Part shown: positions 1-64,000 of the stretch, one piece after another
Layout of the letters: each line of letters opens with the position of its first letter
Position numbering within the stretch: the stretch's first letter is position 1
From: Rhizobium etli CFN 42
Lineage (GTDB): Bacteria; Pseudomonadota; Alphaproteobacteria; Rhizobiales; Rhizobiaceae
NCBI RefSeq assembly: GCF_000092045.1
Contig: NC_007761.1
Span: 2,297,001 to 2,361,000, forward strand
Length of the DNA stretch: 64,000 nt
Reading direction: 5' to 3'
Made by a program: the position numbers and the translations under genes
Notes under the pieces: generated by a model
The model's input: the letters and a program-made list of their open reading frames with translations, nothing else
What the model was told of the DNA's origin: nothing
Database searches by the model: none

Positions 1-716
1 GCGGCGCCAATATCGGCAACATCTATCGCGCCCTGCTGGCAGCCGGCGGTGGAGCCTTCCACCTTCTGCTGACGCTGCTCTTCATGCTGATCGCGCTGTT
101 CTTCGTCTACCGCGACGGCTTCTCCTTCTCCAAGCAGATCGACATGCTGGGCGAACGCATCCTGCCGAACCGCTGGGAGCGCATTTCCCGCGTCGTTCCG
201 GCAACGATCAGTTCCACCGTCATGGGCATGACGCTGATTGCGATCGGCGAAGGCATTGTGCTCGGCGTGGCATATTGGATTGCCGGTGTGCCGTCGCCGG
301 TAACGCTTGGCGTACTAACGGGCGTGATGGCGCTGATACCGGGCGGCGCGCCGCTCTCCTTCACGCTGGTTTCCGTCTATCTCCTGGCAAGCGGCTCGCA
401 TGCCGCGGGCATCGCCCTCTTCGTCTGGGGTACTGTCGAACTCTTCATCGTCGACAAGACCCTGCGGCCGAAGCTCGTCGGCGGCCCGATCAAGCTGCCC
501 TTCCTGCCGACCTTTTTCGGCCTTATCGGCGGGGTCAAGACAATGGGCTTTCTCGGCCTCTTCATCGGCCCGGTGCTGATGGCGCTGATCGTCGCAATCT
601 GGCGCGAATGGATTCATGAGGCCCGCAATGCCGAGAGCGGCGAGAAGCTCCCGCAGATCGTCATCGACGAACAGGCCCCGCCATCCAAGCCGATCCCCCG
701 CGTTGCGGAAGGCTGA
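1..716 (+). CDS. AI-2E family transporter, C-terminal part
   Basis: The reading frame is open from the window edge (codon phase starts at base 3), so the N-terminus is missing. The visible ~237 residues contain at least four hydrophobic segments, including the long loop-free stretch near FVWGTVELFIVDKTLRPKLV and the final GLIGGVKTMGFLGLFIGPVL block, which are typical of the PF01594 (AI-2E/YdiK/PerM) permease C-terminal half. These are inner-membrane proteins of mostly unproven substrate; export or uptake of autoinducer-2 is shown for only a few members. A charged, proline-rich tail follows the last membrane segment. The family call is firm; the substrate is not. Confidence 0.85.
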   Translation, partial: GANIGNIYRALLAAGGGAFHLLLTLLFMLIALFFVYRDGFSFSKQIDMLGERILPNRWERISRVVPATISSTVMGMTLIAIGEGIVLGVAYWIAGVPSPVTLGVLTGVMALIPGGAPLSFTLVSVYLLASGSHAAGIALFVWGTVELFIVDKTLRPKLVGGPIKLPFLPTFFGLIGGVKTMGFLGLFIGPVLMALIVAIWREWIHEARNAESGEKLPQIVIDEQAPPSKPIPRVAEG

Positions 717-733
717 CCTGCCTTCGCAAACTG

Positions 734-1192
734 CTATCCCAGCCGCTTTTCCATGAACAGGCTGAGCGGATCCGGCAGATAGGTGCCGAAAGCCTCGATC
801 TCCCGATATCCGTATTTGCGGTAGAGGGCGATCGCCTCCGGCTGGTAGATGCCGGTCTCGAGTCGGATCGCCGTCAGCCGCTTTTCCCTCGCGTTCGCCT
901 CCAGCGCATTCATCAACCGGCTCGCGATCCTCAAGCCCCTCGCCTGCGGGTCAACGAACATGCGCTTGATCTCCGCCGTGCCGTTGCCGGCCTCGACCAG
1001 CGCGCAGCATCCGACGATCGCCCCCTCATTGCGGGCGACGAAGAAGCTTACCGAAGGTTTCTCCAGCGAGGAGAGATCGACCATGTGGTTGCTCTCCGCG
1101 GGATAAAGTGACGCTGCATAGGCGTCGGAAAGATCGAGCAGGCGAATGACGCCGTCCTGGCGCGGCGGCTCCTGGGCGATGGTGACGGACAT
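734..1192 (-). CDS. GNAT family N-acetyltransferase
   Basis: A protein of 152 residues with the acetyl-CoA-binding pattern of GNAT enzymes (RGLRIASRLM, followed by an amphipathic helix) and the C-terminal YRKYGYREIEAFG strand-helix typical of the fold. It should transfer an acetyl group from acetyl-CoA to an unknown amine in the cytoplasm. An upstream TTG would add ten residues; I prefer the ATG giving MSVTIAQ because the extension has no family match. It converges with the AI-2E transporter gene, 17 bp away, and probably forms a single-gene unit. The substrate cannot be predicted. Confidence 0.8.
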   Translation of the reverse strand: MSVTIAQEPPRQDGVIRLLDLSDAYAASLYPAESNHMVDLSSLEKPSVSFFVARNEGAIVGCCALVEAGNGTAEIKRMFVDPQARGLRIASRLMNALEANAREKRLTAIRLETGIYQPEAIALYRKYGYREIEAFGTYLPDPLSLFMEKRLG

Positions 1193-1322
1193 GATGGTTT
1201 CCAATGTTTGCGGGAGATGCAAATTTCTGCTGACATGACGAAGAGTTAATGCCTCCGCCTTCTTTCGGTTGGAATTGCACCGTCTAAGGCGCTTTCAGGT
1301 TCAATAGCCAAGGAGGCAGAAT

Positions 1323-1742
1323 ATGCAAGCGGTGCTCATCGCAATGACCATTCTCGGTTGCGACGATTCCGTCAGCCAATGCAACTATGTCGCGACGGTC
1401 GACAAGCGTTGGGAAACCGTTGCCGCTTGCGATGCCGAAGCCGAACGCCGGCTCAAGGCCTATGCCAATGTCAGCTATCCCTCGGTGATCGCCGTGTGCG
1501 AGGCGCCGAAAGCGCTTGCCGCCGCCGAACCGCCGAAACCGGCGCCCTTGCCTGCCACCGCAGCCAACACCGCTCCTGTGGCACCCGAAGAACCAACAGG
1601 CCTCGCCGGCTTTGCTGAAAACATCGCTGGCCAGGTCCGCGCACATCTGCCATCCGGTCGGGACGTCAAGGAGACGCTTTCCAAACCCGTGCATTTCGTA
1701 TCCGCAAGCTATTCCTGGGTGGTGACCCGGCTGAAGGACTAG
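1323..1742 (+). CDS. Conserved hypothetical protein with four cysteines
   Basis: A 139-residue protein preceded by a strong AAGGAGG ribosome binding site, so the start is secure. The first ~60 residues carry four cysteines (13, 20, 36, 59) spaced like two disulfides, followed by a proline/alanine-rich linker and a C-terminal segment with a basic/aromatic patch. The short hydrophobic N-terminus (MQAVLIAMTILG) could be a weak export signal. I do not recognise a named family. Its stop overlaps the stop of the convergent DUF2336 gene by four bases. Confidence 0.6.
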   Translation: MQAVLIAMTILGCDDSVSQCNYVATVDKRWETVAACDAEAERRLKAYANVSYPSVIAVCEAPKALAAAEPPKPAPLPATAANTAPVAPEEPTGLAGFAENIAGQVRAHLPSGRDVKETLSKPVHFVSASYSWVVTRLKD

Positions 1743-2914
1743 GCCGCCGCAAGCGCCGCATAGACACGGGCCGATTGGCGCTGCTCGGCGACATGAAGCT
1801 TTTCCACCATGTCGAGCAGTTCCCCGGCCGCGCCGTGTGCGCCATGGTGATGGCGGAATTTTTCCAGAAGACGGCCGCCGACAGTGCCCAGCATGCTGCC
1901 CGGCGCCTTTCGAACGGCCTCGCGCCACAGAAGCGTCGCCTCGACGAAGATCACGCTGATATCCCTTGGCAGGCCGGCGGATTCATAGAGGGCGCGCACG
2001 GCATGCATGCGCCCGGTTGCCAGGATCGAGCGCACCCTGCGCTCGCTGCACGCTGTCAGATCAACGATTGCAGCTGCGAAGAAGTCCAGCTTGCCGGCGC
2101 AGAGCGCATGCATCAGCAGGGAGGGCGTCAGCCGGCCGTTGAGGCGCAGATGCTCGACAAGGTCCGTTATCTCCCGCGGCGCGATATCACCGGCGATCGA
2201 AACGATGGCTGCCTCGGTCGCCTCTCGGCTGATGCGCTGGAGCCGCTGCAGGCCGATCGCCGCCTGCGCCAGTGGCAGACCGACCAGCGCATTGCTGACA
2301 TGCTGGGTGAGCAGCTGGCGGGCATCGGCAGGAAGATCGCTGCGGTCGAACAGCAGGTTGCGAATATCACAGCAATCGCCAAGCCGCTCGGCGATGCGTT
2401 TCAACGATTGGCTGGAGATGGCCGCGCCGTCGTTTTCGAGCAGGCAGAGCACTTCGTCTTCATCGCCGACCTCCGCGAGTGCAGCCGAGACCGGACGGGT
2501 GACATGGCCTCTGGCCGCGATGAGCATGCGGGTGGCGCCGTTGCCGCGTGCGGCGAGGTCGACAAGATCGGCGTCGCTGAGAAGCGGCGAACAAGTGACG
2601 GCGTGGCAGGCAACCTCTGGCTGGTCCGCGGCAAGCGAAAGGATCAGGCTGCGCGGCGCGTCGGGCGACCAGGCGACCGCCTCGGCCAGCGCCAGCCGCA
2701 CACGCGGCGACGGGTCGTCGAGAAGAAAGGTCATCGCCATCTCGGCTGCCGCCCGCTCATCGCCGCTCATCTCGGATTGCAGATAGGCTCGGCCGAGCGC
2801 GTTCGCGGCCCGGGCCCGATCACCGGTCTTGGCCGTTTCGATCCAACGAAGGAAAGCTTCTACGATCACGCGACGCCCCAGCACTTGAACGCGATTCTCT
2901 CGCGTTTCATTCAA
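1739..2914 (-). CDS. DUF2336 domain-containing protein
   Basis: A 391-residue, alpha-helical protein made of HEAT-like repeats (for example LLDDPSPRVRLALAEAVAWS near residue 90 and LAARGNGATRMLIAARG near 140), matching the DUF2336 family common in Rhizobiales and Caulobacterales. Function is unknown; several members sit near stress or motility regulators, but nothing here says which. No signal peptide or membrane segment is visible, so it is probably cytoplasmic. The gene is monocistronic, converging on the four-cysteine protein and followed upstream by a short AT-rich gap. Confidence 0.75.
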   Translation of the reverse strand: MNETRENRVQVLGRRVIVEAFLRWIETAKTGDRARAANALGRAYLQSEMSGDERAAAEMAMTFLLDDPSPRVRLALAEAVAWSPDAPRSLILSLAADQPEVACHAVTCSPLLSDADLVDLAARGNGATRMLIAARGHVTRPVSAALAEVGDEDEVLCLLENDGAAISSQSLKRIAERLGDCCDIRNLLFDRSDLPADARQLLTQHVSNALVGLPLAQAAIGLQRLQRISREATEAAIVSIAGDIAPREITDLVEHLRLNGRLTPSLLMHALCAGKLDFFAAAIVDLTACSERRVRSILATGRMHAVRALYESAGLPRDISVIFVEATLLWREAVRKAPGSMLGTVGGRLLEKFRHHHGAHGAAGELLDMVEKLHVAEQRQSARVYAALAAA

Positions 2915-2974
2915 TGCTGTGACCGTAGCGACAAAAGGTTTAAGATTGGTTCACCATATTTCTTAAGCCTTTGC

Positions 2975-3592
2975 TCAGGCTTCCGCCTTTGGTGTCTGCG
3001 GCCGGAACATCTCGAAAACATCGCTGCCTTCGCTGTAATCCATGTAGCCCATGCGGGCGACAGGCCGGGCGATCGACATGTCCAGGCGGCCGTCCCTTAC
3101 GATCGCCTCGTCGATATGGATGCCGACCACCTCGCCGAAGACGAGGACGTTTTCAGACGGCGCGCCCGATAGCGTTTTCGGCTCGACGATTTCGGTGACC
3201 CTGCATTCGAGCACGGCATAAGCCTCGCCGACATAGGGCGCGTCGATCAGTTCGGACTGTTTCGGCGTCAGCCCGGCGAAATCGAATTCGCTGTTGCCGT
3301 AGGGCAGCGCCGCCGAGGAGAGATTCATCTTTTCGGCGAGATCGCGGCTGACGAAATTGCAGGTGAAGGCGCCGGTTTCCGCCGCATTGCGCTGGCTGTC
3401 CTTGCGCCCGGCGGAAGAAAACATCACCAGTTTCGGCCGGTCGGCGACGGCGTTGAAGAAGGAATAAGGAGCAAGATTGATCGAACCGTCCCTGCCCTTG
3501 CTGCCGATCCAGCCGATCGGCCGCGGCGACACGATCGCCTTGAAGGGATCATGCGCGAGCCCGTGCCGGTTGCTGTCGGTCGTGTAGAACAT
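2975..3592 (-). CDS. Flavin reductase family protein (FMN-binding split barrel)
   Basis: A 205-residue protein with the N-terminal flavin-reductase signature (IVSPRPIGWIGSKG, then the NLAPYSFFNAVADRPKLVMFS block) that forms the FMN-binding split barrel. Members reduce free FMN or FAD with NAD(P)H or act as FMN-binding oxidoreductases; the exact reaction is not determined by sequence. Its ATG shares one base with the TGA stop of the upstream nitroreductase gene (TGATG), so the two are translationally coupled. The pairing of two flavin enzymes suggests a joint redox role, which is inference. Confidence 0.85.
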   Translation of the reverse strand: MFYTTDSNRHGLAHDPFKAIVSPRPIGWIGSKGRDGSINLAPYSFFNAVADRPKLVMFSSAGRKDSQRNAAETGAFTCNFVSRDLAEKMNLSSAALPYGNSEFDFAGLTPKQSELIDAPYVGEAYAVLECRVTEIVEPKTLSGAPSENVLVFGEVVGIHIDEAIVRDGRLDMSIARPVARMGYMDYSEGSDVFEMFRPQTPKAEA

Positions 3593-4176
3593 CAGTCTTC
3601 TCCGCCGACCCAGGTCACCGTATCGGCAAGCTCCGGCCGCGGCCGTTCGATCGCTGGAAATGTCGTCGAGCCGATATGGATGAAGCCCGCAACCTTCTCG
3701 CCGGGTTCGACGCCGAGCAGCGGATAGGCGCGCTCGTCATAGGCGAACCACTCCGTCAGCCAGTTGGCGACATAGCCATTGGCATTGGCGGCGAGAATGA
3801 CATTGAGGCAAAGCGCGCCCGCCGACATCAGCTGCTCCCATTCCGGGATCTTGATATGCGGCCCCGCCTTGCTGACCACGGCGACAACAACCGGTGCGCG
3901 GGTGAAGCGGGTGCGCTCGACCTGGATCATCTCTTCGGAAAGCTCCGGCTTTGCCTCGATCGCCAGTTTGAGAAGCTCCTCGCCGAGGCGCGCACGCTCA
4001 TCTCCGCGATAGACGATGAAGCGCCAGGGAGCGATCTTGCCGTGATCGGGAACACGCGAAGCAAGCCGCAGGATCTCCTCGATCTCGGCCTTTTCGGGGC
4101 CGGGTTCGCACATCTGGAAAGCGGGGATGGAGCGGCGCACCGCGAGGTAGTCGATCAGCTTGATATCGGATTTCAT
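3592..4176 (-). CDS. Nitroreductase family protein
   Basis: A 194-residue FMN-dependent nitroreductase of the small type. The RRSIPAF segment near residue 15 and the [19 protein letters not shown] segment near 45-65 are the usual phosphate- and flavin-contacting regions, and the C-terminal GFIHIGS strand is also typical. It is predicted to reduce nitro-aromatics or quinones with NAD(P)H in the cytoplasm. A TTG eleven codons upstream is possible; I chose the ATG at MKSDIKL. It overlaps the next gene (flavin reductase) by one base, forming a two-gene operon. Confidence 0.85.
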
Positions 4177-4289
4177 ACGGGAGAAACTTTCATTTTTATG
4201 CTGCTGCAAAGCGTGGGTCTTGAATTTGCCATCGCGTTGGTCTTGAAGTGGCCTTTGCGATTTCAGAAGTCAATCGGTTCACGAAACAG

Positions 4290-5393
4290 ATGTTTGGCAC
4301 TTCGCCTCTTGTACGCACCGGCCTAGCCATCGCGCTGATGGTATTAATGCCTCTCGGCGCCGGTGCGCAGGATGCTTTCAAGGGCTTCAAACAGCTCGAT
4401 TCGACATCGAAGATGCCGAAGCTCAACGCCTTCATTGCGCCCGGCGCCGCGCCCGAAGGAGCTAAGCTGCGCGACATCGAAATGGAAGCCAAGCTGACGG
4501 CCGACGGTACGCCTGTCGAGGATGGGCTTTCCTGGTATGTCTTCAGCCCGATCGCCGGCACCGACGGCAAGCTGCCGCTGATCGCCAGCGCCAAGGGCGG
4601 ACCCGCTGCCTTTCAACTCGCTCCGGGCGATTATTTCGTCAATGTCTCCTTCGGCCGCGCCGGCGTCACAAAGAAGCTGACCGTGCCCGCTGACGGCGAG
4701 GTCGACAAGCAGGTGATGGTCCTCGATGCCGGCGGCCTGCTGCTCAATGCCGTCTCCGGCACCGATGCCCGCATCCGCCCCGACCAGTTGAGTTTCTCGA
4801 TCTATTCCTCGGAAGTTCGCGATGACGGTGAGCGCGGTCTCGTCGTGGCCGATGTCTCGCCGAACACTGTCGTGCGCCTCAATGCCGGCACCTATCACAT
4901 CGTTTCCGAATATGGCAGCGTCAACGCCATCATCCGCGCGGATATACAGGTCGAGGCCGGCAAGCTCACAGAGGCAACAATCCAGCACCGCGCCGCCCAG
5001 ATGACCTTCAAGCTGGTCTCCGAAGCCGGCGGCGAGGCGATCGCCGACACGGCCTGGTCGATCCTGACGGCAGCCGGCGACAGTGTCGGTGAAAGCGTCA
5101 GCGCCTTCCCGACCATGGTCCTCGCCGAAGGCGAATATTCTGCCGTCGCCCGCAACAAAGACAAGATCTATCAGCGCGATTTTACAGTGGTTGCCGGCCG
5201 GAACACCGATGTCGAGGTTCTGATGAAGGACCAGGAGCCGCAGCAGCCCGAGAGCCCGGCGGCCCGCACGGTGCAGCAGGCGCCGGCCGGCACGCCGCCG
5301 CCTCCGGGTGTCCAGCCGGCTCCGGAGGAGCCTCTGCCCTCCTACGACCAGCTCGTGCCGCAGGGCGGTGGCGACGGCGCCAGCCTGAATTGA
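4290..5393 (+). CDS. Secreted conserved hypothetical protein
   Basis: A 367-residue exported protein. An N-terminal signal peptide is clear (hydrophobic GLAIALMVLMPLGAGA, probable cleavage before QDAF). The mature part is built of beta-rich segments that look like repeated carboxypeptidase-regulatory or transthyretin-like sandwiches (the pattern LAPGDYFVNVSFG, LNAGTYHIVSEYG, LAEGEYSAVARNK recurs about every 100 residues), then a proline/glutamine-rich tail. I infer a periplasmic or cell-surface role; no enzyme motif is visible. A GTG 14 codons upstream is an alternative start, but the ATG gives a standard signal peptide. Confidence 0.65.
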   Translation: MFGTSPLVRTGLAIALMVLMPLGAGAQDAFKGFKQLDSTSKMPKLNAFIAPGAAPEGAKLRDIEMEAKLTADGTPVEDGLSWYVFSPIAGTDGKLPLIASAKGGPAAFQLAPGDYFVNVSFGRAGVTKKLTVPADGEVDKQVMVLDAGGLLLNAVSGTDARIRPDQLSFSIYSSEVRDDGERGLVVADVSPNTVVRLNAGTYHIVSEYGSVNAIIRADIQVEAGKLTEATIQHRAAQMTFKLVSEAGGEAIADTAWSILTAAGDSVGESVSAFPTMVLAEGEYSAVARNKDKIYQRDFTVVAGRNTDVEVLMKDQEPQQPESPAARTVQQAPAGTPPPPGVQPAPEEPLPSYDQLVPQGGGDGASLN

Positions 5394-5459
5394 TTCTGCC
5401 GGGCACGTTCTCCGGCGTGCCAGCGATCAAGCCGATCGGCCGGCGCTCGGCAGCGCTGT

Positions 5460-5512
5460 GCGTCTGATCAGACGCGCAAACGACATTTTGGATCAACGCA
5501 TCGGCCGATGCG
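5460..5512. repeat. Two adjacent perfect 16-bp palindromes
   Basis: The gap between the secreted protein and thrS holds GCGTCTGATCAGACGC at 5460-5475 and CGCATCGGCCGATGCG at 5497-5512. Both are exact inverted repeats with no loop, so in DNA they could be protein-binding sites and in RNA they would form weak hairpins. The origin is not known. Confidence 0.5.
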
Positions 5513-5598
5513 CTAGGCGCGGATTTCATTCATTGGCAGGAAGATTGCCAAGTGCAGGCGGGAGGCACATGAGGGGCTGCCCTTCGCGAAAGACACTC

Positions 5599-5624
5599 CG
5601 ACAGCGCCGAAGTCGGCGCTGTCG
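5599..5624. terminator. Bidirectional hairpin between converging genes
   Basis: A 12-bp perfect inverted repeat, CGACAGCGCCGA and TCGGCGCTGTCG, separated by two bases, lies between the secreted protein gene and the thrS stop. It is the obvious end structure for both transcripts, although the flanking T-tracts are short. Confidence 0.6.
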
Positions 5625-5638
5625 TATTCCTGCTATTT

Positions 5639-7645
5639 TCAGGCCGCCTTGGCTTTCTTTGCGTCGGCCTTGCGACGGACGTCGGGCGGCGTCGCCTCGA
5701 GCGCCAAGCTCTCGACGGCCGTGTCGAGTCCCATCGAAACCTGGTCCTGACTGCCAAGGCGACGGATGTTGACCGTGCGATCCTCGGCCTCCTTCCTGCC
5801 GCAGACGATGATGACCGGAACCTTGGTGACCGAGTGCTCGCGGATCTTGTAGTTGATCTTCTCGTTGCGGAAGTCGGTTTCGACGTTGAGACCGGCCTCG
5901 CGTAGCGCCTCGGCTACTTCAAGCCCGTAGGCATCGGCCTCCGAGGTGATCGTCGCGACCACCACCTGCAGCGGCGATACCCAAAGCGGCATATGGCCGG
6001 CGAAGTTCTCGATCAGGATGCCCAGGAAGCGTTCCATCGAGCCGCAGATGGCACGGTGGATCATCACCGGCTGCGTCTTCTCGGAATTGCTGTCGATGTA
6101 GAAGGCGCCAAAGCGTTCCGGCAGGTTGAAGTCGACCTGCGTCGTGCCGCATTGCCATTCCCGGCCAATCGCATCCTTCAGCGTATATTCGAACTTCGGA
6201 CCGTAGAAGGCGCCCTCACCCGGCAGAATGCCGGTCTTGATGCGGCCTTCGGACTGCGCCTCGATCGTCTTCAGCACATCGGTCATGACGGCTTCGGCTC
6301 GATCCCAGAGAGCGTCGGAACCGACGCGCTTTTCCGGACGGGTGGAAAGCTTGACGACGATTTCCTTGAAGCCGAAGTCTTCATAGACCGAGAGGATCAG
6401 GTCGTTGATCTTCAGGCATTCGGCCGCCATCTGCTCGTCCGTGCAGAAGATGTGCGCGTCGTCCTGGGTGAAGCCGCGCACGCGCATCAAGCCATGCAGA
6501 GCGCCCGAAGGCTCGTAACGATGCACCAGCCCGAATTCCGCCAGACGGATCGGCAGCTCGCGATAGGACTTCAGGCCATGCTTGAAGATCTGCACATGCC
6601 CGGGGCAGTTCATCGGCTTCAGCGCGAAGACGCGGTTGTCCGCTTCCTTGTCGTCGGGATGCGTCATCGCATGCGCCGATTTTACGCCGAACATGTTTTC
6701 CTGATACCAGCCCCAGTGACCGGAGGTTTCCCAGAGCGAGGTGTCGAGCACCTGCGGTGCGTTGACTTCTTCATAATCGATGGCAAGCCGGCGGCGCATA
6801 TAGGCGACGAGCGTCTGGAAGATGCGCCAGCCCTTGCCGTGCCAGAAGACAACGCCCGGACCTTCCTCCTGAAAATGGAACAGGTCCATTTCGCGGCCGA
6901 GCTTGCGGTGGTCGCGCTTTTCCGCTTCCGCCAGCATATGCAAATAGTTGTCGAGATCGGCCTGGTCTGCCCATGCCGTGCCGTAGATGCGTGACAGCAT
7001 GGCGTTGTTGCTGTCGCCGCGCCAATAGGCGCCGGCGACCTTCATCAGCTTGAAGGCAGTGCCGACCTGGCCGGTGGAGGCCATATGCGGGCCGCGGCAA
7101 AGGTCGAACCATTCGCCCTGATGATAGATCTTCAGATCCTGGCCTTCCGGGATAGCATCGACGAGTTCGACCTTGTACTGTTCGCCCTTGGCGGCAAAGA
7201 CTTCCTTGGCCTTTTCGCGCGACCAGATCTGCTTTGTGAACGGCGCGTTGCGGGCGATGATTTCCTTCATTTTCTTTTCGATCTTCGGCAGATCGTCGGG
7301 CGTGAAAGGCTCGTTCTTGGCGAAATCGTAATAGAAGCCGTTCTCGATGACGGGACCGATCGTCACCTGAGTGCCGGGCCAAAGCTCCTGCACCGCTTCG
7401 GCCATCACATGCGCAGCGTCATGGCGGATGAGCTCCAGCGCGCGCGGGTCCTTGCGGGTAATGATCTCGATCTTGCCGTCGGTGACAGCATCGGAAAGGT
7501 CGCGCACGCCGCCGTCGATCGCAATGGCGACGGCGCTCTTGGCGAGCGACTTGGAAATGGATTCGGCGACATCCCTGCCGGTTGCGCCAGCCGGGAAGCT
7601 GCGTACGGAACCATCGGGAAATGTCAGGGAAACAGATTGGGACAT
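5639..7645 (-). CDS. thrS: Threonine--tRNA ligase
   Basis: A 668-residue class II aminoacyl-tRNA synthetase that charges tRNA-Thr. Domains in order: TGS domain (about 1-60), the second additional/editing domain with the [11 protein letters not shown] and later HGCRGPH-like zinc/editing residues (here [10 protein letters not shown]), the catalytic core with motif 2 ([17 protein letters not shown]) and motif 3 region ([19 protein letters not shown]), and the anticodon-binding domain at the C-terminus. Length matches the bacterial family. A Shine-Dalgarno AAGGAG precedes the ATG. It appears monocistronic and converges on the secreted protein gene. Confidence 0.97.
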
Positions 7646-7765
7646 CGAAATTCTCCTTGTCCAGTCCCGCCAACGAATGCGGGTGGTTGAAATGGAAGCG
7701 TCATCCCTCGGGATGTGCTGCCGCCTGATACTCAGATTTCCCGCGGGAGTAAAGAAGCAGCCGGC

Positions 7766-8293
7766 TCACATGATCATTTGCGCAAGACCGCAAACGGTGT
7801 TCCAGTTGCGCATCGTTCCGACGCCGAGCCGCTTGGTCGTGAGCGCCGAAAGCAGTTTTGACTGGCTCGGTTTGCTGGCGAAATCGATCCAGAGGTCGCC
7901 GCCGACAACGGCGAGGCGCTGCCCTTCCGCCATCAGCGGTTTCAGCGCCTCCACCTTCTCAGGATCGATCGGCAGGCGCATGACGCGGACGATCACCTGA
8001 TCGCCGCTGCCGTCCCGGAAGGGATTGGTGCCGCAGAGCGCCATCCAGGTGCAGTCGCTGCGCACGATGATATCGACATGTTTGCCGAACTTCTGTTCGA
8101 AACCCTCTTCCAGCGCGACCTCGAGTTCATGCGGCCGCATGTCGTCGGCTTCGAAAACGAGATTGCCTGTCGAAACCAGAGTGCGCGGCTCGCGATAGCC
8201 GAGTTCTATGGCAAGCGCGCGCAGATCTTCCATGATCACCCGGCGACCGGGCGAGAGCACGATGCTGTGCAGGAGGGCGACGAACGTGCTCAT
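7766..8293 (-). CDS. DUF1697 domain-containing protein
   Basis: A 175-residue protein of the DUF1697 family (MSTFVALLHSIVLSPGRRVIMEDLRALAIELG start, GNLVFE and LWIDFASKPSQSKLLS segments). Function is unknown. It overlaps the DUF2267 gene upstream by four bases (ATGA), and is the last gene of the four-gene unit that begins with the IscU-like scaffold. The usual family start contains a glycine-rich RGINVGG motif, which here reads LLHSIVL, so the N-terminus has diverged. Confidence 0.75.
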   Translation of the reverse strand: MSTFVALLHSIVLSPGRRVIMEDLRALAIELGYREPRTLVSTGNLVFEADDMRPHELEVALEEGFEQKFGKHVDIIVRSDCTWMALCGTNPFRDGSGDQVIVRVMRLPIDPEKVEALKPLMAEGQRLAVVGGDLWIDFASKPSQSKLLSALTTKRLGVGTMRNWNTVCGLAQMIM

Positions 8294-8709
8294 GGCCGCC
8301 AGAACTCCTCCGCTCCGTCGGGCAAGGTCTGCAGTACCCTGTCGAATGCCGTTTCGTCGACTTGTTTCCGCACGGCCGCCGCCACGTCGCGAATAGCGGT
8401 GTCGGGCGAGAAATTGTGGTCGCCGCGCAGTGACTGAACTTCTCGAGTCATCGCCCTGCGGTCCTCGAAGGGACGTTTGACCTCATCGGGATCCCAGTCG
8501 GCGACGAAAATCGCCCGCAATACCGGAGGCAGAAGATTGGCAAAGCGGATCGCCTCCTCGATATCAAGCCGCCGGCGAAACGTCTGGAAGACGCCCTGGG
8601 TCACCGTATAGATCGCGTTTCGGCTGTCGATCAGCGTATCGGCGCGAATGTCGTCCAGGTAGGCGTCGAAATCTGCCGATGCACTCCTGTACTCACTGGG
8701 CATCGTCAT
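8290..8709 (-). CDS. DUF2267 domain-containing protein
   Basis: A 139-residue protein matching DUF2267 (segments IYTVTQGVFQTFRRRLDIEEAIRFANLLPPVLRAIFVADWDP). The family is small, helical and of unknown function, often in stress-related neighbourhoods. The longest frame extends 39 codons upstream into yidD, but the ATG giving MTMPSEY has AGAGAGG in front and leaves five bases after the yidD stop, so I place the start there. It is translationally coupled to the DUF1697 gene. Confidence 0.75.
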   Translation of the reverse strand: MTMPSEYRSASADFDAYLDDIRADTLIDSRNAIYTVTQGVFQTFRRRLDIEEAIRFANLLPPVLRAIFVADWDPDEVKRPFEDRRAMTREVQSLRGDHNFSPDTAIRDVAAAVRKQVDETAFDRVLQTLPDGAEEFWRP

Positions 8710-8714
8710 AGTGC

Positions 8715-9119
8715 TCAGCCTCTCTTGCGTCCAAGCGAGAGATACCGCCGCGGTGTCCACCAGCGGAAGCCGTCGCTCAGTATTTCCGGAACCGGGTCGA
8801 GGCCGCTGGTGCCACCCGGACCGCAACGGGCGACGCGAAACAACGTCATCCAGCCCCCGGCCCAGAGACCATGGCGGGCGATCGCCTCGTAACCATATTC
8901 CGAGCAGGTCGGGATATGGCGGCAGGAATTGCCGACAAAGCCGGAAAGCGTCAGCTGATAGAGACGGATGAGCCCCATGCCGAGAAGGCGGTCCGGGGTC
9001 TTGCGAAACGGGCCGGCATAATTGCGGGAGTAGCGCGCAGTCCTTGCGTTCGGTCGTCCCGATGCGGCCGCGCCGCCATCGTCCTCATCGTCAGCCTGCC
9101 GGACGCAGAACTCGCACAT
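8715..9119 (-). CDS. yidD: Membrane protein insertion efficiency factor YidD
   Basis: The core from about residue 45 to 115 carries the YidD signature: IRLYQLTLSGFVGNSCRHIP, then TCSEYGYEAIARHG, and RVARCGPGG. YidD is a small amphipathic inner-membrane-associated protein that helps YidC insert membrane proteins. At 134 residues this copy is longer than the usual ~75-90 because of an N-terminal extension rich in Asp/Gly/Ala/Arg. In many bacteria yidD sits with rpmH, rnpA and yidC; here it is instead five bases after an IscU-like gene, an arrangement typical of Rhizobiales. Confidence 0.93.
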   Translation of the reverse strand: MCEFCVRQADDEDDGGAAASGRPNARTARYSRNYAGPFRKTPDRLLGMGLIRLYQLTLSGFVGNSCRHIPTCSEYGYEAIARHGLWAGGWMTLFRVARCGPGGTSGLDPVPEILSDGFRWWTPRRYLSLGRKRG

Positions 9120-9124
9120 CTCGA

Positions 9125-9571
9125 TTACGCCTCGACAACTTCCGCCCGTTTCGCCTCGATCTGCCCGATCGCATCGACGACCGCGTCGAAGGTCAACATC
9201 GTCGAAGCATGGCGGGCCTTATAGTCCCGCACGGGCAGGAGGTAACGCATATCCTCGAACCGCCCCTTCGGCCCTGCCCCGTCCGCCTTCAACATGGCGA
9301 GCATGTCCAGCCGCGCCTGCCGCAATTCACCAGATGTGGCGCCGACGACATGGCGGGCCATGATCGAGGACGAGGCTTGGCCGAGTGCGCAGGCTTTTAC
9401 GTCATGGGAAAAGCCGGTTACCACATCGCCGTCCATCTTCAGCCAGATTCGCACCTTGGAGCCGCAGAGCCTGGAGTGCGCCTGGGCGGTCGCATCGGCA
9501 TCATCGAGCGTCCCGGTCAACGGAATATTGCCTGCGAATTCGAGAATCTTGCTGTTGTAGATGTCATCCAT
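9125..9571 (-). CDS. IscU/NifU-like iron-sulfur cluster assembly scaffold
   Basis: A 149-residue protein of the U-type scaffold family. Visible features: LCGS at Cys36 and KACALGQAS at Cys61, which are the first two cluster-binding cysteines. The position of the third cysteine in IscU/SufU is occupied by His121 (KARHAS). It therefore may bind metal or cluster differently or only act as a partner protein. The ATG start has GGAG upstream; a TTG six codons earlier is less likely. It heads the operon with yidD, DUF2267 and DUF1697. Confidence 0.8.
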   Translation of the reverse strand: MDDIYNSKILEFAGNIPLTGTLDDADATAQAHSRLCGSKVRIWLKMDGDVVTGFSHDVKACALGQASSSIMARHVVGATSGELRQARLDMLAMLKADGAGPKGRFEDMRYLLPVRDYKARHASTMLTFDAVVDAIGQIEAKRAEVVEA

Positions 9572-9665
9572 GCTGGATTTCCGCTCCAAAATCGCTGCGG
9601 ATCGGCCTAAATCGGGCTATCATTGTCGTTGAAACAAAAAACACACCGTGTCATCTGAGGATACT

Positions 9666-9694
9666 TACATATAATGGCCGTCTTCCTATATGTA
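9666..9694. promoter_or_regulatory. Inverted repeat in folE/IscU-like divergent region
   Basis: TACATATA at 9666-9673 and TATATGTA at 9687-9694 form a perfect 8-bp inverted repeat with a 13-base spacer, in an AT-rich patch of an otherwise GC-rich intergenic region. It lies ~95 bp upstream of the IscU-like start and ~190 bp upstream of folE. The rest of the 9572-9881 gap shows no gene. An operator or promoter role is inference. Confidence 0.35.
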
Positions 9695-9881
9695 TGTCGT
9701 TCCAAGGCCATGAAAATGCAATGGCCTTGTGTAAGTTTGATTGGGAAACCGTGCCGGATGGGCGTTTGAGCTAGCCCTGAAAGCCCCGGAGCCTGCCAAA
9801 GGTGCATGAATTCCCGCATGGGACTGACCAGTGGCGATTCCGACAGATGGGTCCGCGACGCGGGCCAGGAGACCATTGATC

Positions 9882-10496
9882 ATGGACGCCATCGTAAAGA
9901 ACTTTCCGCAGCCGAACCGTGACTCGGACCGCCCCTCCCAGCAGGAAGCGGAGGAAGCCGTTCGCGTTCTGTTGCGCTGGGCCGGTGACGATCCGACGCG
10001 CGAAGGCCTTATCGAGACGCCGGCCCGTGTCGCCAAAGCTTACCGCGAGCTTTTTGCCGGTTACGACATGGCGCCGGAAGATGTGCTCGGCCGAACCTTC
10101 GAAGAAGTCGCCGGTTACGACGATATGGTCCTCGTCAAGGACATTCCGTTCTACTCGCATTGCGAACACCATATGGTGCCGATCATCGGCAAGGCGCATG
10201 TCGCCTACATGCCGGACGGCCGTGTGCTCGGCCTTTCGAAGATTGCCCGTGTCGTCGAGATCTATGGTCGGCGCCTGCAGACGCAGGAAACGATGACTGC
10301 GCAGATCGCCCGGGCCATCGACGATACGCTTAATCCGCGGGGTGTCGCCGTCATGATCGAGGCCGAACATATGTGCATGGCGATGCGTGGCGTTCAGAAA
10401 CAGGGTTCGACTACCTTGACCACGACGTTTACCGGAACGTTCAAGACCGAGCCGGCCGATCAGGCCCGTTTCATGAGCATGGTGCGGAGCCGCTGA
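9882..10496 (+). CDS. folE: GTP cyclohydrolase I
   Basis: A 204-residue enzyme converting GTP to 7,8-dihydroneopterin triphosphate, the first step of folate (and queuosine/pterin) synthesis. Zinc ligands are visible as Cys94 and His97 in SHCEHHMVP and Cys165 in [10 protein letters not shown]; the [20 protein letters not shown] segment is also diagnostic. The ATG at MDAIVKNF has AGGAG upstream; a GTG 17 codons earlier is unlikely. hisI follows after 25 bases, so the two are probably cotranscribed. Confidence 0.96.
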
Positions 10497-10521
10497 CACC
10501 GGCTCCCTCAGGAGGGCCGCA

Positions 10522-10974
10522 ATGGGTCAACTGATCTTCAATCAACCATCCGAGGACAAGTCGGCGTTGGAAGACGCCGGCGATTTCACGCCGCGTTTCG
10601 ATGACCGCGGCCTGATCACTGCGGTCGTCGCCGACGCCGGCGATGGCGAACTGCTCATGGTGGCGCATATGAATGCCCAGGCCCTGGCGCTGACCATCCA
10701 GACGGGCACGGCCCACTATTTCAGCCGGTCGCGCGGCAAGATCTGGAAGAAGGGCGAGACCTCGGGCAATCTTCAGACAGTGAAGGAAATTCGCACTGAT
10801 TGCGATCAGGACGCCATATGGCTGAAGGTCGAGGTCGCCGGCCATGACGCCACCTGTCACACCGGCCGCCGTTCCTGCTTCTATCGGACGGTGACGCTAC
10901 GCGAGGGAAAGCCGATGCTCGACATCGTCGATGACGAGCGTCACTTCGATCCGCAGGACGTCTACGGAAAATAG
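10522..10974 (+). CDS. hisI: Phosphoribosyl-AMP cyclohydrolase
   Basis: A 150-residue monofunctional HisI that opens the purine ring of phosphoribosyl-AMP in histidine synthesis. The family core is clear: [16 protein letters not shown] (about 69-83), the metal-binding Cys94 with flanking aspartates (DCDQDA), and Cys112 and Cys119 in [13 protein letters not shown]. There is no HisE (PRA-PH) domain fused. AGGAGGG precedes the ATG. It follows folE closely. Confidence 0.95.
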
Positions 10975-11044
10975 ACTGACCCTCCCGGCATTTGCCCCTT
11001 ATTGTGCCAGAAACCGGTTCTATATACCATTTGGCAACAGATCG

Positions 11045-11059
11045 GTCACACTATGTGAC
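11045..11059. promoter_or_regulatory. Inverted repeat upstream of patatin gene
   Basis: GTCACA-CTA-TGTGAC is a 6-bp inverted repeat 30 bases before the patatin ATG, just downstream of a TATATA-rich patch. The half sites resemble CRP-type TGTGA but in the inside-out order. Possible operator; not proven. Confidence 0.35.
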
Positions 11060-11088
11060 ATACGTGTTCTGCTGGAGGGGAGAGCGCA

Positions 11089-12051
11089 ATGCTGAACTGG
11101 AGTCTGCACCGTCAAAGCGCTGAAGGCGAAGGTTCCGGTTCTGGCATGTCGACGATACTCGAGACAATCCCTGCGCCCGCGCCTGTCAACAGAATCAAGA
11201 TCGCACTCGCGCTTGGCGGCGGCGCGGCCCGCGGCTGGGCCCATATCGGCGTCTTGCGAGCCCTCGACGAGGCCGGGATTGAAATCGGCATGATCGCCGG
11301 GACATCGATCGGCGCGCTGGTCGGCGGCTGTTATCTCGCGGGCAAACTCGATGAACTCGAAAGCTTCGCCCGCTCGCTGACCATGCGCCGCATCGCCAGT
11401 CTGCTCGATCTGACGATCGGCGGCAGCGGGCTGTTCGGCGGCATGCGGCTGACCAAACGCATGCAGGAGCATCTCGAAGGCCTGAACGTCGAGGATCTGG
11501 ACCGGCCGTTCGTCGCGGTCGCGGCCGAGGTCAATACCGGCCACGAGGTCTGGATCGCCAATGGTTCGCTGATCACGGCGCTGCGTGCCTCTTATGCGCT
11601 GCCCGGCATCTTCGAGCCGGTTCGCAGCAATCACCGCACTCTGGTCGACGGTGCGCTGGTCAACCCCGTTCCCGTCTCCGTCTGCCGCGCCTATGAGCAG
11701 CCGCTGGTCGTCGCCGTCAATCTCAATTACGATCTCTATGGCCGCTCGGCCGTGGTCCGGCACAATGCCAGCCTCTCGCAGCAGGAATTGCAGAAACAGG
11801 AAGAGGCGCCCTATGCCCGCCTCGGCATGACCGGTGTCATGGTGCAGGCTTTCAACATCATCCAGGACAGGATTGCCCGCGCCCGCCTTGCCGGCGATCC
11901 GCCCGACATTTCGCTGCAGCCGCGCCTGAGCTATATTGGCCTCTCGGAATTTCACCGCGCCGGTGAGGCGATCGAACGCGGCTACGAGGAAGCGAGAGCC
12001 AGGCTTCCCGAGATCAAGCGCATGCAGGAAGTCTACGCCAGTCCCCCGTGA
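11089..12051 (+). CDS. Patatin-like phospholipase
   Basis: A 320-residue patatin-family hydrolase. The oxyanion-hole glycine stretch (GGGAARGWAHIG, 43-54), nucleophile Ser73 in GTSIG, and catalytic Asp187 in VDGALVNPVP form the Ser-Asp dyad. It resembles the RssA-like bacterial branch, which lacks a signal peptide, so it probably hydrolyses acyl esters of lipids in the cytoplasm or at the membrane. A strong purine-rich GGAGGGGAG precedes the ATG. The natural substrate is unknown. Confidence 0.88.
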   Translation: MLNWSLHRQSAEGEGSGSGMSTILETIPAPAPVNRIKIALALGGGAARGWAHIGVLRALDEAGIEIGMIAGTSIGALVGGCYLAGKLDELESFARSLTMRRIASLLDLTIGGSGLFGGMRLTKRMQEHLEGLNVEDLDRPFVAVAAEVNTGHEVWIANGSLITALRASYALPGIFEPVRSNHRTLVDGALVNPVPVSVCRAYEQPLVVAVNLNYDLYGRSAVVRHNASLSQQELQKQEEAPYARLGMTGVMVQAFNIIQDRIARARLAGDPPDISLQPRLSYIGLSEFHRAGEAIERGYEEARARLPEIKRMQEVYASPP

Positions 12052-12101
12052 AGCGACGCCGCGACGGGCACGAGAGCACGTTTAAACAAACAGCCGAACC
12101 C

Positions 12102-12536
12102 TCAGCCGGCAATATAGGCCTTGATATCCTCGGCCTCGCGCTCTACTTCGGCGATCCGCGACTTCACCACGTCACCGATCGAGATGATGCCGGCAAGCTT
12201 GCCGTTGCTTTCCACCGGAACGTGGCGAAAGCGGCGGCTGGTCATCAGTTCCATCAGCTCGTTGACAGTCGTCTCCTCGTGGCAGCGGTAGACTTTTGAA
12301 GTCATCACCTGCGAGAGCGGCTGGTCGAGGCTCTCCTTGCCGCGCTTGGCGATGGCATGCACGAGATCGCGCTCGGTGAACATGCCGGAAATCCGGTTTT
12401 CCATTCCGACGACAACGATGGCGCCGATCTTCTTTTTGCTCAGAATGGCGGCCGCCTCGGCGACGGTGGTGTTCGGCCCGGCGGTAATGACGTCCCTGCC
12501 CTTCAGGTCGAGGATTGCTTTGACTGAACTGGTCAT
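12102..12536 (-). CDS. CBS domain-pair protein
   Basis: A 144-residue protein formed of two CBS motifs (about 10-65 and 75-130; KKKIGAIVVVGMENRISGMFTERD and SRRFRHVPVESNGKLAGIISIGD). Stand-alone CBS pairs bind adenine nucleotides and act as sensors for partner proteins, none of which is identifiable here. TAGGAGG precedes the ATG. A perfect 18-bp palindrome of CRP type lies 20 bases upstream. Confidence 0.88.
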   Translation of the reverse strand: MTSSVKAILDLKGRDVITAGPNTTVAEAAAILSKKKIGAIVVVGMENRISGMFTERDLVHAIAKRGKESLDQPLSQVMTSKVYRCHEETTVNELMELMTSRRFRHVPVESNGKLAGIISIGDVVKSRIAEVEREAEDIKAYIAG

Positions 12537-12556
12537 TCGAACCTCCTATGTCGAAA

Positions 12557-12574
12557 CTGTGACACGTGTCACAG
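12557..12574. promoter_or_regulatory. Perfect CRP-type palindrome upstream of CBS gene
   Basis: CTGTGACACGTGTCACAG is an exact 18-bp palindrome. It contains TGTGA-N6-TCACA, the consensus of CRP/FNR-superfamily cAMP receptor proteins. It is placed 20 bp before the CBS-domain start codon, where a bound regulator would overlap a promoter or the transcription start and more likely repress than activate. Confidence 0.55.
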
Positions 12575-12631
12575 GCATCCGCGGCGGCTTCTCCCCCCAA
12601 TCGCGGATCGTTCGATCGTGCACTGCCCGGC

Positions 12632-13420
12632 TCAGGATTGCAACAGATCCTTCTCCGTTCCCCTCGGTTCCGCAGGCGGGCGTGGCGCCCGGTCGAACAG
12701 CGAAAACAAAAAGAAGCCGAAGACGAAGCCGCCGATATGCGCATCCCAGGCGATCTCCTGGTCGCTGTCGCCGACGAGCGGTATGCCGACGGCGATTAGG
12801 GCGTTGCCGACCACCCAGAGAAGCACGAAGATGATGACGGTCCGGTTCTTTAGCGCGTCGATGATGGAAAGCCGGGCATTGAGATGCGCCACCGCCATCG
12901 GTCGCCGGTCGGCCGGAAAGGCGAATCGGCAGGCGGCCCCCATCAGTCCGGAAATGACGCCCGACGCCCCGATCAGCAGCGACACGTCTCCCCAGTTGAG
13001 GATCGTGTGCAGGGCGGCGGAAGCGGCGGCGGACAAGATCCAGAAGAAGAGGAACCGCAACCTCCCGATGCGGCGCACGACCGGTGCGCCGAAGGCCATC
13101 AGCCAGAAAGCGTTGAAGACGATATGCTGAGTGCTGCCGTGCAGCAGCGAATAGGTCACGGGCGTCCAGAACAGCTCCAGCCCCTGCTGCGACAACGGAG
13201 CCACGTAGCGGTGGGGACTAAAGCCAAAGGTGATAAGCAACCAGCTCACCGCATCGTCCGGGAGAACGAGCGCCTGCACCGCATAGATGAAGATGAGCAG
13301 GCAAAGGCTGAAGAGCAGCGCCGGCGGAAGGTTGAAGATCGGCACGCGCGGGGGCCGTGCCGGCGGCTGGACCTCGGAAGGTTCGGGCGCCTTGTGCGGC
13401 TCGCCCGTCTGCTCGTTCAT
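12632..13420 (-). CDS. Rhomboid family intramembrane serine protease
   Basis: A 262-residue integral membrane protease. The catalytic dyad is visible as Ser153 in GASGVISG and His228 in DAHIGGFVFG; the supporting His94 (LLHGS) and Asn103 are also present. There are six hydrophobic segments and a proline-rich cytoplasmic N-terminus of about 30 residues. Rhomboids cleave transmembrane substrates; the substrate here is unknown. An RNA hairpin with nine Us lies 45 bases upstream on the same strand, so transcription may be attenuated or the gene may have its own short promoter. Confidence 0.9.
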   Translation of the reverse strand: MNEQTGEPHKAPEPSEVQPPARPPRVPIFNLPPALLFSLCLLIFIYAVQALVLPDDAVSWLLITFGFSPHRYVAPLSQQGLELFWTPVTYSLLHGSTQHIVFNAFWLMAFGAPVVRRIGRLRFLFFWILSAAASAALHTILNWGDVSLLIGASGVISGLMGAACRFAFPADRRPMAVAHLNARLSIIDALKNRTVIIFVLLWVVGNALIAVGIPLVGDSDQEIAWDAHIGGFVFGFFLFSLFDRAPRPPAEPRGTEKDLLQS

Positions 13421-13464
13421 CTTTATCGCCTCGTTGAGGCTTCAGCCATACAGGAGCGCCTGCC

Positions 13465-13495
13465 AAAAAAAAAGCCGCCCGTAGTGCCGGACGGC
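13465..13495 (-). terminator. Intrinsic terminator upstream of rhomboid gene
   Basis: On the minus strand a GC-rich imperfect hairpin (13495-13474) is followed by nine T residues (13473-13465). No minus-strand gene ends here; the nearest downstream gene is rhomboid. It therefore terminates either an untranslated RNA started within 13496-13708 or a leader transcript of the rhomboid gene. Confidence 0.55.
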
Positions 13496-13708
13496 GTAAC
13501 CCGAATCCTGGAAAGACCCTGGACCGGCAGATGTGCTGAACTCCGAAAGTCGGAGCGATGGCTGGACATTGTCACGATAGAGGCCGCTCCTCAACCGAAA
13601 CCCTTTCTTAACCTTAACGGCCGGGATTTGGCATGAAATCCGCAAGGTAGAAGTTGTCCGGGCAATGAGTGCCCGAAAATGCTCCGGAATGGGACAGGTT
13701 GGTGTGAA

Positions 13709-14323
13709 ATGCGTGTGCAAACGACCATCGAAATTTTTGACTATTGGAACCGTATCCGCGGCGCAGCCGATGCGCCGCTGAAATCACAGGTCGAACCCTC
13801 TGCCGTTCCCCATCTTCTGCAGAGTCTCTTTATCCTTGAGACGCGCCACGGCGGAGACATCGTTTTCCGGCTCGCCGGCACCCGCATCTGCGATTTCTTC
13901 GGGCGCGACCTGCGCGGCGAACGTTTTTCCTCGCTTTGGGCGCATGGCCAGCATGCGGATGTCGAACGCACGGCAATGGGCGTCATGGACCATACCCTGC
14001 CGGCCCTGTTCAACGCCACCGGCTACAGCACCGTCGGTCATCAGGTCTCCTTCGAGATCATCATGATGCCGCTGCGCTCGGCGGACGGCGCCTGCGACCG
14101 GCTGCTCGGCGCAATCGCACCGAAGGCGGCTGCGAGCTGGCTGGAGATCGTGCCGCTGGAATTCCTGGCGCTCGACCGGAGCCGTCTGTTGCCCGAAAAA
14201 TCCAGCAAGGCCGCGCCGGCCGAACTGCGCTCGATCAACGACGTCGTCGCAGCAAAAGGCATCGGATTTGGCCAGGCCATGCGCCGCATGGTGTCACAGC
14301 TCCTGAGTGCCGAGGCGCGTTGA
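13709..14323 (+). CDS. PAS domain-containing protein (PAS_5 type)
   Basis: A 204-residue protein made almost entirely of a PAS_5 (PF07310) domain, starting IEIFDYWNRIRGAADAPL and with the diagnostic FRLAGTRICDFFGRDLRGERFSSLW (about 55-80). The family is confined mostly to Alphaproteobacteria and its ligand is unknown; no output domain is fused. I chose the ATG at MRVQTTIE rather than a start ten codons earlier. The neighbouring PilZ gene, 120 bp downstream on the same strand, may act in related signalling. Confidence 0.8.
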   Translation: MRVQTTIEIFDYWNRIRGAADAPLKSQVEPSAVPHLLQSLFILETRHGGDIVFRLAGTRICDFFGRDLRGERFSSLWAHGQHADVERTAMGVMDHTLPALFNATGYSTVGHQVSFEIIMMPLRSADGACDRLLGAIAPKAAASWLEIVPLEFLALDRSRLLPEKSSKAAPAELRSINDVVAAKGIGFGQAMRRMVSQLLSAEAR

Positions 14324-14445
14324 GTCTCGTTTCAGGACAAGGCGCGCACTCGTTTTCGGCTATGCCACAATAAGGCGAAACAACCTTCTGTTAATGGATT
14401 GGAGGTAAGGATTAATCTCTCCAGTTTTCATGAAGAAGCCCTTTG

Positions 14446-15057
14446 ATGCACTCGTTCCAGCCAGCTCAGACGCAACGACCTGCGCCGCGCCCTGAACAAG
14501 GCGTTTTCCAGCGTGTGCCGATCAATATGCAGGGCCGGCTGATGCTCGCAAATTACGAGGAGTTCGAATGCATGGTGATCGACATGTCGCCCGGCGATAT
14601 GTACGTCACCTGCTCCGGCCGGCCGCGCGCCAACGAACGCGTCGTCGCCTATATCGACCATCTCGGGCGCGTCGAAGGTTACGTCCAGACGCTCGACAGC
14701 CGCGGCTTCACCATGTCAATCAATGCCACCGAGCGCAAACGCGAGAAGCTCGCCGCCCAGCTCACCTGGCTTGCCAACAAGCACGAGCTCGGCCTGCCGG
14801 AAGATCGTCGCCACGACCGCTTGACGCCGCGTGATACGAAGACCGAACTCACGCTCGAGGATGGCACGCGCTATACCTGCCGCATCATGGACCTGTCACT
14901 GTCGGGCGCCGCCATCGATGTCGAAATGCGTCCCTCGATTGGAACGGCGGTGCGCCTTGGCAACATGCGCGGCCGTGTCGTGCGTCACTTCGTCGAAGGT
15001 GTGGCGATCGAATTCCTGTCGATCCAGTCCCGCGAGACGCTGCGCGAATTTCTTTGA
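14446..15057 (+). CDS. PilZ domain protein (tandem)
   Basis: A 203-residue protein with two PilZ-like beta barrels. The first half has RVPINMQGRL and DMSPGDMYV; the second has a basic cluster (RRHDRLTPRD, near 125) followed ~30 residues later by DLSLSGAAI, matching the RxxxR...[D/N]xSxxG c-di-GMP-binding pattern. The second domain is the better candidate for nucleotide binding; the first lacks a full arginine motif. Likely a cytoplasmic c-di-GMP receptor that affects motility or polysaccharide production. The TTG codon just before the ATG was not used. Confidence 0.85.
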   Translation: MHSFQPAQTQRPAPRPEQGVFQRVPINMQGRLMLANYEEFECMVIDMSPGDMYVTCSGRPRANERVVAYIDHLGRVEGYVQTLDSRGFTMSINATERKREKLAAQLTWLANKHELGLPEDRRHDRLTPRDTKTELTLEDGTRYTCRIMDLSLSGAAIDVEMRPSIGTAVRLGNMRGRVVRHFVEGVAIEFLSIQSRETLREFL

Positions 15058-15416
15058 CAGCTTGAAAAATCACGATGCTTTGCGGCGGATCAATTTGAGG
15101 CCGACTGCTCCGAAAGCGCTTGCCAAGTCCGGGGCGCACCGGGTCGGGTCGTGTTGAAAGCGCGAGCCTCACGGCAAGCCATCTGCAAGCGGCGGCAAAA
15201 TCCGGCTTTGGAAGGCCGGTGCGAAGTCCTGTCGCAAGTCGTTCCAACCATTGAATCATGCAGAGTTATGAGTGGACCAAGCTGCGACACAGGTCGGGCG
15301 GTAGCAGACCGCGCGAAATTGGGCAGGATCTTGCGTCGAGGAGTTTGCGGCCGTCATCCATCTTCCCATCGTCATGAAGATGATGGATAAGGTCCGCCTC
15401 GACCGCAGGTGCACCG
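15058..15416. other. Intergenic region without recognised gene
   Basis: These 359 bases between the PilZ and prolyl aminopeptidase genes hold only short open frames with arginine-rich, shadow-like composition and no ribosome binding site. A weak imperfect hairpin (CATCTTC against GAAGATG, about 15357-15388) lies near the 3' end. I see no clear promoter, terminator or RNA gene. Confidence 0.4.
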
Positions 15417-16391
15417 ATGCCAGCCCTCTACCCGGAAATCGAACCCTATGATCACGGCCTGCTCGATGCGGGCGACGGAAACCTGATCTATTGGGAAGCC
15501 TGCGGCAACCCGATGGGGCGGCCGGCGCTCGTCCTGCACGGCGGGCCGGGCTCAGGCTGTTCGACCGCGGCGCGCCGGCAGTTCGATCCGGACGCCTATC
15601 GGATCATCCTCTTCGACCAGCGCAATTGCGGCCGGAGCCTGCCGAGTGCCGCAGATCCAGAAGCCGATCTCTCCCTCAATACGACCTGGCATCTCGTGGC
15701 CGATATCGAAAAGCTGCGGCTCTTTCTCGGCATCGAGAGCTGGCTGCTTTTCGGTAATTCCTGGGGCTCGACGCTGGCGCTCGCCTATGCCGAAACTCAC
15801 CCGAAGCATGTCACAGCGATCGTCATATCGGGCGTGACCACCACGCGGCGGTCGGAAATCGACTGGCTTTGCCGCGGCATGGCGCCGCTTTTTCCGGAAG
15901 AATGGCACCGTTTCCGTCAGGGGATCCCGTCCGGCACGCCAGGGCTGGATGAGGACATGGCCAGCGCCTATAATCGTCTCCTCAACGATCCGGATCCTGA
16001 AACGCGTCTCAAGGCGGCGCGAGACTGGCATGACTGGGAGGCAGCCTCGATCCTGCTCGCCGATCCGGAAGGACTGCCGCGCCGCTGGGCCGATCCGGCT
16101 TATGTGCTGACGCGCGCCCGTATTATCACTCACTACTTCGTCAACGGCGCCTGGCTGGAGGATGGCATGCTCTTGAAGAACGCCGCGCGGCTTGCCGACA
16201 TTCCCGGCATCCTGTTGCAGGGACGGTTCGACATCGAGGCGCCGCTCGTCACCGCCTGGGAACTGGCCCGCGCCTGGCCGCAAAGCGAGCTCGTAATCCT
16301 TCCGCACGCTTCCCATTCCACTGCAAACCCCGATATGAGTGCGGCAATCGTCGCCGCCACCGATCGATTTCGCGATTTTCCTCAAAAATAA
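15417..16391 (+). CDS. pip: Prolyl aminopeptidase
   Basis: A 324-residue alpha/beta hydrolase of the S33 family, which releases N-terminal proline from peptides. HGGPGSG (41-47) forms the oxyanion hole, Ser115 in GNSWGS is the nucleophile, and the acid and base sit in GRFDIEAP and PHASHS near the C-terminus. FDQRNCGRS is the family-specific motif after the first strand. Length fits the family. There is no signal peptide. It appears monocistronic. Confidence 0.92.
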   Translation: MPALYPEIEPYDHGLLDAGDGNLIYWEACGNPMGRPALVLHGGPGSGCSTAARRQFDPDAYRIILFDQRNCGRSLPSAADPEADLSLNTTWHLVADIEKLRLFLGIESWLLFGNSWGSTLALAYAETHPKHVTAIVISGVTTTRRSEIDWLCRGMAPLFPEEWHRFRQGIPSGTPGLDEDMASAYNRLLNDPDPETRLKAARDWHDWEAASILLADPEGLPRRWADPAYVLTRARIITHYFVNGAWLEDGMLLKNAARLADIPGILLQGRFDIEAPLVTAWELARAWPQSELVILPHASHSTANPDMSAAIVAATDRFRDFPQK

Positions 16392-16742
16392 TTTTGATGC
16401 CGAGTCCCGGAATCCGAGCGATATTCTGCTTTCGGCTCGTTCCGACAGGCCGATTCTACCGGCATCGCCACCGCGAGCATCCCGCCGCGCGCCGGCGGCA
16501 CTTATCCGGCTCAGCGAAAACTCTTAACGACGCGACGGCAGCGCAGGCTTTCCGTGGGCGAAGTCCTTGTCGCGTCCACTACAATTTTAATCGAGGTCGA
16601 CATAAATACGCGCCAAATTTTATTTGAATTCAAGCCAAGTTTTATCGGCATTTGATTCAACTAAGCATTTAATTCTATTACGTAATTTTGCGTGAGATAA
16701 AAACGTCCATGTCATTGTCGCCTCAACTTAGGGGAGACGGCA
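16392..16742. other. AT-rich intergenic region upstream of protease gene
   Basis: The first ~200 bases are GC-rich and show nothing. From about 16600 the sequence becomes AT-rich (runs such as AAATTTTATTTGAATT), which is unusual here and is likely the promoter region of the transglutaminase-like gene. No open frame with a ribosome binding site was found. Confidence 0.4.
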
Positions 16743-17348
16743 ATGACAACTGCGAACATCCTGAAAGGCGGCCTTCTGGCCAGTGTGATCATGATGGCGA
16801 TGACGGGCTCGGGACAGGCAACGCCCGCCAGCATGGCACTGGCGGGCAATGCCAGCCCGCCGATCGGACACTATGAATTTTGCAAGGCCAATCCGACGGA
16901 ATGCGCGTATGCCGGCGGCGATGCAGGACCGGCTGTCCTCACGGAAGATCGCTGGAAGGAAATTCTCAAGGTCAACTACACGGTCAATTCGTCGATCCAG
17001 CCGGAGACGGATGAACAGATCTACGGCGTCGAAGAGCGCTGGGCCTATCCGACCAGCGTCGGCGACTGCGAGGATTATGCCCTGCTGAAGCGCAAGATGC
17101 TGATCGAGGACGGCTTCTCGCCATCCGACACACTGATCACGGTCGTTTTGCAGCCGAACGGCGAAGGCCATGCCGTGTTGACCGTCCGCACCGATCACGG
17201 CGACTTCATTCTCGACAACATGCGCAACAAGGTGCTGTTGTGGTCGGACACCGAATACACCTATCTGAAGCGCCAATCCGCAAGCGATCCGGCCCGCTGG
17301 TCGAAGCTTCAAGACGGCCGCGCTGTCGCGGTCGGCAGCGTCAAGTAA
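16743..17348 (+). CDS. Transglutaminase-like cysteine protease (BTLCP family)
   Basis: A 201-residue exported protein of PF06035 (peptidase C93). The signal peptide covers about residues 1-26. The catalytic triad is visible: Cys109 in VGDCEDYALLK, His143 in GHAVLTV, Asp158 in FILDNM. Relatives include LapG, a calcium-dependent periplasmic protease that releases large adhesins under c-di-GMP control, but no LapD-like partner or adhesin is in the window, so that role is a possibility only. GGGGAG precedes the ATG and a strong terminator follows. Confidence 0.88.
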   Translation: MTTANILKGGLLASVIMMAMTGSGQATPASMALAGNASPPIGHYEFCKANPTECAYAGGDAGPAVLTEDRWKEILKVNYTVNSSIQPETDEQIYGVEERWAYPTSVGDCEDYALLKRKMLIEDGFSPSDTLITVVLQPNGEGHAVLTVRTDHGDFILDNMRNKVLLWSDTEYTYLKRQSASDPARWSKLQDGRAVAVGSVK

Positions 17349-17422
17349 GCCAGCCCGCCGGCTAAGCCGGCACAGGTTTCGGCCCGGTCAGTCCCCGCAT
17401 CCCGTCCCCGACCGGTGCCCAA

Positions 17423-17462
17423 GAGCCGTTCCCGCTGTCCCGGGAACGGCTCGCTCGTTTTT
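17423..17462 (+). terminator. Rho-independent terminator after protease gene
   Basis: GAGCCGTTCCCG (17423-17434) pairs with CGGGAACGGCTC (17441-17452) across a six-base loop, followed by GCTCGTTTTT. Stem stability and the T-run make it a convincing terminator for the transglutaminase-like gene. Confidence 0.8.
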
Positions 17463-17599
17463 GGTCCATCCCGGCACAACTGCGACCCGAAATCTTAGCG
17501 AAGTATTAACCCTGCCGGTTCGATCATGGCGATGAGATTCATCATCGGCACCGGCGGCTCATGTTCTTCCTGCGGCGGACCGAAACGCGAAGAACCGCC

Positions 17600-18346
17600 A
17601 TGAGCCAAACCGCGCAAAGCGCCCCCGACGAGCAGCCGCTTCTTTCAACGAGGTTTCTTCTGCGCACGACCGCGGTGATCGCCGTCCTAGCGGTCCTGAC
17701 CGTCGCCATCAGCATCGGCGGCCGCTGGTTCGGCCGGCACATCTCCCTTGCCGGCAACAGCGACAGCCCAGCTGAAATCACCCTGACCATCGGCCGCGAC
17801 ATGGTGAAACTCCCCGAAAATACCATCCGCTTCCCGAGCCAGCGGCATGAAGGTGCGGCCGAGCGCGTCGATCTCTACCTCGCCTGGCCTGACATGCGGG
17901 GTTACGGCGAGGACAATCATCTTCGGTTCGACGATGTCGCCCAATCCTCCGGCCTGATCTTCCTGCAAATCGCCCAGAGCACCATGTCGCGCGACATGTC
18001 CGGTCGGCTGGAGCCGATCTATTCGCACCTGATCGAAGGACAAGCCGTGGCTTTTCGCGACGGATTGACGCTCCACCGTCTTCGCGCCGACGCCGGTTAT
18101 GGCGAAGAAGTGCTGCTGACGGCAGCCATCAAGGGCGGAGCGGACTATGTCGTGCGCTGCATCTTGCCTTCAACCCCGGACAAGGCGACGAGCGGAGACT
18201 GCCAGCGAGATATCAAGGTCGGCAAGGATCTTAGCGTCCTTTACCGCTTCTCGAGCAGCCATCTCGACGATTGGGAACATATTGATGCCGCGATCCGCAC
18301 CTTTGTGGAGGCGCGTCTTGTGAACCGTTCTGCGACAGGTGCCTAA
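17600..18346 (+). CDS. Single-pass membrane protein of unknown function
   Basis: A 248-residue protein with one N-terminal transmembrane helix (residues ~22-43, AVIAVLAVLTVAISIGG) and a periplasmic remainder. The soluble part has repeated hydrophobic strands and a pair of cysteines (VRCILP and GDCQRD). I do not recognise the family, although similar genes occur next to D,D-carboxypeptidases in Rhizobium. An in-frame ATG 13 codons upstream is possible. It precedes the carboxypeptidase gene on the same strand, separated by ~120 bp. Confidence 0.6.
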   Translation: MSQTAQSAPDEQPLLSTRFLLRTTAVIAVLAVLTVAISIGGRWFGRHISLAGNSDSPAEITLTIGRDMVKLPENTIRFPSQRHEGAAERVDLYLAWPDMRGYGEDNHLRFDDVAQSSGLIFLQIAQSTMSRDMSGRLEPIYSHLIEGQAVAFRDGLTLHRLRADAGYGEEVLLTAAIKGGADYVVRCILPSTPDKATSGDCQRDIKVGKDLSVLYRFSSSHLDDWEHIDAAIRTFVEARLVNRSATGA

Positions 18347-18464
18347 AATGCCTCCAGACGGCGAGTGAAACGATTCATCATAAACGGATTGGTAACGCTG
18401 AATCGGTAATTTCAAAAGACGAGCTGTGCGGCGGGGGGTGTGCGGTTCCTGCCCAATATCTGAA

Positions 18465-20042
18465 ATGCAAGCAAAGAGTGGAATAGTGTCAAGGTCAGTC
18501 TCCTCCGTATCATCATTCCGGTCCGTCAGCTTTTTTGCAAAGCTCCTGGCGATCCTATCGATGACCGTCACGGTCGTGCTGGTCGATTCGGTCAATGCCG
18601 AAGCGGAAGCGGCCAATTCGAAATATGCGGGCATCGTCGTCGACGCCAAGACCGGCAACGTTCTCTACAGCGAGAATGCCGATCGGCTGCAATATCCCGC
18701 GTCGCTGACCAAGATGATGACCCTCTACATGACCTTCGAGGCATTGGAGCAGGGTCGCATCCGCCTCGACACGCCGGTTCCCTTCTCCGCTCACGCGGCC
18801 GCCCAGGCGCCGACCAAGCTCGGCGTGCGTGCCGGCGGCACCATCACCGTCGAGCAGGGCATCCTCGGTCTCGTCACCCTGTCGGCCAATGACGCCGCGA
18901 CCGCGCTTGGAGAGATGCTGGGCGGCAGCGAAGACCGCTTCGCCCAGATGATGACCGCCAAGGCGCATGCGCTCGGCATGACGCGCACCACCTATCGCAA
19001 CGCCAACGGCCTGCCGAATACGGCGCAGATGACGACGGCGCGCGACCAGGCCCGCCTCGGGATCGCCCTTCGCCAGCATTTCCCGCAATATTACGGCTAC
19101 TTTTCCACCCGCGCCTTCAAGTTCGGCACCCGCACGATCCGCAGCCACAACCGGCTGGTCGGTTCGGTGCGCGGCGTCGACGGCATCAAGACCGGATACA
19201 CGCGCGCCGCCGGCTTCAATCTGGTGAGCTCGGTGCAGGTTGACGGCAAGTCGATCGTCAGCGTCGTGCTCGGCGGCGCTTCGGGGCCGGCTCGAGACGC
19301 ACAGATGCGCAATCTGATCGCCACCTACCTGCCGAAAGCATCGAGCCGCGGCGGATCTTCGCAGCTGGTGGCTCAGACAGCCCCTGCCCCGGCGATGATC
19401 GAAACGCCGGCCCCCGTCCAGCCGCAGAAGGCCGCACAGGTCGCCCTTCAGCAGGTCGTTCCGCAGCAGCAGGTTGCACGCCAGCAGGTCGCAAAGACGA
19501 TCACCGCGTCGCAGCCGCCGATTTCCGCCGCTGCCGCCGACCTCGGCCTGCCGCGTAAGGGGCCGCTGCCGGACGCCCGGTATCAGGTGGCCGAGACCGA
19601 AGTCGCCTATGCCGAAACCTCCGCGACGAAATCCGACAATCCACTGGTTGCCCAGGCCATGCCGGCGCCGACCAAGGTCAAGACCACGAGCTTCAAGCAG
19701 CAGGCTCCGGTCGCCGCACCGGCTGCGCAGGATAACGCCGCCGTCGACCACGTCACGACCGCTTCGACCAGTGCCACCCCGGCAGGTGCTGCGCCTGCGG
19801 GCTGGGTCGTCCAGGTGGGCGTCTCGCCGAGCCGGCAGATGGCCATGGACCTCCTGGAGACCGCCAAGAGCAAGGGCGGCAAGGCTCTGGCCTCGGCAAA
19901 GCCCTTCGCCGTCGCCTACGGCGCTGGCAACGACCAGGTCTACCGCGCCCGCTTTGGTGGCTTTGACGATCAGCGCGATGCGGTCAATGCCTGCAAGGCC
20001 TTGAAGAAAGCCGGCATCAAGTGCTGGGCCGCAGCACAATGA
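18465..20042 (+). CDS. D-alanyl-D-alanine carboxypeptidase with SPOR domain
   Basis: A 525-residue penicillin-binding protein (peptidase S11) that trims the terminal D-Ala of peptidoglycan stem peptides. Motifs: SLTK (Ser80 nucleophile), SAN (140-142) and KTG (242-244). An N-terminal signal segment (AKLLAILSMTVTVVLVDSVNA) targets it to the periplasm. A long Pro/Gln/Ala linker (330-445) joins to a C-terminal SPOR domain, which binds denuded glycan at the division site. The start is uncertain: GTG at 18426, ATG at 18465 or GTG at 18486 (best ribosome site). Confidence 0.93.
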   Translation: MQAKSGIVSRSVSSVSSFRSVSFFAKLLAILSMTVTVVLVDSVNAEAEAANSKYAGIVVDAKTGNVLYSENADRLQYPASLTKMMTLYMTFEALEQGRIRLDTPVPFSAHAAAQAPTKLGVRAGGTITVEQGILGLVTLSANDAATALGEMLGGSEDRFAQMMTAKAHALGMTRTTYRNANGLPNTAQMTTARDQARLGIALRQHFPQYYGYFSTRAFKFGTRTIRSHNRLVGSVRGVDGIKTGYTRAAGFNLVSSVQVDGKSIVSVVLGGASGPARDAQMRNLIATYLPKASSRGGSSQLVAQTAPAPAMIETPAPVQPQKAAQVALQQVVPQQQVARQQVAKTITASQPPISAAAADLGLPRKGPLPDARYQVAETEVAYAETSATKSDNPLVAQAMPAPTKVKTTSFKQQAPVAAPAAQDNAAVDHVTTASTSATPAGAAPAGWVVQVGVSPSRQMAMDLLETAKSKGGKALASAKPFAVAYGAGNDQVYRARFGGFDDQRDAVNACKALKKAGIKCWAAAQ

Positions 20043-20154
20043 GTTATTTGGTGCTGCCTGCGACATGGCCGGCGGCATCCGTAACGGCCGGAATTGGTGT
20101 TTGCGTTTCCGGCCATCGGTTTGAACTCGATCAGTAATGCGTACGGGGAAAACT

Positions 20155-20430
20155 ATGGCGATCAATGAGAATGTTCCGGGAATGCCAGGCGACCGCCGCA
20201 GCGGGGCCAAAGGGCGTTCATCCCTGCATCCCCTGCACGAAGCGGCTCTGAGACTAGCCGAAATCGGCCTGCAACGACCGAGAGCGAAGTCTGCCAAGAC
20301 CCGGGATCTCATCAATCTGCTGCTTTGCCATGGCGCTCGCGCCTGGCGCTATTCGCAGCCGGAAGCGCGCATTCATCTGCATGTGACGTCGCCGGACGGC
20401 AGCGCGCCGGTGCAACTGCGTCTGCGCTGA
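20155..20430 (+). CDS. Small conserved hypothetical protein
   Basis: A 91-residue protein starting MAINENVPG, chosen over an ATG six codons earlier because GGGGAA lies at the right distance. It contains a helical segment LHEAALRLAEIGLQRPR and ends in strands rich in valine and arginine. No signal peptide or known domain is visible. Coding composition (third-position GC) is normal for the region, supporting a real gene. Function unknown. Confidence 0.5.
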   Translation: MAINENVPGMPGDRRSGAKGRSSLHPLHEAALRLAEIGLQRPRAKSAKTRDLINLLLCHGARAWRYSQPEARIHLHVTSPDGSAPVQLRLR

Positions 20431-20440
20431 AATTCGCATG

Positions 20441-20472
20441 CCGTCGTCCGGAACCGGTATTTCGGACGATGG
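20441..20472. terminator. Hairpin between converging genes
   Basis: CCGTCGTCCG (20441-20450) pairs with CGGACGATGG (20463-20472) with one mismatch. It sits between the stop of the 91-residue protein and the stop of the DUF1489 gene and is a likely bidirectional transcript end. Confidence 0.5.
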
Positions 20473-20474
20473 AA

Positions 20475-20912
20475 TTAGAGAAGACCAAGCTCTGTCAGTT
20501 CGCGGCGCAGCTCCGCGGGCATTTCGGCGATCCCGGCGCCCAAGCTCGTCAGATCGGGCGGCACGTCATCCTGCGTATAGTAGCGCCAGCCCTGGAAGGG
20601 CCGCTTCGGCTGCACCGCGGTTTCGATTACCTCCGGGCCGAGCATCAGACGGCAGCGTGAAATCCCTTCGTCGTCGGTGAACGTCTCGATGTCGAGCAGC
20701 CTCTGTCTCGCCTGCACCTGTCCCTTGATCACCCAATAGAGCGAGCCGCCGTCGAGAAGCTCCTCCATGCGTTTGGGCACCATGCGCGTCGTGTGAACAG
20801 AATGCGGTTCGAGTCCGGAGGCAATGGCGCGCAGCGAGCGCTCCGCCACCCATTCGCGCAGATCCTCGATCGAGTCGGCGCCGACACATAGTTTGATGAG
20901 ATGCAATGCCAT
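20475..20912 (-). CDS. DUF1489 family protein
   Basis: A 145-residue protein that matches DUF1489 end to end (MALHLIKLCVGADSIEDL start, the THRTRMVPKR-like region here written TTRMVPKRMEELL, and LDGGSLYWVIKG). It is near-universal in Alphaproteobacteria but has no assigned function. No membrane or export signal. It lies 60 bp downstream of the sdaA stop on the same strand and may be cotranscribed. Confidence 0.85.
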   Translation of the reverse strand: MALHLIKLCVGADSIEDLREWVAERSLRAIASGLEPHSVHTTRMVPKRMEELLDGGSLYWVIKGQVQARQRLLDIETFTDDEGISRCRLMLGPEVIETAVQPKRPFQGWRYYTQDDVPPDLTSLGAGIAEMPAELRRELTELGLL

Positions 20913-20972
20913 GCCGCCGTTGAAATCCTTTTGGCGGCGGGCGTCAAGTGTGAAGCCAAGGAGTTCGCACGC

Positions 20973-22376
20973 TCAGCATTCGACGACATTGACGGCCAGG
21001 CCGCCGGTCGAGGTTTCCTTGTATTTCTCGCTCATGTCATGGCCGGTCTGGCGCATCGTCTCAATGCAGGCGTCGAGCGGCACGAAATGCTGGCCGTCGC
21101 CCTTGACGGCAAGCGATGCTGCCGTGACGGCCTTGACGGCGCCAAGCGCGTTGCGCTCGATACAGGGAACCTGCACGAGGCCTGCGACAGGATCGCAGGT
21201 CATGCCGAGGTGATGTTCGAGCGCGATCTCGGCGGCGTTCTCGATCTGCTCCGGCGTGCCGCCCATCACAGCCGCAAGGCCCGCAGCCGCCATCGCCGCG
21301 GCCGAGCCGACCTCGCCCTGACAGCCAACCTCGGCGCCTGAGATCGAGGCGTTGTGCTTGATGATGCCGCCGATGGCCGCTGCCGTCAGCAGGTAATCGC
21401 GGATGCCGTTCTGGTCCCAGTCCTCGTGGAAATGCTCGTAGTAGCGGATCGTTGCCGGAATGACGCCGGCCGCGCCATTGGTCGGCGCGGTGACGACGCG
21501 CCCGCCGGCGGCATTCTCCTCGTTGACGGCCATCGCATAGACGCTGAGCCAGTCGTTGGCGAGCAGCGGATTGACGCGGTTGCTGCGCCACTCCTCCTGC
21601 AGCTTGTCGTGGATGCGGCGGGCGCGGCGTTTGACGTTGAGGCCGCCGGGCATGACACCCTCGACCTTGAGGCCGCGCTCGATGCAGGACCGCATTGCCT
21701 CCCAGATGCGGTCAAGACCCTGATCGAGCTCTTCGCGCGAGCGCTGGCTCTCCTCGTTCGCCCGCTTCATCTGCGCGATCGAAAGCCCCGAGCGCTCCGC
21801 CATGTCGAGCATCTGCCTGGCAGTCGCGAACGGATAGGGCACGCGCGTGCCCCCCGCGGCGTTCTTCTTCGCCCGCATCTGCTCCAACTCGGTGTCGGTG
21901 ACGACGAAGCCGCCGCCGACCGAGTAATAGATGCGTTTCAGGAGCAGCCGGCCGTCACGGTCATAGGCGGAAAAGATCATGCCGTTGGCATGGCCGGGAA
22001 GCGGCTGCTTCTTGTCGAAGACCAGGTCGGTCTTCGGCTGGAATTGGTAGGCCGGATGGCCCGCCGGCGTGATGCGGCCGGTGCGCTCGACGGTATCGAT
22101 GATCCCGTCCATCTTGTCGGGATCGACGCTGTCGGGTGCTTCGCCCATCAGCCCGAGAATGACGGCTCTGCCCGTTCCGTGGCCAATGCCGGTATGGGCG
22201 AGCGAACCATGCAGGCTGACCTTGATCGCGGCGACCTGCGCGCCCGATGACGGGCGTGGCCATTCATTCGACAGGATCAGATCGAGAAACCGGTTGGCAG
22301 CCGACATCGGACCCATCGTGTGCGAGCTCGACGGCCCGACACCGATCTTGAACACGTCGAATACCGAAAGAAACAT
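20973..22376 (-). CDS. sdaA: L-serine ammonia-lyase
   Basis: A 467-residue single-chain, oxygen-sensitive [4Fe-4S] L-serine dehydratase that converts serine to pyruvate and ammonia. The beta-domain start [19 protein letters not shown] is diagnostic, and the alpha domain includes [20 protein letters not shown] and [18 protein letters not shown], which supply cluster cysteines. The start is the ATG before FLSVFDV; the longer frame upstream overlaps a repeat element and is not credible. Links to the glycine cleavage system later in the window are metabolic, not positional. Confidence 0.95.
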
Positions 22377-22488
22377 GGATGCGCCTTTTGAATATGAGGT
22401 TGCAAGCTTAAGCAAGGTCAGTTTCGGACCCGTGCGGGCCACCGACATCGCCTGCAGCCGATGCGACATTCCGGGGACCATACACCCG

Positions 22489-22599
22489 GAGCACGACGCC
22501 GAAAAGCAGTAGCAGTTTTCGGACGACATATGCTCTAACTATTTAATTTGGAACAGGATTCAAATCTTGAGCCGAGCCGGCTCGAAATCATCCTGTTCC
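22489..22599. repeat. Rhizobial intergenic mosaic palindrome
   Basis: Two adjacent hairpins. The first (22489-22535) has GAGCA and TGCTC at its ends around GCCGAAAAG and TTTTCGG arms; this arrangement resembles the ABC-type intergenic repeats of Rhizobiaceae. The second has exact 10-bp arms, GGAACAGGAT (22550-22559) and ATCCTGTTCC (22590-22599), around a GAGCC/GGCTC core. They fill the 404-bp gap between divergent sdaA and DUF599 genes; open frames crossing them are artefacts of the symmetry. Confidence 0.6.
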
Positions 22600-22780
22600 A
22601 GCGCATCGGCCGGGATATCGGAATCGCTTTTCGGAAGGGACGATGTATCGATGCAAAGCGTTGCGGCGTCCTTTCGGACGCGCCGGGCGCCAAAATCCGG
22701 CGGCGGCCCGGCCTTCCGGTCATTGCAGCATTTCGATGCATATGTAAGGTGGCCGCACTTCATGGGAGACTGAATCACTG

Positions 22781-23548
22781 ATGACGACGGCGGACTACAT
22801 TGCTCTGGCCTTCTTTGCCTGCGTCTGGATGGGCTATTCCTGGCTGCTGAAGGGCCGCACCTTCTTCGGCCGCACCAGTCTGACGCATGCGATGACCGAA
22901 CGGCGCCGCGAATGGATCTACAATTCGCTGCGCCGCGATCTGAAGATGATCGACACGCAGATTATGGCCGGCCTGCAGAACGGCACGGCCTTTTTCGCCT
23001 CGACCTCGATCTTCGCAATCGGTAGCTGCTTCGCGTTGCTGGGCGCCACCGAGAAGGTCGATGCAGTCTTTGCCGACTTGCCCTTCGTCTTCCATGGCGG
23101 CCATGCCGCCTTCGAGATGAAGGTCGGCGGACTGGCAGCGCTTTTCGGTTATGCCTTCTTCAAGTTCGGCTGGTCCTATCGGCTGTTCAACTACTGCACC
23201 ATTCTCTTCGGCTCTATCCCGATGCTGCGCGACGCCGAGAGTGATATCATCGCCGCCGAGCGGGCTGCCGAACGCGTCATCCGCATGAACGTCATTGCCG
23301 GCAGCAATTTTAACGAGGGCCTCAGGGCGATCTTCCTGTCGATCGGCTATCTCGGCTGGTTCATCAACCCTTATGTCTTCATGATGACGACGGCGATTGT
23401 CATCTTCGTGTTGGCGCGGCGGCAATTCTTCTCGCAGGCGCGGCTGGCGATCATGGATGCCGGCCCGCCGTCCAATCTCCACCTTTCTCCCGTTCGCCGC
23501 GACATTCCGTCGAGCGGCGGAAGTGATTTGCCCGAGGGACTTCGATGA
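22781..23548 (+). CDS. DUF599 family membrane protein
   Basis: A 255-residue protein with about four transmembrane segments (near 5-20, 70-90, 115-135, 185-215), matching DUF599. The loop MTERRREWIYNSLRRDLKMIDTQIMAGLQNG is the family hallmark. Function is unknown. It overlaps the following acyltransferase gene by four bases (ATGA), so the two are translationally coupled. Confidence 0.8.
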   Translation: MTTADYIALAFFACVWMGYSWLLKGRTFFGRTSLTHAMTERRREWIYNSLRRDLKMIDTQIMAGLQNGTAFFASTSIFAIGSCFALLGATEKVDAVFADLPFVFHGGHAAFEMKVGGLAALFGYAFFKFGWSYRLFNYCTILFGSIPMLRDAESDIIAAERAAERVIRMNVIAGSNFNEGLRAIFLSIGYLGWFINPYVFMMTTAIVIFVLARRQFFSQARLAIMDAGPPSNLHLSPVRRDIPSSGGSDLPEGLR

Positions 23549-24534
23549 CAATGCCGGCACTGCAGGCCGATGCGGCAGCGAGGCCACCGCGCATCGGACT
23601 ATTGGACACGGCCCGCGGCATCGCGCTGATCGCCATGGCGAGCTACCATTTCACCTGGGACATGGAGTTCATGGGATATCTCGCGCCGGGCACGGCCGAG
23701 ACCGGCTGGCTGAAGATCTATGCCCGGGCGATCGCCACGACCTTTCTCTTCATCGTCGGCATCAGCCTGGCGCTCTCCAGCACCCCGACGATCCGCTGGT
23801 CGTCCTTCTGGAAACGTTTCGGCACGATTGCCGCAGCGGCCGCGGTCATTTCGATCGCTACCCGCGTCGCAATGCCGGACACGTGGATCTATTTCGGCAT
23901 CCTGCATTGTATTGCGCTGCTCACGCTCATCGGCGTCGTATTTGTCCGATTGCCGCTCGCCTTCACGCTCCTCGTCACAATCGCGCTCCTCGCCGCCTGG
24001 ATTCTCGATAATTTCGGCACACCGGGCCTGCTCCGCTCGTCTTTCTTCGATCCCAGATATTTCGCCTGGATCGGCCTTGCCGAAACACCGCAACGCTCCA
24101 ACGATTACGTGCCGCTGTTTCCCTGGGCTACGCCGTTTTTCGTAGGGTTGAGCATCGCTTTGATCACCGTCAGAACCAGGCTGCCGCATCGGCTTGCGGC
24201 CATCGGAACAGGCTTCTGGTGGCCGGCCAGGCTTGGCCGCCATAGCCTTGCCTTCTACGTCATTCATCAGCCGGTGCTGATTGCCATCGCTTACGGACTT
24301 TCCCTTGTCGTCCCACCGCCGCAGTCGGATCCGGTCGAAACTTACCTTGGGGAATGCAACTCCGCTTGCGTCAAGCAGCAAGGCGAAGCGCTTTGCCGCA
24401 GCTTTTGTCAGTGCACGCTCGACAGATTGCAGGCGCAGTCGCTGCTGACACCGCTGCAGGCGGGCAAGATCGATCTGCAGAATGATGAGCGGGTCCAGAC
24501 GATTGCCGGCGAATGCAGCGCCGAGGCGCAATAA
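23545..24534 (+). CDS. DUF1624/HGSNAT-type membrane acyltransferase with Cys-rich tail
   Basis: A 329-residue integral membrane protein related to heparan-alpha-glucosaminide N-acetyltransferase (DUF1624). The opening LLDTARGIALIAMASYHFTWD (about 19-39), with its conserved His35, and the hydrophobic segments in between fit the family. Unusually, residues 271-290 form a soluble tail with CxxxC-x8-CxxxCxC spacing plus Cys324, which could bind a metal or form disulfides. It follows DUF599 with a four-base overlap. The acyl acceptor is unknown. Confidence 0.8.
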   Translation: MTMPALQADAAARPPRIGLLDTARGIALIAMASYHFTWDMEFMGYLAPGTAETGWLKIYARAIATTFLFIVGISLALSSTPTIRWSSFWKRFGTIAAAAAVISIATRVAMPDTWIYFGILHCIALLTLIGVVFVRLPLAFTLLVTIALLAAWILDNFGTPGLLRSSFFDPRYFAWIGLAETPQRSNDYVPLFPWATPFFVGLSIALITVRTRLPHRLAAIGTGFWWPARLGRHSLAFYVIHQPVLIAIAYGLSLVVPPPQSDPVETYLGECNSACVKQQGEALCRSFCQCTLDRLQAQSLLTPLQAGKIDLQNDERVQTIAGECSAEAQ

Positions 24535-24562
24535 ACCACCGGCAACCGCCCTGCGGCAATTC

Positions 24563-24955
24563 TCAGGTGGTGACGCCGATTTCGGCAAGACGCCCCAGGC
24601 AGGCCTCTTCGATATTGTCGAGTTCCGTCAGCGTGTCGTCTATGTCCTTGCGCTTCTGGCGCAGGTCCTCACGCTTCTCGTCGACGCGCTTCATCAGCAG
24701 CTTCAGCTGGCCGAGCTCGCCAGGCGGCTCCTTATAGACCTGGATGATCTCGCGAATTTCCGCGATGGTGAAGCCGATCCGCCGTCCGCGCAGGATTTCT
24801 CCGATCAGCCGCCGGTCCGCAGGCCGAAACAGACGGGTGCGCCCCCGCCGCTCGGGGTGAATCAGCCCCTCATCTTCGTAGAAGCGGAGCGTGCGCGTCG
24901 AGACACCGAATTCGCGCGTGAGCTCCGTTATGCTATAATATTTGTTCACCGGCAT
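24563..24955 (-). CDS. MerR family transcriptional regulator
   Basis: A 130-residue regulator. The N-terminal winged helix (YSITELTREFGVSTRTLRFYEDEGLIHPERRGRTRLF) is typical MerR; a coiled coil (about 85-120) follows. There is no cysteine-rich metal-binding loop, so it is not a metal or SoxR-type sensor; it resembles the LiuR-like branch that controls branched-chain amino acid or fatty acid catabolism, but no such gene is adjacent. A 24-bp near-perfect palindrome 30 bases upstream indicates autoregulation. Confidence 0.88.
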   Translation of the reverse strand: MPVNKYYSITELTREFGVSTRTLRFYEDEGLIHPERRGRTRLFRPADRRLIGEILRGRRIGFTIAEIREIIQVYKEPPGELGQLKLLMKRVDEKREDLRQKRKDIDDTLTELDNIEEACLGRLAEIGVTT

Positions 24956-24984
24956 GTGTTCCCCGTCGTCGAACCGGCAATAAT

Positions 24985-25008
24985 ATTGACTTTTACGTAA
25001 TAGTCAAT
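24985..25008. promoter_or_regulatory. MerR-type operator upstream of merR gene
   Basis: A 24-bp inverted repeat with only one mismatched pair: ATTGACT at the left end, TTTACGTAA in the centre, AGTCAAT at the right end. TTGACT may double as a -35 hexamer, so that the dyad would fall in the long spacer where MerR proteins bind. It lies 30 bases before the merR ATG and just after the mgtE stop. Confidence 0.65.
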
Positions 25009-25020
25009 TTGGGCGAACCG

Positions 25021-26427
25021 TCAGATGCCGAACCACCAGGTGGCGATGCCGAGAAAGGCGAAAAAGCCAGTACAGTCGGTCACCGTCGTGACGAACACCG
25101 ACGAGGCTATCGCCGGGTCGGCGCCCACCTTGTCGAGCAGCAGCGGCAGCAGGATGCCGGCAAGGGCGGCCGCCATCAGATTGATAATCATCGCCGCCGC
25201 GATCACCCCGCCGAGCTGATAGTCGTGAAACCAGATGCCGGCGATCGCGCCCATGATCGTCGCAAAGACGGCGCCGTTGAGAATGCCGACGCCGGCCTCC
25301 CTGCGGATGATGCGGCCGGCATTGTAGATGTCGAGATCGCGGGTGGCGAGCGCACGCACGGTCACCGTCATCGTCTGCGTACCGGCATTGCCGCCCATCG
25401 AAGCGACAATCGGCATCAGCACCGCAAGCGCGATCATTTTCTCGATCGAGGCGTCGAACAGGCCGATGACGCTCGCCGACAGCATCGCCGTGCCGAGATT
25501 GATCAAAAGCCAGAGGAAACGCGAGCGCGCCGTCGAGATCAAGTTGTCCGACAGTTCTTCGTCGCCGACGCCGCCGAGGCGCTTGATGTCCTCGTCTGCC
25601 TCTTCGTGGATGACGTCGACAACGTCGTCGATGGTCAGCACGCCGACCAGCCGGCCGTTCTCGTCGACGACGGCAGCCGAGAGAAGGTCGTATTGTTCGA
25701 AGAGCTGGGCGGCTTCCTCCTGGTCCATCTCGGCGGGAACCGGATGATTGGTCTCCCGCATGATCTGTTCGATCTTCGTCTGCCGCTTGGTGCGCAGGAT
25801 CTGATCGAGATCGACCGCACCGAGCAGCTTGAAGGTCGGATCGATGACGAAAATCTGCGAGAAGGAATAGGGCAGATCCTCCTCGTCGCGCATGTAGTCG
25901 ATCGTCTGGCCCACCGTCCAGAACGGCGGCACGGCGACGAATTCTGTCTGCATGCGGCGCCCGGCTGAGCTTTCGGGATAATCGAGCGCCCGGCGCAGCC
26001 GCACCCGTTCGGTAAACGGCAGCTGGGCGAGGATTTCTTCCCGGTCCTCCTTGTCGAGGTCTTCGAGAATGTAGACGGCATCGTCCGAATCGAGTTCGCC
26101 GATGGCGGCGGCGATCTGCTCGTTCGGCATCTGATCGACGATTTCGCGGCGAATTGCCTCGTCGACCTCGGTCAGCGCCGTCATGTCGAAATCTTCGCCG
26201 AGCAGGCGCACCAGCGCGAGGCGCTGATCCGGCTGGATCGATTCGAGCAGGTCGCCTATTTCGGATTCATGCAGGCGGGCGACATTGCCGCGCAGGAACA
26301 GCGTATCGCGATCGGCGATCGCCGCACCGACAAGCGCCAGGAAATCGCCGCGGACATTGCCGTCCTCGTCGTAAATATCCGCTTCCTCGTCATCGCGTCG
26401 GCGAATGCGGTCTTCCGTGTCGGTCAT
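25021..26427 (-). CDS. mgtE: Magnesium transporter MgtE
   Basis: A 468-residue Mg2+ channel. Domains: N-terminal superhelical MgtE_N (about 40-140), two CBS domains (about 145-275, including LLGAVDLDQIL and LVGVLTIDDVVDV), and a C-terminal membrane domain of five helices with the pore sequence PIVASMGGNAGTQ. Cytosolic magnesium closes the channel through the N and CBS domains. The ATG before TDTEDRIRR has GAGGG upstream. No magnesium riboswitch is visible in the leader. Confidence 0.95.
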   Translation of the reverse strand: MTDTEDRIRRRDDEEADIYDEDGNVRGDFLALVGAAIADRDTLFLRGNVARLHESEIGDLLESIQPDQRLALVRLLGEDFDMTALTEVDEAIRREIVDQMPNEQIAAAIGELDSDDAVYILEDLDKEDREEILAQLPFTERVRLRRALDYPESSAGRRMQTEFVAVPPFWTVGQTIDYMRDEEDLPYSFSQIFVIDPTFKLLGAVDLDQILRTKRQTKIEQIMRETNHPVPAEMDQEEAAQLFEQYDLLSAAVVDENGRLVGVLTIDDVVDVIHEEADEDIKRLGGVGDEELSDNLISTARSRFLWLLINLGTAMLSASVIGLFDASIEKMIALAVLMPIVASMGGNAGTQTMTVTVRALATRDLDIYNAGRIIRREAGVGILNGAVFATIMGAIAGIWFHDYQLGGVIAAAMIINLMAAALAGILLPLLLDKVGADPAIASSVFVTTVTDCTGFFAFLGIATWWFGI

Positions 26428-26667
26428 CTGCCCGCCCTCGCACCTGGTTCGAATTTCAACGACGACGCGCCGCATTCGCAAAATGTCGGCCGAAAATACA
26501 TTGTCAACAAGCGGATAAGCGAATCCCGCGCGAACCTCCCGCGGCCGGAATTCTTGGCCCCTGCTAGCTCAAAGCATCCTTGTCGTAAAGCGCCAACCGT
26601 GCTTCGTGATGACAATGTCTGCGGCCGGCGATAGTTTCCGCCGTTCAAAGAGAGGGGAGCCCGCTTC

Positions 26668-27162
26668 ATGCCCGTCCGTCCGATCCTGCGTTATCCGCAT
26701 CCGGGCTTGAAAACCGTCTGCCAACCGGTGACGGCCTTCGATGCGTCGCTGGCCGCGCTTGCCGAAGACCTGCTGGCGACGATGCGCGCAGCCCCCGGCG
26801 TCGGCATCACCGCCGCCCACATCGGCGTCTTACTCCGTGTGACGGTGCTGGAGCTCGACAGGGCCGACGGTGTGCGCCTCTACGTCAATCCGCAGATTAC
26901 CTGGAGGTCGCAGGAGACGATCAGCCATGCCGAAGGCAGCGTTTCCATGCCCGGTGCGACCGAAGAGGTCACACGCCCACGGGCGATCCGCTTTCGCTAT
27001 CAGGATGCTGGCGGCATCGTGCATGAGAAGGCCGCCGAAGGTTTCCTCGCCATCTGCGTTCAGCACGAGGTCGACCAGCTCGACGGTATCTTCTGGCTGC
27101 AGCGGCTTTCGCGGCTGAAACGCGAACGCCTCGTCAAGAAATGGGAGAAAAACCAAGGCTGA
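26668..27162 (+). CDS. Peptide-deformylase-like protein, metal site degenerate
   Basis: A 164-residue protein with the peptide deformylase fold pattern. The three family motifs are present but altered: GVGITAAHIG (44-53; His51 replaces the conserved Gln), EGSVS (89-93; Ser91 replaces the metal-binding Cys) and QHEVDQLDG (132-140; His133 and Glu134 kept, the second metal-binding His replaced by Gln137). With two of three metal ligands gone it should not work as a classical deformylase. It stands apart from any def-fmt operon. Either a non-metal hydrolase, a binding protein or an evolving paralogue. Confidence 0.85.
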   Translation: MPVRPILRYPHPGLKTVCQPVTAFDASLAALAEDLLATMRAAPGVGITAAHIGVLLRVTVLELDRADGVRLYVNPQITWRSQETISHAEGSVSMPGATEEVTRPRAIRFRYQDAGGIVHEKAAEGFLAICVQHEVDQLDGIFWLQRLSRLKRERLVKKWEKNQG

Positions 27163-27232
27163 CAAATCGCCCGCCACGCCGAACCATTCGCCCCTGTCGG
27201 CGTTGTTCCGAGAGAAACTAGGAGCGACTAAA

Positions 27233-27745
27233 ATGGCAAGGATCGGTGACAAGACCCCGATTTCACGCGAGGCCCCCGAGCTTTCCCGTGAAGAAGACTA
27301 TCGCGACCTCGAAGAACGCAACCTCGACGACGGCTGGCCTTATGCCGATGGCGCTGCTGCCAGCGACCCGGCAAACCGCCCCTATGGCGAGACCGCGGCA
27401 AATTTTGACAGCGATTCCAATACCGGTTTCCGAGTCGATGGCACAGACCAAAACGGCAACGAGAATCGTCTGAAGGATTCGTTGCGCGCTGGTCTGATCG
27501 ATCGCGATGAAAGCGACGAGCTCGAGGCGCGGGTGAACGACGCTCTCGAAAACATTCCCGAGGTCGATATCAACAGTATCGAGGTTCATGCGGATGGTCA
27601 CGTCGTCACCCTCGAAGGCTCGGTCGAGACGATCGGCATTGCCCGCAAGGTCGAGCTCGGCGCGCTTTCGGTCGAGGGCGTCCACCACGTGCGCAACAAG
27701 CTGCAGCTGACTGGGGTTGACGCCCATATCCCGAACGAAGACTGA
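27233..27745 (+). CDS. BON domain protein
   Basis: A 170-residue protein with a hydrophilic, acidic N-terminal half and a C-terminal BON domain (about 95-160; VDINSIEVHADGHVVTLEGSV, then HHVRNKLQL). BON domains often bind membranes or phospholipid in periplasmic OsmY-like proteins, but no signal peptide is present here, so a cytoplasmic location or a non-classical use is more likely. AGGAG precedes the ATG at MARIGDK. The function is unknown; stress induction would be typical. Confidence 0.8.
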   Translation: MARIGDKTPISREAPELSREEDYRDLEERNLDDGWPYADGAAASDPANRPYGETAANFDSDSNTGFRVDGTDQNGNENRLKDSLRAGLIDRDESDELEARVNDALENIPEVDINSIEVHADGHVVTLEGSVETIGIARKVELGALSVEGVHHVRNKLQLTGVDAHIPNED

Positions 27746-28003
27746 TCATGGCGCCCGATGATTAGGGGGGCGGCGTCGCCTCCCGTCCAGGCACGGCCTC
27801 ACATTACCAAAAGTTAACAATTTCCAATTGCAGCAGAAGCAGGCAGTCCGCCGGCTGTTTAGTTGGGCGGCTGCCGTAACGGGAACGTCACGTTCGTTGA
27901 CAACACCGTGATTTCATTTGAACAAAAGGCAATGAAGCGGCCAGCTTCGTTCACAATGTTGCCTCAATTGACGCGCGAAATCTTATCCGCCGGGGATGGT
28001 TTA

Positions 28004-28023
28004 TGTTGTTGAATGCAACAACA
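28004..28023 (+). promoter_or_regulatory. 5' leader hairpin before secreted repeat protein
   Basis: TGTTGTTG-AATG-CAACAACA forms an 8-bp stem with a tetraloop, 18 bases upstream of the start codon and just before the GAGGAG ribosome site. It could stabilise the transcript or affect translation. Confidence 0.35.
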
Positions 28024-28040
28024 AATTGAGGAGAAGAACC

Positions 28041-28409
28041 ATGCGCATCAAATTTGCCCTCGCCGCATCCCTGTTTGCCGTCAGCCTTGCCGGCGCGGCC
28101 TTCGCCCAGCCGACTTATTCCGATGATTATACCAACGACAGCGATGGCTTTGCGCCCTCGAAGATGGCGCCGCCTGCTGCCGTGCACTATAGCAACAACC
28201 ACAAGGCTCCAGCCTATTCTAGCGACTACACCAATGACAGCGACGGCTTCGCCCCGACCGCCATGGCGGGGCCCGCTGTCGACAAGACGGCGACCGCGAG
28301 CATCAAGCCCCTGCCCCCGTGCCACAGCATGGTTGGACCCCGCGGCTCCCATACGAAAGGTGCCGACAGCGGCGCCTCGCGCACTGAGGCCTGCCGCGCA
28401 ACGCATTGA
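28041..28409 (+). CDS. Small secreted protein with repeated DYTNDSDGFAP motif
   Basis: A 122-residue exported protein. The signal peptide (MRIKFALAASLFAVSLAGAAFA) is typical and ends before QPTYSDD. The mature part has two copies of a YSxDYTNDSDGFAP motif about 35 residues apart, then a Pro/Cys-containing tail (LPPCHSM and EACRATH, possibly one disulfide). The acidic Asp/Asn spacing could bind calcium, but this is only a suggestion. GAGGAG precedes the ATG and an intrinsic terminator follows. No named family recognised. Confidence 0.65.
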   Translation: MRIKFALAASLFAVSLAGAAFAQPTYSDDYTNDSDGFAPSKMAPPAAVHYSNNHKAPAYSSDYTNDSDGFAPTAMAGPAVDKTATASIKPLPPCHSMVGPRGSHTKGADSGASRTEACRATH

Positions 28410-28433
28410 TCGGGTTAACACGCGATCGGAACG

Positions 28434-28458
28434 AAAGGGCCGCAGTCGGCCCTTTTTT
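28434..28458 (+). terminator. Rho-independent terminator
   Basis: AAAGGGCC (28434-28441) pairs with GGCCCTTT (28448-28455) across a six-base loop and is followed by more T. It ends the transcript of the small repeat protein. Confidence 0.85.
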
Positions 28459-28541
28459 CTCTTCAGGTATGCGGTAGTGGCCGCGAACGCCTGACTTCCG
28501 GCACAGCGGGACGCTTGCGTAATCTGGGAAAATGGAGACAT

Positions 28542-28581
28542 AAAAAAACCTCGTGGAACCAAGCGCTCACGAGGGTTTTTT
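28542..28581 (-). terminator. Terminator of tRNA-Leu
   Basis: CCTCGTG (28549-28555) and CACGAGG (28568-28574) form a stem flanked by A-runs on one side and T-runs on the other, so it works on either strand. On the minus strand it follows the tRNA 3' end by under ten bases. Confidence 0.75.
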
Positions 28582-28589
28582 AAATAATC

Positions 28590-28674
28590 TGGTGCGGTCG
28601 AGAAGACTCGAACTTCCACGGGTTGCCCCACAGCGACCTCAACGCTGCGCGTCTACCAATTCCGCCACGACCGC
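28590..28674 (-). tRNA. tRNA-Leu (anticodon GAG)
   Basis: An 85-base class II tRNA on the minus strand with encoded CCA. The acceptor stem GCGGTCG pairs with CGACCGC; the anticodon arm CAGCG-TTGAGGT-CGCTG gives anticodon GAG, reading CUC and CUU codons; a long variable arm (TGGGGCAACCCG) and T-arm loop TTCGAGT complete it. GAG is a normal leucine isoacceptor. Confidence 0.95.
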
Positions 28675-28863
28675 ATCGTGGTAGGTGCCGATTTGCGTCG
28701 GCGGGGCAGCATGTAGCAAAAGCATTTGGGGTGCACAAGGGCGATATGACAGTTTTTTTGAAAACCTTTCACAGCATTTGAATTGGCCGGAAAACGGGTC
28801 CATATAGGTTGCCTGCCGCCCCTATTTCGTCAGGCATTTCGGGACAGGCGGCAAGGAATGGCC

Positions 28864-29577
28864 ATGCTTCGCACCGATCTCGAATTCTCCATGCTCCCGA
28901 AACTCGGCACCCGCCCGGTGCGCTGGCGCATCGCCGATGGGCTCGTCGCCTATGAGGCGGCGGTGGAGATGATGGAGCGCGAGGTGGCGGCGATCGGGGA
29001 AGGAGGCGACGAGCTTGTCTGGCTGGTCGAGCATCCGCCGCTCTATACCGCCGGCACCAGCGCCAATGCGAGCGACCTCGTCCAGCCGGATCGCTTTCCG
29101 GTTTTTGCGACGGGACGCGGCGGTGAATATACCTATCACGGACCTGGTCAGCGCGTCGCCTATGTCATGCTCGACCTGAAGCGCAGGCGCCAGGACGTGC
29201 GCGCCTTCGTCGCCGCCCTCGAGGAGGTCGTCATCCGCACGCTCGACATGATGAACGTGCGCGGCGAGCGGCGCGAGGATCGTGTCGGCGTCTGGGTCCG
29301 CCGCCCGGAAAAGCCGTTGCTGCCAGACGGCACGATGGCTGAAGACAAGATCGCCGCCCTCGGCATCCGGCTGCGCAAATGGGTGACCTTTCACGGCTTG
29401 TCGCTCAACGTCGATCCCGATCTCGATCATTTCAGCGGCATCGTGCCGTGCGGGATATCGACCTATGGCGTCACCAGCCTCGTCGACCTCGGCCTTCCCG
29501 TCATGATGGCGGACGTCGACATCCGGCTGCGCGCCGCTTTCGAGACGGTTTTTGGTGAAACGACGAATGACGCCTGA
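28864..29577 (+). CDS. lipB: Octanoyltransferase LipB
   Basis: A 237-residue enzyme moving octanoyl from acyl carrier protein to lipoyl domains such as GcvH and the 2-oxoacid dehydrogenase E2 proteins. Motif [12 protein letters not shown] (85-96), catalytic Cys196 in [13 protein letters not shown] and the partner Lys162 in [10 protein letters not shown] are all present. AAGGA lies six bases before the ATG at MLRTDLE; the ATG two codons earlier abuts it and is less likely. The glycine cleavage H-protein encoded later is one of its expected substrates. Confidence 0.95.
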
Positions 29578-29656
29578 CCGCTTCCCGGGTTTAGCGGCTT
29601 GATTTGCCCGGTTTCACATGATTGATGGGCGCCGTTCCCCTCGAGAATCGGCAGCC

Positions 29657-30577
29657 ATGTCAGAGCCCCATCAAAACTCCCTGCAGGGCATGGCCATCAT
29701 GTCCGGCGCCATGTTCATCCTGCCGACCATGGATGCCATCGCCAAATATATGGCGACCTTCGAATCGATGTCGCCCGGTCAGATCACCTTCTATCGCTTT
29801 TTCTTCCAGATCGCCTGCACGCTGCCGATTCTCTTCGCCCTTTTTGGGCTCAAGGCGTTTTCGGCAAGACGACCGTGGATGAATCTGCTGCGTGGCATGT
29901 TGCACGGGGCTGCGAGCCTGCTTTTCTTCGTCGCCGTCAAATACATGCCGCTGGCCGACGTCTTTGCCATCTATTTCGTCGAGCCCTTCATGCTCACCGG
30001 CCTGTCGGCCCTGTTTCTCGGAGAGAAGGTCGGCTGGCGGCGCTGGATGGCGATCGTCGTCGGTTTCGGCGGCGCGATGATCGTCATTCAGCCGAGTTAC
30101 GAGATTTTCGGCTTGAAGGCGCTGCTGCCGGTGGCCTGCGCCTTTCTCTTCTCGCTCTATCTTTTCCTCAATCGCGCCATCGGCGAGGCCGACTCGCCGC
30201 TCACCATGCAGACCATGGCCGGCATCGGCGGAACGATCTTCATGGCAGCCGCCCTTCTCGTCGGCAGCGGTGCGGGCAATGCCGATTTCACCATTTCGCT
30301 GCCCTCCTCCGGCCTCGGTCTTGCGCTGCTTCTCGCCCTCGGTTCGATCTCAGGATATGCGCATATGCTGGTGGTGCGAGCTTTCCGGCTTGCACCGCTG
30401 TCGCTGCTTGCGCCGTTCCAATATTTCGAGATCATCTCGGCCACCGTGCTCGGCTATGCGCTGTTCAACGACTTTCCGAGCTTTTCCAAATGGATCGGCA
30501 TTTGCATCATCGTTGCATCAGGCCTCTTCATCATCTGGCGCGAACGGCTGCAGGCGCGATCGCTAAAATCGTCCTGA
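29657..30577 (+). CDS. EamA-type DMT superfamily transporter
   Basis: A 306-residue integral membrane protein with about ten transmembrane helices in two EamA halves (first ending near GFGGAMIVIQPSYE, second near residue 290, before the basic tail ERLQARS). DMT permeases export or import amino acids, purines or drugs; no substrate can be read from the sequence. It follows lipB by 80 bp on the same strand; the ATG at MSEPHQN was chosen over one 13 codons earlier. Confidence 0.85.
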   Translation: MSEPHQNSLQGMAIMSGAMFILPTMDAIAKYMATFESMSPGQITFYRFFFQIACTLPILFALFGLKAFSARRPWMNLLRGMLHGAASLLFFVAVKYMPLADVFAIYFVEPFMLTGLSALFLGEKVGWRRWMAIVVGFGGAMIVIQPSYEIFGLKALLPVACAFLFSLYLFLNRAIGEADSPLTMQTMAGIGGTIFMAAALLVGSGAGNADFTISLPSSGLGLALLLALGSISGYAHMLVVRAFRLAPLSLLAPFQYFEIISATVLGYALFNDFPSFSKWIGICIIVASGLFIIWRERLQARSLKSS

Positions 30578-30675
30578 TATCCGCAACATCGGGTTAACTC
30601 CCCTTCTTGAGGGATCGTCAATTCGCGACCGCTAAAAACTGTTTCCGGCTTCATGACGAAGCCTGGAGTTAAAAC

Positions 30676-31380
30676 ATGAGCGAATTCCGTCTCGCTTTTC
30701 CGGCCTGTGTCGTGGCCGGCAAGCATCGGCTGACGGCCGAAGATATCGTGCTGCTGCGTAAACATGCATTCCCCGAGGGGATCCGGACATCCCAGGATGT
30801 CGTTGCAATGTTGGCGCTCAACAATTCCTGTCCCGAAAAATGTGCCGAGTGGAACGCCTTCTTCGTGGAGCAGATCGCCGGCTTCGTTGTCCATTACACC
30901 TATCCGCAGGGCTCGCTTGATGAAATCAACGTTGCCTGGATCATGCGCATGTTCACGACTGACGGCGTCGTCAACTCGGCGCTGGAGCTCGAGCTCATTC
31001 TCCACGTCATGGAGATTTCGACCGATGTCCCGGGCGAATTGAGAGCGCTTGCCCTCGACCAGCTTCGCCTGGCGATCACCGACGGCATCGGCGGCTACAA
31101 GCTATCGCGCGCCATCGACCGCAAGAACATCACACGCCAGGACGTCGATTTTGCGATGCGCATCTTCAGAAGCATCGCCGCAGGCGGCGTCATCGCTGTG
31201 TCGCCGGCCGAATATGGCGTCCTCCAGCAGATCGAGCAGGCAACGCTGCCAGGCGCCAACCATCCTCACTGGGCTGGGATCATGGCCGCCGTCACGCTGC
31301 GCGATCGACCGGAACCGCGGCGCAGCCGCTGGCTGCGCATCGTCGACGAGGAATCCGTCGCGGAAGCCGCCGTCGCCTGA
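30676..31380 (+). CDS. Conserved hypothetical protein
   Basis: A 234-residue, mostly helical soluble protein without signal peptide. It contains no motif I recognise: the segments AMLALNNSCPEKCAEWNAFFVEQIAGF (about 45-72) and DVDFAMRIFRSIAAGG (about 160-175) are typical of a helical scaffold conserved in Rhizobiales. Coding composition is normal and it has its own start. Located 108 bp upstream of pccA on the same strand. Confidence 0.6.
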   Translation: MSEFRLAFPACVVAGKHRLTAEDIVLLRKHAFPEGIRTSQDVVAMLALNNSCPEKCAEWNAFFVEQIAGFVVHYTYPQGSLDEINVAWIMRMFTTDGVVNSALELELILHVMEISTDVPGELRALALDQLRLAITDGIGGYKLSRAIDRKNITRQDVDFAMRIFRSIAAGGVIAVSPAEYGVLQQIEQATLPGANHPHWAGIMAAVTLRDRPEPRRSRWLRIVDEESVAEAAVA

Positions 31381-31488
31381 CATTTCGCGACGTCATCCCA
31401 CGTCTCCTGCGTGCCGGCTCCAAGCCCGATTGTGCGTTCCTTTGTTTTATGCGTAAAACTCCGGAACGCATTTCTGGGTGGAGTCTCG

Positions 31489-33498
31489 ATGTTCAAGAAA
31501 ATCCTGATCGCGAACCGCGGCGAGATCGCCTGCCGCGTGATCAAGACGGCGCGCCGCATGGGCATTTCGACCGTTGCGGTCTATTCGGATGCGGATCGGG
31601 ATGCGCTGCATGTCGAAATGGCCGACGAGGCCGTCCATATCGGCCCCGCCGCAGCGTCGGAAAGCTATCTGGTCGCCGATAAGATAATCGCCGCCTGCAA
31701 GGCGACCGGCGCCGAGGCCGTGCATCCCGGTTACGGATTTCTCTCCGAGCGCGCCTCTTTCTGCGCCGAGCTGGAAAAGCAGGGCATCGTCTTCATCGGC
31801 CCGAAGCCGAAGGCCATCATGGCGATGGGCGACAAGATCGAATCGAAGAAGTTCGCCAATGCGGCTGGCGTCTTCACCGTGCCCGGCCATCTCGGCGTCA
31901 TCGAGGACGCCGCGCATGCGGAAACGATCGCTGGCGGGATTGGCTATCCGGTCATGATCAAGGCGTCTGCCGGCGGCGGCGGCAAGGGCATGCGCATTGC
32001 CTGGAACGAGGCCGAGGTGCGTGACGGCTTCGAGCGCGCCCGCTCCGAGGCGAAGAGCTCCTTCGGCGACGACCGCGTCTTCATCGAGAAATTCGTCGTT
32101 GAGCCGCGCCATATCGAGATCCAGGTGCTGGCCGATGCGCATGGCAACGTCGTCTATCTCGGCGAGCGAGAATGCTCGATCCAGCGGCGGAACCAGAAGG
32201 TCGCGGAAGAGGCACCCTCACCTTTCCTCGACGAAAAGACCCGCAAGGCCATGGGCGAACAATCGGTGGCGCTGGCGAAGGCCGTCGACTACCAGAGCGC
32301 CGGCACGGTCGAATTCATCGTCGACCGCGACCGCAACTTCTATTTCCTCGAAATGAACACCCGCCTTCAGGTCGAGCATCCCGTGACCGAACTCGTCACC
32401 GGCATCGATCTCGTCGAGCAGATGATCCGCATCGCCGCGGGAGAGCCGCTTGGCTTCGGCCAGGAGGCTGTCAGGCTCGATGGGTGGGCGATCGAAAGCC
32501 GGCTCTATGCCGAAGATCCATACCGCAACTTCCTGCCTTCGATCGGCCGCCTGACGCGCTACCGCCCGCCGGCGGAAGGCAGGAGCGGCAACATTGTCGT
32601 GCGCAACGATACTGGCGTCTTCGAGGGCGCCGAGATCTCGATGTATTACGACCCGATGATCGCCAAGCTCTGCACCTGGGCGCCGACGCGCAGCGAGGCG
32701 ATCGAGGCCATGGGCCGGGCGCTGGATGGCTTCGTCGTCGATGGCATCGAGCACAATGTTCCCTTCCTGTCGGCGCTGATGAAACACCCGCGCTGGCGCG
32801 AGGGCCGGCTTTCCACCGGTTTCATTGCCGAGGAATATCCTGACGGTTTCGCGCCGATGACGCCGGACCGGCAGGAGGAAGCCACGCTTGCCGCAATCGC
32901 GCTGTCTGCCTCGCTCATCGAAGCGAACCGCCGCGAACGTTTCGCCGATCGCCTGCGCGCCGCATCGGCCACGCTGCGGGAGCATTGGGTGGTAAAAACA
33001 GGAGGCAGCTACGTCGCTGTCAGATTGCTCGATAGCCTCGTCACCATTCCTTTCGATATGGAGATGGAGATCGAGGGCGAAAGCCGGAGCATTGTCACCG
33101 ATTGGAGACCGGGTGATCCGGTCTGGAGCGGCAGGGTCGGCGACCAGGATATTGCCGCGCAGATTCGTCCCGTCCTCAACGGCCTGCGCATCGACTGGCA
33201 GGGACTGTCGGTGATCGCCAAGGTCTTTTCGCCGCGCCATGCGGAACTCGACAGGCTGATGCCGGTGAAGCTGCCGCCGGATACTTCTAGGCTCCTGCTC
33301 TGCCCGATGCCCGGCCTCGTCGTGTCCATCGCGGTCGCCGAGGGCCAGGAGGTCAAGGCCGGTGAGACGCTTGCCATCGTCGAGGCGATGAAGATGGAAA
33401 ACGTCTTGCGCGCCGAGCGCGATCTCGTCGTCTCGAAGATCAATGCCGCGGCCGGCGAAAGTCTGGCCGTCGATGCGGTGATCATGGAATTCGCTTGA
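31489..33498 (+). CDS. pccA: Propionyl-CoA carboxylase, biotin-containing alpha subunit
   Basis: A 669-residue subunit with biotin carboxylase (1-450; ATP-grasp loop ASAGGGGKGMRI, EMNTRLQVEHPVTE), a middle BT-type linking domain and a C-terminal biotin carboxyl carrier domain with biotinylated Lys635 in EAMKMEN. It carboxylates biotin with bicarbonate and ATP. Methylcrotonyl-CoA carboxylase is the main alternative; the matching beta subunit in the window supports propionyl-CoA. The start is the ATG at MFKKILIANRGEIACR, not a frame 26 codons longer. Confidence 0.9.
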   Translation: MFKKILIANRGEIACRVIKTARRMGISTVAVYSDADRDALHVEMADEAVHIGPAAASESYLVADKIIAACKATGAEAVHPGYGFLSERASFCAELEKQGIVFIGPKPKAIMAMGDKIESKKFANAAGVFTVPGHLGVIEDAAHAETIAGGIGYPVMIKASAGGGGKGMRIAWNEAEVRDGFERARSEAKSSFGDDRVFIEKFVVEPRHIEIQVLADAHGNVVYLGERECSIQRRNQKVAEEAPSPFLDEKTRKAMGEQSVALAKAVDYQSAGTVEFIVDRDRNFYFLEMNTRLQVEHPVTELVTGIDLVEQMIRIAAGEPLGFGQEAVRLDGWAIESRLYAEDPYRNFLPSIGRLTRYRPPAEGRSGNIVVRNDTGVFEGAEISMYYDPMIAKLCTWAPTRSEAIEAMGRALDGFVVDGIEHNVPFLSALMKHPRWREGRLSTGFIAEEYPDGFAPMTPDRQEEATLAAIALSASLIEANRRERFADRLRAASATLREHWVVKTGGSYVAVRLLDSLVTIPFDMEMEIEGESRSIVTDWRPGDPVWSGRVGDQDIAAQIRPVLNGLRIDWQGLSVIAKVFSPRHAELDRLMPVKLPPDTSRLLLCPMPGLVVSIAVAEGQEVKAGETLAIVEAMKMENVLRAERDLVVSKINAAAGESLAVDAVIMEFA

Positions 33499-33573
33499 GC
33501 CGGCCTCGCCGGCCATGCCAAGCTTGCCCGGATATAGGCAATCAAGAACAGAGAAAATCAGGGAGATCGAAAG

Positions 33574-34700
<1,127 letters not shown>

Positions 34701-34701
<1 letters not shown>

Positions 34702-35174
34702 TGGCGGCAGCCAACTACCGAGCCGATCTCAGGCATTTCGATGAGCTCCCAGCGCGGGAGCTCTACGACCTCCTTCGAATGCGGGTCGATGTCTTCGTCG
34801 TCGAGCAGAACTGTCCCTATCCGGAGCTCGACGGCAAGGACATCGATGCCCTGCATCTGCGACTGCTGGAGGGCGGTGACCTCCTGGCGGCGGCGCGGAT
34901 CCTGAAACCACATGAGCCGCAGGACCCGTCAAAGATCGGCCGTGTCGTCGTCTCGCCTGCCCATCGCGGCAAACGTCTGGGCGATGCATTGATGCGCGAA
35001 TCAATCACCGCCTGTGAACGGCTTTATCCGGCAAATCCGATCGCCTTGTCGGCGCAGGCTCATCTGCGCCGCTTCTACGAATCCTTCGGCTTTGTCGGGA
35101 CGTCGCAGGAATATCTGGAAGATGGCATTCCGCATATCGATATGATCAGACAGCCGGCCATTCAGCCGGCATGA
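34701..35174 (+). CDS. GNAT acetyltransferase, ElaA-like
   Basis: A 157-residue protein that starts at the ATG overlapping the alcohol dehydrogenase stop by one base (TGATG), so it is translationally coupled. The sequence resembles ElaA: LYDLLRMRVDVFVVEQNCPYPELDGKD near the start, the acetyl-CoA loop VVSPAHRGKRLGDALM and the ending LEDGIPHIDM. The substrate is not known. In a six-frame view the gene is hidden inside a longer frame running in from the dehydrogenase. Confidence 0.85.
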
Positions 35175-35184
35175 GGACACCGCC

Positions 35185-35652
35185 ATGATCTATGTCGACG
35201 CTGATGCCTGTCCGGTGAAGCCGGAAGTCCTAAAGGTTGCCGAACGCCACGGCCTCGAAGTCACCTTCGTCGCCAATTCCGGCCTGCGCCCGTCCCGTGA
35301 TCCGATGGTCCGCAACGTCATCGTTTCCAACGCCTTCGATGCCGCCGACAACTGGATCGCCGAGCGTGCCGGCGCGGGCGACGTCGTCGTCACTGCTGAC
35401 GTGCCGCTCGCCGTGCGCTGCGTCGCGACCGGCGCTTTCGTCAGCGGTCCAACCGGACGTGTCTTCGACGAGACCAATATCGGCATGGCGAGCGCCATGC
35501 GCGATCTCGGTGCGCATTTGCGCGAAACCGGCGAAAGCAAGGGCTACAATGCCTCCTTCAGCCCGAAGGACCGCTCGCGTTTTCTCGAAACCTTCGATCG
35601 CCTCTGCCGCCGCGCCAAGAGCCTTGCCGGTGAGACCGGCGGCCGGCCATAA
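35185..35652 (+). CDS. DUF188 family protein (YaiI/YqxD)
   Basis: A 155-residue protein with the family start IYVDADACPVKPEV and the central TADVPLAVRCVATGAFVSGPTGRVF. DUF188 proteins have a PIN-like nuclease fold with conserved aspartates (here D4, D6 near the N-terminus), but activity is not established. It lies 10 bases after the GNAT gene, making a three-gene run with the dehydrogenase. Confidence 0.9.
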   Translation: MIYVDADACPVKPEVLKVAERHGLEVTFVANSGLRPSRDPMVRNVIVSNAFDAADNWIAERAGAGDVVVTADVPLAVRCVATGAFVSGPTGRVFDETNIGMASAMRDLGAHLRETGESKGYNASFSPKDRSRFLETFDRLCRRAKSLAGETGGRP

Positions 35653-35743
35653 CTTCTTCCGGAGGCGGCAGGAAACGGGTGGCATGGCAGTAGTGCCGAT
35701 TCCTACCTTGAAGACAGCCGTTCCCTCACTGATATAGGCACTA

Positions 35744-35796
35744 TCGCAGACGACTGCGGCGTCCGGAGGATGCAACTGTCGCGGGGACGGCCTCGC
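35744..35796 (+). promoter_or_regulatory. Guanidine-II (mini-ykkC) riboswitch
   Basis: Two adjacent short hairpins with the signature ACGR tetraloops: CGCAG-ACGA-CTGCG (35745-35758) and GCGGGG-ACGG-CCTCGC (35781-35796, one G-U pair). The spacing (22 bases) and placement before the sugE ribosome site (AAGGAG at 35805) match the mini-ykkC class, which senses guanidinium and normally switches on sugE/Gdx exporters. Ligand binding exposes the translation start in related cases; here that mechanism is inference. Confidence 0.85.
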
Positions 35797-35816
35797 TCTT
35801 GAACAAGGAGAGGCGT

Positions 35817-36131
35817 ATGGCCTGGTTTCTGCTTTTTCTCGCTGGTCTTTTCGAATGTGGCTGGGCAATCGGCCTTAAATACACTGAGGGTTTCACGCGG
35901 CCGCTGCCGACGGCGCTGCCCCTCATTTCCATGGTCGTGAGCGTCGTCCTGCTCGGCCTGGCCGTGAAACACCTGCCGATCGGCACCGCCTATGCGGTCT
36001 GGACCGGCATCGGCACGGTCGGCACCGTGCTCCTCGGCATTTGGCTGCTCGGTGATGCGGCAAACGTCTCCCGTCTTGCCTGCATCACACTAATCGTCGC
36101 GGGCATCGCCGGCCTCAAGCTCACGGCCTGA
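35817..36131 (+). CDS. sugE: SugE-type SMR exporter, likely guanidinium exporter
   Basis: A 104-residue small multidrug resistance protein with four transmembrane helices. It has the SugE/Gdx start MAWFLLFLAGLFECGWAIGLKYTEGF, with the essential Glu13 in FECGW. The WTGIGTVGTVLLGIWLLG segment is typical too. SugE exporters under a guanidine-II riboswitch have been shown to export guanidinium with proton exchange, fitting the upstream element. AAGGAG lies before the ATG at 35817; an earlier ATG is not needed. Confidence 0.93.
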   Translation: MAWFLLFLAGLFECGWAIGLKYTEGFTRPLPTALPLISMVVSVVLLGLAVKHLPIGTAYAVWTGIGTVGTVLLGIWLLGDAANVSRLACITLIVAGIAGLKLTA

Positions 36132-36145
36132 TCCCGAAAATGCTG

Positions 36146-36167
36146 CGAGGCGCCGAAGCGCCCCGCG
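36146..36167. terminator. Hairpin between sugE and DoxX genes
   Basis: GGCGC-CGAA-GCGCC with outer GCG/CGC pairs forms a stable GNRA-like hairpin between converging stops. It lacks a T-run but is the only end structure visible for these two transcripts. Confidence 0.45.
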
Positions 36168-36180
36168 ATCAATATCGATT

Positions 36181-36573
36181 TCAAATCGGCTTGCGATTAT
36201 CGACGGCAAAAGCGCCAGGACCGGAGAAGAACAGGTAGAGGAAGACGAAGCAGAACAGGATGGCGGCGTCGCCCTGGTTGATCGCCGGGAAGAAGCTGTT
36301 TGGCGCATGCGCCATGAAATAAGCGACCGCCATTTGGCCGGCCAGCAGAAAGGCCACTGGTCGCGTCAACAGGCCGACCAGGATAAGGAGTCCGCCGACA
36401 AGCTCAAGAAGCGCCGCAAAAAGCATCAACGGCGGCAGCGGACCTGGCATCTGCGCAGCCGGGAAGGCGAAAAGCTTCATCGTGCCATGTTCGATGAACA
36501 ACAGCGCGGTGATGATTCTGAGAGCGGCCAGCCCATAGGGGCGATAGGCGGAAAGACGCTCGAAAGTTGACAT
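36181..36573 (-). CDS. DoxX family membrane protein
   Basis: A 130-residue protein with four transmembrane helices and the DoxX pattern (LRIITALLFIEHGTMKLFAFP, LELVGGLLILVGLLTRPVAFLL). DoxX-type proteins are small inner-membrane redox-related proteins of uncertain activity. GGAGAGG in front supports the ATG at MSTFERL rather than one four codons earlier. It converges with sugE. Confidence 0.85.
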   Translation of the reverse strand: MSTFERLSAYRPYGLAALRIITALLFIEHGTMKLFAFPAAQMPGPLPPLMLFAALLELVGGLLILVGLLTRPVAFLLAGQMAVAYFMAHAPNSFFPAINQGDAAILFCFVFLYLFFSGPGAFAVDNRKPI

Positions 36574-36690
36574 TAACCTCTCCATTAAAACAATTGCAGC
36601 CGAGCGTTAGCCCGTCCTCCAAAAGGATTGAACACACGGATCACTGACGGCCGTTCACTTTTTCGACAGCAGGCAACAAGCGGCCAGACA

Positions 36691-38223
<1,533 letters not shown>

Positions 38224-38259
38224 GCGATCTCCCCTCGCCGCTCTCGCGGTCGATATGCG

Positions 38260-38718
38260 CTAGCGGTTGCGTCCGCTGAGCGAGAAAACCGAGCGTATCC
38301 TGGCTGCTACATCCTCGGCCACGATGTCGTCGGCAAGTTTCGGATCGGCTGCGATACTGGTCACGTCGAAGGCGCTGACGGCGATCACCGAGCCGTCCTC
38401 GACCGAAGCCGCGTCGACGCTGATCTTGGCGACGTTGCGGTCCTTTTGGAAACCGAGGCCTTTCTGGATGGAAACCACCCGGATCGTCAGCACCACCCGC
38501 GGCAGCACGGTATCACGCACCGTGGCATTGATGGCCGCATTGACGCGGTCGTTGATCCCGGCAAGCAGCTCGGCCGGGATGTTCGGGCCGGAGAGAACGA
38601 CGGCGCTGCGCACATCATAGAGCGGCGCCGCCGGCTTGTTGGCCGAGAGGCTGACGCAGGCCGTGAGCGCGATACAGACGAGCACGGTCCGGCAAAAACA
38701 CGACCTCAGCCAATTCAT
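38260..38718 (-). CDS. Putative lipoprotein of unknown function
   Basis: A 152-residue protein with a lipoprotein signal (IALTAC, Cys21) so it should be anchored in the outer or inner membrane facing the periplasm. The mature part has alternating beta strands (PRVVLTIRVVSIQKGLGF, KISVDAASVEDGSVIAVSAF) that recall a DUF4410-like fold; this match is weak. It lies 37 bases upstream of pccB on the same strand and may be cotranscribed with it. Confidence 0.6.
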   Translation of the reverse strand: MNWLRSCFCRTVLVCIALTACVSLSANKPAAPLYDVRSAVVLSGPNIPAELLAGINDRVNAAINATVRDTVLPRVVLTIRVVSIQKGLGFQKDRNVAKISVDAASVEDGSVIAVSAFDVTSIAADPKLADDIVAEDVAARIRSVFSLSGRNR

Positions 38719-38785
38719 CGCAAAATCCCGCACCACCCTGTTGGAGTCGCAGATTTCGTCATAATGTCTGGGAAGGCAATATGTT

Positions 38786-39571
38786 TCAGGTGCTTAGGGC
38801 GAAAAAAACGTCCGCTGCTGCCTTGAACTCGGCATAGCGCTTGGCCCGTCGCTCCTCCGCTTCCTCGTCGCGTCCCCAATGCTCGATCGTCCAGTCCTCG
38901 TCGAGATGCGCAAGCGACCACACCTCTTCGACCGTTAGCCGGCCCTCGGCGAAGGCGAGTGCCAGGATCGCCGAGCCGGTCAGCGTCGTGATGGTGTGGA
39001 GCGCGGCGAGCGCCATCGGGCCCTGATGCCGCGCCAGCGTGACGCCAAAGGCTGCGGTCGCCTCGCGCGGCTGTTCGTGGTGCATCACCCCTTCAATGAG
39101 GATGAAGCGGGCGCCCAGATCATTTGCCGCCCAGTCGATAACCGGATCCCAGCGCTCCCTCTGGCGCTCGACCAGCAGTTCGGGGCCGTCTGCGCGGTAG
39201 CAAAGGAGGTCGCTCGAGGAAAAGCGCAGGATGTCTTCGAAGATCGCCTGCGCATTGGTGGCCACGCCGTCGAGCGCGGTGTTGACGAGCCGCGTCACCG
39301 GCATGGTCACGGGATCGATCTCCTGGCCTTGGGCCTGCCATTCGGCGGCGACAAGCTGTGCAAGCGCCTCTGTGGGAACGGCAAGAACCTGCCGTGCCGG
39401 CGTGCGGACCATCTTACCGTCGAGGGTGATCGCAAAACCGCCCTCGTGGTCGGCGACGGCGACCTCGGCATAGAAGCGCTTCGGCAGCGGCTTCTTCATC
39501 TGGATCTGCGCGCGGCGGATGGGATCGGGATGGCTCAGGCCTTCCGAAAGATCGTTCAGCAGATCGCGCAT
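38786..39571 (-). CDS. ATP12 family F1-ATPase assembly chaperone
   Basis: A 261-residue protein homologous to mitochondrial Atp12, the chaperone that binds the alpha subunit of F1-ATPase during assembly. The start KRFYAEVAVADHEGGFAITLDGKMVRTPAR and the block FRFSSSDLLCYRADGP (here ILRFSSSDLLCYRADGP) are hallmarks. Atp12 is conserved in Alphaproteobacteria and mitochondria. GAGGTGA precedes the ATG. It starts the downstream part of a minus-strand run behind the HAD gene. Confidence 0.92.
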   Translation of the reverse strand: MRDLLNDLSEGLSHPDPIRRAQIQMKKPLPKRFYAEVAVADHEGGFAITLDGKMVRTPARQVLAVPTEALAQLVAAEWQAQGQEIDPVTMPVTRLVNTALDGVATNAQAIFEDILRFSSSDLLCYRADGPELLVERQRERWDPVIDWAANDLGARFILIEGVMHHEQPREATAAFGVTLARHQGPMALAALHTITTLTGSAILALAFAEGRLTVEEVWSLAHLDEDWTIEHWGRDEEAEERRAKRYAEFKAAADVFFALST

Positions 39572-39580
39572 GGGCTCACC

Positions 39581-40234
39581 TCAGGAAAAATGGCGCAATA
39601 TCTCGTTCGGATGGTAGGCGATCGCATCGGCGCCGTTGGCGATCAGCTCATCCACGCTGGCATAGCCCCAGGCAACACCGATCGCTTTTGCGCCGGCAGC
39701 CTTTGCCATCTGCATATCGTAAACCGCGTCGCCAATGACAATGGTATCGGCGGCATTCATCCCGGTTTCGTCGCAGCATTCCGTCACCATGGCCGGATGC
39801 GGCTTGGAGGGGCAGTCGTCGGCGGTGCGCGCAACGACAAAATGCTGGTCGAAGCCGTGCTTCTCCATCACGAGGTTCAGCCCGCGCCGGGACTTGCCGG
39901 TCACCGCCCCGATCAGCAGGTCCTCGCGGCGGCTGATGGCGTCGATCATCTCGCGAATGCCGGGAAACAGCGGCTCTCGGTAGTCGAGATCCTGGCGAAC
40001 GACGGTAAACAGCGATTTGTAATGCGCCGTCATGTCGATGTCGTCCTGCTCGACATGCGGCCTGCCCTGCATCCGGGCGATCGCGATATCCAGCGACAGG
40101 CCGATAATGGCCTTGGTGTCGTCAAATCGAGGCTCCGCCTTCCCGAACTTCGCGAAGGTGCGGCGCATGGTTTCGTGGATTAGCCCCGCACTGTCGACCA
40201 GCGTGCCGTCGCAATCAAAAAGCGCAAGTTTCAT
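39581..40234 (-). CDS. HAD-superfamily hydrolase, phosphoglycolate-phosphatase-like
   Basis: A 217-residue HAD hydrolase with nucleophile DCDGTLVDS at the N-terminus (Asp8), the motif II/III region TGKSRRGLN and motif IV VIGDAVYDMQMAKAAGAK (IGD plus acidic pair). The small helical cap is that of subfamily IA. It may be a phosphoglycolate, sugar- or nucleotide-phosphatase. Its start codon overlaps the RluA stop by four bases, so it is translated with the pseudouridine synthase. Confidence 0.9.
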   Translation of the reverse strand: MKLALFDCDGTLVDSAGLIHETMRRTFAKFGKAEPRFDDTKAIIGLSLDIAIARMQGRPHVEQDDIDMTAHYKSLFTVVRQDLDYREPLFPGIREMIDAISRREDLLIGAVTGKSRRGLNLVMEKHGFDQHFVVARTADDCPSKPHPAMVTECCDETGMNAADTIVIGDAVYDMQMAKAAGAKAIGVAWGYASVDELIANGADAIAYHPNEILRHFS

Positions 40235-41229
40235 GCTTCATCGTCCCGGATGGGAGCTGAGTTTTCATCAAAGCCGAGCAGGTTCCAGCTCTGCACCATA
40301 TGCGGCGGCAAAGGCGCGGTGACGCGCAGCCGTCCGCCCGAGGGATGCGGGATATCGATATGGCGGGCGTGCAGATGCAGGCGCTTCTGGATGCCACCCG
40401 GAAAATCCCAGTTCGGATCATCGTCGAAATATTTGGGATCGCCGATGATCGGATGGCCGATGTGCAAGGCATGAACACGAAGCTGATGCGTGCGCCCCGT
40501 ATAGGGCTCCATTTCCAGCCATGCGAGACGCTGGGCTGCCGTCTCGACGACGCGGTAATAGGAGACGGCATGGTCAGCCCCGTCCTCGCCGTGCTTGGCA
40601 ATCCGCATCCGGTCACCATCGGCGGTCGGTTCCTTGACGAGCCAGGTCGAGATCTTGTCCTCGTGCTTGCGCGGCACGCCCTTGACCAGTGACCAGTAGG
40701 TCTTCTTGGTGTCGCGCTCGCGGAAGGCAGCCGTCAGTTTCTGGGCTGCGCCGCGGGTGCGGGCGATGACGAGAACGCCCGACGTGTCGCGGTCGAGGCG
40801 GTGGACGAGCCGCGGCTTCTCGCCCTTGGGGCTGATCCAGGCTTCGAGCATCTGGTCGATATGCCTGGCCACGCCCGAGCCGCCCTGCACCGCAAGCCCA
40901 GGCGGCTTGTTGAGAACGATCACCTTTTCGTCCTCATGCAGCACCATGCGCGACAGGAGTTCGAAATCGCTGGAATGCTTGAGATCCTTGCCGGCGATCG
41001 GCCCGGATTTCAGCTTTGCATCGACATCGAGCGGCGGCACGCGCACCATCTGGCCGGGCTGCACGCGCGCATCCGATTTGACACGGCCGCCGTCGACACG
41101 CACCTGGCCGGAGCGCAGCAGCTTCTGCAGCGGACCGAAGCCGAGCCCGGGAAAATGCACCTTGAACCAGCGATCGAGCCGCATGCCCGCCTCGTCGAGT
41201 TCAACCTTTATATGTTCTATGCCAGCCAT
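40231..41229 (-). CDS. RluA family 23S rRNA pseudouridine synthase
   Basis: A 332-residue enzyme with an N-terminal S4 RNA-binding domain (about 20-65, MRLDRWFKVHFPGL) and the RluA catalytic domain. HRLDRDTSGVLVIARTR holds the catalytic Asp. C-terminal GRTHQLRVHALHIGHPIIGD is characteristic of RluC/RluD. It isomerises specific uridines in 23S rRNA. The ATG at MAGIEHIKV is chosen over a start 11 codons earlier. It is part of a crcB-rluA-HAD minus-strand unit. Confidence 0.93.
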   Translation of the reverse strand: MAGIEHIKVELDEAGMRLDRWFKVHFPGLGFGPLQKLLRSGQVRVDGGRVKSDARVQPGQMVRVPPLDVDAKLKSGPIAGKDLKHSSDFELLSRMVLHEDEKVIVLNKPPGLAVQGGSGVARHIDQMLEAWISPKGEKPRLVHRLDRDTSGVLVIARTRGAAQKLTAAFRERDTKKTYWSLVKGVPRKHEDKISTWLVKEPTADGDRMRIAKHGEDGADHAVSYYRVVETAAQRLAWLEMEPYTGRTHQLRVHALHIGHPIIGDPKYFDDDPNWDFPGGIQKRLHLHARHIDIPHPSGGRLRVTAPLPPHMVQSWNLLGFDENSAPIRDDEA

Positions 41230-41316
41230 GAATAGTCTTTCGGAAATTGCAGCGCGGGCCAAGCCGGCGTTCTTGCCGCAGCCTTAGAGCATTTTCATGC
41301 AAAACGGAAACCGGAA

Positions 41317-41694
41317 TCAGACCAAAGCGCGCATGATGGCGAGGCCCGCGAACACTGCCGCCATCGAAAGGCCGACGCTGGCTGCTATGTAGATGCCGCC
41401 GGCGACCGCCTCGCCTCGTTCGAAGAGCGAGATGGCGTCGAGTGAGAAAGCCGAGAAGGTGGTGAAGCCGCCGAGAAAACCGGTGATCAGCAGCAGGCGC
41501 AGTTCCACCGATGCGTTGAACTTCCGCGTGACCAGTTCGGCAAAGACACCGATGACGAAGCAGCCGACGACATTGACGGCGAGAGTCCCCCAGGGAAAGG
41601 CGGGCCCCATGAGCCTCAGCGCCCATTGGCCGACAAAATATCTGAGGACGGAACCGATGGCGCCGCCGACGGCGACGAGGAGAGCCTGGATCAT
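41317..41694 (-). CDS. crcB: Fluoride efflux transporter CrcB (Fluc)
   Basis: A 125-residue fluoride channel with four transmembrane helices. GAIGSVLRYFVGQW (about 10-23), WGTLAVNVVGCFVIGV (asparagine of the polar track) and TGFLGGFTTFSAFSLD (phenylalanine box region) are diagnostic. It dimerises to export fluoride. I looked for the fluoride (crcB-motif) riboswitch in its 120-base leader and did not find the conserved core. Confidence 0.93.
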   Translation of the reverse strand: MIQALLVAVGGAIGSVLRYFVGQWALRLMGPAFPWGTLAVNVVGCFVIGVFAELVTRKFNASVELRLLLITGFLGGFTTFSAFSLDAISLFERGEAVAGGIYIAASVGLSMAAVFAGLAIMRALV

Positions 41695-41814
41695 GGGCGG
41701 GATATCCGAGTTCGAGAGCGCATCCGATCGTGACGGACTAAATTCTTTAAATTCAGTAAAATGCCAGCGACTTTCTTATGCCCGCGCAAAGATCCTGTTC
41801 GATACTGTGCCGGC

Positions 41815-42081
41815 ATGACCCAGCTCCTGTCCATTTCGGCAAGCACCGCCGCCATCGCCCTGGAAACGCTGAGAATACCGCAGCGCGTCGCCACGAGCAC
41901 CGCCGCCCGCGATGCGCGCCGTCTCGCCGACCGACAGTTGAAGGCCGAAGGCAGCGAGGGAATCGACGATCCCGCCAGCATCATCCAGTCGACCGAAGTG
42001 GCGCTCGACCTGATGGAGAAGGGCAACCGTCAGCCGCAGGCCGGCCTCAAGCAGGCGCTGCAGTCCTACGAAGACGTCTAG
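41815..42081 (+). CDS. Small conserved hypothetical protein
   Basis: An 88-residue hydrophilic protein (MTQLLSISASTAAIALETLRIP start). A Thr/Ala/Arg-rich middle and helical ending EVALDLMEKGNRQPQAGLKQALQSYEDV are visible but no domain is recognised. An earlier in-frame ATG lies 18 codons upstream. A shared bidirectional terminator lies immediately after the stop. Function unknown. Confidence 0.5.
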   Translation: MTQLLSISASTAAIALETLRIPQRVATSTAARDARRLADRQLKAEGSEGIDDPASIIQSTEVALDLMEKGNRQPQAGLKQALQSYEDV

Positions 42082-42098
42082 GTAATCGCCTTTCCGCT

Positions 42099-42135
42099 GA
42101 AAAGCCCGCATTGCGATCCGCATTGCGGGCTTTTC
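42099..42135. terminator. Bidirectional terminator
   Basis: GAAAAGCCCGCA (42099-42110) pairs with TGCGGGCTTTTC (42124-42135); each side carries an A/T run, so it ends both the 88-residue gene and the converging copper-protein gene. Confidence 0.8.
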
Positions 42136-42153
42136 GGTTTAGCGAGTCAGAGC

Positions 42154-43197
42154 TTACTTGCCCTGAGCCGAAAGCACTTGCAGCGCCAGATCCACCTTGC
42201 CTGTTTTCTCGAAGGTCAGCGTCACCGGCACCGTGTCGCCCTGCTTGAACGGCGTCTTCACCTTCTGGAACATCAGATGCAGGTTGCCAGGCTCGAGCTT
42301 TAGGGTCCCGCCCGCGGCAATGGCGACGCCATCCTTCAGCTGGCGCATCCGCATGACATTGTCCTTCGTAGCCATCTCGTGAATCTGAACCTCACCGGCC
42401 ACCGGGGAAGACACCGATACCAGGCGATCATCCGTCTTGCCGTTGTTCTTCACCGTGAAAAAGCCGCCGCCGACCGGCTGGCCGGGCAGCATCGCCTTGG
42501 CGAAGGCGCCGGAGATTTCAAGGTCGCCGGCCCTGACCGTATCCCCGCCCGGCGACGCAGCCCCCATGGCGGACATGTCCATGCCGGCTTTGCCGGTCGT
42601 GTCCATGCCGGCTTTGCCGGTCGCGTCCATGCCGGGCATGCTCATCCCAGCCATGTCGTCATGGTCGTGGCCATGATCTTCGCCGGCAACGACTTTCAGC
42701 AGCGGTGCCGGGCTTTTCAGCTCATGCGCATCGCCGCCAGCCGTTGCCACCTGATCCCAGGCCGTGACCGCATCGCCGCAGAGCTGCGTCACCGGAAAGG
42801 CAAGCGAGCTGCCGGCTTCGACGTCCGAAACCTTCCCCTGGATGACGAAGGTATCGTAGAAATCATCAGAAAGATTGCCGTTCTTCCACCGGATCTCGAC
42901 GGCGCCCGTCTTCACCTTGTCGCCATGATTGTCGTAGGTCTTCTGGTAGTCGCCCTTGATCACTTCGAGCTCCCAGCCGGCCTTTGGCTGCGGCTTGGCG
43001 AAGACGAAACCTTCCGGCAGTTTCACCCGCACTTCGGTGGTCGCCTTGCCATCGCAGCCATGCGGCACCTGCAGCGTGGCGAGAAACGTGGTGTCCAGCG
43101 GCACCTCGCGGTCGAGGAAGCTGACATGCGCCTCGGCGCCGGCGAAGGCGGTTGCGGAAAGAACCGCGGCAAGCGCGAAAGTCTTGATTGTTTTCAT
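42154..43197 (-). CDS. YcnI-PCuAC copper-binding fusion protein
   Basis: A 347-residue periplasmic protein with three parts. Residues 1-23 are a signal peptide, leaving His24 at the mature N-terminus, as in DUF1775/YcnI copper(II) proteins. Residues 24-170 are that YcnI domain. Residues 173-215 form a His/Met-rich linker with repeated GMD(A/T)TGKA units. Residues 220-347 are a PCu(A)C copper chaperone domain with His273, Met282/Met284, His307 and Met309 as ligands. It should carry copper to cytochrome oxidase CuA or sequester it. It follows a DUF2946-like gene. Confidence 0.92.
   Translation of the reverse strand: MKTIKTFALAAVLSATAFAGAEAHVSFLDREVPLDTTFLATLQVPHGCDGKATTEVRVKLPEGFVFAKPQPKAGWELEVIKGDYQKTYDNHGDKVKTGAVEIRWKNGNLSDDFYDTFVIQGKVSDVEAGSSLAFPVTQLCGDAVTAWDQVATAGGDAHELKSPAPLLKVVAGEDHGHDHDDMAGMSMPGMDATGKAGMDTTGKAGMDMSAMGAASPGGDTVRAGDLEISGAFAKAMLPGQPVGGGFFTVKNNGKTDDRLVSVSSPVAGEVQIHEMATKDNVMRMRQLKDGVAIAAGGTLKLEPGNLHLMFQKVKTPFKQGDTVPVTLTFEKTGKVDLALQVLSAQGK
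42574..42640. repeat. 24-bp tandem repeat in copper linker
   Basis: About 2.4 copies of a 24-base unit (core CCATGCCGGCTTTGCCGG) encode the GMDxTGKA octapeptide repeats of the His/Met-rich linker. Copy number could vary between strains by slipped pairing. Confidence 0.7.
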
Positions 43198-43269
43198 CGG
43201 ATATCTCCTCGCCGGCCGCGATCTTCTTTGGGCGAACCGGCATTCTGCGTCTTAGGTTGCGGAGGCAGA

Positions 43270-43650
43270 TCAGATGAGGGAAGGAGGCGCACGCGAATTT
43301 GCCCGGCTGACGGCGCTGACGCCAGCGACTGCTGCGGCCTCGATCGGGGCATTGGCGAGCGAGGCGAGCTTGCGCTCGAGCCACGAACACGCTTCCGGTA
43401 TCGGCAGAATCACCGACGCAGACAGTCGGCAGGCTTCGCAATTCGGCTTGAAACCGACAGTCGTGCCTTCGGCCTCCTTCACGGTGACGCAGAGCGAGGC
43501 AAAGGTGCCATCCGGCAGCATGTGGGCCGCGGCATCATAACCATCGGAAGCGATAGCCTGCGGTGCTTGATGGACGAATCCGAGCAAAAGCAGGCCCAAG
43601 GCGCAAAGCATGCGCAGCAAGAACGTCGCTTTCAGTCCTGTCCGCCGCAT
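43270..43650 (-). CDS. DUF2946-like membrane/periplasmic protein
   Basis: A 126-residue protein with an N-terminal hydrophobic helix (FLLRMLCALGLLLLGFVHQAPQ) and, near residue 70, the CEACRLSASVILP motif of DUF2946-type proteins; the first CxxC-type cysteine pair (NCEAC) is probably a metal site. DUF2946 genes are often next to copper chaperones, as here, 72 bp upstream of the YcnI-PCuAC gene on the same strand. A copper-related role is inferred from context. Confidence 0.75.
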   Translation of the reverse strand: MRRTGLKATFLLRMLCALGLLLLGFVHQAPQAIASDGYDAAAHMLPDGTFASLCVTVKEAEGTTVGFKPNCEACRLSASVILPIPEACSWLERKLASLANAPIEAAAVAGVSAVSRANSRAPPSLI

Positions 43651-43812
43651 GAGATCCCCTTCACCACCATGTCGCGATAGCCCGTTTCCGCGCGGATTGC
43701 AAAAGCAGATTTGCCGCAGATCGTGCCCTTCCCTGACTATGGCGACAAAAATTTGTCAGGTCACGACATTTGGCCTTGCCAAGCGCTGCGCTCGCCGGAT
43801 AATTGCGGCCAA

Positions 43813-43980
43813 CCCTGTTGGGAGAATCCGGTGCTTTCGCCACCGGTGCCGAAGGAGCAACCGCCCCGGAAACTCTCAGGCCAAAGGACCAGCAAGGGGC
43901 AGACGGAACTCTGGAGAGAAGCGTTCTCGAAACGCTCGCCGAAGGGATAACAATCTCAGGCGTCAAGGACAGAGGGGGCT
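43813..43980 (+). promoter_or_regulatory. Tandem glycine riboswitch
   Basis: Two consecutive glycine aptamers. The first contains GGGAGAA, GGTGCCGAAGGAGCAACC, ACTCTCAGGC and AGGACC, the second GGAGAGAAGC, TCGCCGAAGGGATAAC, ATCTCAGGCG and AAGGACAGAGG. The pair matches the conserved purine-rich cores of glycine riboswitches, with the short linker between aptamers. It lies upstream of gcvT and would turn on gcvTHP when glycine is abundant. No obvious intrinsic terminator was seen, so control may be at translation initiation near the GGAGG site. Confidence 0.95.
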
Positions 43981-44058
43981 CAGAAGAGAAGCGCGCAGCC
44001 GCGCCTTCAGATTTGAGCCCGCGCCTTCGCAACGAGGCGCAAACCCCGGAGGCGTCGT

Positions 44059-45195
44059 TTGGACGATACTGCTGCCCTCAAGAAAACCCCGCTGCATGCC
44101 CTGCATCTCCAGCTCGGCGCCCGAATGGTGCCGTTTGCCGGTTATGACATGCCGGTGCAATATCCCGCCGGCGTCATGAAGGAACATCTTCACACCCGCA
44201 CCGAGGCCGGCCTCTTCGACGTCTCCCATATGGGCCAGGTCATCGTGAAGGCGAAGTCGGGCCACTATGAGGATGCGGCGCTGGCGCTCGAAAGCCTGGT
44301 TCCGGTCGACATCCTCGGCCTTGCCGAAGGCCGTCAGCGCTACGGCTTCTTCACCGACGACACCGGGGGCATTCTTGACGATCTGATGATCACCCATCTC
44401 GACGACCATCTCTTTGTCGTCGTCAACGCCTCCTGCAAGGATGCTGACCTCGCCCATTTGCGCGCCCATATCAGCGACCAGTGCGACATCACCCTCCTGA
44501 ACCGCGCCTTGATCGCGCTGCAGGGGCCGCGCGCGGTCGAGGTTCTCGCCGAACTCTGGGCCGATGTCGCGGCGATGAAATTCATGGATGTGCGCCACTG
44601 CCGCCTGCACGACGTTTCCTGTCTGGTCTCGCGCTCCGGCTATAGCGGCGAGGACGGCTTCGAAATCTCCGTCCCGGCGGACAAGGCCGAGGATGTCGCC
44701 ATGCGGTTGCTCGAACATCCCGACGTCCAGGCGATCGGCCTCGGTGCCCGTGACTCGCTGCGTTTGGAAGCGGGCCTCTGCCTTTATGGCAACGACATCG
44801 ACACCACCACCTCGCCGGTCGAGGCCGCACTCGAATGGGCAATGCCGAAGGCGCGCCGCGCCGGCGGCGCCCGCGCCGGCGGTTTTCCCGGCTCCGGCCG
44901 CATTCTCTCCGAACTCGAAAACGGCGCCGCCCGCCGCCGTGTCGGCCTGAAGCCGGAAGGCAAGGCGCCGGTGCGCGGCCATGCTAGGCTCTATGCCGAT
45001 GCCGAGGGCCAGACTGAAATCGGCGAAGTCACCTCGGGCGGCTTCGGCCCCAGCGTCGATGGTCCCGTCGCCATGGGCTACGTGCCGGTCTCTCATGCGG
45101 CGCCCGGCACGCTCATCTACGCCGAAGTGCGGGGCAAGTATCTGCCCGTCACCATCAGCGCCCTGCCCTTCATCACACCGACCTACAAACGATAA
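44059..45195 (+). CDS. gcvT: Aminomethyltransferase (glycine cleavage T-protein)
   Basis: A 378-residue T-protein that moves the aminomethyl group from the H-protein lipoate to tetrahydrofolate, releasing ammonia. Conserved parts: [41 protein letters not shown] region (in segments), [14 protein letters not shown] and [12 protein letters not shown] near residue 240. The start is TTG with GGAGG seven bases before it; no good ATG exists upstream, and the next ATG would cut conserved sequence. It is the first gene after the glycine riboswitch. Confidence 0.95.
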
Positions 45196-45217
45196 GGCAT
45201 TCCAGAGAGGACGACCA

Positions 45218-45579
45218 ATGCTGAAATTTACCGAAGAACACGAATGGCTGAAGATCGAAGGCGACGTCGCGACGGTTGGCATCACCAATTATGCCGTTGA
45301 TCAGCTCGGCGACCTGGTTTTCGTCGAACTGCCGGAAGTCGGCGCGACCTTCTCGAAGAACGGTAATGCCGCGACCGTCGAATCGGTCAAGGCCGCTTCG
45401 GACGTCTATTGTCCGCTTGACGGCGAGATCACCGAGGTCAATCCGGCCATCGTTGCCGATCCGTCACTGGTCAATTCCGATCCTCAAGGCGCCGGCTGGT
45501 TCTTCAAGCTGAAGCTTGCCAATCCCGCGGACGCCGATGGCCTGCTCGACGAGGCGGCCTATAAGGAGCTCACCGCGTA

Positions 45580-45580
<1 letters not shown>
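45218..45580 (+). CDS. gcvH: Glycine cleavage H-protein
   Basis: A 120-residue lipoyl carrier. Lys58 in TVESVKAAS is the lipoylation site and the start [22 protein letters not shown] is typical. It shuttles the aminomethyl intermediate between P-, T- and L-proteins. The stop TAA shares its last base with the gcvP start. AGAGAGG precedes the ATG. Overlapping longer frames run in from gcvT but are not real. Confidence 0.96.
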
Positions 45581-48444
<2,864 letters not shown>

Positions 48445-48457
48445 CAGCAATTGCACG

Positions 48458-48482
48458 GCCCTCCCGCACCGTTCGGGAGGGC
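48458..48482 (+). terminator. Hairpin downstream of gcvP
   Basis: GCCCTCCCG (48458-48466) pairs with CGGGAGGGC (48474-48482), a 9-bp GC-rich stem with a seven-base loop. It lacks a strong T-run; terminator or 3'-end stabilising function is likely. Confidence 0.6.
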
Positions 48483-48650
48483 TAACACGCCGCCTTGCGC
48501 AGGTTGAAACCGGCGCAATGAACCAATGCACCTTTGACGCCATTGGATTCAAATTTAACCTTTCTTAGCAAGTCTCTGTTAGCAATTCAAAATAGGCAGT
48601 TTTCCATACCGAAAACATCGCCGTTGATCTTTTTTTGCGTGCAGGTTCTT

Positions 48651-49691
48651 ATGCGTTCATCGGCTGTATCAGCAATTCTCCTCGCCGCCGTGATCCTGTC
48701 GGGATGCTCCACGAGCTCTGGCGCCGAAGACGTGCTCACCCCTGTACCGTCCAAGGAAACCACAAACGCCATCGCGAAGCCGAGCGGTCCGATACCGGCC
48801 GCCGCCGTTGGCGACGCCGCCCCGCAGGCAAGCCCGCCGCAGGAAGCATTGAGCTGGACGGGACCGGTTCCGGAACCTCAGGCGCTGGTGCCGGCGGAAA
48901 GACCGGTCGGCATGCCGATGCCGACGGAAAGGCCGGTTGCGATGTTGATGCCCGCCAATCCGGGGATTGACCCGGATCCAGGCCCGAAATCACCGACACG
49001 CTCGCGGATTTATAGCCACCGCTTCCGCGACGCCAAGCCCATCAACTTCGGCAGGACGTCACCGCGTAAACTTGCCGTGCATGGCGTCGACGTCTCGCGC
49101 TGGCAGGGCGAGATCGATTGGGAAACTCTCAGGCAGCAGGGGGCGAACTTCGTCTACATCAAGGCGACGGATGGCGGCGATCACCTCGATCCGATGTTCA
49201 GGAAGAACTGGCGCCGCGCCAAGGAAGCCGGCCTGAAACACGGCGCCTATCACTTCTTCTACTGGTGCCGGACGGCCGGCGAACAGGCCGACTGGTTCAT
49301 CCGCAACGTTCCGAAGGAAGCCAACGCGCTTCCGCCGGTAATCGATGTCGAGTGGAACGGCGAATCGAGCTGCAAGCGGCGCATTTCCCCCGCCCGCGTC
49401 CGGGAAAAGATGCAAGTCTTCATGGACAAGCTCGAGCGTCATTACGGTCAGCGCCCGATCATCTACACGGCACCGGATTTCTACCGCGACAATTTAAAGG
49501 GCCAGATGCTCGACTATCCCTTCTGGCTGCGCTCGGTCGCCGCCCACCCCTCCAAGGTCTATCCCGGCCGCAAGTGGCTGTTCTGGCAATATTCCGGCTC
49601 CGGCCTCTCCGACGGCGTCGACGGCAAGATCGACCTCAACGTCTTCAACGGCAGCGAAAGCGACTGGCACGATTGGGTGGCGTCGCGATAG
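48651..49691 (+). CDS. GH25 lysozyme-like lipoprotein
   Basis: A 346-residue protein: lipoprotein signal with lipobox LSGC (Cys19), a long Pro/Ala-rich linker (20-135) and a C-terminal GH25 (Chalaropsis-type muramidase) domain with HGVDVSRWQG and VIDVEW, which hold catalytic Asp and Glu residues. It should cleave peptidoglycan or act at the outer membrane face. A longer upstream frame starts at 48534 but lacks a lipobox-compatible start. Likely monocistronic. Confidence 0.88.
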   Translation: MRSSAVSAILLAAVILSGCSTSSGAEDVLTPVPSKETTNAIAKPSGPIPAAAVGDAAPQASPPQEALSWTGPVPEPQALVPAERPVGMPMPTERPVAMLMPANPGIDPDPGPKSPTRSRIYSHRFRDAKPINFGRTSPRKLAVHGVDVSRWQGEIDWETLRQQGANFVYIKATDGGDHLDPMFRKNWRRAKEAGLKHGAYHFFYWCRTAGEQADWFIRNVPKEANALPPVIDVEWNGESSCKRRISPARVREKMQVFMDKLERHYGQRPIIYTAPDFYRDNLKGQMLDYPFWLRSVAAHPSKVYPGRKWLFWQYSGSGLSDGVDGKIDLNVFNGSESDWHDWVASR

Positions 49692-49828
49692 CAAAGGCCT
49701 TTCGCGCCAATCCGAAACAGGCGGAACGGCGGAAAGCCCACCCCGTAGGCCTTTGCTAACGCAACGCCTTCAGCATTCCCTAAATGCTCGGAGGTAAAAG
49801 GGGATCATCCAGTTCTGGGAAACGGCTG

Positions 49829-50134
49829 ATGAGCATATCCGGCATTACCAACATTGCTCTTTCGGGCGTGCGGGCACAGACAACGCGGGTCGGCGCGATC
49901 GCCAACAACGTCGCAAATAGCAGCACGCCTGACTACGCAAGGCTGAACACCAGCCTCACCACTGTCGCATCAGGCGGCGTCCAGGCGACCGGCAACCCGA
50001 CGGCGTCGGACGTCGACCCGGCCACCGAACTGACCAACCTTCTCGAAGCCGAACAGAGCTACAAGGCGAACGCCACGGTCTTCGAGACCGGCGCCGACAT
50101 GTGGGAAATGCTGATGAGCATTAAGCGCGACTGA
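49829..50134 (+). CDS. Flagellar-rod-like small protein
   Basis: A 101-residue protein with the flagellar basal-body rod N-terminal helix (MSISGITNIALSGVRAQTTRVGAIANNVANSSTPDYAR) and the C-terminal heptad LEAEQSYKANATVFETGADMWEML typical of FlgC/FlgF-type Flg_bbr_C. It is too short for FlgC (~130) or FlgF and lacks a middle domain, and no other flagellar genes are near. It may be an orphan paralogue, exported by another route, or a rod-mimic. ATG chosen at 49829. Confidence 0.75.
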   Translation: MSISGITNIALSGVRAQTTRVGAIANNVANSSTPDYARLNTSLTTVASGGVQATGNPTASDVDPATELTNLLEAEQSYKANATVFETGADMWEMLMSIKRD

Positions 50135-50235
50135 GTGCGACTCTCAAAAATCGTCGCGCTGTTGTAAATCTGCTTTGCATCGGACCTCGATCTGCCGATA
50201 GCGCCGCTGACACATCATCTCAGGAAGAATTCCAC

Positions 50236-50859
50236 TTGCGCCGCACTACCCTATCAATTCTTCTGAATTTGGCCGTAATAACCAGTGCTGGCGCTAGCGA
50301 AGACCTTTCCGGTGTTTGGCGTGACCTGTTCACACGCTGTCGAATCGCCGTGGAGACGGGTAAAGACTTTGATGCAACAGGATTACGCGACCTTGGGCGT
50401 GACGTCAGGACGGCCGCCCCGGTGACCGCTCCTGGGGTACCCTTTCCAGTTTTGCATGGGTACAAAATGGCTGAACAGCGCTGGGAGGTTCCGGGAGCTC
50501 GTTTCGTTGTCGTGAAAACCGAGTATCCGCCCGATCACGGCAAATCGAGACGTTCCTGCGAGCTCGAACTCGCTCAGGGAGCAACGCCGATCTCGGCGGA
50601 CGAGGAAATCCACCTGAGGACGGCATTTCTCGCCGAGCGAGATGTACTCCTCGGCACTGGGCGCTATGAGCGGTGGAATCCCGACCCGATATTTTCCACC
50701 AACCTGGGCATTCGGTTAGCCGAGAAAAATCCTTTCGGCTGCCGCGTCGTCTCTATCATGCAAATCGAGACACGATCCCAATCACCATCATTTTTCGCGA
50801 CAGGCACCGCCGAACAAGACGCAGCCTGTGGTGCAGCGCCTCGTTTTGCTCATCCATAA
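50236..50859 (+). CDS. Secreted hypothetical protein
   Basis: A 207-residue protein with a probable signal peptide (LSILLNLAVITSAGAS) and TTG start behind AGGAAG. The mature part has three cysteines (TRCRIAV, SRRSCELE, FGCRVV) and no recognised domain. Third-position GC is lower and codon use is less biased than in the neighbours, which hints at recent acquisition or weak expression. The family is unknown. Confidence 0.5.
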   Translation: MRRTTLSILLNLAVITSAGASEDLSGVWRDLFTRCRIAVETGKDFDATGLRDLGRDVRTAAPVTAPGVPFPVLHGYKMAEQRWEVPGARFVVVKTEYPPDHGKSRRSCELELAQGATPISADEEIHLRTAFLAERDVLLGTGRYERWNPDPIFSTNLGIRLAEKNPFGCRVVSIMQIETRSQSPSFFATGTAEQDAACGAAPRFAHP

Positions 50860-50941
50860 TACAGAAAACCCCGATCTCAACGGACCCAAACCGGCTTCAT
50901 CAGGAACGGTTAGCGGCTAATTTCGGCGTGTGTGGGCGGTG

Positions 50942-51334
50942 TCAGGAATGCGCCGGCTCAGCCTCGCGCCGCGCAGCAAGGGCCGCGAGATCGGCGGGTT
51001 TCAACTCGACGGATTCGCCGCAGCCGCAGGCCGATGTCTGGTTCGGATTGGTGAAGGTGAAGCCTGAGCGTAGCGTCGTCTGCTCGAAGCCCATCTCGGT
51101 GCCGAGCAGATAGAGCACGGCCGATGGTTCGACCCAGACCTTGGCGCCGTCGCGCTCGATCAGATCGTCCTTGGCATTGGGCTCGGTCACCAGATCGATG
51201 GTGTATTCCATCCCGGCGCAGCCGCCCTTCTTGATGCCGACGCGAACGCCCTTGGTCTCCGGGCCGGAATTTTCGACGATCGCCTTGACGCGGGCCGCAG
51301 CCCCTTCCGTCATGCTCATCACTGCAAAGCCCAT
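50942..51334 (-). CDS. sufA: A-type iron-sulfur carrier SufA
   Basis: A 130-residue A-type (HesB/IscA) protein with the three conserved cysteines Cys39 (KKGGCAGMEY), Cys103 and Cys105 (SACGCGES) that hold iron or a [2Fe-2S] cluster for transfer to apo-proteins. It is the last gene of the suf operon. Of the possible starts, the ATG at MGFAVM has GGAAGGAG at suitable spacing. Confidence 0.93.
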   Translation of the reverse strand: MGFAVMSMTEGAAARVKAIVENSGPETKGVRVGIKKGGCAGMEYTIDLVTEPNAKDDLIERDGAKVWVEPSAVLYLLGTEMGFEQTTLRSGFTFTNPNQTSACGCGESVELKPADLAALAARREAEPAHS

Positions 51335-51426
51335 CGGCTTCATCTCCTTCCGCAACCGGGGTCAAGATCCGGTGCTTCGTGACTCAAATGTAGTCGCCGC
51401 ACGCAAACGGATCAATACCAGCCGCC

Positions 51427-51807
51427 TCAATACCAGCCAACTGCGACCTGCGCCTCTTCCGACATGCGATCCGGCGTCCACGGCGGATCGAAGGTCATTT
51501 CGACCTCGACGCCGGACACGCCTTCGACGGCGCCGACGGCGTTCTCGACCCAGCCGGGCATCTCGCCGGCCACCGGGCAGCCCGGGGCGGTCAGCGTCAT
51601 CATGATCTTCACCATCCTGTCGTCCTCGATGTCGATCTTGTAGATCAGACCAAGTTCGAAGATGTCGGCGGGAATTTCCGGGTCGTAGACGGTCTTCAGC
51701 GCGCCGATGACGTCGTCGCTCAACCGTGCCAACTCATCGGCCGGAATGCTGGAATGCACGATGCCTTCGCGCACGTCGATCTTCTGTTCGCTTTCGTCCA
51801 GGCTCAT
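51427..51807 (-). CDS. sufT: SUF-linked MIP18/DUF59 protein (SufT)
   Basis: A 126-residue DUF59 family protein, with DDVIGALKTVYDPEIPADIFELGLIY at residues ~30-55 and VEVEMTFDPPWTPDRM near the C-terminus (the DPPW motif). SufT is an accessory for iron-sulfur cluster maturation. It starts 12 bases after sufS ends and 92 bases before sufA. Confidence 0.92.
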   Translation of the reverse strand: MSLDESEQKIDVREGIVHSSIPADELARLSDDVIGALKTVYDPEIPADIFELGLIYKIDIEDDRMVKIMMTLTAPGCPVAGEMPGWVENAVGAVEGVSGVEVEMTFDPPWTPDRMSEEAQVAVGWY

Positions 51808-51819
51808 CACGGACACTCC

Positions 51820-53061
51820 TCAAGCAAAGAACTTGCGCGCATATTCAAGCGCATCGGCCAGGGCATCGACCTCGGCGCGCGTATTGTACATGCCGAAGGA
51901 TGCACGGCATGTGGAGGTGACGCCGAAGCGTTTCAAGAGCGGCATGGCGCAATGCGTGCCGGCACGCACTGCAATGCCCTGCCGGTCGATCACCATCGAG
52001 ACGTCGTGGGCGTGGATGCCGGCAAGCTCGAAGGAAAAGATACTGCCCTTGTCAGGCGCCGTGCCGAAGACGCGCAGCGAATTGACCGATTTCAGCCGCT
52101 CGACCGCGTAAGCGGCAAGATCGGCCTCATGCCGGGCGATCGCCTCGCGGCCGACCTTCTCCATATAGTCGAGCGCATAGCCGAGCCCGATCGCCTGGAC
52201 GATCGGCGGCGTGCCGGCTTCGAAGCGATGCGGCGGATCGTTGTAGGTGACCGCATCCTCGGCAACCTCGAAAATCATCTCGCCGCCGCCCTGGAACGGG
52301 CGCATCTGGGCAAGCCGTTCCTTCTTGCCGTAAAGCACGCCGATGCCAGACGGGCCGTAGAGCTTGTGGCCGGTCATGACGTACCAGTCGCAATCGATAT
52401 CCAGCACGTCGACCGGCAGATGTACGGCGCCCTGGCTGCCGTCGATCAAGACCGGAATGCCCCGCTCATGGGCGATGCGGCAGACCTCCTTGACGGGAAC
52501 GATCGTGCCGAGCGCGTTCGACATATGGGTGATGGCGACGAGCTTGGTGCGCTCTGTCAGGCTTTTCTCGAAATCCTCGATATTGAAGGCGCCCTCGTCG
52601 TCAACCGGCACCCAGACCAGTTTCGCGCCCTGCCGCTCGCGGATGAAGTGCCAGGGCACGATGTTGGAGTGGTGCTCCATGATCGTCAGGACGATCTCGT
52701 CACCTTCGCCGATCTGAGGCATGCCCCAGCCATAGGCGACGGTGTTGATCGCCTCAGTCGAATTCTTGGTGAAGACGATATCGTTCACCGAAGGGGCATT
52801 GAGAAAGCGGCGTACCTTCTCGCGCGCCGCCTCGTAGGCATCCGTCGCGATATTGGAGAGATAATGCAGGCCGCGATGCACATTGGCATATTCATGGGCG
52901 TAGGCATGCGAGATGGCGTCGATCACCACCTGCGGCTTCTGGGCCGAGGCACCGTTGTCGAGGTAGACCAGCGGCTTGCCGTGCACCTTCTCCGCCAGGA
53001 TCGGAAAATCCCGGCGGATGGCTTCGACGTCGTATGGCGTGGCCGGTGCGATCTTATCCAT
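51820..53061 (-). CDS. sufS: Cysteine desulfurase SufS
   Basis: A 413-residue group II cysteine desulfurase that moves sulfur from cysteine to its active-site Cys. Lys233 in TGHKLYGPSG binds pyridoxal phosphate and Cys371 in RAGTHCAMPL carries the persulfide. SufS normally needs a SufE or SufU partner; no sufE is in this operon, though an IscU-like gene is encoded elsewhere in the window. Starts 12 bases after sufD's stop. Confidence 0.96.
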   Translation of the reverse strand: MDKIAPATPYDVEAIRRDFPILAEKVHGKPLVYLDNGASAQKPQVVIDAISHAYAHEYANVHRGLHYLSNIATDAYEAAREKVRRFLNAPSVNDIVFTKNSTEAINTVAYGWGMPQIGEGDEIVLTIMEHHSNIVPWHFIRERQGAKLVWVPVDDEGAFNIEDFEKSLTERTKLVAITHMSNALGTIVPVKEVCRIAHERGIPVLIDGSQGAVHLPVDVLDIDCDWYVMTGHKLYGPSGIGVLYGKKERLAQMRPFQGGGEMIFEVAEDAVTYNDPPHRFEAGTPPIVQAIGLGYALDYMEKVGREAIARHEADLAAYAVERLKSVNSLRVFGTAPDKGSIFSFELAGIHAHDVSMVIDRQGIAVRAGTHCAMPLLKRFGVTSTCRASFGMYNTRAEVDALADALEYARKFFA

Positions 53062-53073
53062 TGGTGTATCCGA

Positions 53074-54348
53074 TCAGGCGTGCTTCTCGAGCCAGGCCGA
53101 GATCACGCCTTCCAGCGCCTCGACCAGGGCTTCGTCTTCCAGTTCCTCGACGATCTCTGAGACGAAGGCATTGACGAGCATCGCCCGCGCCTTGTTCTCC
53201 GGAATGCCGCGCGCCATCATGTAATAGAGATGGTTGGCGTCGATATCCGTCACTGTCGCACCATGGCCGCACTGCACGTCGTCGGCGAAGATCTCGAGTT
53301 CGGGCTTGACCGAGAACTCGGCATCGTCGGACATCAGCAGCGTGTTGCAGGCCATCTTGGCGTCGGTCTTCTGGGCATCGGGCGCCACCCGGATCATGCC
53401 CTGGAACACACCCTTGGCACGGTCGAAGACAACATTGCGGATCACCTCGGTCGAGCCGGTATGCGGCACGTCGTGGCCGAGCACCATCGTCACGTCGGTA
53501 TGGCTCTCGGCCCCGAGCAGGTTGATGCCGCGCAGCGTCAGATCGGCGCCCTCGCCGGTCACCTTGATATGCAATTCCTGGCGCACCAGCTTGCCGCCGG
53601 CGTTGATGACGAACAGGCGAAGCTTGGCGTCAGTGCCGAGATCGACGCGGATCTGGCCGAGATGCGTATCGTCGGCGCCCTGCTGCTGCAGGATGATCCA
53701 GGTCAGCTCCGTGCCTTTGCCGACAGTGATGTCACTGATATGGGACACGAAGGCAGCGTCACCCGTCACCGCGCGGTGACGCTCGATAACGGTTGCCTTG
53801 ACGCCGGCGCCGAAGGAGACGGGAAGGCGCGTATGCGTCTGCCCGCCGGCATGGATGAACTGGATCTCGAGCGGATCTTCAAGCTCGGTATCATCAGGCA
53901 CGTCGACCACATAGCCGTCACGCACGAAGCTGCCATTGATGCGGCCGACCGCGTCATCGCTGCCGAGCGCGTCGAGCCCGCCCGCGGCCGAGCCGTCGCG
54001 CAGACTTTCGCTATAGGCCGACACGCCAAGACCCTCTGCGGCAGCCTTCTGATTGGCATGGCCCTGGATCACCGCCAGCACGCTGGAACCCGCGACGAGC
54101 GGCTCGAGCGGGTCGGAGCCGGCATCGCCTGCCTGGATCGGCAAGCCGCGCAGCAGGTTTTTGAAGTCAGTGTAGTGCCAGGCTTCGATGCGGCGCGTCG
54201 GCAGGCCGGCCTTCTTCAGGTCATCGAGAAGCCGGTCGCGCAACGCCGTCACCGCGCCGTTCCCCGGCAGATCGCCGATCTGCTGGTTGAAGGCCTCGAT
54301 CAGCGCCGTTTCGGCCGCGGTCAGGCGACTCGTCGTCTGCATGTTCAT
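53074..54348 (-). CDS. sufD: Fe-S cluster assembly protein SufD
   Basis: A 424-residue beta-helix protein, partner of SufB in the SufBC2D scaffold. C-terminal DDVQCGHGATVTDIDANHLYYMMARGIPE is the family signature. The ATG at MNMQTTS has a purine-rich site; a start six codons upstream is possible. It follows sufC by 24 bases. Confidence 0.94.
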   Translation of the reverse strand: MNMQTTSRLTAAETALIEAFNQQIGDLPGNGAVTALRDRLLDDLKKAGLPTRRIEAWHYTDFKNLLRGLPIQAGDAGSDPLEPLVAGSSVLAVIQGHANQKAAAEGLGVSAYSESLRDGSAAGGLDALGSDDAVGRINGSFVRDGYVVDVPDDTELEDPLEIQFIHAGGQTHTRLPVSFGAGVKATVIERHRAVTGDAAFVSHISDITVGKGTELTWIILQQQGADDTHLGQIRVDLGTDAKLRLFVINAGGKLVRQELHIKVTGEGADLTLRGINLLGAESHTDVTMVLGHDVPHTGSTEVIRNVVFDRAKGVFQGMIRVAPDAQKTDAKMACNTLLMSDDAEFSVKPELEIFADDVQCGHGATVTDIDANHLYYMMARGIPENKARAMLVNAFVSEIVEELEDEALVEALEGVISAWLEKHA

Positions 54349-54372
54349 GGAGGTCGTCCTTTCCACCCGAAC

Positions 54373-55128
54373 TCAGGCCGCCGCGCCGATGATATCGGCA
54401 TAGCCGTTGGCTTCGAGCTCATGCGCCAGCGTCTTGTCGCCCGACTTGATCACCTGGCCCTTGTAGAGCACGTGCACGGTATCCGGCACGATATAGTCGA
54501 GCAGGCGCTGGTAATGGGTGATGACGACGACGGCGCGATCCGGCGAACGCAGCGCGTTGACGCCGTCGGCGACGATCTTCAGCGCGTCGATGTCGAGGCC
54601 GGAATCAGTTTCGTCGAGCACGCAGAGCTTGGGCTCGAGCAGCGCCATCTGCAGGATCTCAGCGCGCTTCTTCTCACCGCCGGAGAAGCCGACATTAAGC
54701 GGCCGCTTCAGCATCTCGGTATTGATCTGCAGCTTGGCCGCGGCATCCTTGACCCGGCGCATGAAATCCGGCGTCGTCAGCTCGTCCTCGCCGCGCGCCT
54801 TGCGCTGCTCGTTCATCGCCACCTTGAGGAACTGCATGGTGGCGACACCCGGAATTTCGACCGGATACTGGAAGGCAAGGAAAATGCCCTTTGCGGCGCG
54901 CTCGGCAGGATCGAGTTCGAGAATGCTCTCGCCATTGTAGAGAATGTCACCCTCGGTGACTTCATAGTCTTCGCGTCCCGACAGCACATAAGAAAGCGTC
55001 GACTTACCGGAGCCGTTCGGCCCCATGATGGCGGCCACTTCCCCAGCCTTGACCGTCAGGTTCAGACCACGGATGATCTCGGTGCCATCTTCGGCAATGC
55101 GGGCATGAAGGTTTCTGATTTCAAGCAT
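54373..55128 (-). CDS. sufC: SUF ATPase SufC
   Basis: A 251-residue ABC-type ATPase of the SufBC2D complex. Walker A GPNGSGKSTL (about 35-44), signature VGFSGGEKKRAEI and Walker B LCVLDETDSGLD are intact. ATP hydrolysis drives remodelling of SufB-SufD. In the usual operon sufC follows sufB directly; here a GIY-YIG gene and two repeats are inserted between them, upstream of this start. Confidence 0.96.
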   Translation of the reverse strand: MLEIRNLHARIAEDGTEIIRGLNLTVKAGEVAAIMGPNGSGKSTLSYVLSGREDYEVTEGDILYNGESILELDPAERAAKGIFLAFQYPVEIPGVATMQFLKVAMNEQRKARGEDELTTPDFMRRVKDAAAKLQINTEMLKRPLNVGFSGGEKKRAEILQMALLEPKLCVLDETDSGLDIDALKIVADGVNALRSPDRAVVVITHYQRLLDYIVPDTVHVLYKGQVIKSGDKTLAHELEANGYADIIGAAA

Positions 55129-55195
55129 CTTTGTCTTTCCTGTTATCCGGCGGATTTCAAGGACCCGCCCAATTGACCGTTCGCACCGGTCTCGA

Positions 55196-55226
55196 TCCGT
55201 CATCCTCGGGCTTGTCCCGAGGATCT
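55196..55226. repeat. Left 31-bp palindromic repeat
   Basis: Begins TCCGTCATCCTCGGG, continues CTTGTCCCGAGGATCT. It is exactly the reverse complement of the right copy. The inner 20-base palindrome (8-bp arms, four-base loop) could form a cruciform or an RNA hairpin just before sufC. Confidence 0.9.
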
Positions 55227-55232
55227 AAGCCT

Positions 55233-55574
55233 TCAATTGTAATCGTTCCACTCCCGCGTATTCGGATGCGGTCGATAGACATTCTCGATTTCATCAATCC
55301 GCTCGTAGAGGTCGATCCAGGTCGGATTGAGCTCCTCTATGAGCTTGATTTTCCATTCGCGCATATAGCGCTTCAGAGATTTTTCCCGCTGGATCGCCAA
55401 CACGATGTTCGGATGGTTTTCAAACCAGACGAGATTCTTTGCTCTGTATTTCTGCGTGAAACCCTTATGGATTTCGTTGCGATGTTCCCATATGCGACCG
55501 TGCAGATCACTCGTAACGCCGGTGTAGATCACGCCCCGCGGTTTGTCGGACATCATATAGACGAAACCAGTCAT
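55233..55574 (-). CDS. GIY-YIG nuclease family protein
   Basis: A 113-residue, single-domain GIY-YIG endonuclease. VYMMSD and IYTGVTS correspond to the GIY and YIG halves; Arg27, Glu30/His31 (GRIWEHR) and Glu64 (IQREKSLKRY) match the catalytic scheme of small UvrC-N-like nucleases. Family members of this length occur in many copies in Alphaproteobacteria, function unknown. The longest frame extends into the right repeat, but ATG at MTGFVYMM is the natural start. It sits inside the suf operon with no sequence link to iron-sulfur assembly. Confidence 0.9.
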   Translation of the reverse strand: MTGFVYMMSDKPRGVIYTGVTSDLHGRIWEHRNEIHKGFTQKYRAKNLVWFENHPNIVLAIQREKSLKRYMREWKIKLIEELNPTWIDLYERIDEIENVYRPHPNTREWNDYN

Positions 55575-55594
55575 CCTTGTCCTTTGACCGCAGC

Positions 55595-55625
55595 AGATCC
55601 TCGGGACAAGCCCGAGGATGACGGA
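55595..55625. repeat. Right 31-bp palindromic repeat
   Basis: Exact inverted copy of 55196-55226. It lies eight bases downstream of the sufB stop and 20 bases upstream of the GIY-YIG start, so it is transcribed in the suf mRNA as a potential hairpin after sufB. Confidence 0.9.
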
Positions 55626-55632
55626 GGCTGTG

Positions 55633-57102
55633 TTAGCCGACACTCCCTTCCAGCGAAATGCTGATCAGCTTCTGCGCCTCGACGGCGAACTCCATCGGCA
55701 GTTCCTGCAGCACTTCCTTGACGAAGCCGTTGACGATCAGCGCGATCGCCGCTTCTGTCGGGATGCCGCGCTGCAGGCAGTAGAACAGCTGGTCCTCGGA
55801 GATCTTCGAGGTCGTCGCTTCGTGCTCGAACTGCGCCGTCGAATTCTTCGCCTCGATGTAGGGCACGGTATGGGCGCCGCACTTGTCGCCGATCAACAGC
55901 GAATCGCACTGCGTGAAGTTGCGCGCGTTCGACGCCTTGCGGTGAGCCGAGACCTGGCCGCGATAGGTGTTGTTGGAAACACCGGCGGCAATGCCCTTGG
56001 AGACGATGCGGCTCGACGTGTTCTTGCCGAGATGGATCATCTTTGTGCCGCTGTCGATCTGCTGATGGCCGTTGGATACGGCGATCGAGTAGAACTCGCC
56101 TCTGGAGTCGTCGCCGCGCAGGATGCACGACGGGTACTTCCAGGTGATCGCCGAGCCGGTTTCGACCTGCGTCCAGGAAATTTTCGAGCGGGCGCCGCGG
56201 CAATCGCCGCGCTTGGTGACGAAATTGTAGATGCCGCCCTTGCCTTCCTTGTCACCGGGATACCAGTTCTGGACGGTGGAATATTTGATCTCGGCATCGT
56301 CGAGCGCCACGAGCTCGACCACCGCGGCGTGCAGCTGGTTTTCGTCGCGCTGCGGGGCGGTGCAGCCTTCGAGATAGGAGACGTAGGCGCCCTCTTCCGC
56401 GATGATCAGCGTGCGTTCGAACTGGCCGGTACCCTTCTCGTTGATGCGGAAATAGGTGGAGAGCTCCATCGGGCAGCGAACGCCCTTCGGCACGAAGACG
56501 AAGGAGCCATCGGTGAACACAGCCGAATTCAGCGTCGCATAATAATTGTCCGAAGTCGGTACGACCGAGCCGAGATATTTGCGGACAAGATCGGGATGTT
56601 CGCGGATCGCTTCCGAGATCGACATGAAGATCACGCCGGCCTTCTTCAGCTCCGCTTTGAAGGTGGTGACGACCGAGACACTGTCGAAAACGGCATCGAC
56701 GGCGATCTTGGGCTTCTCGACGCCGGCGAGAATCTCTTGCTCACGCAGCGGAATGCCGAGCTTGTCATAGACCTTGAGCAGCTCCGGATCGACTTCGTCG
56801 AGCGACTTCGGACCCGGCGCGCTCTTCGGCGCGGCGTAATAATGAATGTCGTTGAAGTCGATCTTCGGATAATTGACGCGCGCCCAGGTCGGCTCTTCCA
56901 GCGTCAGCCAGCGCCGATAAGCTTCGAGACGCCATTCCAGCATCCAATCCGGCTCTTGCTTCTTGGCCGAAATGAAGCGGATGATATCCTCGGACAAGCC
57001 TTTCGGGGCCTTGTCCATTTCGATGACAGTCTCGAAACCGTATTTGTACTGGTCCACATCGATCAGGCGCACCTGGTCGATCGTTTCCTGCACGGCAGCC
57101 AT
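55633..57102 (-). CDS. sufB: Fe-S cluster assembly scaffold SufB
   Basis: A 489-residue scaffold core of SufBC2D on which the cluster is built. Characteristic segments: [39 protein letters not shown] and [22 protein letters not shown] (cluster/sulfur-accepting cysteines). GGAGA before the ATG at MAAVQETI sets the start; the longer frame crosses a tandem repeat. It follows the IscS-like gene by 192 bp. Confidence 0.96.
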
Positions 57103-57173
57103 TTCGTTCTCCAATCTCGCCGGATCCAAGGTCCGGCAGCTTGTAGCATTTGGGCAATTGTCTCGCCCTTCAT

Positions 57174-57222
57174 GTCGGGCGACTTCCTTGCCCTGATGGT
57201 CGGGCAAATCCTTGCCCTGATG
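57174..57222. repeat. Tandem ~24-bp repeat before sufB
   Basis: Two imperfect copies (57174-57198 and 57199-57222), sharing GTCGGGC at one end and TCCTTGCCCTGATG at the other, with a third degenerate copy further on. Lies in the 192-bp leader between the IscS-like gene and sufB; no coding role. Confidence 0.65.
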
Positions 57223-57259
57223 TAAGAGGCCAAAAGGGACTTTTCAGCCCGATTGGCAA

Positions 57260-57279
57260 GCGGAAATTTGCATTTCCGC
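57260..57279. promoter_or_regulatory. Hairpin in IscS-like/sufB spacer
   Basis: GCGGAAAT and ATTTCCGC, 8-bp arms with a four-base loop, fourteen bases after the IscS-like stop. No T-run follows, so it more likely protects or processes the message than ends it. Confidence 0.4.
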
Positions 57280-57294
57280 AAGTTTATGATGCGG

Positions 57295-58461
57295 TCAGGC
57301 CGCCTCGCCCGCCGACCTGCGCCGGCAGGCGATCTTCGCAAAAGCAGCAATTGCCCTGTCGATATCCTCTTCCGTCGTCGAAAAGCCAAGCGAGATGCGC
57401 AAGCCGCCGAGCTTGGCGTCGCGTCCCATCGCCGTCAGCACATGGCTTTCGCCGAGCCGTCCCGACGAGCAGGCCGAGCCTGCCGACAGAGCCACCCCTT
57501 CGAGATCGAAGGCGATCTGGCCGGTCTCTGCTTTCAAGCCCGGTAGAGTGAAGAAGATCGTATTGGCAACACGTTCGCCAGCCTCGCCGTGGATGATCAC
57601 GTCGGCGGCGTGTCGGCGCATGCCGGCTTCCAGCCGCTCACGCATTACACCGATCGCCACATTGCGCATCTCGAGCTCGCCCGCGGCCACCTCGGCTGCG
57701 GCGCCGAAGCCGATCAGCGCCAGCGAATTCTGTGTCCCTGACCGGTGACCGCGCTCCTGCCCGCCGCCCTGGATCAGCGGCCGCGGCATCAGCGCCTCGC
57801 CACGTGCGATCAGCGCGCCCGCGCCCTTCGGCCCACCGATCTTGTGCGAGGAGACGATCATGAAATCGGCGCCAATCCGGTTGATGTCGAGGGCGATGCG
57901 ACCAGCCGCCTGCACGGCGTCGACCACGAAGAGCCCACCATGGGCATGCACGATCTTCGCCGCCGCCTCGACCGGCTGGATGATACCCGTCTCGTTGTTA
58001 ACAAGCATGACGGCGACCATCGGCAGGCCTGCGGCCTTGTCATGGGCCCCAAGCAGAAGCCCGAGCGCGTCGAGATCGACGATTCCGGCCTCCGTCACCG
58101 GGATCTCCGTCATGTTTTCCCTCGAGAAGCGCCCGCCTTCGCGAACCGCCGGGTGCTCGACTGCTGAGAAATAGAGATGGCCAAGCCGAAGCGGCGTGCG
58201 GCCCATGCGAAATTCCGGCGTCAGCACCAGATTGGCTGCTTCCGTTGCGCCGCTGGTGAAGATCACATTGCCGGCTTCTGTGCCGGCAAGGGCGGCGACC
58301 TTGCGTCGCGCACATTCGATAGCTGCGCGGGCGGCCCGTCCCTCACCATGCACGCTGTTCGGATTGCCAAACACGTCAATGGCGCCCATGATCGCCTCAC
58401 GCGCTGCGGGGTGCAGCGGCGCTGTGGCATTCCAGTCGAGATAAAGGCGTGGCGGCGCCAT
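57295..58461 (-). CDS. Cysteine desulfurase, IscS/NifS type
   Basis: A 388-residue group I cysteine desulfurase. PLP-binding lysine in IVSSHKIGGPKG and the flexible Cys loop SAGSACSSGRLGESHVL distinguish it from SufS. It is the first gene of the suf operon in this genome, so the operon encodes two desulfurases of different classes. No iscR regulator gene precedes it. ATG at MAPPRLYLDWNATAP chosen over a longer form. Confidence 0.9.
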   Translation of the reverse strand: MAPPRLYLDWNATAPLHPAAREAIMGAIDVFGNPNSVHGEGRAARAAIECARRKVAALAGTEAGNVIFTSGATEAANLVLTPEFRMGRTPLRLGHLYFSAVEHPAVREGGRFSRENMTEIPVTEAGIVDLDALGLLLGAHDKAAGLPMVAVMLVNNETGIIQPVEAAAKIVHAHGGLFVVDAVQAAGRIALDINRIGADFMIVSSHKIGGPKGAGALIARGEALMPRPLIQGGGQERGHRSGTQNSLALIGFGAAAEVAAGELEMRNVAIGVMRERLEAGMRRHAADVIIHGEAGERVANTIFFTLPGLKAETGQIAFDLEGVALSAGSACSSGRLGESHVLTAMGRDAKLGGLRISLGFSTTEEDIDRAIAAFAKIACRRRSAGEAA

Positions 58462-58586
58462 GATCTTCAGTCCTGCGCTTGACGAGCTTGCTTCAGCACC
58501 CACGGTTCATTTTTCTTGAAATTTCCGCCGGGCTTGCCGTATGACACGTTCCACGAAGCGTGGATCGCCATGCAAGTTTCGAATTG

Positions 58587-58606
58587 TTCTAAACTGCGTT
58601 TTAGAA
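58587..58606. promoter_or_regulatory. Inverted repeat in suf/hydrolase divergent region
   Basis: TTCTAAA-CTGCGT-TTTAGAA is a 20-base inverted repeat with 7-bp arms, in the 217-bp gap between the suf operon start and the divergent hydrolase gene. The half sites resemble the TTTAGAA/TTCTAAA halves of Irr iron-control elements, but in opposite order. An iron-regulator site is therefore a suggestion only. Confidence 0.45.
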
Positions 58607-58678
58607 AAGCTGACAACGTTAGTCAAGTCATGTTGTCGCCCGACGCAGCCCGAACGCGAAATAAAACCCGGAGTACCA

Positions 58679-59356
58679 ATGCCCGAAGTAATTTTCAACG
58701 GCCCAGCCGGCCGTCTTGAAGGCCGCTACCAGCCCTCCAAGGAAAAAAGCGCGCCCATCGCGCTCATCCTGCATCCGCATCCGCAGTTCGGCGGCACGAT
58801 GAACAATCAGATCGTCTACCAGCTCTTCTACATGTTCCAGAAGCGCGGGTTCACGACGCTGCGCTTCAATTTCCGGGGCATCGGCCGCAGCCAGGGCGAA
58901 TTCGATCACGGCGCTGGCGAATTGTCGGATGCCGCCTCCGCGCTCGACTGGGTGCAGAGCCTGCACCCAGATTCCAAGACCTGCTGGGTCGCCGGCTATT
59001 CCTTCGGCGCCTGGATCGGCATGCAGCTTCTGATGCGCCGGCCCGAAATCGAAGGCTTCATGTCGATCGCCCCGCAGCCGAATACCTACGACTTCTCCTT
59101 CCTCGCGCCCTGCCCCTCATCCGGCCTGATCATCAACGGCGAGGCCGACAAGGTGGCGCCGGAAAAGGATGTCAACGGCTTGGTCGAAAAGTTGAAGACC
59201 CAGAAAGGAATCCTCATCACCCATCGCACCGTCGCCAACGCCAACCACTTCTTCAATGGTCAGGTGGAGACGCTGATGGGCGAATGTGAGGACTATCTCG
59301 ATCGCCGCCTCAATGGCGAGCTAGTGCCCGAACCGGCGGCCAAGCGGATCCGCTGA
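58679..59356 (+). CDS. Alpha/beta hydrolase
   Basis: A 225-residue hydrolase of the small prokaryotic alpha/beta type (start VIFNGPAGRLEGRYQPS; LILHPHPQFGGTMNN; nucleophile Ser in AGYSFGAWIG; final His in NANHFFNG). No signal peptide. Homologues next to suf operons or cysteine desulfurases are common in Rhizobiales but the substrate is unknown. GGAG before the ATG defines the start; the longer frame runs from 58541. Confidence 0.88.
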   Translation: MPEVIFNGPAGRLEGRYQPSKEKSAPIALILHPHPQFGGTMNNQIVYQLFYMFQKRGFTTLRFNFRGIGRSQGEFDHGAGELSDAASALDWVQSLHPDSKTCWVAGYSFGAWIGMQLLMRRPEIEGFMSIAPQPNTYDFSFLAPCPSSGLIINGEADKVAPEKDVNGLVEKLKTQKGILITHRTVANANHFFNGQVETLMGECEDYLDRRLNGELVPEPAAKRIR

Positions 59357-59389
59357 CCGCATAGCCCCGACGTCTGCCCACCGCCATCG

Positions 59390-59965
59390 TCACGACGCGC
59401 TGGGCTTTCCCGACTGCATGCCGGCAGTCAGCTCGTAAGCCGTGTCGAGGACTCCATCGATCAGGATCGGCGCGCGTTCGCGCATGCCGATCTTCCTGAG
59501 GACCCGCTGCGAAGCAACGTTTTCGGGATGCGTGAAAGCGATGAAGCTCGACGCGAACTCCCCCGAGAAGAACCAGCCGGCCAGCGCGCTCGCCGCCTCC
59601 GTCGCCAGGCCCTTGCCCCACACCTCCTCGCGCAGGAAATAGCCGAGTTCGAATTGGTCACTCCCGAATCGCGAAATGCCGGCGCGACCGATAAAGCTGC
59701 CATCCGCGGCGAGAAGCTTGTATTTGGTTGTACCGTCGCGCGCCTGCTCCGCGAACCAGCCGCGCAACCGTTGCTCGGCCTTATCAAGACTCCAGGGAGT
59801 ATTGTCGGGAAGATATCGCGTCGTCGCCATGCTCGAGTGCAGTTGCCGCAGCAGGGCGGCGTCGCCTTCGTCCCACATGACAAAACGCAGCCTCGGCGTC
59901 TCCAATATCAGCCTTTGCTTGTCATGGTGTTGCCAGCACGCCGCCGCTGACGGGAGCCGCAACAC
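59390..59965 (-). CDS. GNAT acetyltransferase, RimJ-like
   Basis: A 191-residue GNAT with the RimJ/RimL-type pattern: [16 protein letters not shown] at the start of the domain, [19 protein letters not shown] as the acetyl-CoA loop, and [17 protein letters not shown] near the end. It probably acetylates a small molecule or protein N-terminus. The annotated GTG start lies inside the end of anmK (44-bp overlap); a later TTG or CTG start at the RLILETP segment cannot be excluded. Confidence 0.8.
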
Positions 59966-61034
59966 CCGTCGTTCCGGGAAAGGTCAGCGGCAGCCCGTCC
60001 AGCGAGCGTACGGCGAGATAGGCCCAGGCTTCGGCCTCCATCGCATCGCCGTCGAAGCCCGCGGCCTCGGCGCTCAACACTCTCGATCCCTCGGCCATCG
60101 CCGAGAACTCGGCCATCAAGGTGCCGTTCAGCCGACCGCCGCCGCAGACGATATAGGCCGAGGGACGTTCGGGCAGGAATCCGGCGGATTTGACGATCGA
60201 TGCGGCGGCGACATGAGCAAGCGTCCGGGCGCCGTCTTCGAGGCTCGCCTCATCAGGCCGAAGCGGCGCGAAATCGCCGCGATCGAGCGAACGGCGGACA
60301 TTGCCGCGGAAGAACGGGCTGTCCAGATACCGCTGCGCCAGGGCGGGGACGACCTTCCCGCGCCCGCCGATCTCGCCGCCGGGATCATAGGTTCTGCCGG
60401 TCTGCATCTCTACCCATTGATCGATCAGCGTATTGCCAGGACCGCTGTCGAAGGCGGCGATCCGGCCGTCAGCGCCGATATAGGTGAGGTTGGAGATGCC
60501 GCCGATATTGACGAAGCACACCGCCTCTCCCGCCTGCTGGAATTTTCCCGCCAGTGCTGCATGATAGGCCGGCACCAGCGGCGCACCCTGCCCGCCATGC
60601 ACCATATCGTTGGCACGCATGTCGTAGACCACCGATAAGCCCGTCCGTCGCGCCAATTCCCGACCGTCGCCGATCTGGATCGTCAGTCCCTCGTCCGGCC
60701 GGTGAAGCACCGTCTGGCCATGGAATCCGAGAACATCGACGCCATTGGCAGCGAGCCCGAAACGCTCGAGAAATGCCGTAACGGCCGTTGCATGCCGTAG
60801 GGTCAGCTCTTGCTCGATCTCGCGAAGTTCTCCCGGCCGTTCGTTCCTGTCGCGGAGCGGCCGCGCCAGTTCCAGGGCCCGTTTGAGCCGTCCGCGAAAC
60901 TCTGCATCATACGGCATGCCCAGAAACGGCCCGCGCTCGATGAAGCCGCGGCCGTCGGTCCTGATCAGCGCGACATCGATACCGTCCATCGACGTGCCGC
61001 TCATCAGCCCGATCGCGGTTCTGACCACATCCAT
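59922..61034 (-). CDS. anmK: Anhydro-N-acetylmuramic acid kinase
   Basis: A 370-residue sugar kinase in cell-wall recycling: it opens and phosphorylates 1,6-anhydroMurNAc to MurNAc-6-phosphate. Signature residues: [17 protein letters not shown] at 8-24 (phosphate-binding loop), [23 protein letters not shown], and [10 protein letters not shown] near the C-terminus. Length is normal. The ATG start is at MDVVRTA. Divergent from tyrS by 130 bp. Confidence 0.94.
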
Positions 61035-61165
61035 GAGGCTTGCCTCCCATGCGATTCCCGGATGCACTTTTGTAAAAACAGTGCTAAACGCGCCGCGACA
61101 GATCAACAACAACGAAGTTGCGTGAAGCCCGGCGGGCGAAGCGCAGGCACGAAGAGACGAAAGCC

Positions 61166-62422
61166 ATGTCCGAGTTCAAGTCCGATTTCCTCCGTACGCT
61201 GAAAGAGCGTGGCTTCATTCATCAGGTTTCCGATGAAAGCGGCCTCGACGACCTGTTCGCGAAGGAGGTCGTGACGGCCTATGTCGGCTACGACGCAACC
61301 GCGACCAGCCTGCATATCGGCAATCTGATCTCGGCCACCATGCTCTACTGGCTGCAGGAGACGGGCCATCGGCCGATCGCGCTGATGGGCGGCGGTACTT
61401 CGATGGTCGGCGATCCCTCCTTCCGTGACGAGCAGCGCAAGCTTCTGACGCCGGAGGCGATCGCCACCAACATCGAGGGCATCAAAAAGATCTTCTCGCG
61501 GATCCTGCGCTTCGGCGACGGCCCGACCGATGCCTTCATGGTCAACAATGCCGACTGGCTGATGAAGCTCAATTATGTCGAATTCCTGCGCGACGTCGGC
61601 CGGCATTTCTCGGTCAACCGCATGCTCTCCTTCGACAGCGTCAAGCTGCGCCTCGATCGCGAGCAATCGCTCTCCTTCCTGGAATTCAACTACATGATCA
61701 TGCAGGGCTACGACTTCGTCGAGCTCAGCCGCCGCTACGGCTGCCGCCTGCAGATGGGCGGTTCGGACCAGTGGGGCAACATCATCAACGGCGTCGATCT
61801 CGGTCACCGGATGGGGACGCCGCAGCTTTACGCGCTGACGACCCCGCTTTTGACGACGAGTTCCGGCGCAAAGATGGGCAAGACCGCCTCCGGTGCCGTT
61901 TGGCTGAACGAGGACGTCTTCAGCCCCTATGATTTCTGGCAATACTGGCGCAACACCGAGGATGCCGATGTCGGCCGGTTCCTGAAGATTTTCACCCGCC
62001 TGCCTCTTTCCGAAATCGCAAGGCTCGAAGCGCTGGGCGGCGCCGAAATCAACGAGGCGAAGAAGATTCTCGCCACGGAAGCGACCGCGATCGTCCACGG
62101 TCGCGTGGCGGCCGAAGCATCCGCAGAAACGGCCCGCACCACCTTCGAGGAAGGCCGCATCGCCGAAAACCTGCCTTCGGTCGAGATCCCGGCCACAGAA
62201 CTCGACGGCGGCATCGGTCTGCTCTCGCTGATGGTGCGCGCCGGCCTTGCCGGCTCCAACGGCGAAGCCCGTCGCCACGTCCAGGGTGGCGCAGTGCGCG
62301 TCAATGACGAGGCCATCAGCGACGAACGCCGCCTGATCGGCAGCGGCGAAATTACCGCCGACGGCGTCATCAAGCTCTCGCTCGGCAAGAAGAAGCACAT
62401 CCTGATCCGCCGCGCGGCATAG
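61166..62422 (+). CDS. tyrS: Tyrosine--tRNA ligase
   Basis: A 418-residue class I synthetase charging tRNA-Tyr. HIGN (HIGH-like) in [11 protein letters not shown], the [14 protein letters not shown] region, the KMGKT variant of KMSKS ([15 protein letters not shown]), and a C-terminal S4 RNA-binding domain ([30 protein letters not shown] sequence) are present. ATG at MSEFKSDFL chosen over a frame 16 codons longer. A strong terminator follows. Confidence 0.96.
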
Positions 62423-62449
62423 GTCGCTTCCAATTGGACGGATTTTGGA

Positions 62450-62472
62450 GCCGGCGCCCCGCGCCGGCTTTT
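62450..62472 (+). terminator. Rho-independent terminator after tyrS
   Basis: GCCGGCGC (62450-62457) and GCGCCGGC (62461-62468) pair over a three-base loop, followed by TTTT. Strong GC stem and T-run. Confidence 0.85.
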
Positions 62473-62486
62473 CCTTTGGCGCGGGA

Positions 62487-62768
62487 TCAGTCGGCCCGCC
62501 ACCGATATTCCGCTTCGTCTTGTTTCATCTCTCGCAGGAGAGGTCCGGGGGGATTAACCTCCGAAGCGGGTCGCACGCGCGACCACCAGCCGATCGAGAA
62601 GATCGGCGCCGTCATCTTTGCGTCGAGCGGAACCAGGAGGACGTGCTCGACGGGGATGCTCTTCACCGGCTTCAGCCGTCCGCCCTTTTTTGCAGAATTC
62701 GAAGCCTCGCCAACTGTCACGGCCATCATGGTGGCCGATAGGAAAGAGACTGTCCGGGCGCACTGCAT
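62487..62768 (-). CDS. Small secreted protein
   Basis: A 93-residue protein starting at ATG with GGAGG five bases upstream, far better than longer starts. The first ~22 residues (CARTVSFLSATMMAVTVGEA) look like a signal sequence; the mature part (KPVKSIPVEHVLLVPLDAKM, then WWSRVRPASEVNPPGP) matches no family I know. It is encoded opposite the tyrS terminator and divergent from the GH13 gene by about 190 bp. A larger frame that runs antisense to the GH13 gene is not real. Confidence 0.55.
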   Translation of the reverse strand: MQCARTVSFLSATMMAVTVGEASNSAKKGGRLKPVKSIPVEHVLLVPLDAKMTAPIFSIGWWSRVRPASEVNPPGPLLREMKQDEAEYRWRAD

Positions 62769-62960
62769 GGCATCCTCCGACATTGCACCAATCGCTGTTG
62801 CAGCTGGCACCCACATTACATCAGAATTATCTAAAATAAGCAAAGCATCAATGACCAGCCTATAAGTCGCAATTATCCAACTGGCCGCGCCACGATATCG
62901 CCTTCCCGGAACCTTTTCCGCCCGACGGGATTTGCGACCAGATGCATTTGGAGCGCCGGC

Positions 62961-64000
62961 ATGATCAACGACCTCTGGTATAAGAACGCCGTCATCTACT
63001 GCCTGTCCGTCGAGAGCTTCATGGATGCGAACGGCGACGGTGTGGGCGATTTCCAGGGCCTGATGCGCCGTCTCGACTATCTCTCCGGCCTCGGCGTGAC
63101 GGCGATCTGGCTCATGCCGTTCCAGACGTCGCCCGGTCGGGACGACGGCTACGACGTCTCCGATTACTACAATGTCGACCCACGCTATGGCTCGCTCGGC
63201 GATTTCGTCGAGTTCACCCATGGTGCCAAACAGCGGGGCATCCGGGTGTTGATCGATCTGGTGATCAATCACACCTCCAAGGATCATCCCTGGTTCGAAG
63301 ACGCTAGGAGCGACCCGCATTCACGCTATCGCGAGTGGTACGTCTGGTCAGACAAAAAGCCCGCCAACGCGGATCAGGGCATGGTTTTCCCGGGCGTCCA
63401 GAAAACCACCTGGACCTATGACGAAAAAGCCAAGGGCTATTATTTTCACCGCTTCTACGATCACCAGCCCGATCTCAACACGTCCAATCCCGAGGTGCAG
63501 GCGGAGATCCTCAAGATCATGGGCTTCTGGATCCAGCTCGGCGTCTCGGGCTTCCGCATGGACGCCGCCCCCTTCATCATCGCCACCAAGGGCGCAGAGG
63601 TCACCAAGCCGGTCGAGCAGTTCGACATGCTGAGGAAATTTCGCGAATTCCTGCAATGGCGACTGGGAGATTCCATCGTGCTGGCGGAGGCCAATATCCT
63701 GCCGAAGGACAATTTCGAATATTTCGGCGACGATGGCGACCGCATGCAGATGATGTTCAATTTCCAGGTCAACCAGACGCTGTTTTATGCTCTCGCCACG
63801 GCCGACACGCGGCCTCTGAAGAAGGCTATGGATGCCACGAAGCCGCGCCCGGCAACCGCGCAATGGGGTCTATTTCTTCGCAACCACGATGAACTGGATC
63901 TCGGTCGCCTGACGGATAAGCAGCGCGATGCGGTATTCGCGGCATTTGGACCCGAGAAGGAAATGCAACTTTACGACAGGGGCATTCGCCGTCGCCTGGC
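62961..64000 (+). CDS. GH13 alpha-amylase family enzyme, trehalose-synthase-like (partial)
   Basis: The frame is open to the window end (first 346 residues seen). The GH13 catalytic barrel is clear: VLIDLVINHTSKDHPWF (region I, 97-112), GFRMDAAPF with nucleophile Asp201, VLAEANIL with general acid Glu243, and LRNHDELD with Asp310. WYKNAVIYCLSVESFMDANGDGVGDF is the usual start of trehalose synthases and maltosyltransferases. It could isomerise maltose to trehalose or transfer glucose. ATG at 62961 has GGAG upstream. Confidence 0.92.
   Translation, partial: MINDLWYKNAVIYCLSVESFMDANGDGVGDFQGLMRRLDYLSGLGVTAIWLMPFQTSPGRDDGYDVSDYYNVDPRYGSLGDFVEFTHGAKQRGIRVLIDLVINHTSKDHPWFEDARSDPHSRYREWYVWSDKKPANADQGMVFPGVQKTTWTYDEKAKGYYFHRFYDHQPDLNTSNPEVQAEILKIMGFWIQLGVSGFRMDAAPFIIATKGAEVTKPVEQFDMLRKFREFLQWRLGDSIVLAEANILPKDNFEYFGDDGDRMQMMFNFQVNQTLFYALATADTRPLKKAMDATKPRPATAQWGLFLRNHDELDLGRLTDKQRDAVFAAFGPEKEMQLYDRGIRRRL

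Follow-up and report, generated by a model that had tools for sequence, protein, structure and literature searches.

What is a small nuclease gene doing between two exact hairpin repeats inside a suf operon, and do gene and repeats belong together? The question is raised by a locus in the 64,000-nucleotide stretch of Rhizobium etli CFN 42 DNA analysed here (the window). With a confidence a little above even, we read this locus as a unit in which a GIY-YIG nuclease gene lies between two outward-headed, cognate REPs of the CGTC type. It would represent a repeat-enzyme system resembling that of the RAYTs, in which the nuclease probably cuts and moves its repeats.

The locus between sufB and sufC

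The two repeats are 31 nt long and lie at 55196-55226 and 55595-55625, with 368 nt between them. As the first-pass annotation had stated, they are perfect inverted copies of each other (100% complementary). The palindrome that it had placed in each repeat is also present, but its core measures 23 nt with 9-bp arms, not 20 nt with 8-bp arms. The cores are at 55202-55224 and 55597-55619, and their arms (ATCCTCGGG/CCCGAGGAT) enclose a 5-nt loop. From the outside inwards, each copy consists of a CGTC head, one arm, the loop, the other arm and a short tail facing the gene. The head of the REP on the 3' side of the gene (55196..55226) points to sufC and that of the REP on the 5' side (55595..55625) to sufB, neither REP being assigned a strand.

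The enzyme between the repeats is, as first described, a GIY-YIG nuclease of 113 residues, encoded on the minus strand at 55233..55574 (stop included). It is a single-domain protein, and PF01541 was the sole Pfam family matched (E 3e-11, 43.9 bits against a cut-off of 22.6). Searching NCBIfam with the 113-residue protein gave no family, and searching Rfam with window positions 50000-62000 gave no match. The GIY-YIG motif, R27, E64 and N83 are invariant across 18 relatives, and the AlphaFold model is of moderate confidence (mean pLDDT 74.9). Outside the unit lie the downstream neighbour sufC (54373..55131, minus strand, located by a SufC query) and the upstream neighbour sufB (55633..57207, minus strand, from the start in the list of open reading frames; the true start may be internal). 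All three genes thus share one strand, and the flanking REPs are co-directional with the nuclease gene inside the operon. In window positions 55131-55203, the ATG of the longest sufC frame falls within a REP head. Likewise P0037, the nuclease frame as listed, finishes in the REP-derived residues SADPRDKPEDD, so that gene calls may extend into the repeats.

With up to 3 mismatches allowed, the core pattern was found at 37 places in the 6.53-Mb genome, many of them arranged as dimers, against 0 for a reversed control pattern. All 18 arm positions were matched at 5 places, 2 of which are the sufB-sufC pair itself. We refer to the ATCCTCGGG arm with loop cttgt and a CT tail as the A type, and to the same arm with loop cttga and a CCA tail as the B type; no exact A-type palindrome was found in this genome outside the sufB-sufC locus. 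A second, truncated nuclease gene of the same genome (G000:C2:3266531-3266692, L004) is 50% identical over residues 1-54 and adjoins a hairpin with ATTCCTGT, an arm sequence that belongs to the palindromes of a different nuclease clade.

Nuclease relatives and their palindromes

Three sets of relatives were compared. For the named set, species genomes were searched with peptide patterns, and of the 88 loci obtained the best 80 were retained. The genus set holds 36 loci from 60 genus genomes, the window's own locus included, and the class set 89 loci from 192 class genomes (89 of the 101 non-own family-1 matches listed, 12 being left out). At least 8 genus loci, whose contigs equal those of named loci in length, are probably identical with the latter and counted in both sets. 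Within 300 bp, palindromes were present on both sides of the gene at 70/80 named loci (best 80 of 88), 18/36 genus loci and 37/89 class loci, and on at least one side at 80/80, 35/36 and 67/89, respectively; the other 22/89 class loci had no such palindrome. Under a stricter rule, demanding perfect arms that start with AT within 400 bp, both sides were occupied at 62/80 (best 80 of 88), 17/36 and 16/89. The link is tightest close to the clade of the window nuclease and weakens with distance.

At control positions, a gene-sized gap with such a palindrome at each end was never found, neither at 269 sliding positions of the window (0/269) nor at positions shifted from 77 named loci (0/154) or from class loci (0/48), whereas a palindrome on any side was seen at 33/269, 13/154 and 6/48. 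Because these 471 positions are mostly coding DNA, two further controls were added. By the same loose rule, of 45 genes annotated in a Sinorhizobium stretch, 1 had palindromes on both sides and 13 on any side, and a perfect palindrome was present in 0/22 sufB-sufC spacers of non-carriers versus 6/6 of carriers. No such flanking palindromes were present at UvrC or at another GIY-YIG frame of the own genome, 107 codons long. Eight further relatives came from a plasmid collection: those of Neisseria gonorrhoeae, Aeromonas, Azospirillum, Novosphingobium and Sinorhizobium had palindromes on both sides, the one from N. gonorrhoeae being embedded in dRS3-type repeats. The Photobacterium relative had a palindrome on one side only, the Planktothrix relative had none, and that of Spirosoma had only an unrelated hairpin. 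The single both-sided case among 45 genes and the overlap of the named and genus sets slightly lowered our confidence in the unit reading and in the wider one set out below.

The type of palindrome changes with the enzyme. Genus nucleases about 50% identical to that of the window, which has ATCCTCGGG-cttgt, are flanked by ATCCTCGGG-cttga, ATTCCTGTG, ATCCCAGGG or ATCCCGGA/ATGCCGGG, and many more arm types occur across the class. Left and right arms were identical in 19/37 class units versus 0.97 by shuffling, with 0/2000 shuffles as high. Loop length (4 or 5) required 11 changes on the nuclease tree versus 21.3 with shuffled labels (0/500 as low). This tree, which has few resolved forks, was built from the 114 loci kept, every sixth being used of L050-L118, after exclusion of loci with fewer than 80 aa, more than one stop, no palindrome seen or a tied loop length, and of duplicates. 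Loop and tail also go together: for loop cttgt, 16/18 unit ends and 48/51 dimer ends have a CT tail, and for loop cttga, 10/11 unit ends and 11/12 dimer ends have a CC tail.

A second GIY-YIG clade (L220-L253), of about 101 aa and 30-40% identical, was tried as a negative control. At 18/34 of its loci it is flanked by inverted repeats of at least 12 bp from a different palindrome class (e.g. ATCCTGAGCTTGTCGAAGGAT, CTCATCCTGAGG), versus 9/471 control positions; palindromes of the CGTC type were found on both sides at 0/34 loci and on any side at 1/34. Because this clade has inverted repeats of its own it was dropped, and shifted positions and annotated genes were chosen as controls.

Gene-less copies, history and possible mobility

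The listed REP dimers of the genus have their heads outward and tails inward, which is the layout of the nuclease units. Some heterodimers combine both ends of known units, namely ATCCTCGGG/ATCCTCGGC as in L388 and GTCCTCGGG/ATACTCGGG as in L038. In an exploratory test on 15 of 35 distinct dimers and 19 unit ends, picked by hand, dimers and units shared inner sequence beside the tail, with 0/5000 shuffles as high for the B type and 5/5000 for the A type; the two ends of some short dimers are not independent here, because their spacers are self-complementary. The step from unit to REP pair was seen directly once: at sufB-sufC in G032, an internal deletion has removed most of the nuclease gene and left both REPs in place. 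Since the layout is the same and some dimers keep the inner ends of nuclease units, the dimers look like internally deleted, non-autonomous copies of such units. Another family in the own genome consists of short heterodimers in which ATGCTCGGG-cttgt and ATCCTCGGC-acaag are placed 47-49 bp apart (e.g. L376 2382-2452, L378 2171-2387). These may be the mosaic elements of rhizobia known from Osteras 1995. Comparison of L426 with L425 showed a heterodimer on one plasmid whose left REP has the arm of the right-REP type, as if converted.

Copy number was compared among genus genomes. Palindromes with ATCCTCGGG occurred in 26/30 genomes with a family-1 nuclease or remnant versus 14/30 others (p 0.002). 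Beyond the suf site, A-type copies were present in 9/10 carriers versus 9/50 others, with the own genome as the carrier without one; the carrier list and the status "outside suf" were set by hand. Because the genomes are related, these p-values serve as a guide only. G164 has 10 family-1 nucleases listed, yet only 7 tagged palindromes in a 400-kb sample, so high-copy spread is not general. Taken together, the occurrence of this nuclease family with such repeats at other loci, the covarying palindromes and the gene-less copies bear out the original proposal of a repeat with a dedicated nuclease, analogous to REP/RAYT but built on another enzyme class.

A different outcome was obtained for the claim that a mobile unit had been inserted at sufB-sufC. 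The A-clade gene occupies the sufB-sufC interval, in the orientation of both neighbours, at 66/80 named loci (best 80 of 88), one more having sufC alone on its contig, and in 10/10 of the carriers among the genus genomes (10/60). The junction is also used in many Rhizobiaceae, Roseibium, Pannonibacter, Jiella and Martelella, and by a more distant relative in Azospirillum lipoferum; other nuclease clades are sited elsewhere, e.g. at hflX-mazG or fnrL. The distance matrices of the nuclease and SufC are correlated (Mantel r 0.45, 55 loci, 0/2000 permutations as high). Because the junction is so widely shared and the distances track SufC, the address is taken to be old and inheritance largely vertical, and a recent insertion is rejected. 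The gene is under purifying selection, with a pN/pS of 0.16 over 132 pairs with pS below 0.6, and its frame is intact at 70/80 named loci (best 80 of 88). The first-pass annotation had held that a site occupied in all relatives without variation would speak against a mobile repeat: the address is indeed shared, but an intact A-type gene is missing in 50/60 genus genomes, sufC being found in 59/60. Its other ground for rejection, a nuclease family that lacks such repeats at other sites, is contradicted by the palindromes of the relatives. Judged from these comparisons, the sufB-sufC unit is an old resident, largely vertically inherited, under purifying selection and often absent. RAYTs are similar in their old addresses, selection and frequent absence.

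Possible traces of movement were seen at other sites. G025 carries two B-type units, 40 kb apart and in opposite orientation, that are 97.6% identical over 449 bp. Their homology begins 3 bases outside one head and extends about 34 bases past the other, and the surrounding stretches of 4.5-5 kb are otherwise unrelated, the sole further match being the inverted match of the two ends. In one spacer, the occupant varies between strains, being a unit, one of various REP dimers or some other repeat. In the fnrL spacer of Sphingobium plasmids, 7 records have the unit (3 aligned), 2 have a single two-headed palindrome between homologous flanks, with perfect arms in TYG64 and imperfect arms in TYG74, and 2 have neither unit nor palindrome. 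This two-headed allele either arose by deletion or represents a target. For the first-pass idea of spread by cutting at the palindrome, the duplicated G025 unit and these plasmid alleles give indirect support. Such palindromes also occur at L034 and L048, beside B-type genes; in the loci sampled, a biased sample, 5 two-headed palindromes stood against 478 one-headed ones.

Empty junctions, in which the first-pass annotation had expected to find target-site changes, gave no such comparison: among the 30 sufB-sufC spacers read there was no clean empty site, non-carriers having unrelated spacers and G013 REP remnants. For the own-genome dimer, the two G025 units, the plasmid dimer, the Shinella unit and the TRAP site, no clean empty site was found either, the flanks being too divergent or filled with repeats. 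No target duplication was seen in the G025, Sphingobium or spacer comparisons. Within the genus, the sufB-sufC spacer (L288-L317) is hypervariable: a different small frame, starting approximately with MNETDKKRI, recurs in several non-carriers, and others have unrelated DNA. Another repeat, around CCTCATCCGGCTGCCGCCACCTTCTCCCC, fills many intergenic sites of the genus (spacers L354, L407, L393 and L428).

The two-headed palindromes invite a reading as a homing-like element, in which the form head-arm-loop-arm-head is the target, a cut is repaired from a filled copy and the gene is thereby installed, so that the REPs are targets or scars rather than transposon ends. The alleles at the orthologous Sphingobium site, with perfect and imperfect arms, would suit this reading, as would those beside the B-type genes at L034 and L048, and GIY-YIG domains are known from homing endonucleases. 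However, two-headed forms are rare in the biased sample just given, they are also explained by simple deletion between the 8-9 bp arms acting as direct repeats, and gene-less REP dimers are not predicted; we consider this explanation unlikely. Purifying selection, vertical inheritance and a fixed address could instead point to a domesticated host nuclease that acts on REP hairpins of DNA or RNA by trimming or resolving them, in genome upkeep or mRNA processing, and moves no DNA. The REPs, which flank the gene and are co-directional with it in the operon, would then regulate the gene itself. The duplicate units in G025, the REP dimers bearing the inner ends of units and the absence of the intact A form from most genus genomes (50/60) make this rather improbable as well.

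The gene might also be a bystander in REP-rich spacers, with the REPs owing their movement to a different enzyme, for example an HUH (Y1) transposase. REPs do gather in intergenic spacers, and a Y1 transposase is present in 11/60 genus genomes, but the controls (0/471 and 1/45 both-sided, 0/22 non-carrier spacers) and the agreement of left and right arms within units argue against mere coincidence. Moreover, the own genome has no Y1 transposase (no PF01797 match), 9/10 A-type carriers have none, and the CGTC palindrome was found at 0/20 genus Y1 loci. An HUH transposase is therefore disfavoured as the mover of these REPs, and we give the bystander explanation hardly any weight. It is also very improbable that the nuclease is a member of the suf operon working in iron-sulfur cluster assembly: it is found at the same junction from many Rhizobiaceae, Roseibium, Pannonibacter, Jiella and Martelella to A. 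lipoferum, yet most genus genomes have sufC without an intact A-type gene, and other clades are located elsewhere, such as at hflX-mazG and fnrL.

Possible role and comparison with known systems

If the gene and its REPs form a repeat-enzyme unit, as we favour, the nuclease would recognise hairpins of the REP type that flanks it and cut at or near the REP head or loop. Cutting would lead to REP dimers, and rarely the whole unit, being copied or excised, and the system would work as RAYT does on GTAG REPs, by other chemistry. At sufB-sufC the unit would persist as an old resident, kept by selection and mostly inherited vertically. More tentatively, at somewhat less than even confidence, we suggest that GIY-YIG nucleases are the missing mobilisers of CGTC REPs (rhizobial mosaic-type dimers and Neisseria dRS3 included) and form with them a new class of prokaryotic mobile element, with at least one further GIY-YIG clade using an independent palindrome superfamily and with a hairpin code of arm, loop and tail for each clade. 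Since each clade would read its own code, REP-enzyme systems may have two or more independent origins, in enzymes that are unrelated.

Small repeats of the CGTC REP kind are widespread in the alphaproteobacteria, and a candidate enzyme can now be named for many of them at once. The system carries a built-in test of specificity, as arms, loops or tails can be swapped between clades. If the nuclease moves REPs, two unrelated enzyme classes stand behind REP-enzyme systems, and there are GIY-YIG-based mobile elements in bacteria; otherwise some other role has to be sought for a nuclease that is widespread, under selection and coupled to its particular hairpins.

In PMC3733652 (Di Nocera et al. 2013), CGTC REPs are described as stems of 8-9 bp starting with AT, with loops of 4-5 nt and CGTC at one end. 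They are mostly alphaproteobacterial, predominantly dimers and mostly CCA-tailed, and include the Neisseria dRS3. The window palindrome agrees with this in its 9-bp ATCCTCGGG arms starting with AT, its 5-nt loop and its CGTC head, whereas its tails are CTG and CTA against the consensus CCA, which the B-type REPs have. The multi-copy and dimer habit is shared as well, by the core matches with up to 3 mismatches, the exact A type being confined to the sufB-sufC locus; the ATTCCCGC type of the present study corresponds to the dRS3 of that paper. The same paper describes CGTC REPs as apparently lacking a dedicated transposase, with no link to transposase genes, whereas an enzyme gene is linked to them here. 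It also leaves heterodimers without an obvious explanation; if dimers are deleted units, a reason would be that some units have two different ends.

In our search of the titles and abstract openings of open-licence papers other than preprints, no link between GIY-YIG nucleases and REPs was found among the matches listed, and searching by the repeat sequence strings found nothing. PMC9465073 has both words of the pairing in one gene table. Among PDB entries, the family profile matched three sequences, 1zg2 (3.3e-8), 1ywl (3.6e-5) and UvrC 1yd6 (0.006), at E up to 0.01, which places the nuclease near the single-domain GIY-YIG proteins of UPF0213 and near UvrC.

With insertion sequences and their MITEs the units share inverted ends, a single enzyme gene, deleted non-autonomous copies and, in G025, a duplicated unit. 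Unlike insertion sequences, they have hairpin ends and no known IS transposase domain, and no target duplication was seen; recurrence of one element at separate sites was found in G025 only, as two copies of which just one end is sharp. GIY-YIG homing endonucleases, free-standing or in introns, have a catalytic domain of the same class, and alleles with and without the gene may be a further likeness. In contrast to them, the nuclease unit is bounded by two complete hairpins and has no intron, and gene-less dimers exist. In REP/RAYT (REPtron, REPIN), too, inverted palindromes surround the enzyme gene, dimers occur elsewhere, repeats are enzyme-specific and there is mostly one gene per type; the nuclease units likewise have a gene between inverted cognate REPs whose type tracks the enzyme. 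RAYTs, however, are HUH/Y1 enzymes with GTAG repeats, whereas the window unit pairs a GIY-YIG nuclease with CGTC repeats. It is therefore best read as working like REP/RAYT without being a member, having neither the HUH domain nor the GTAG tag.
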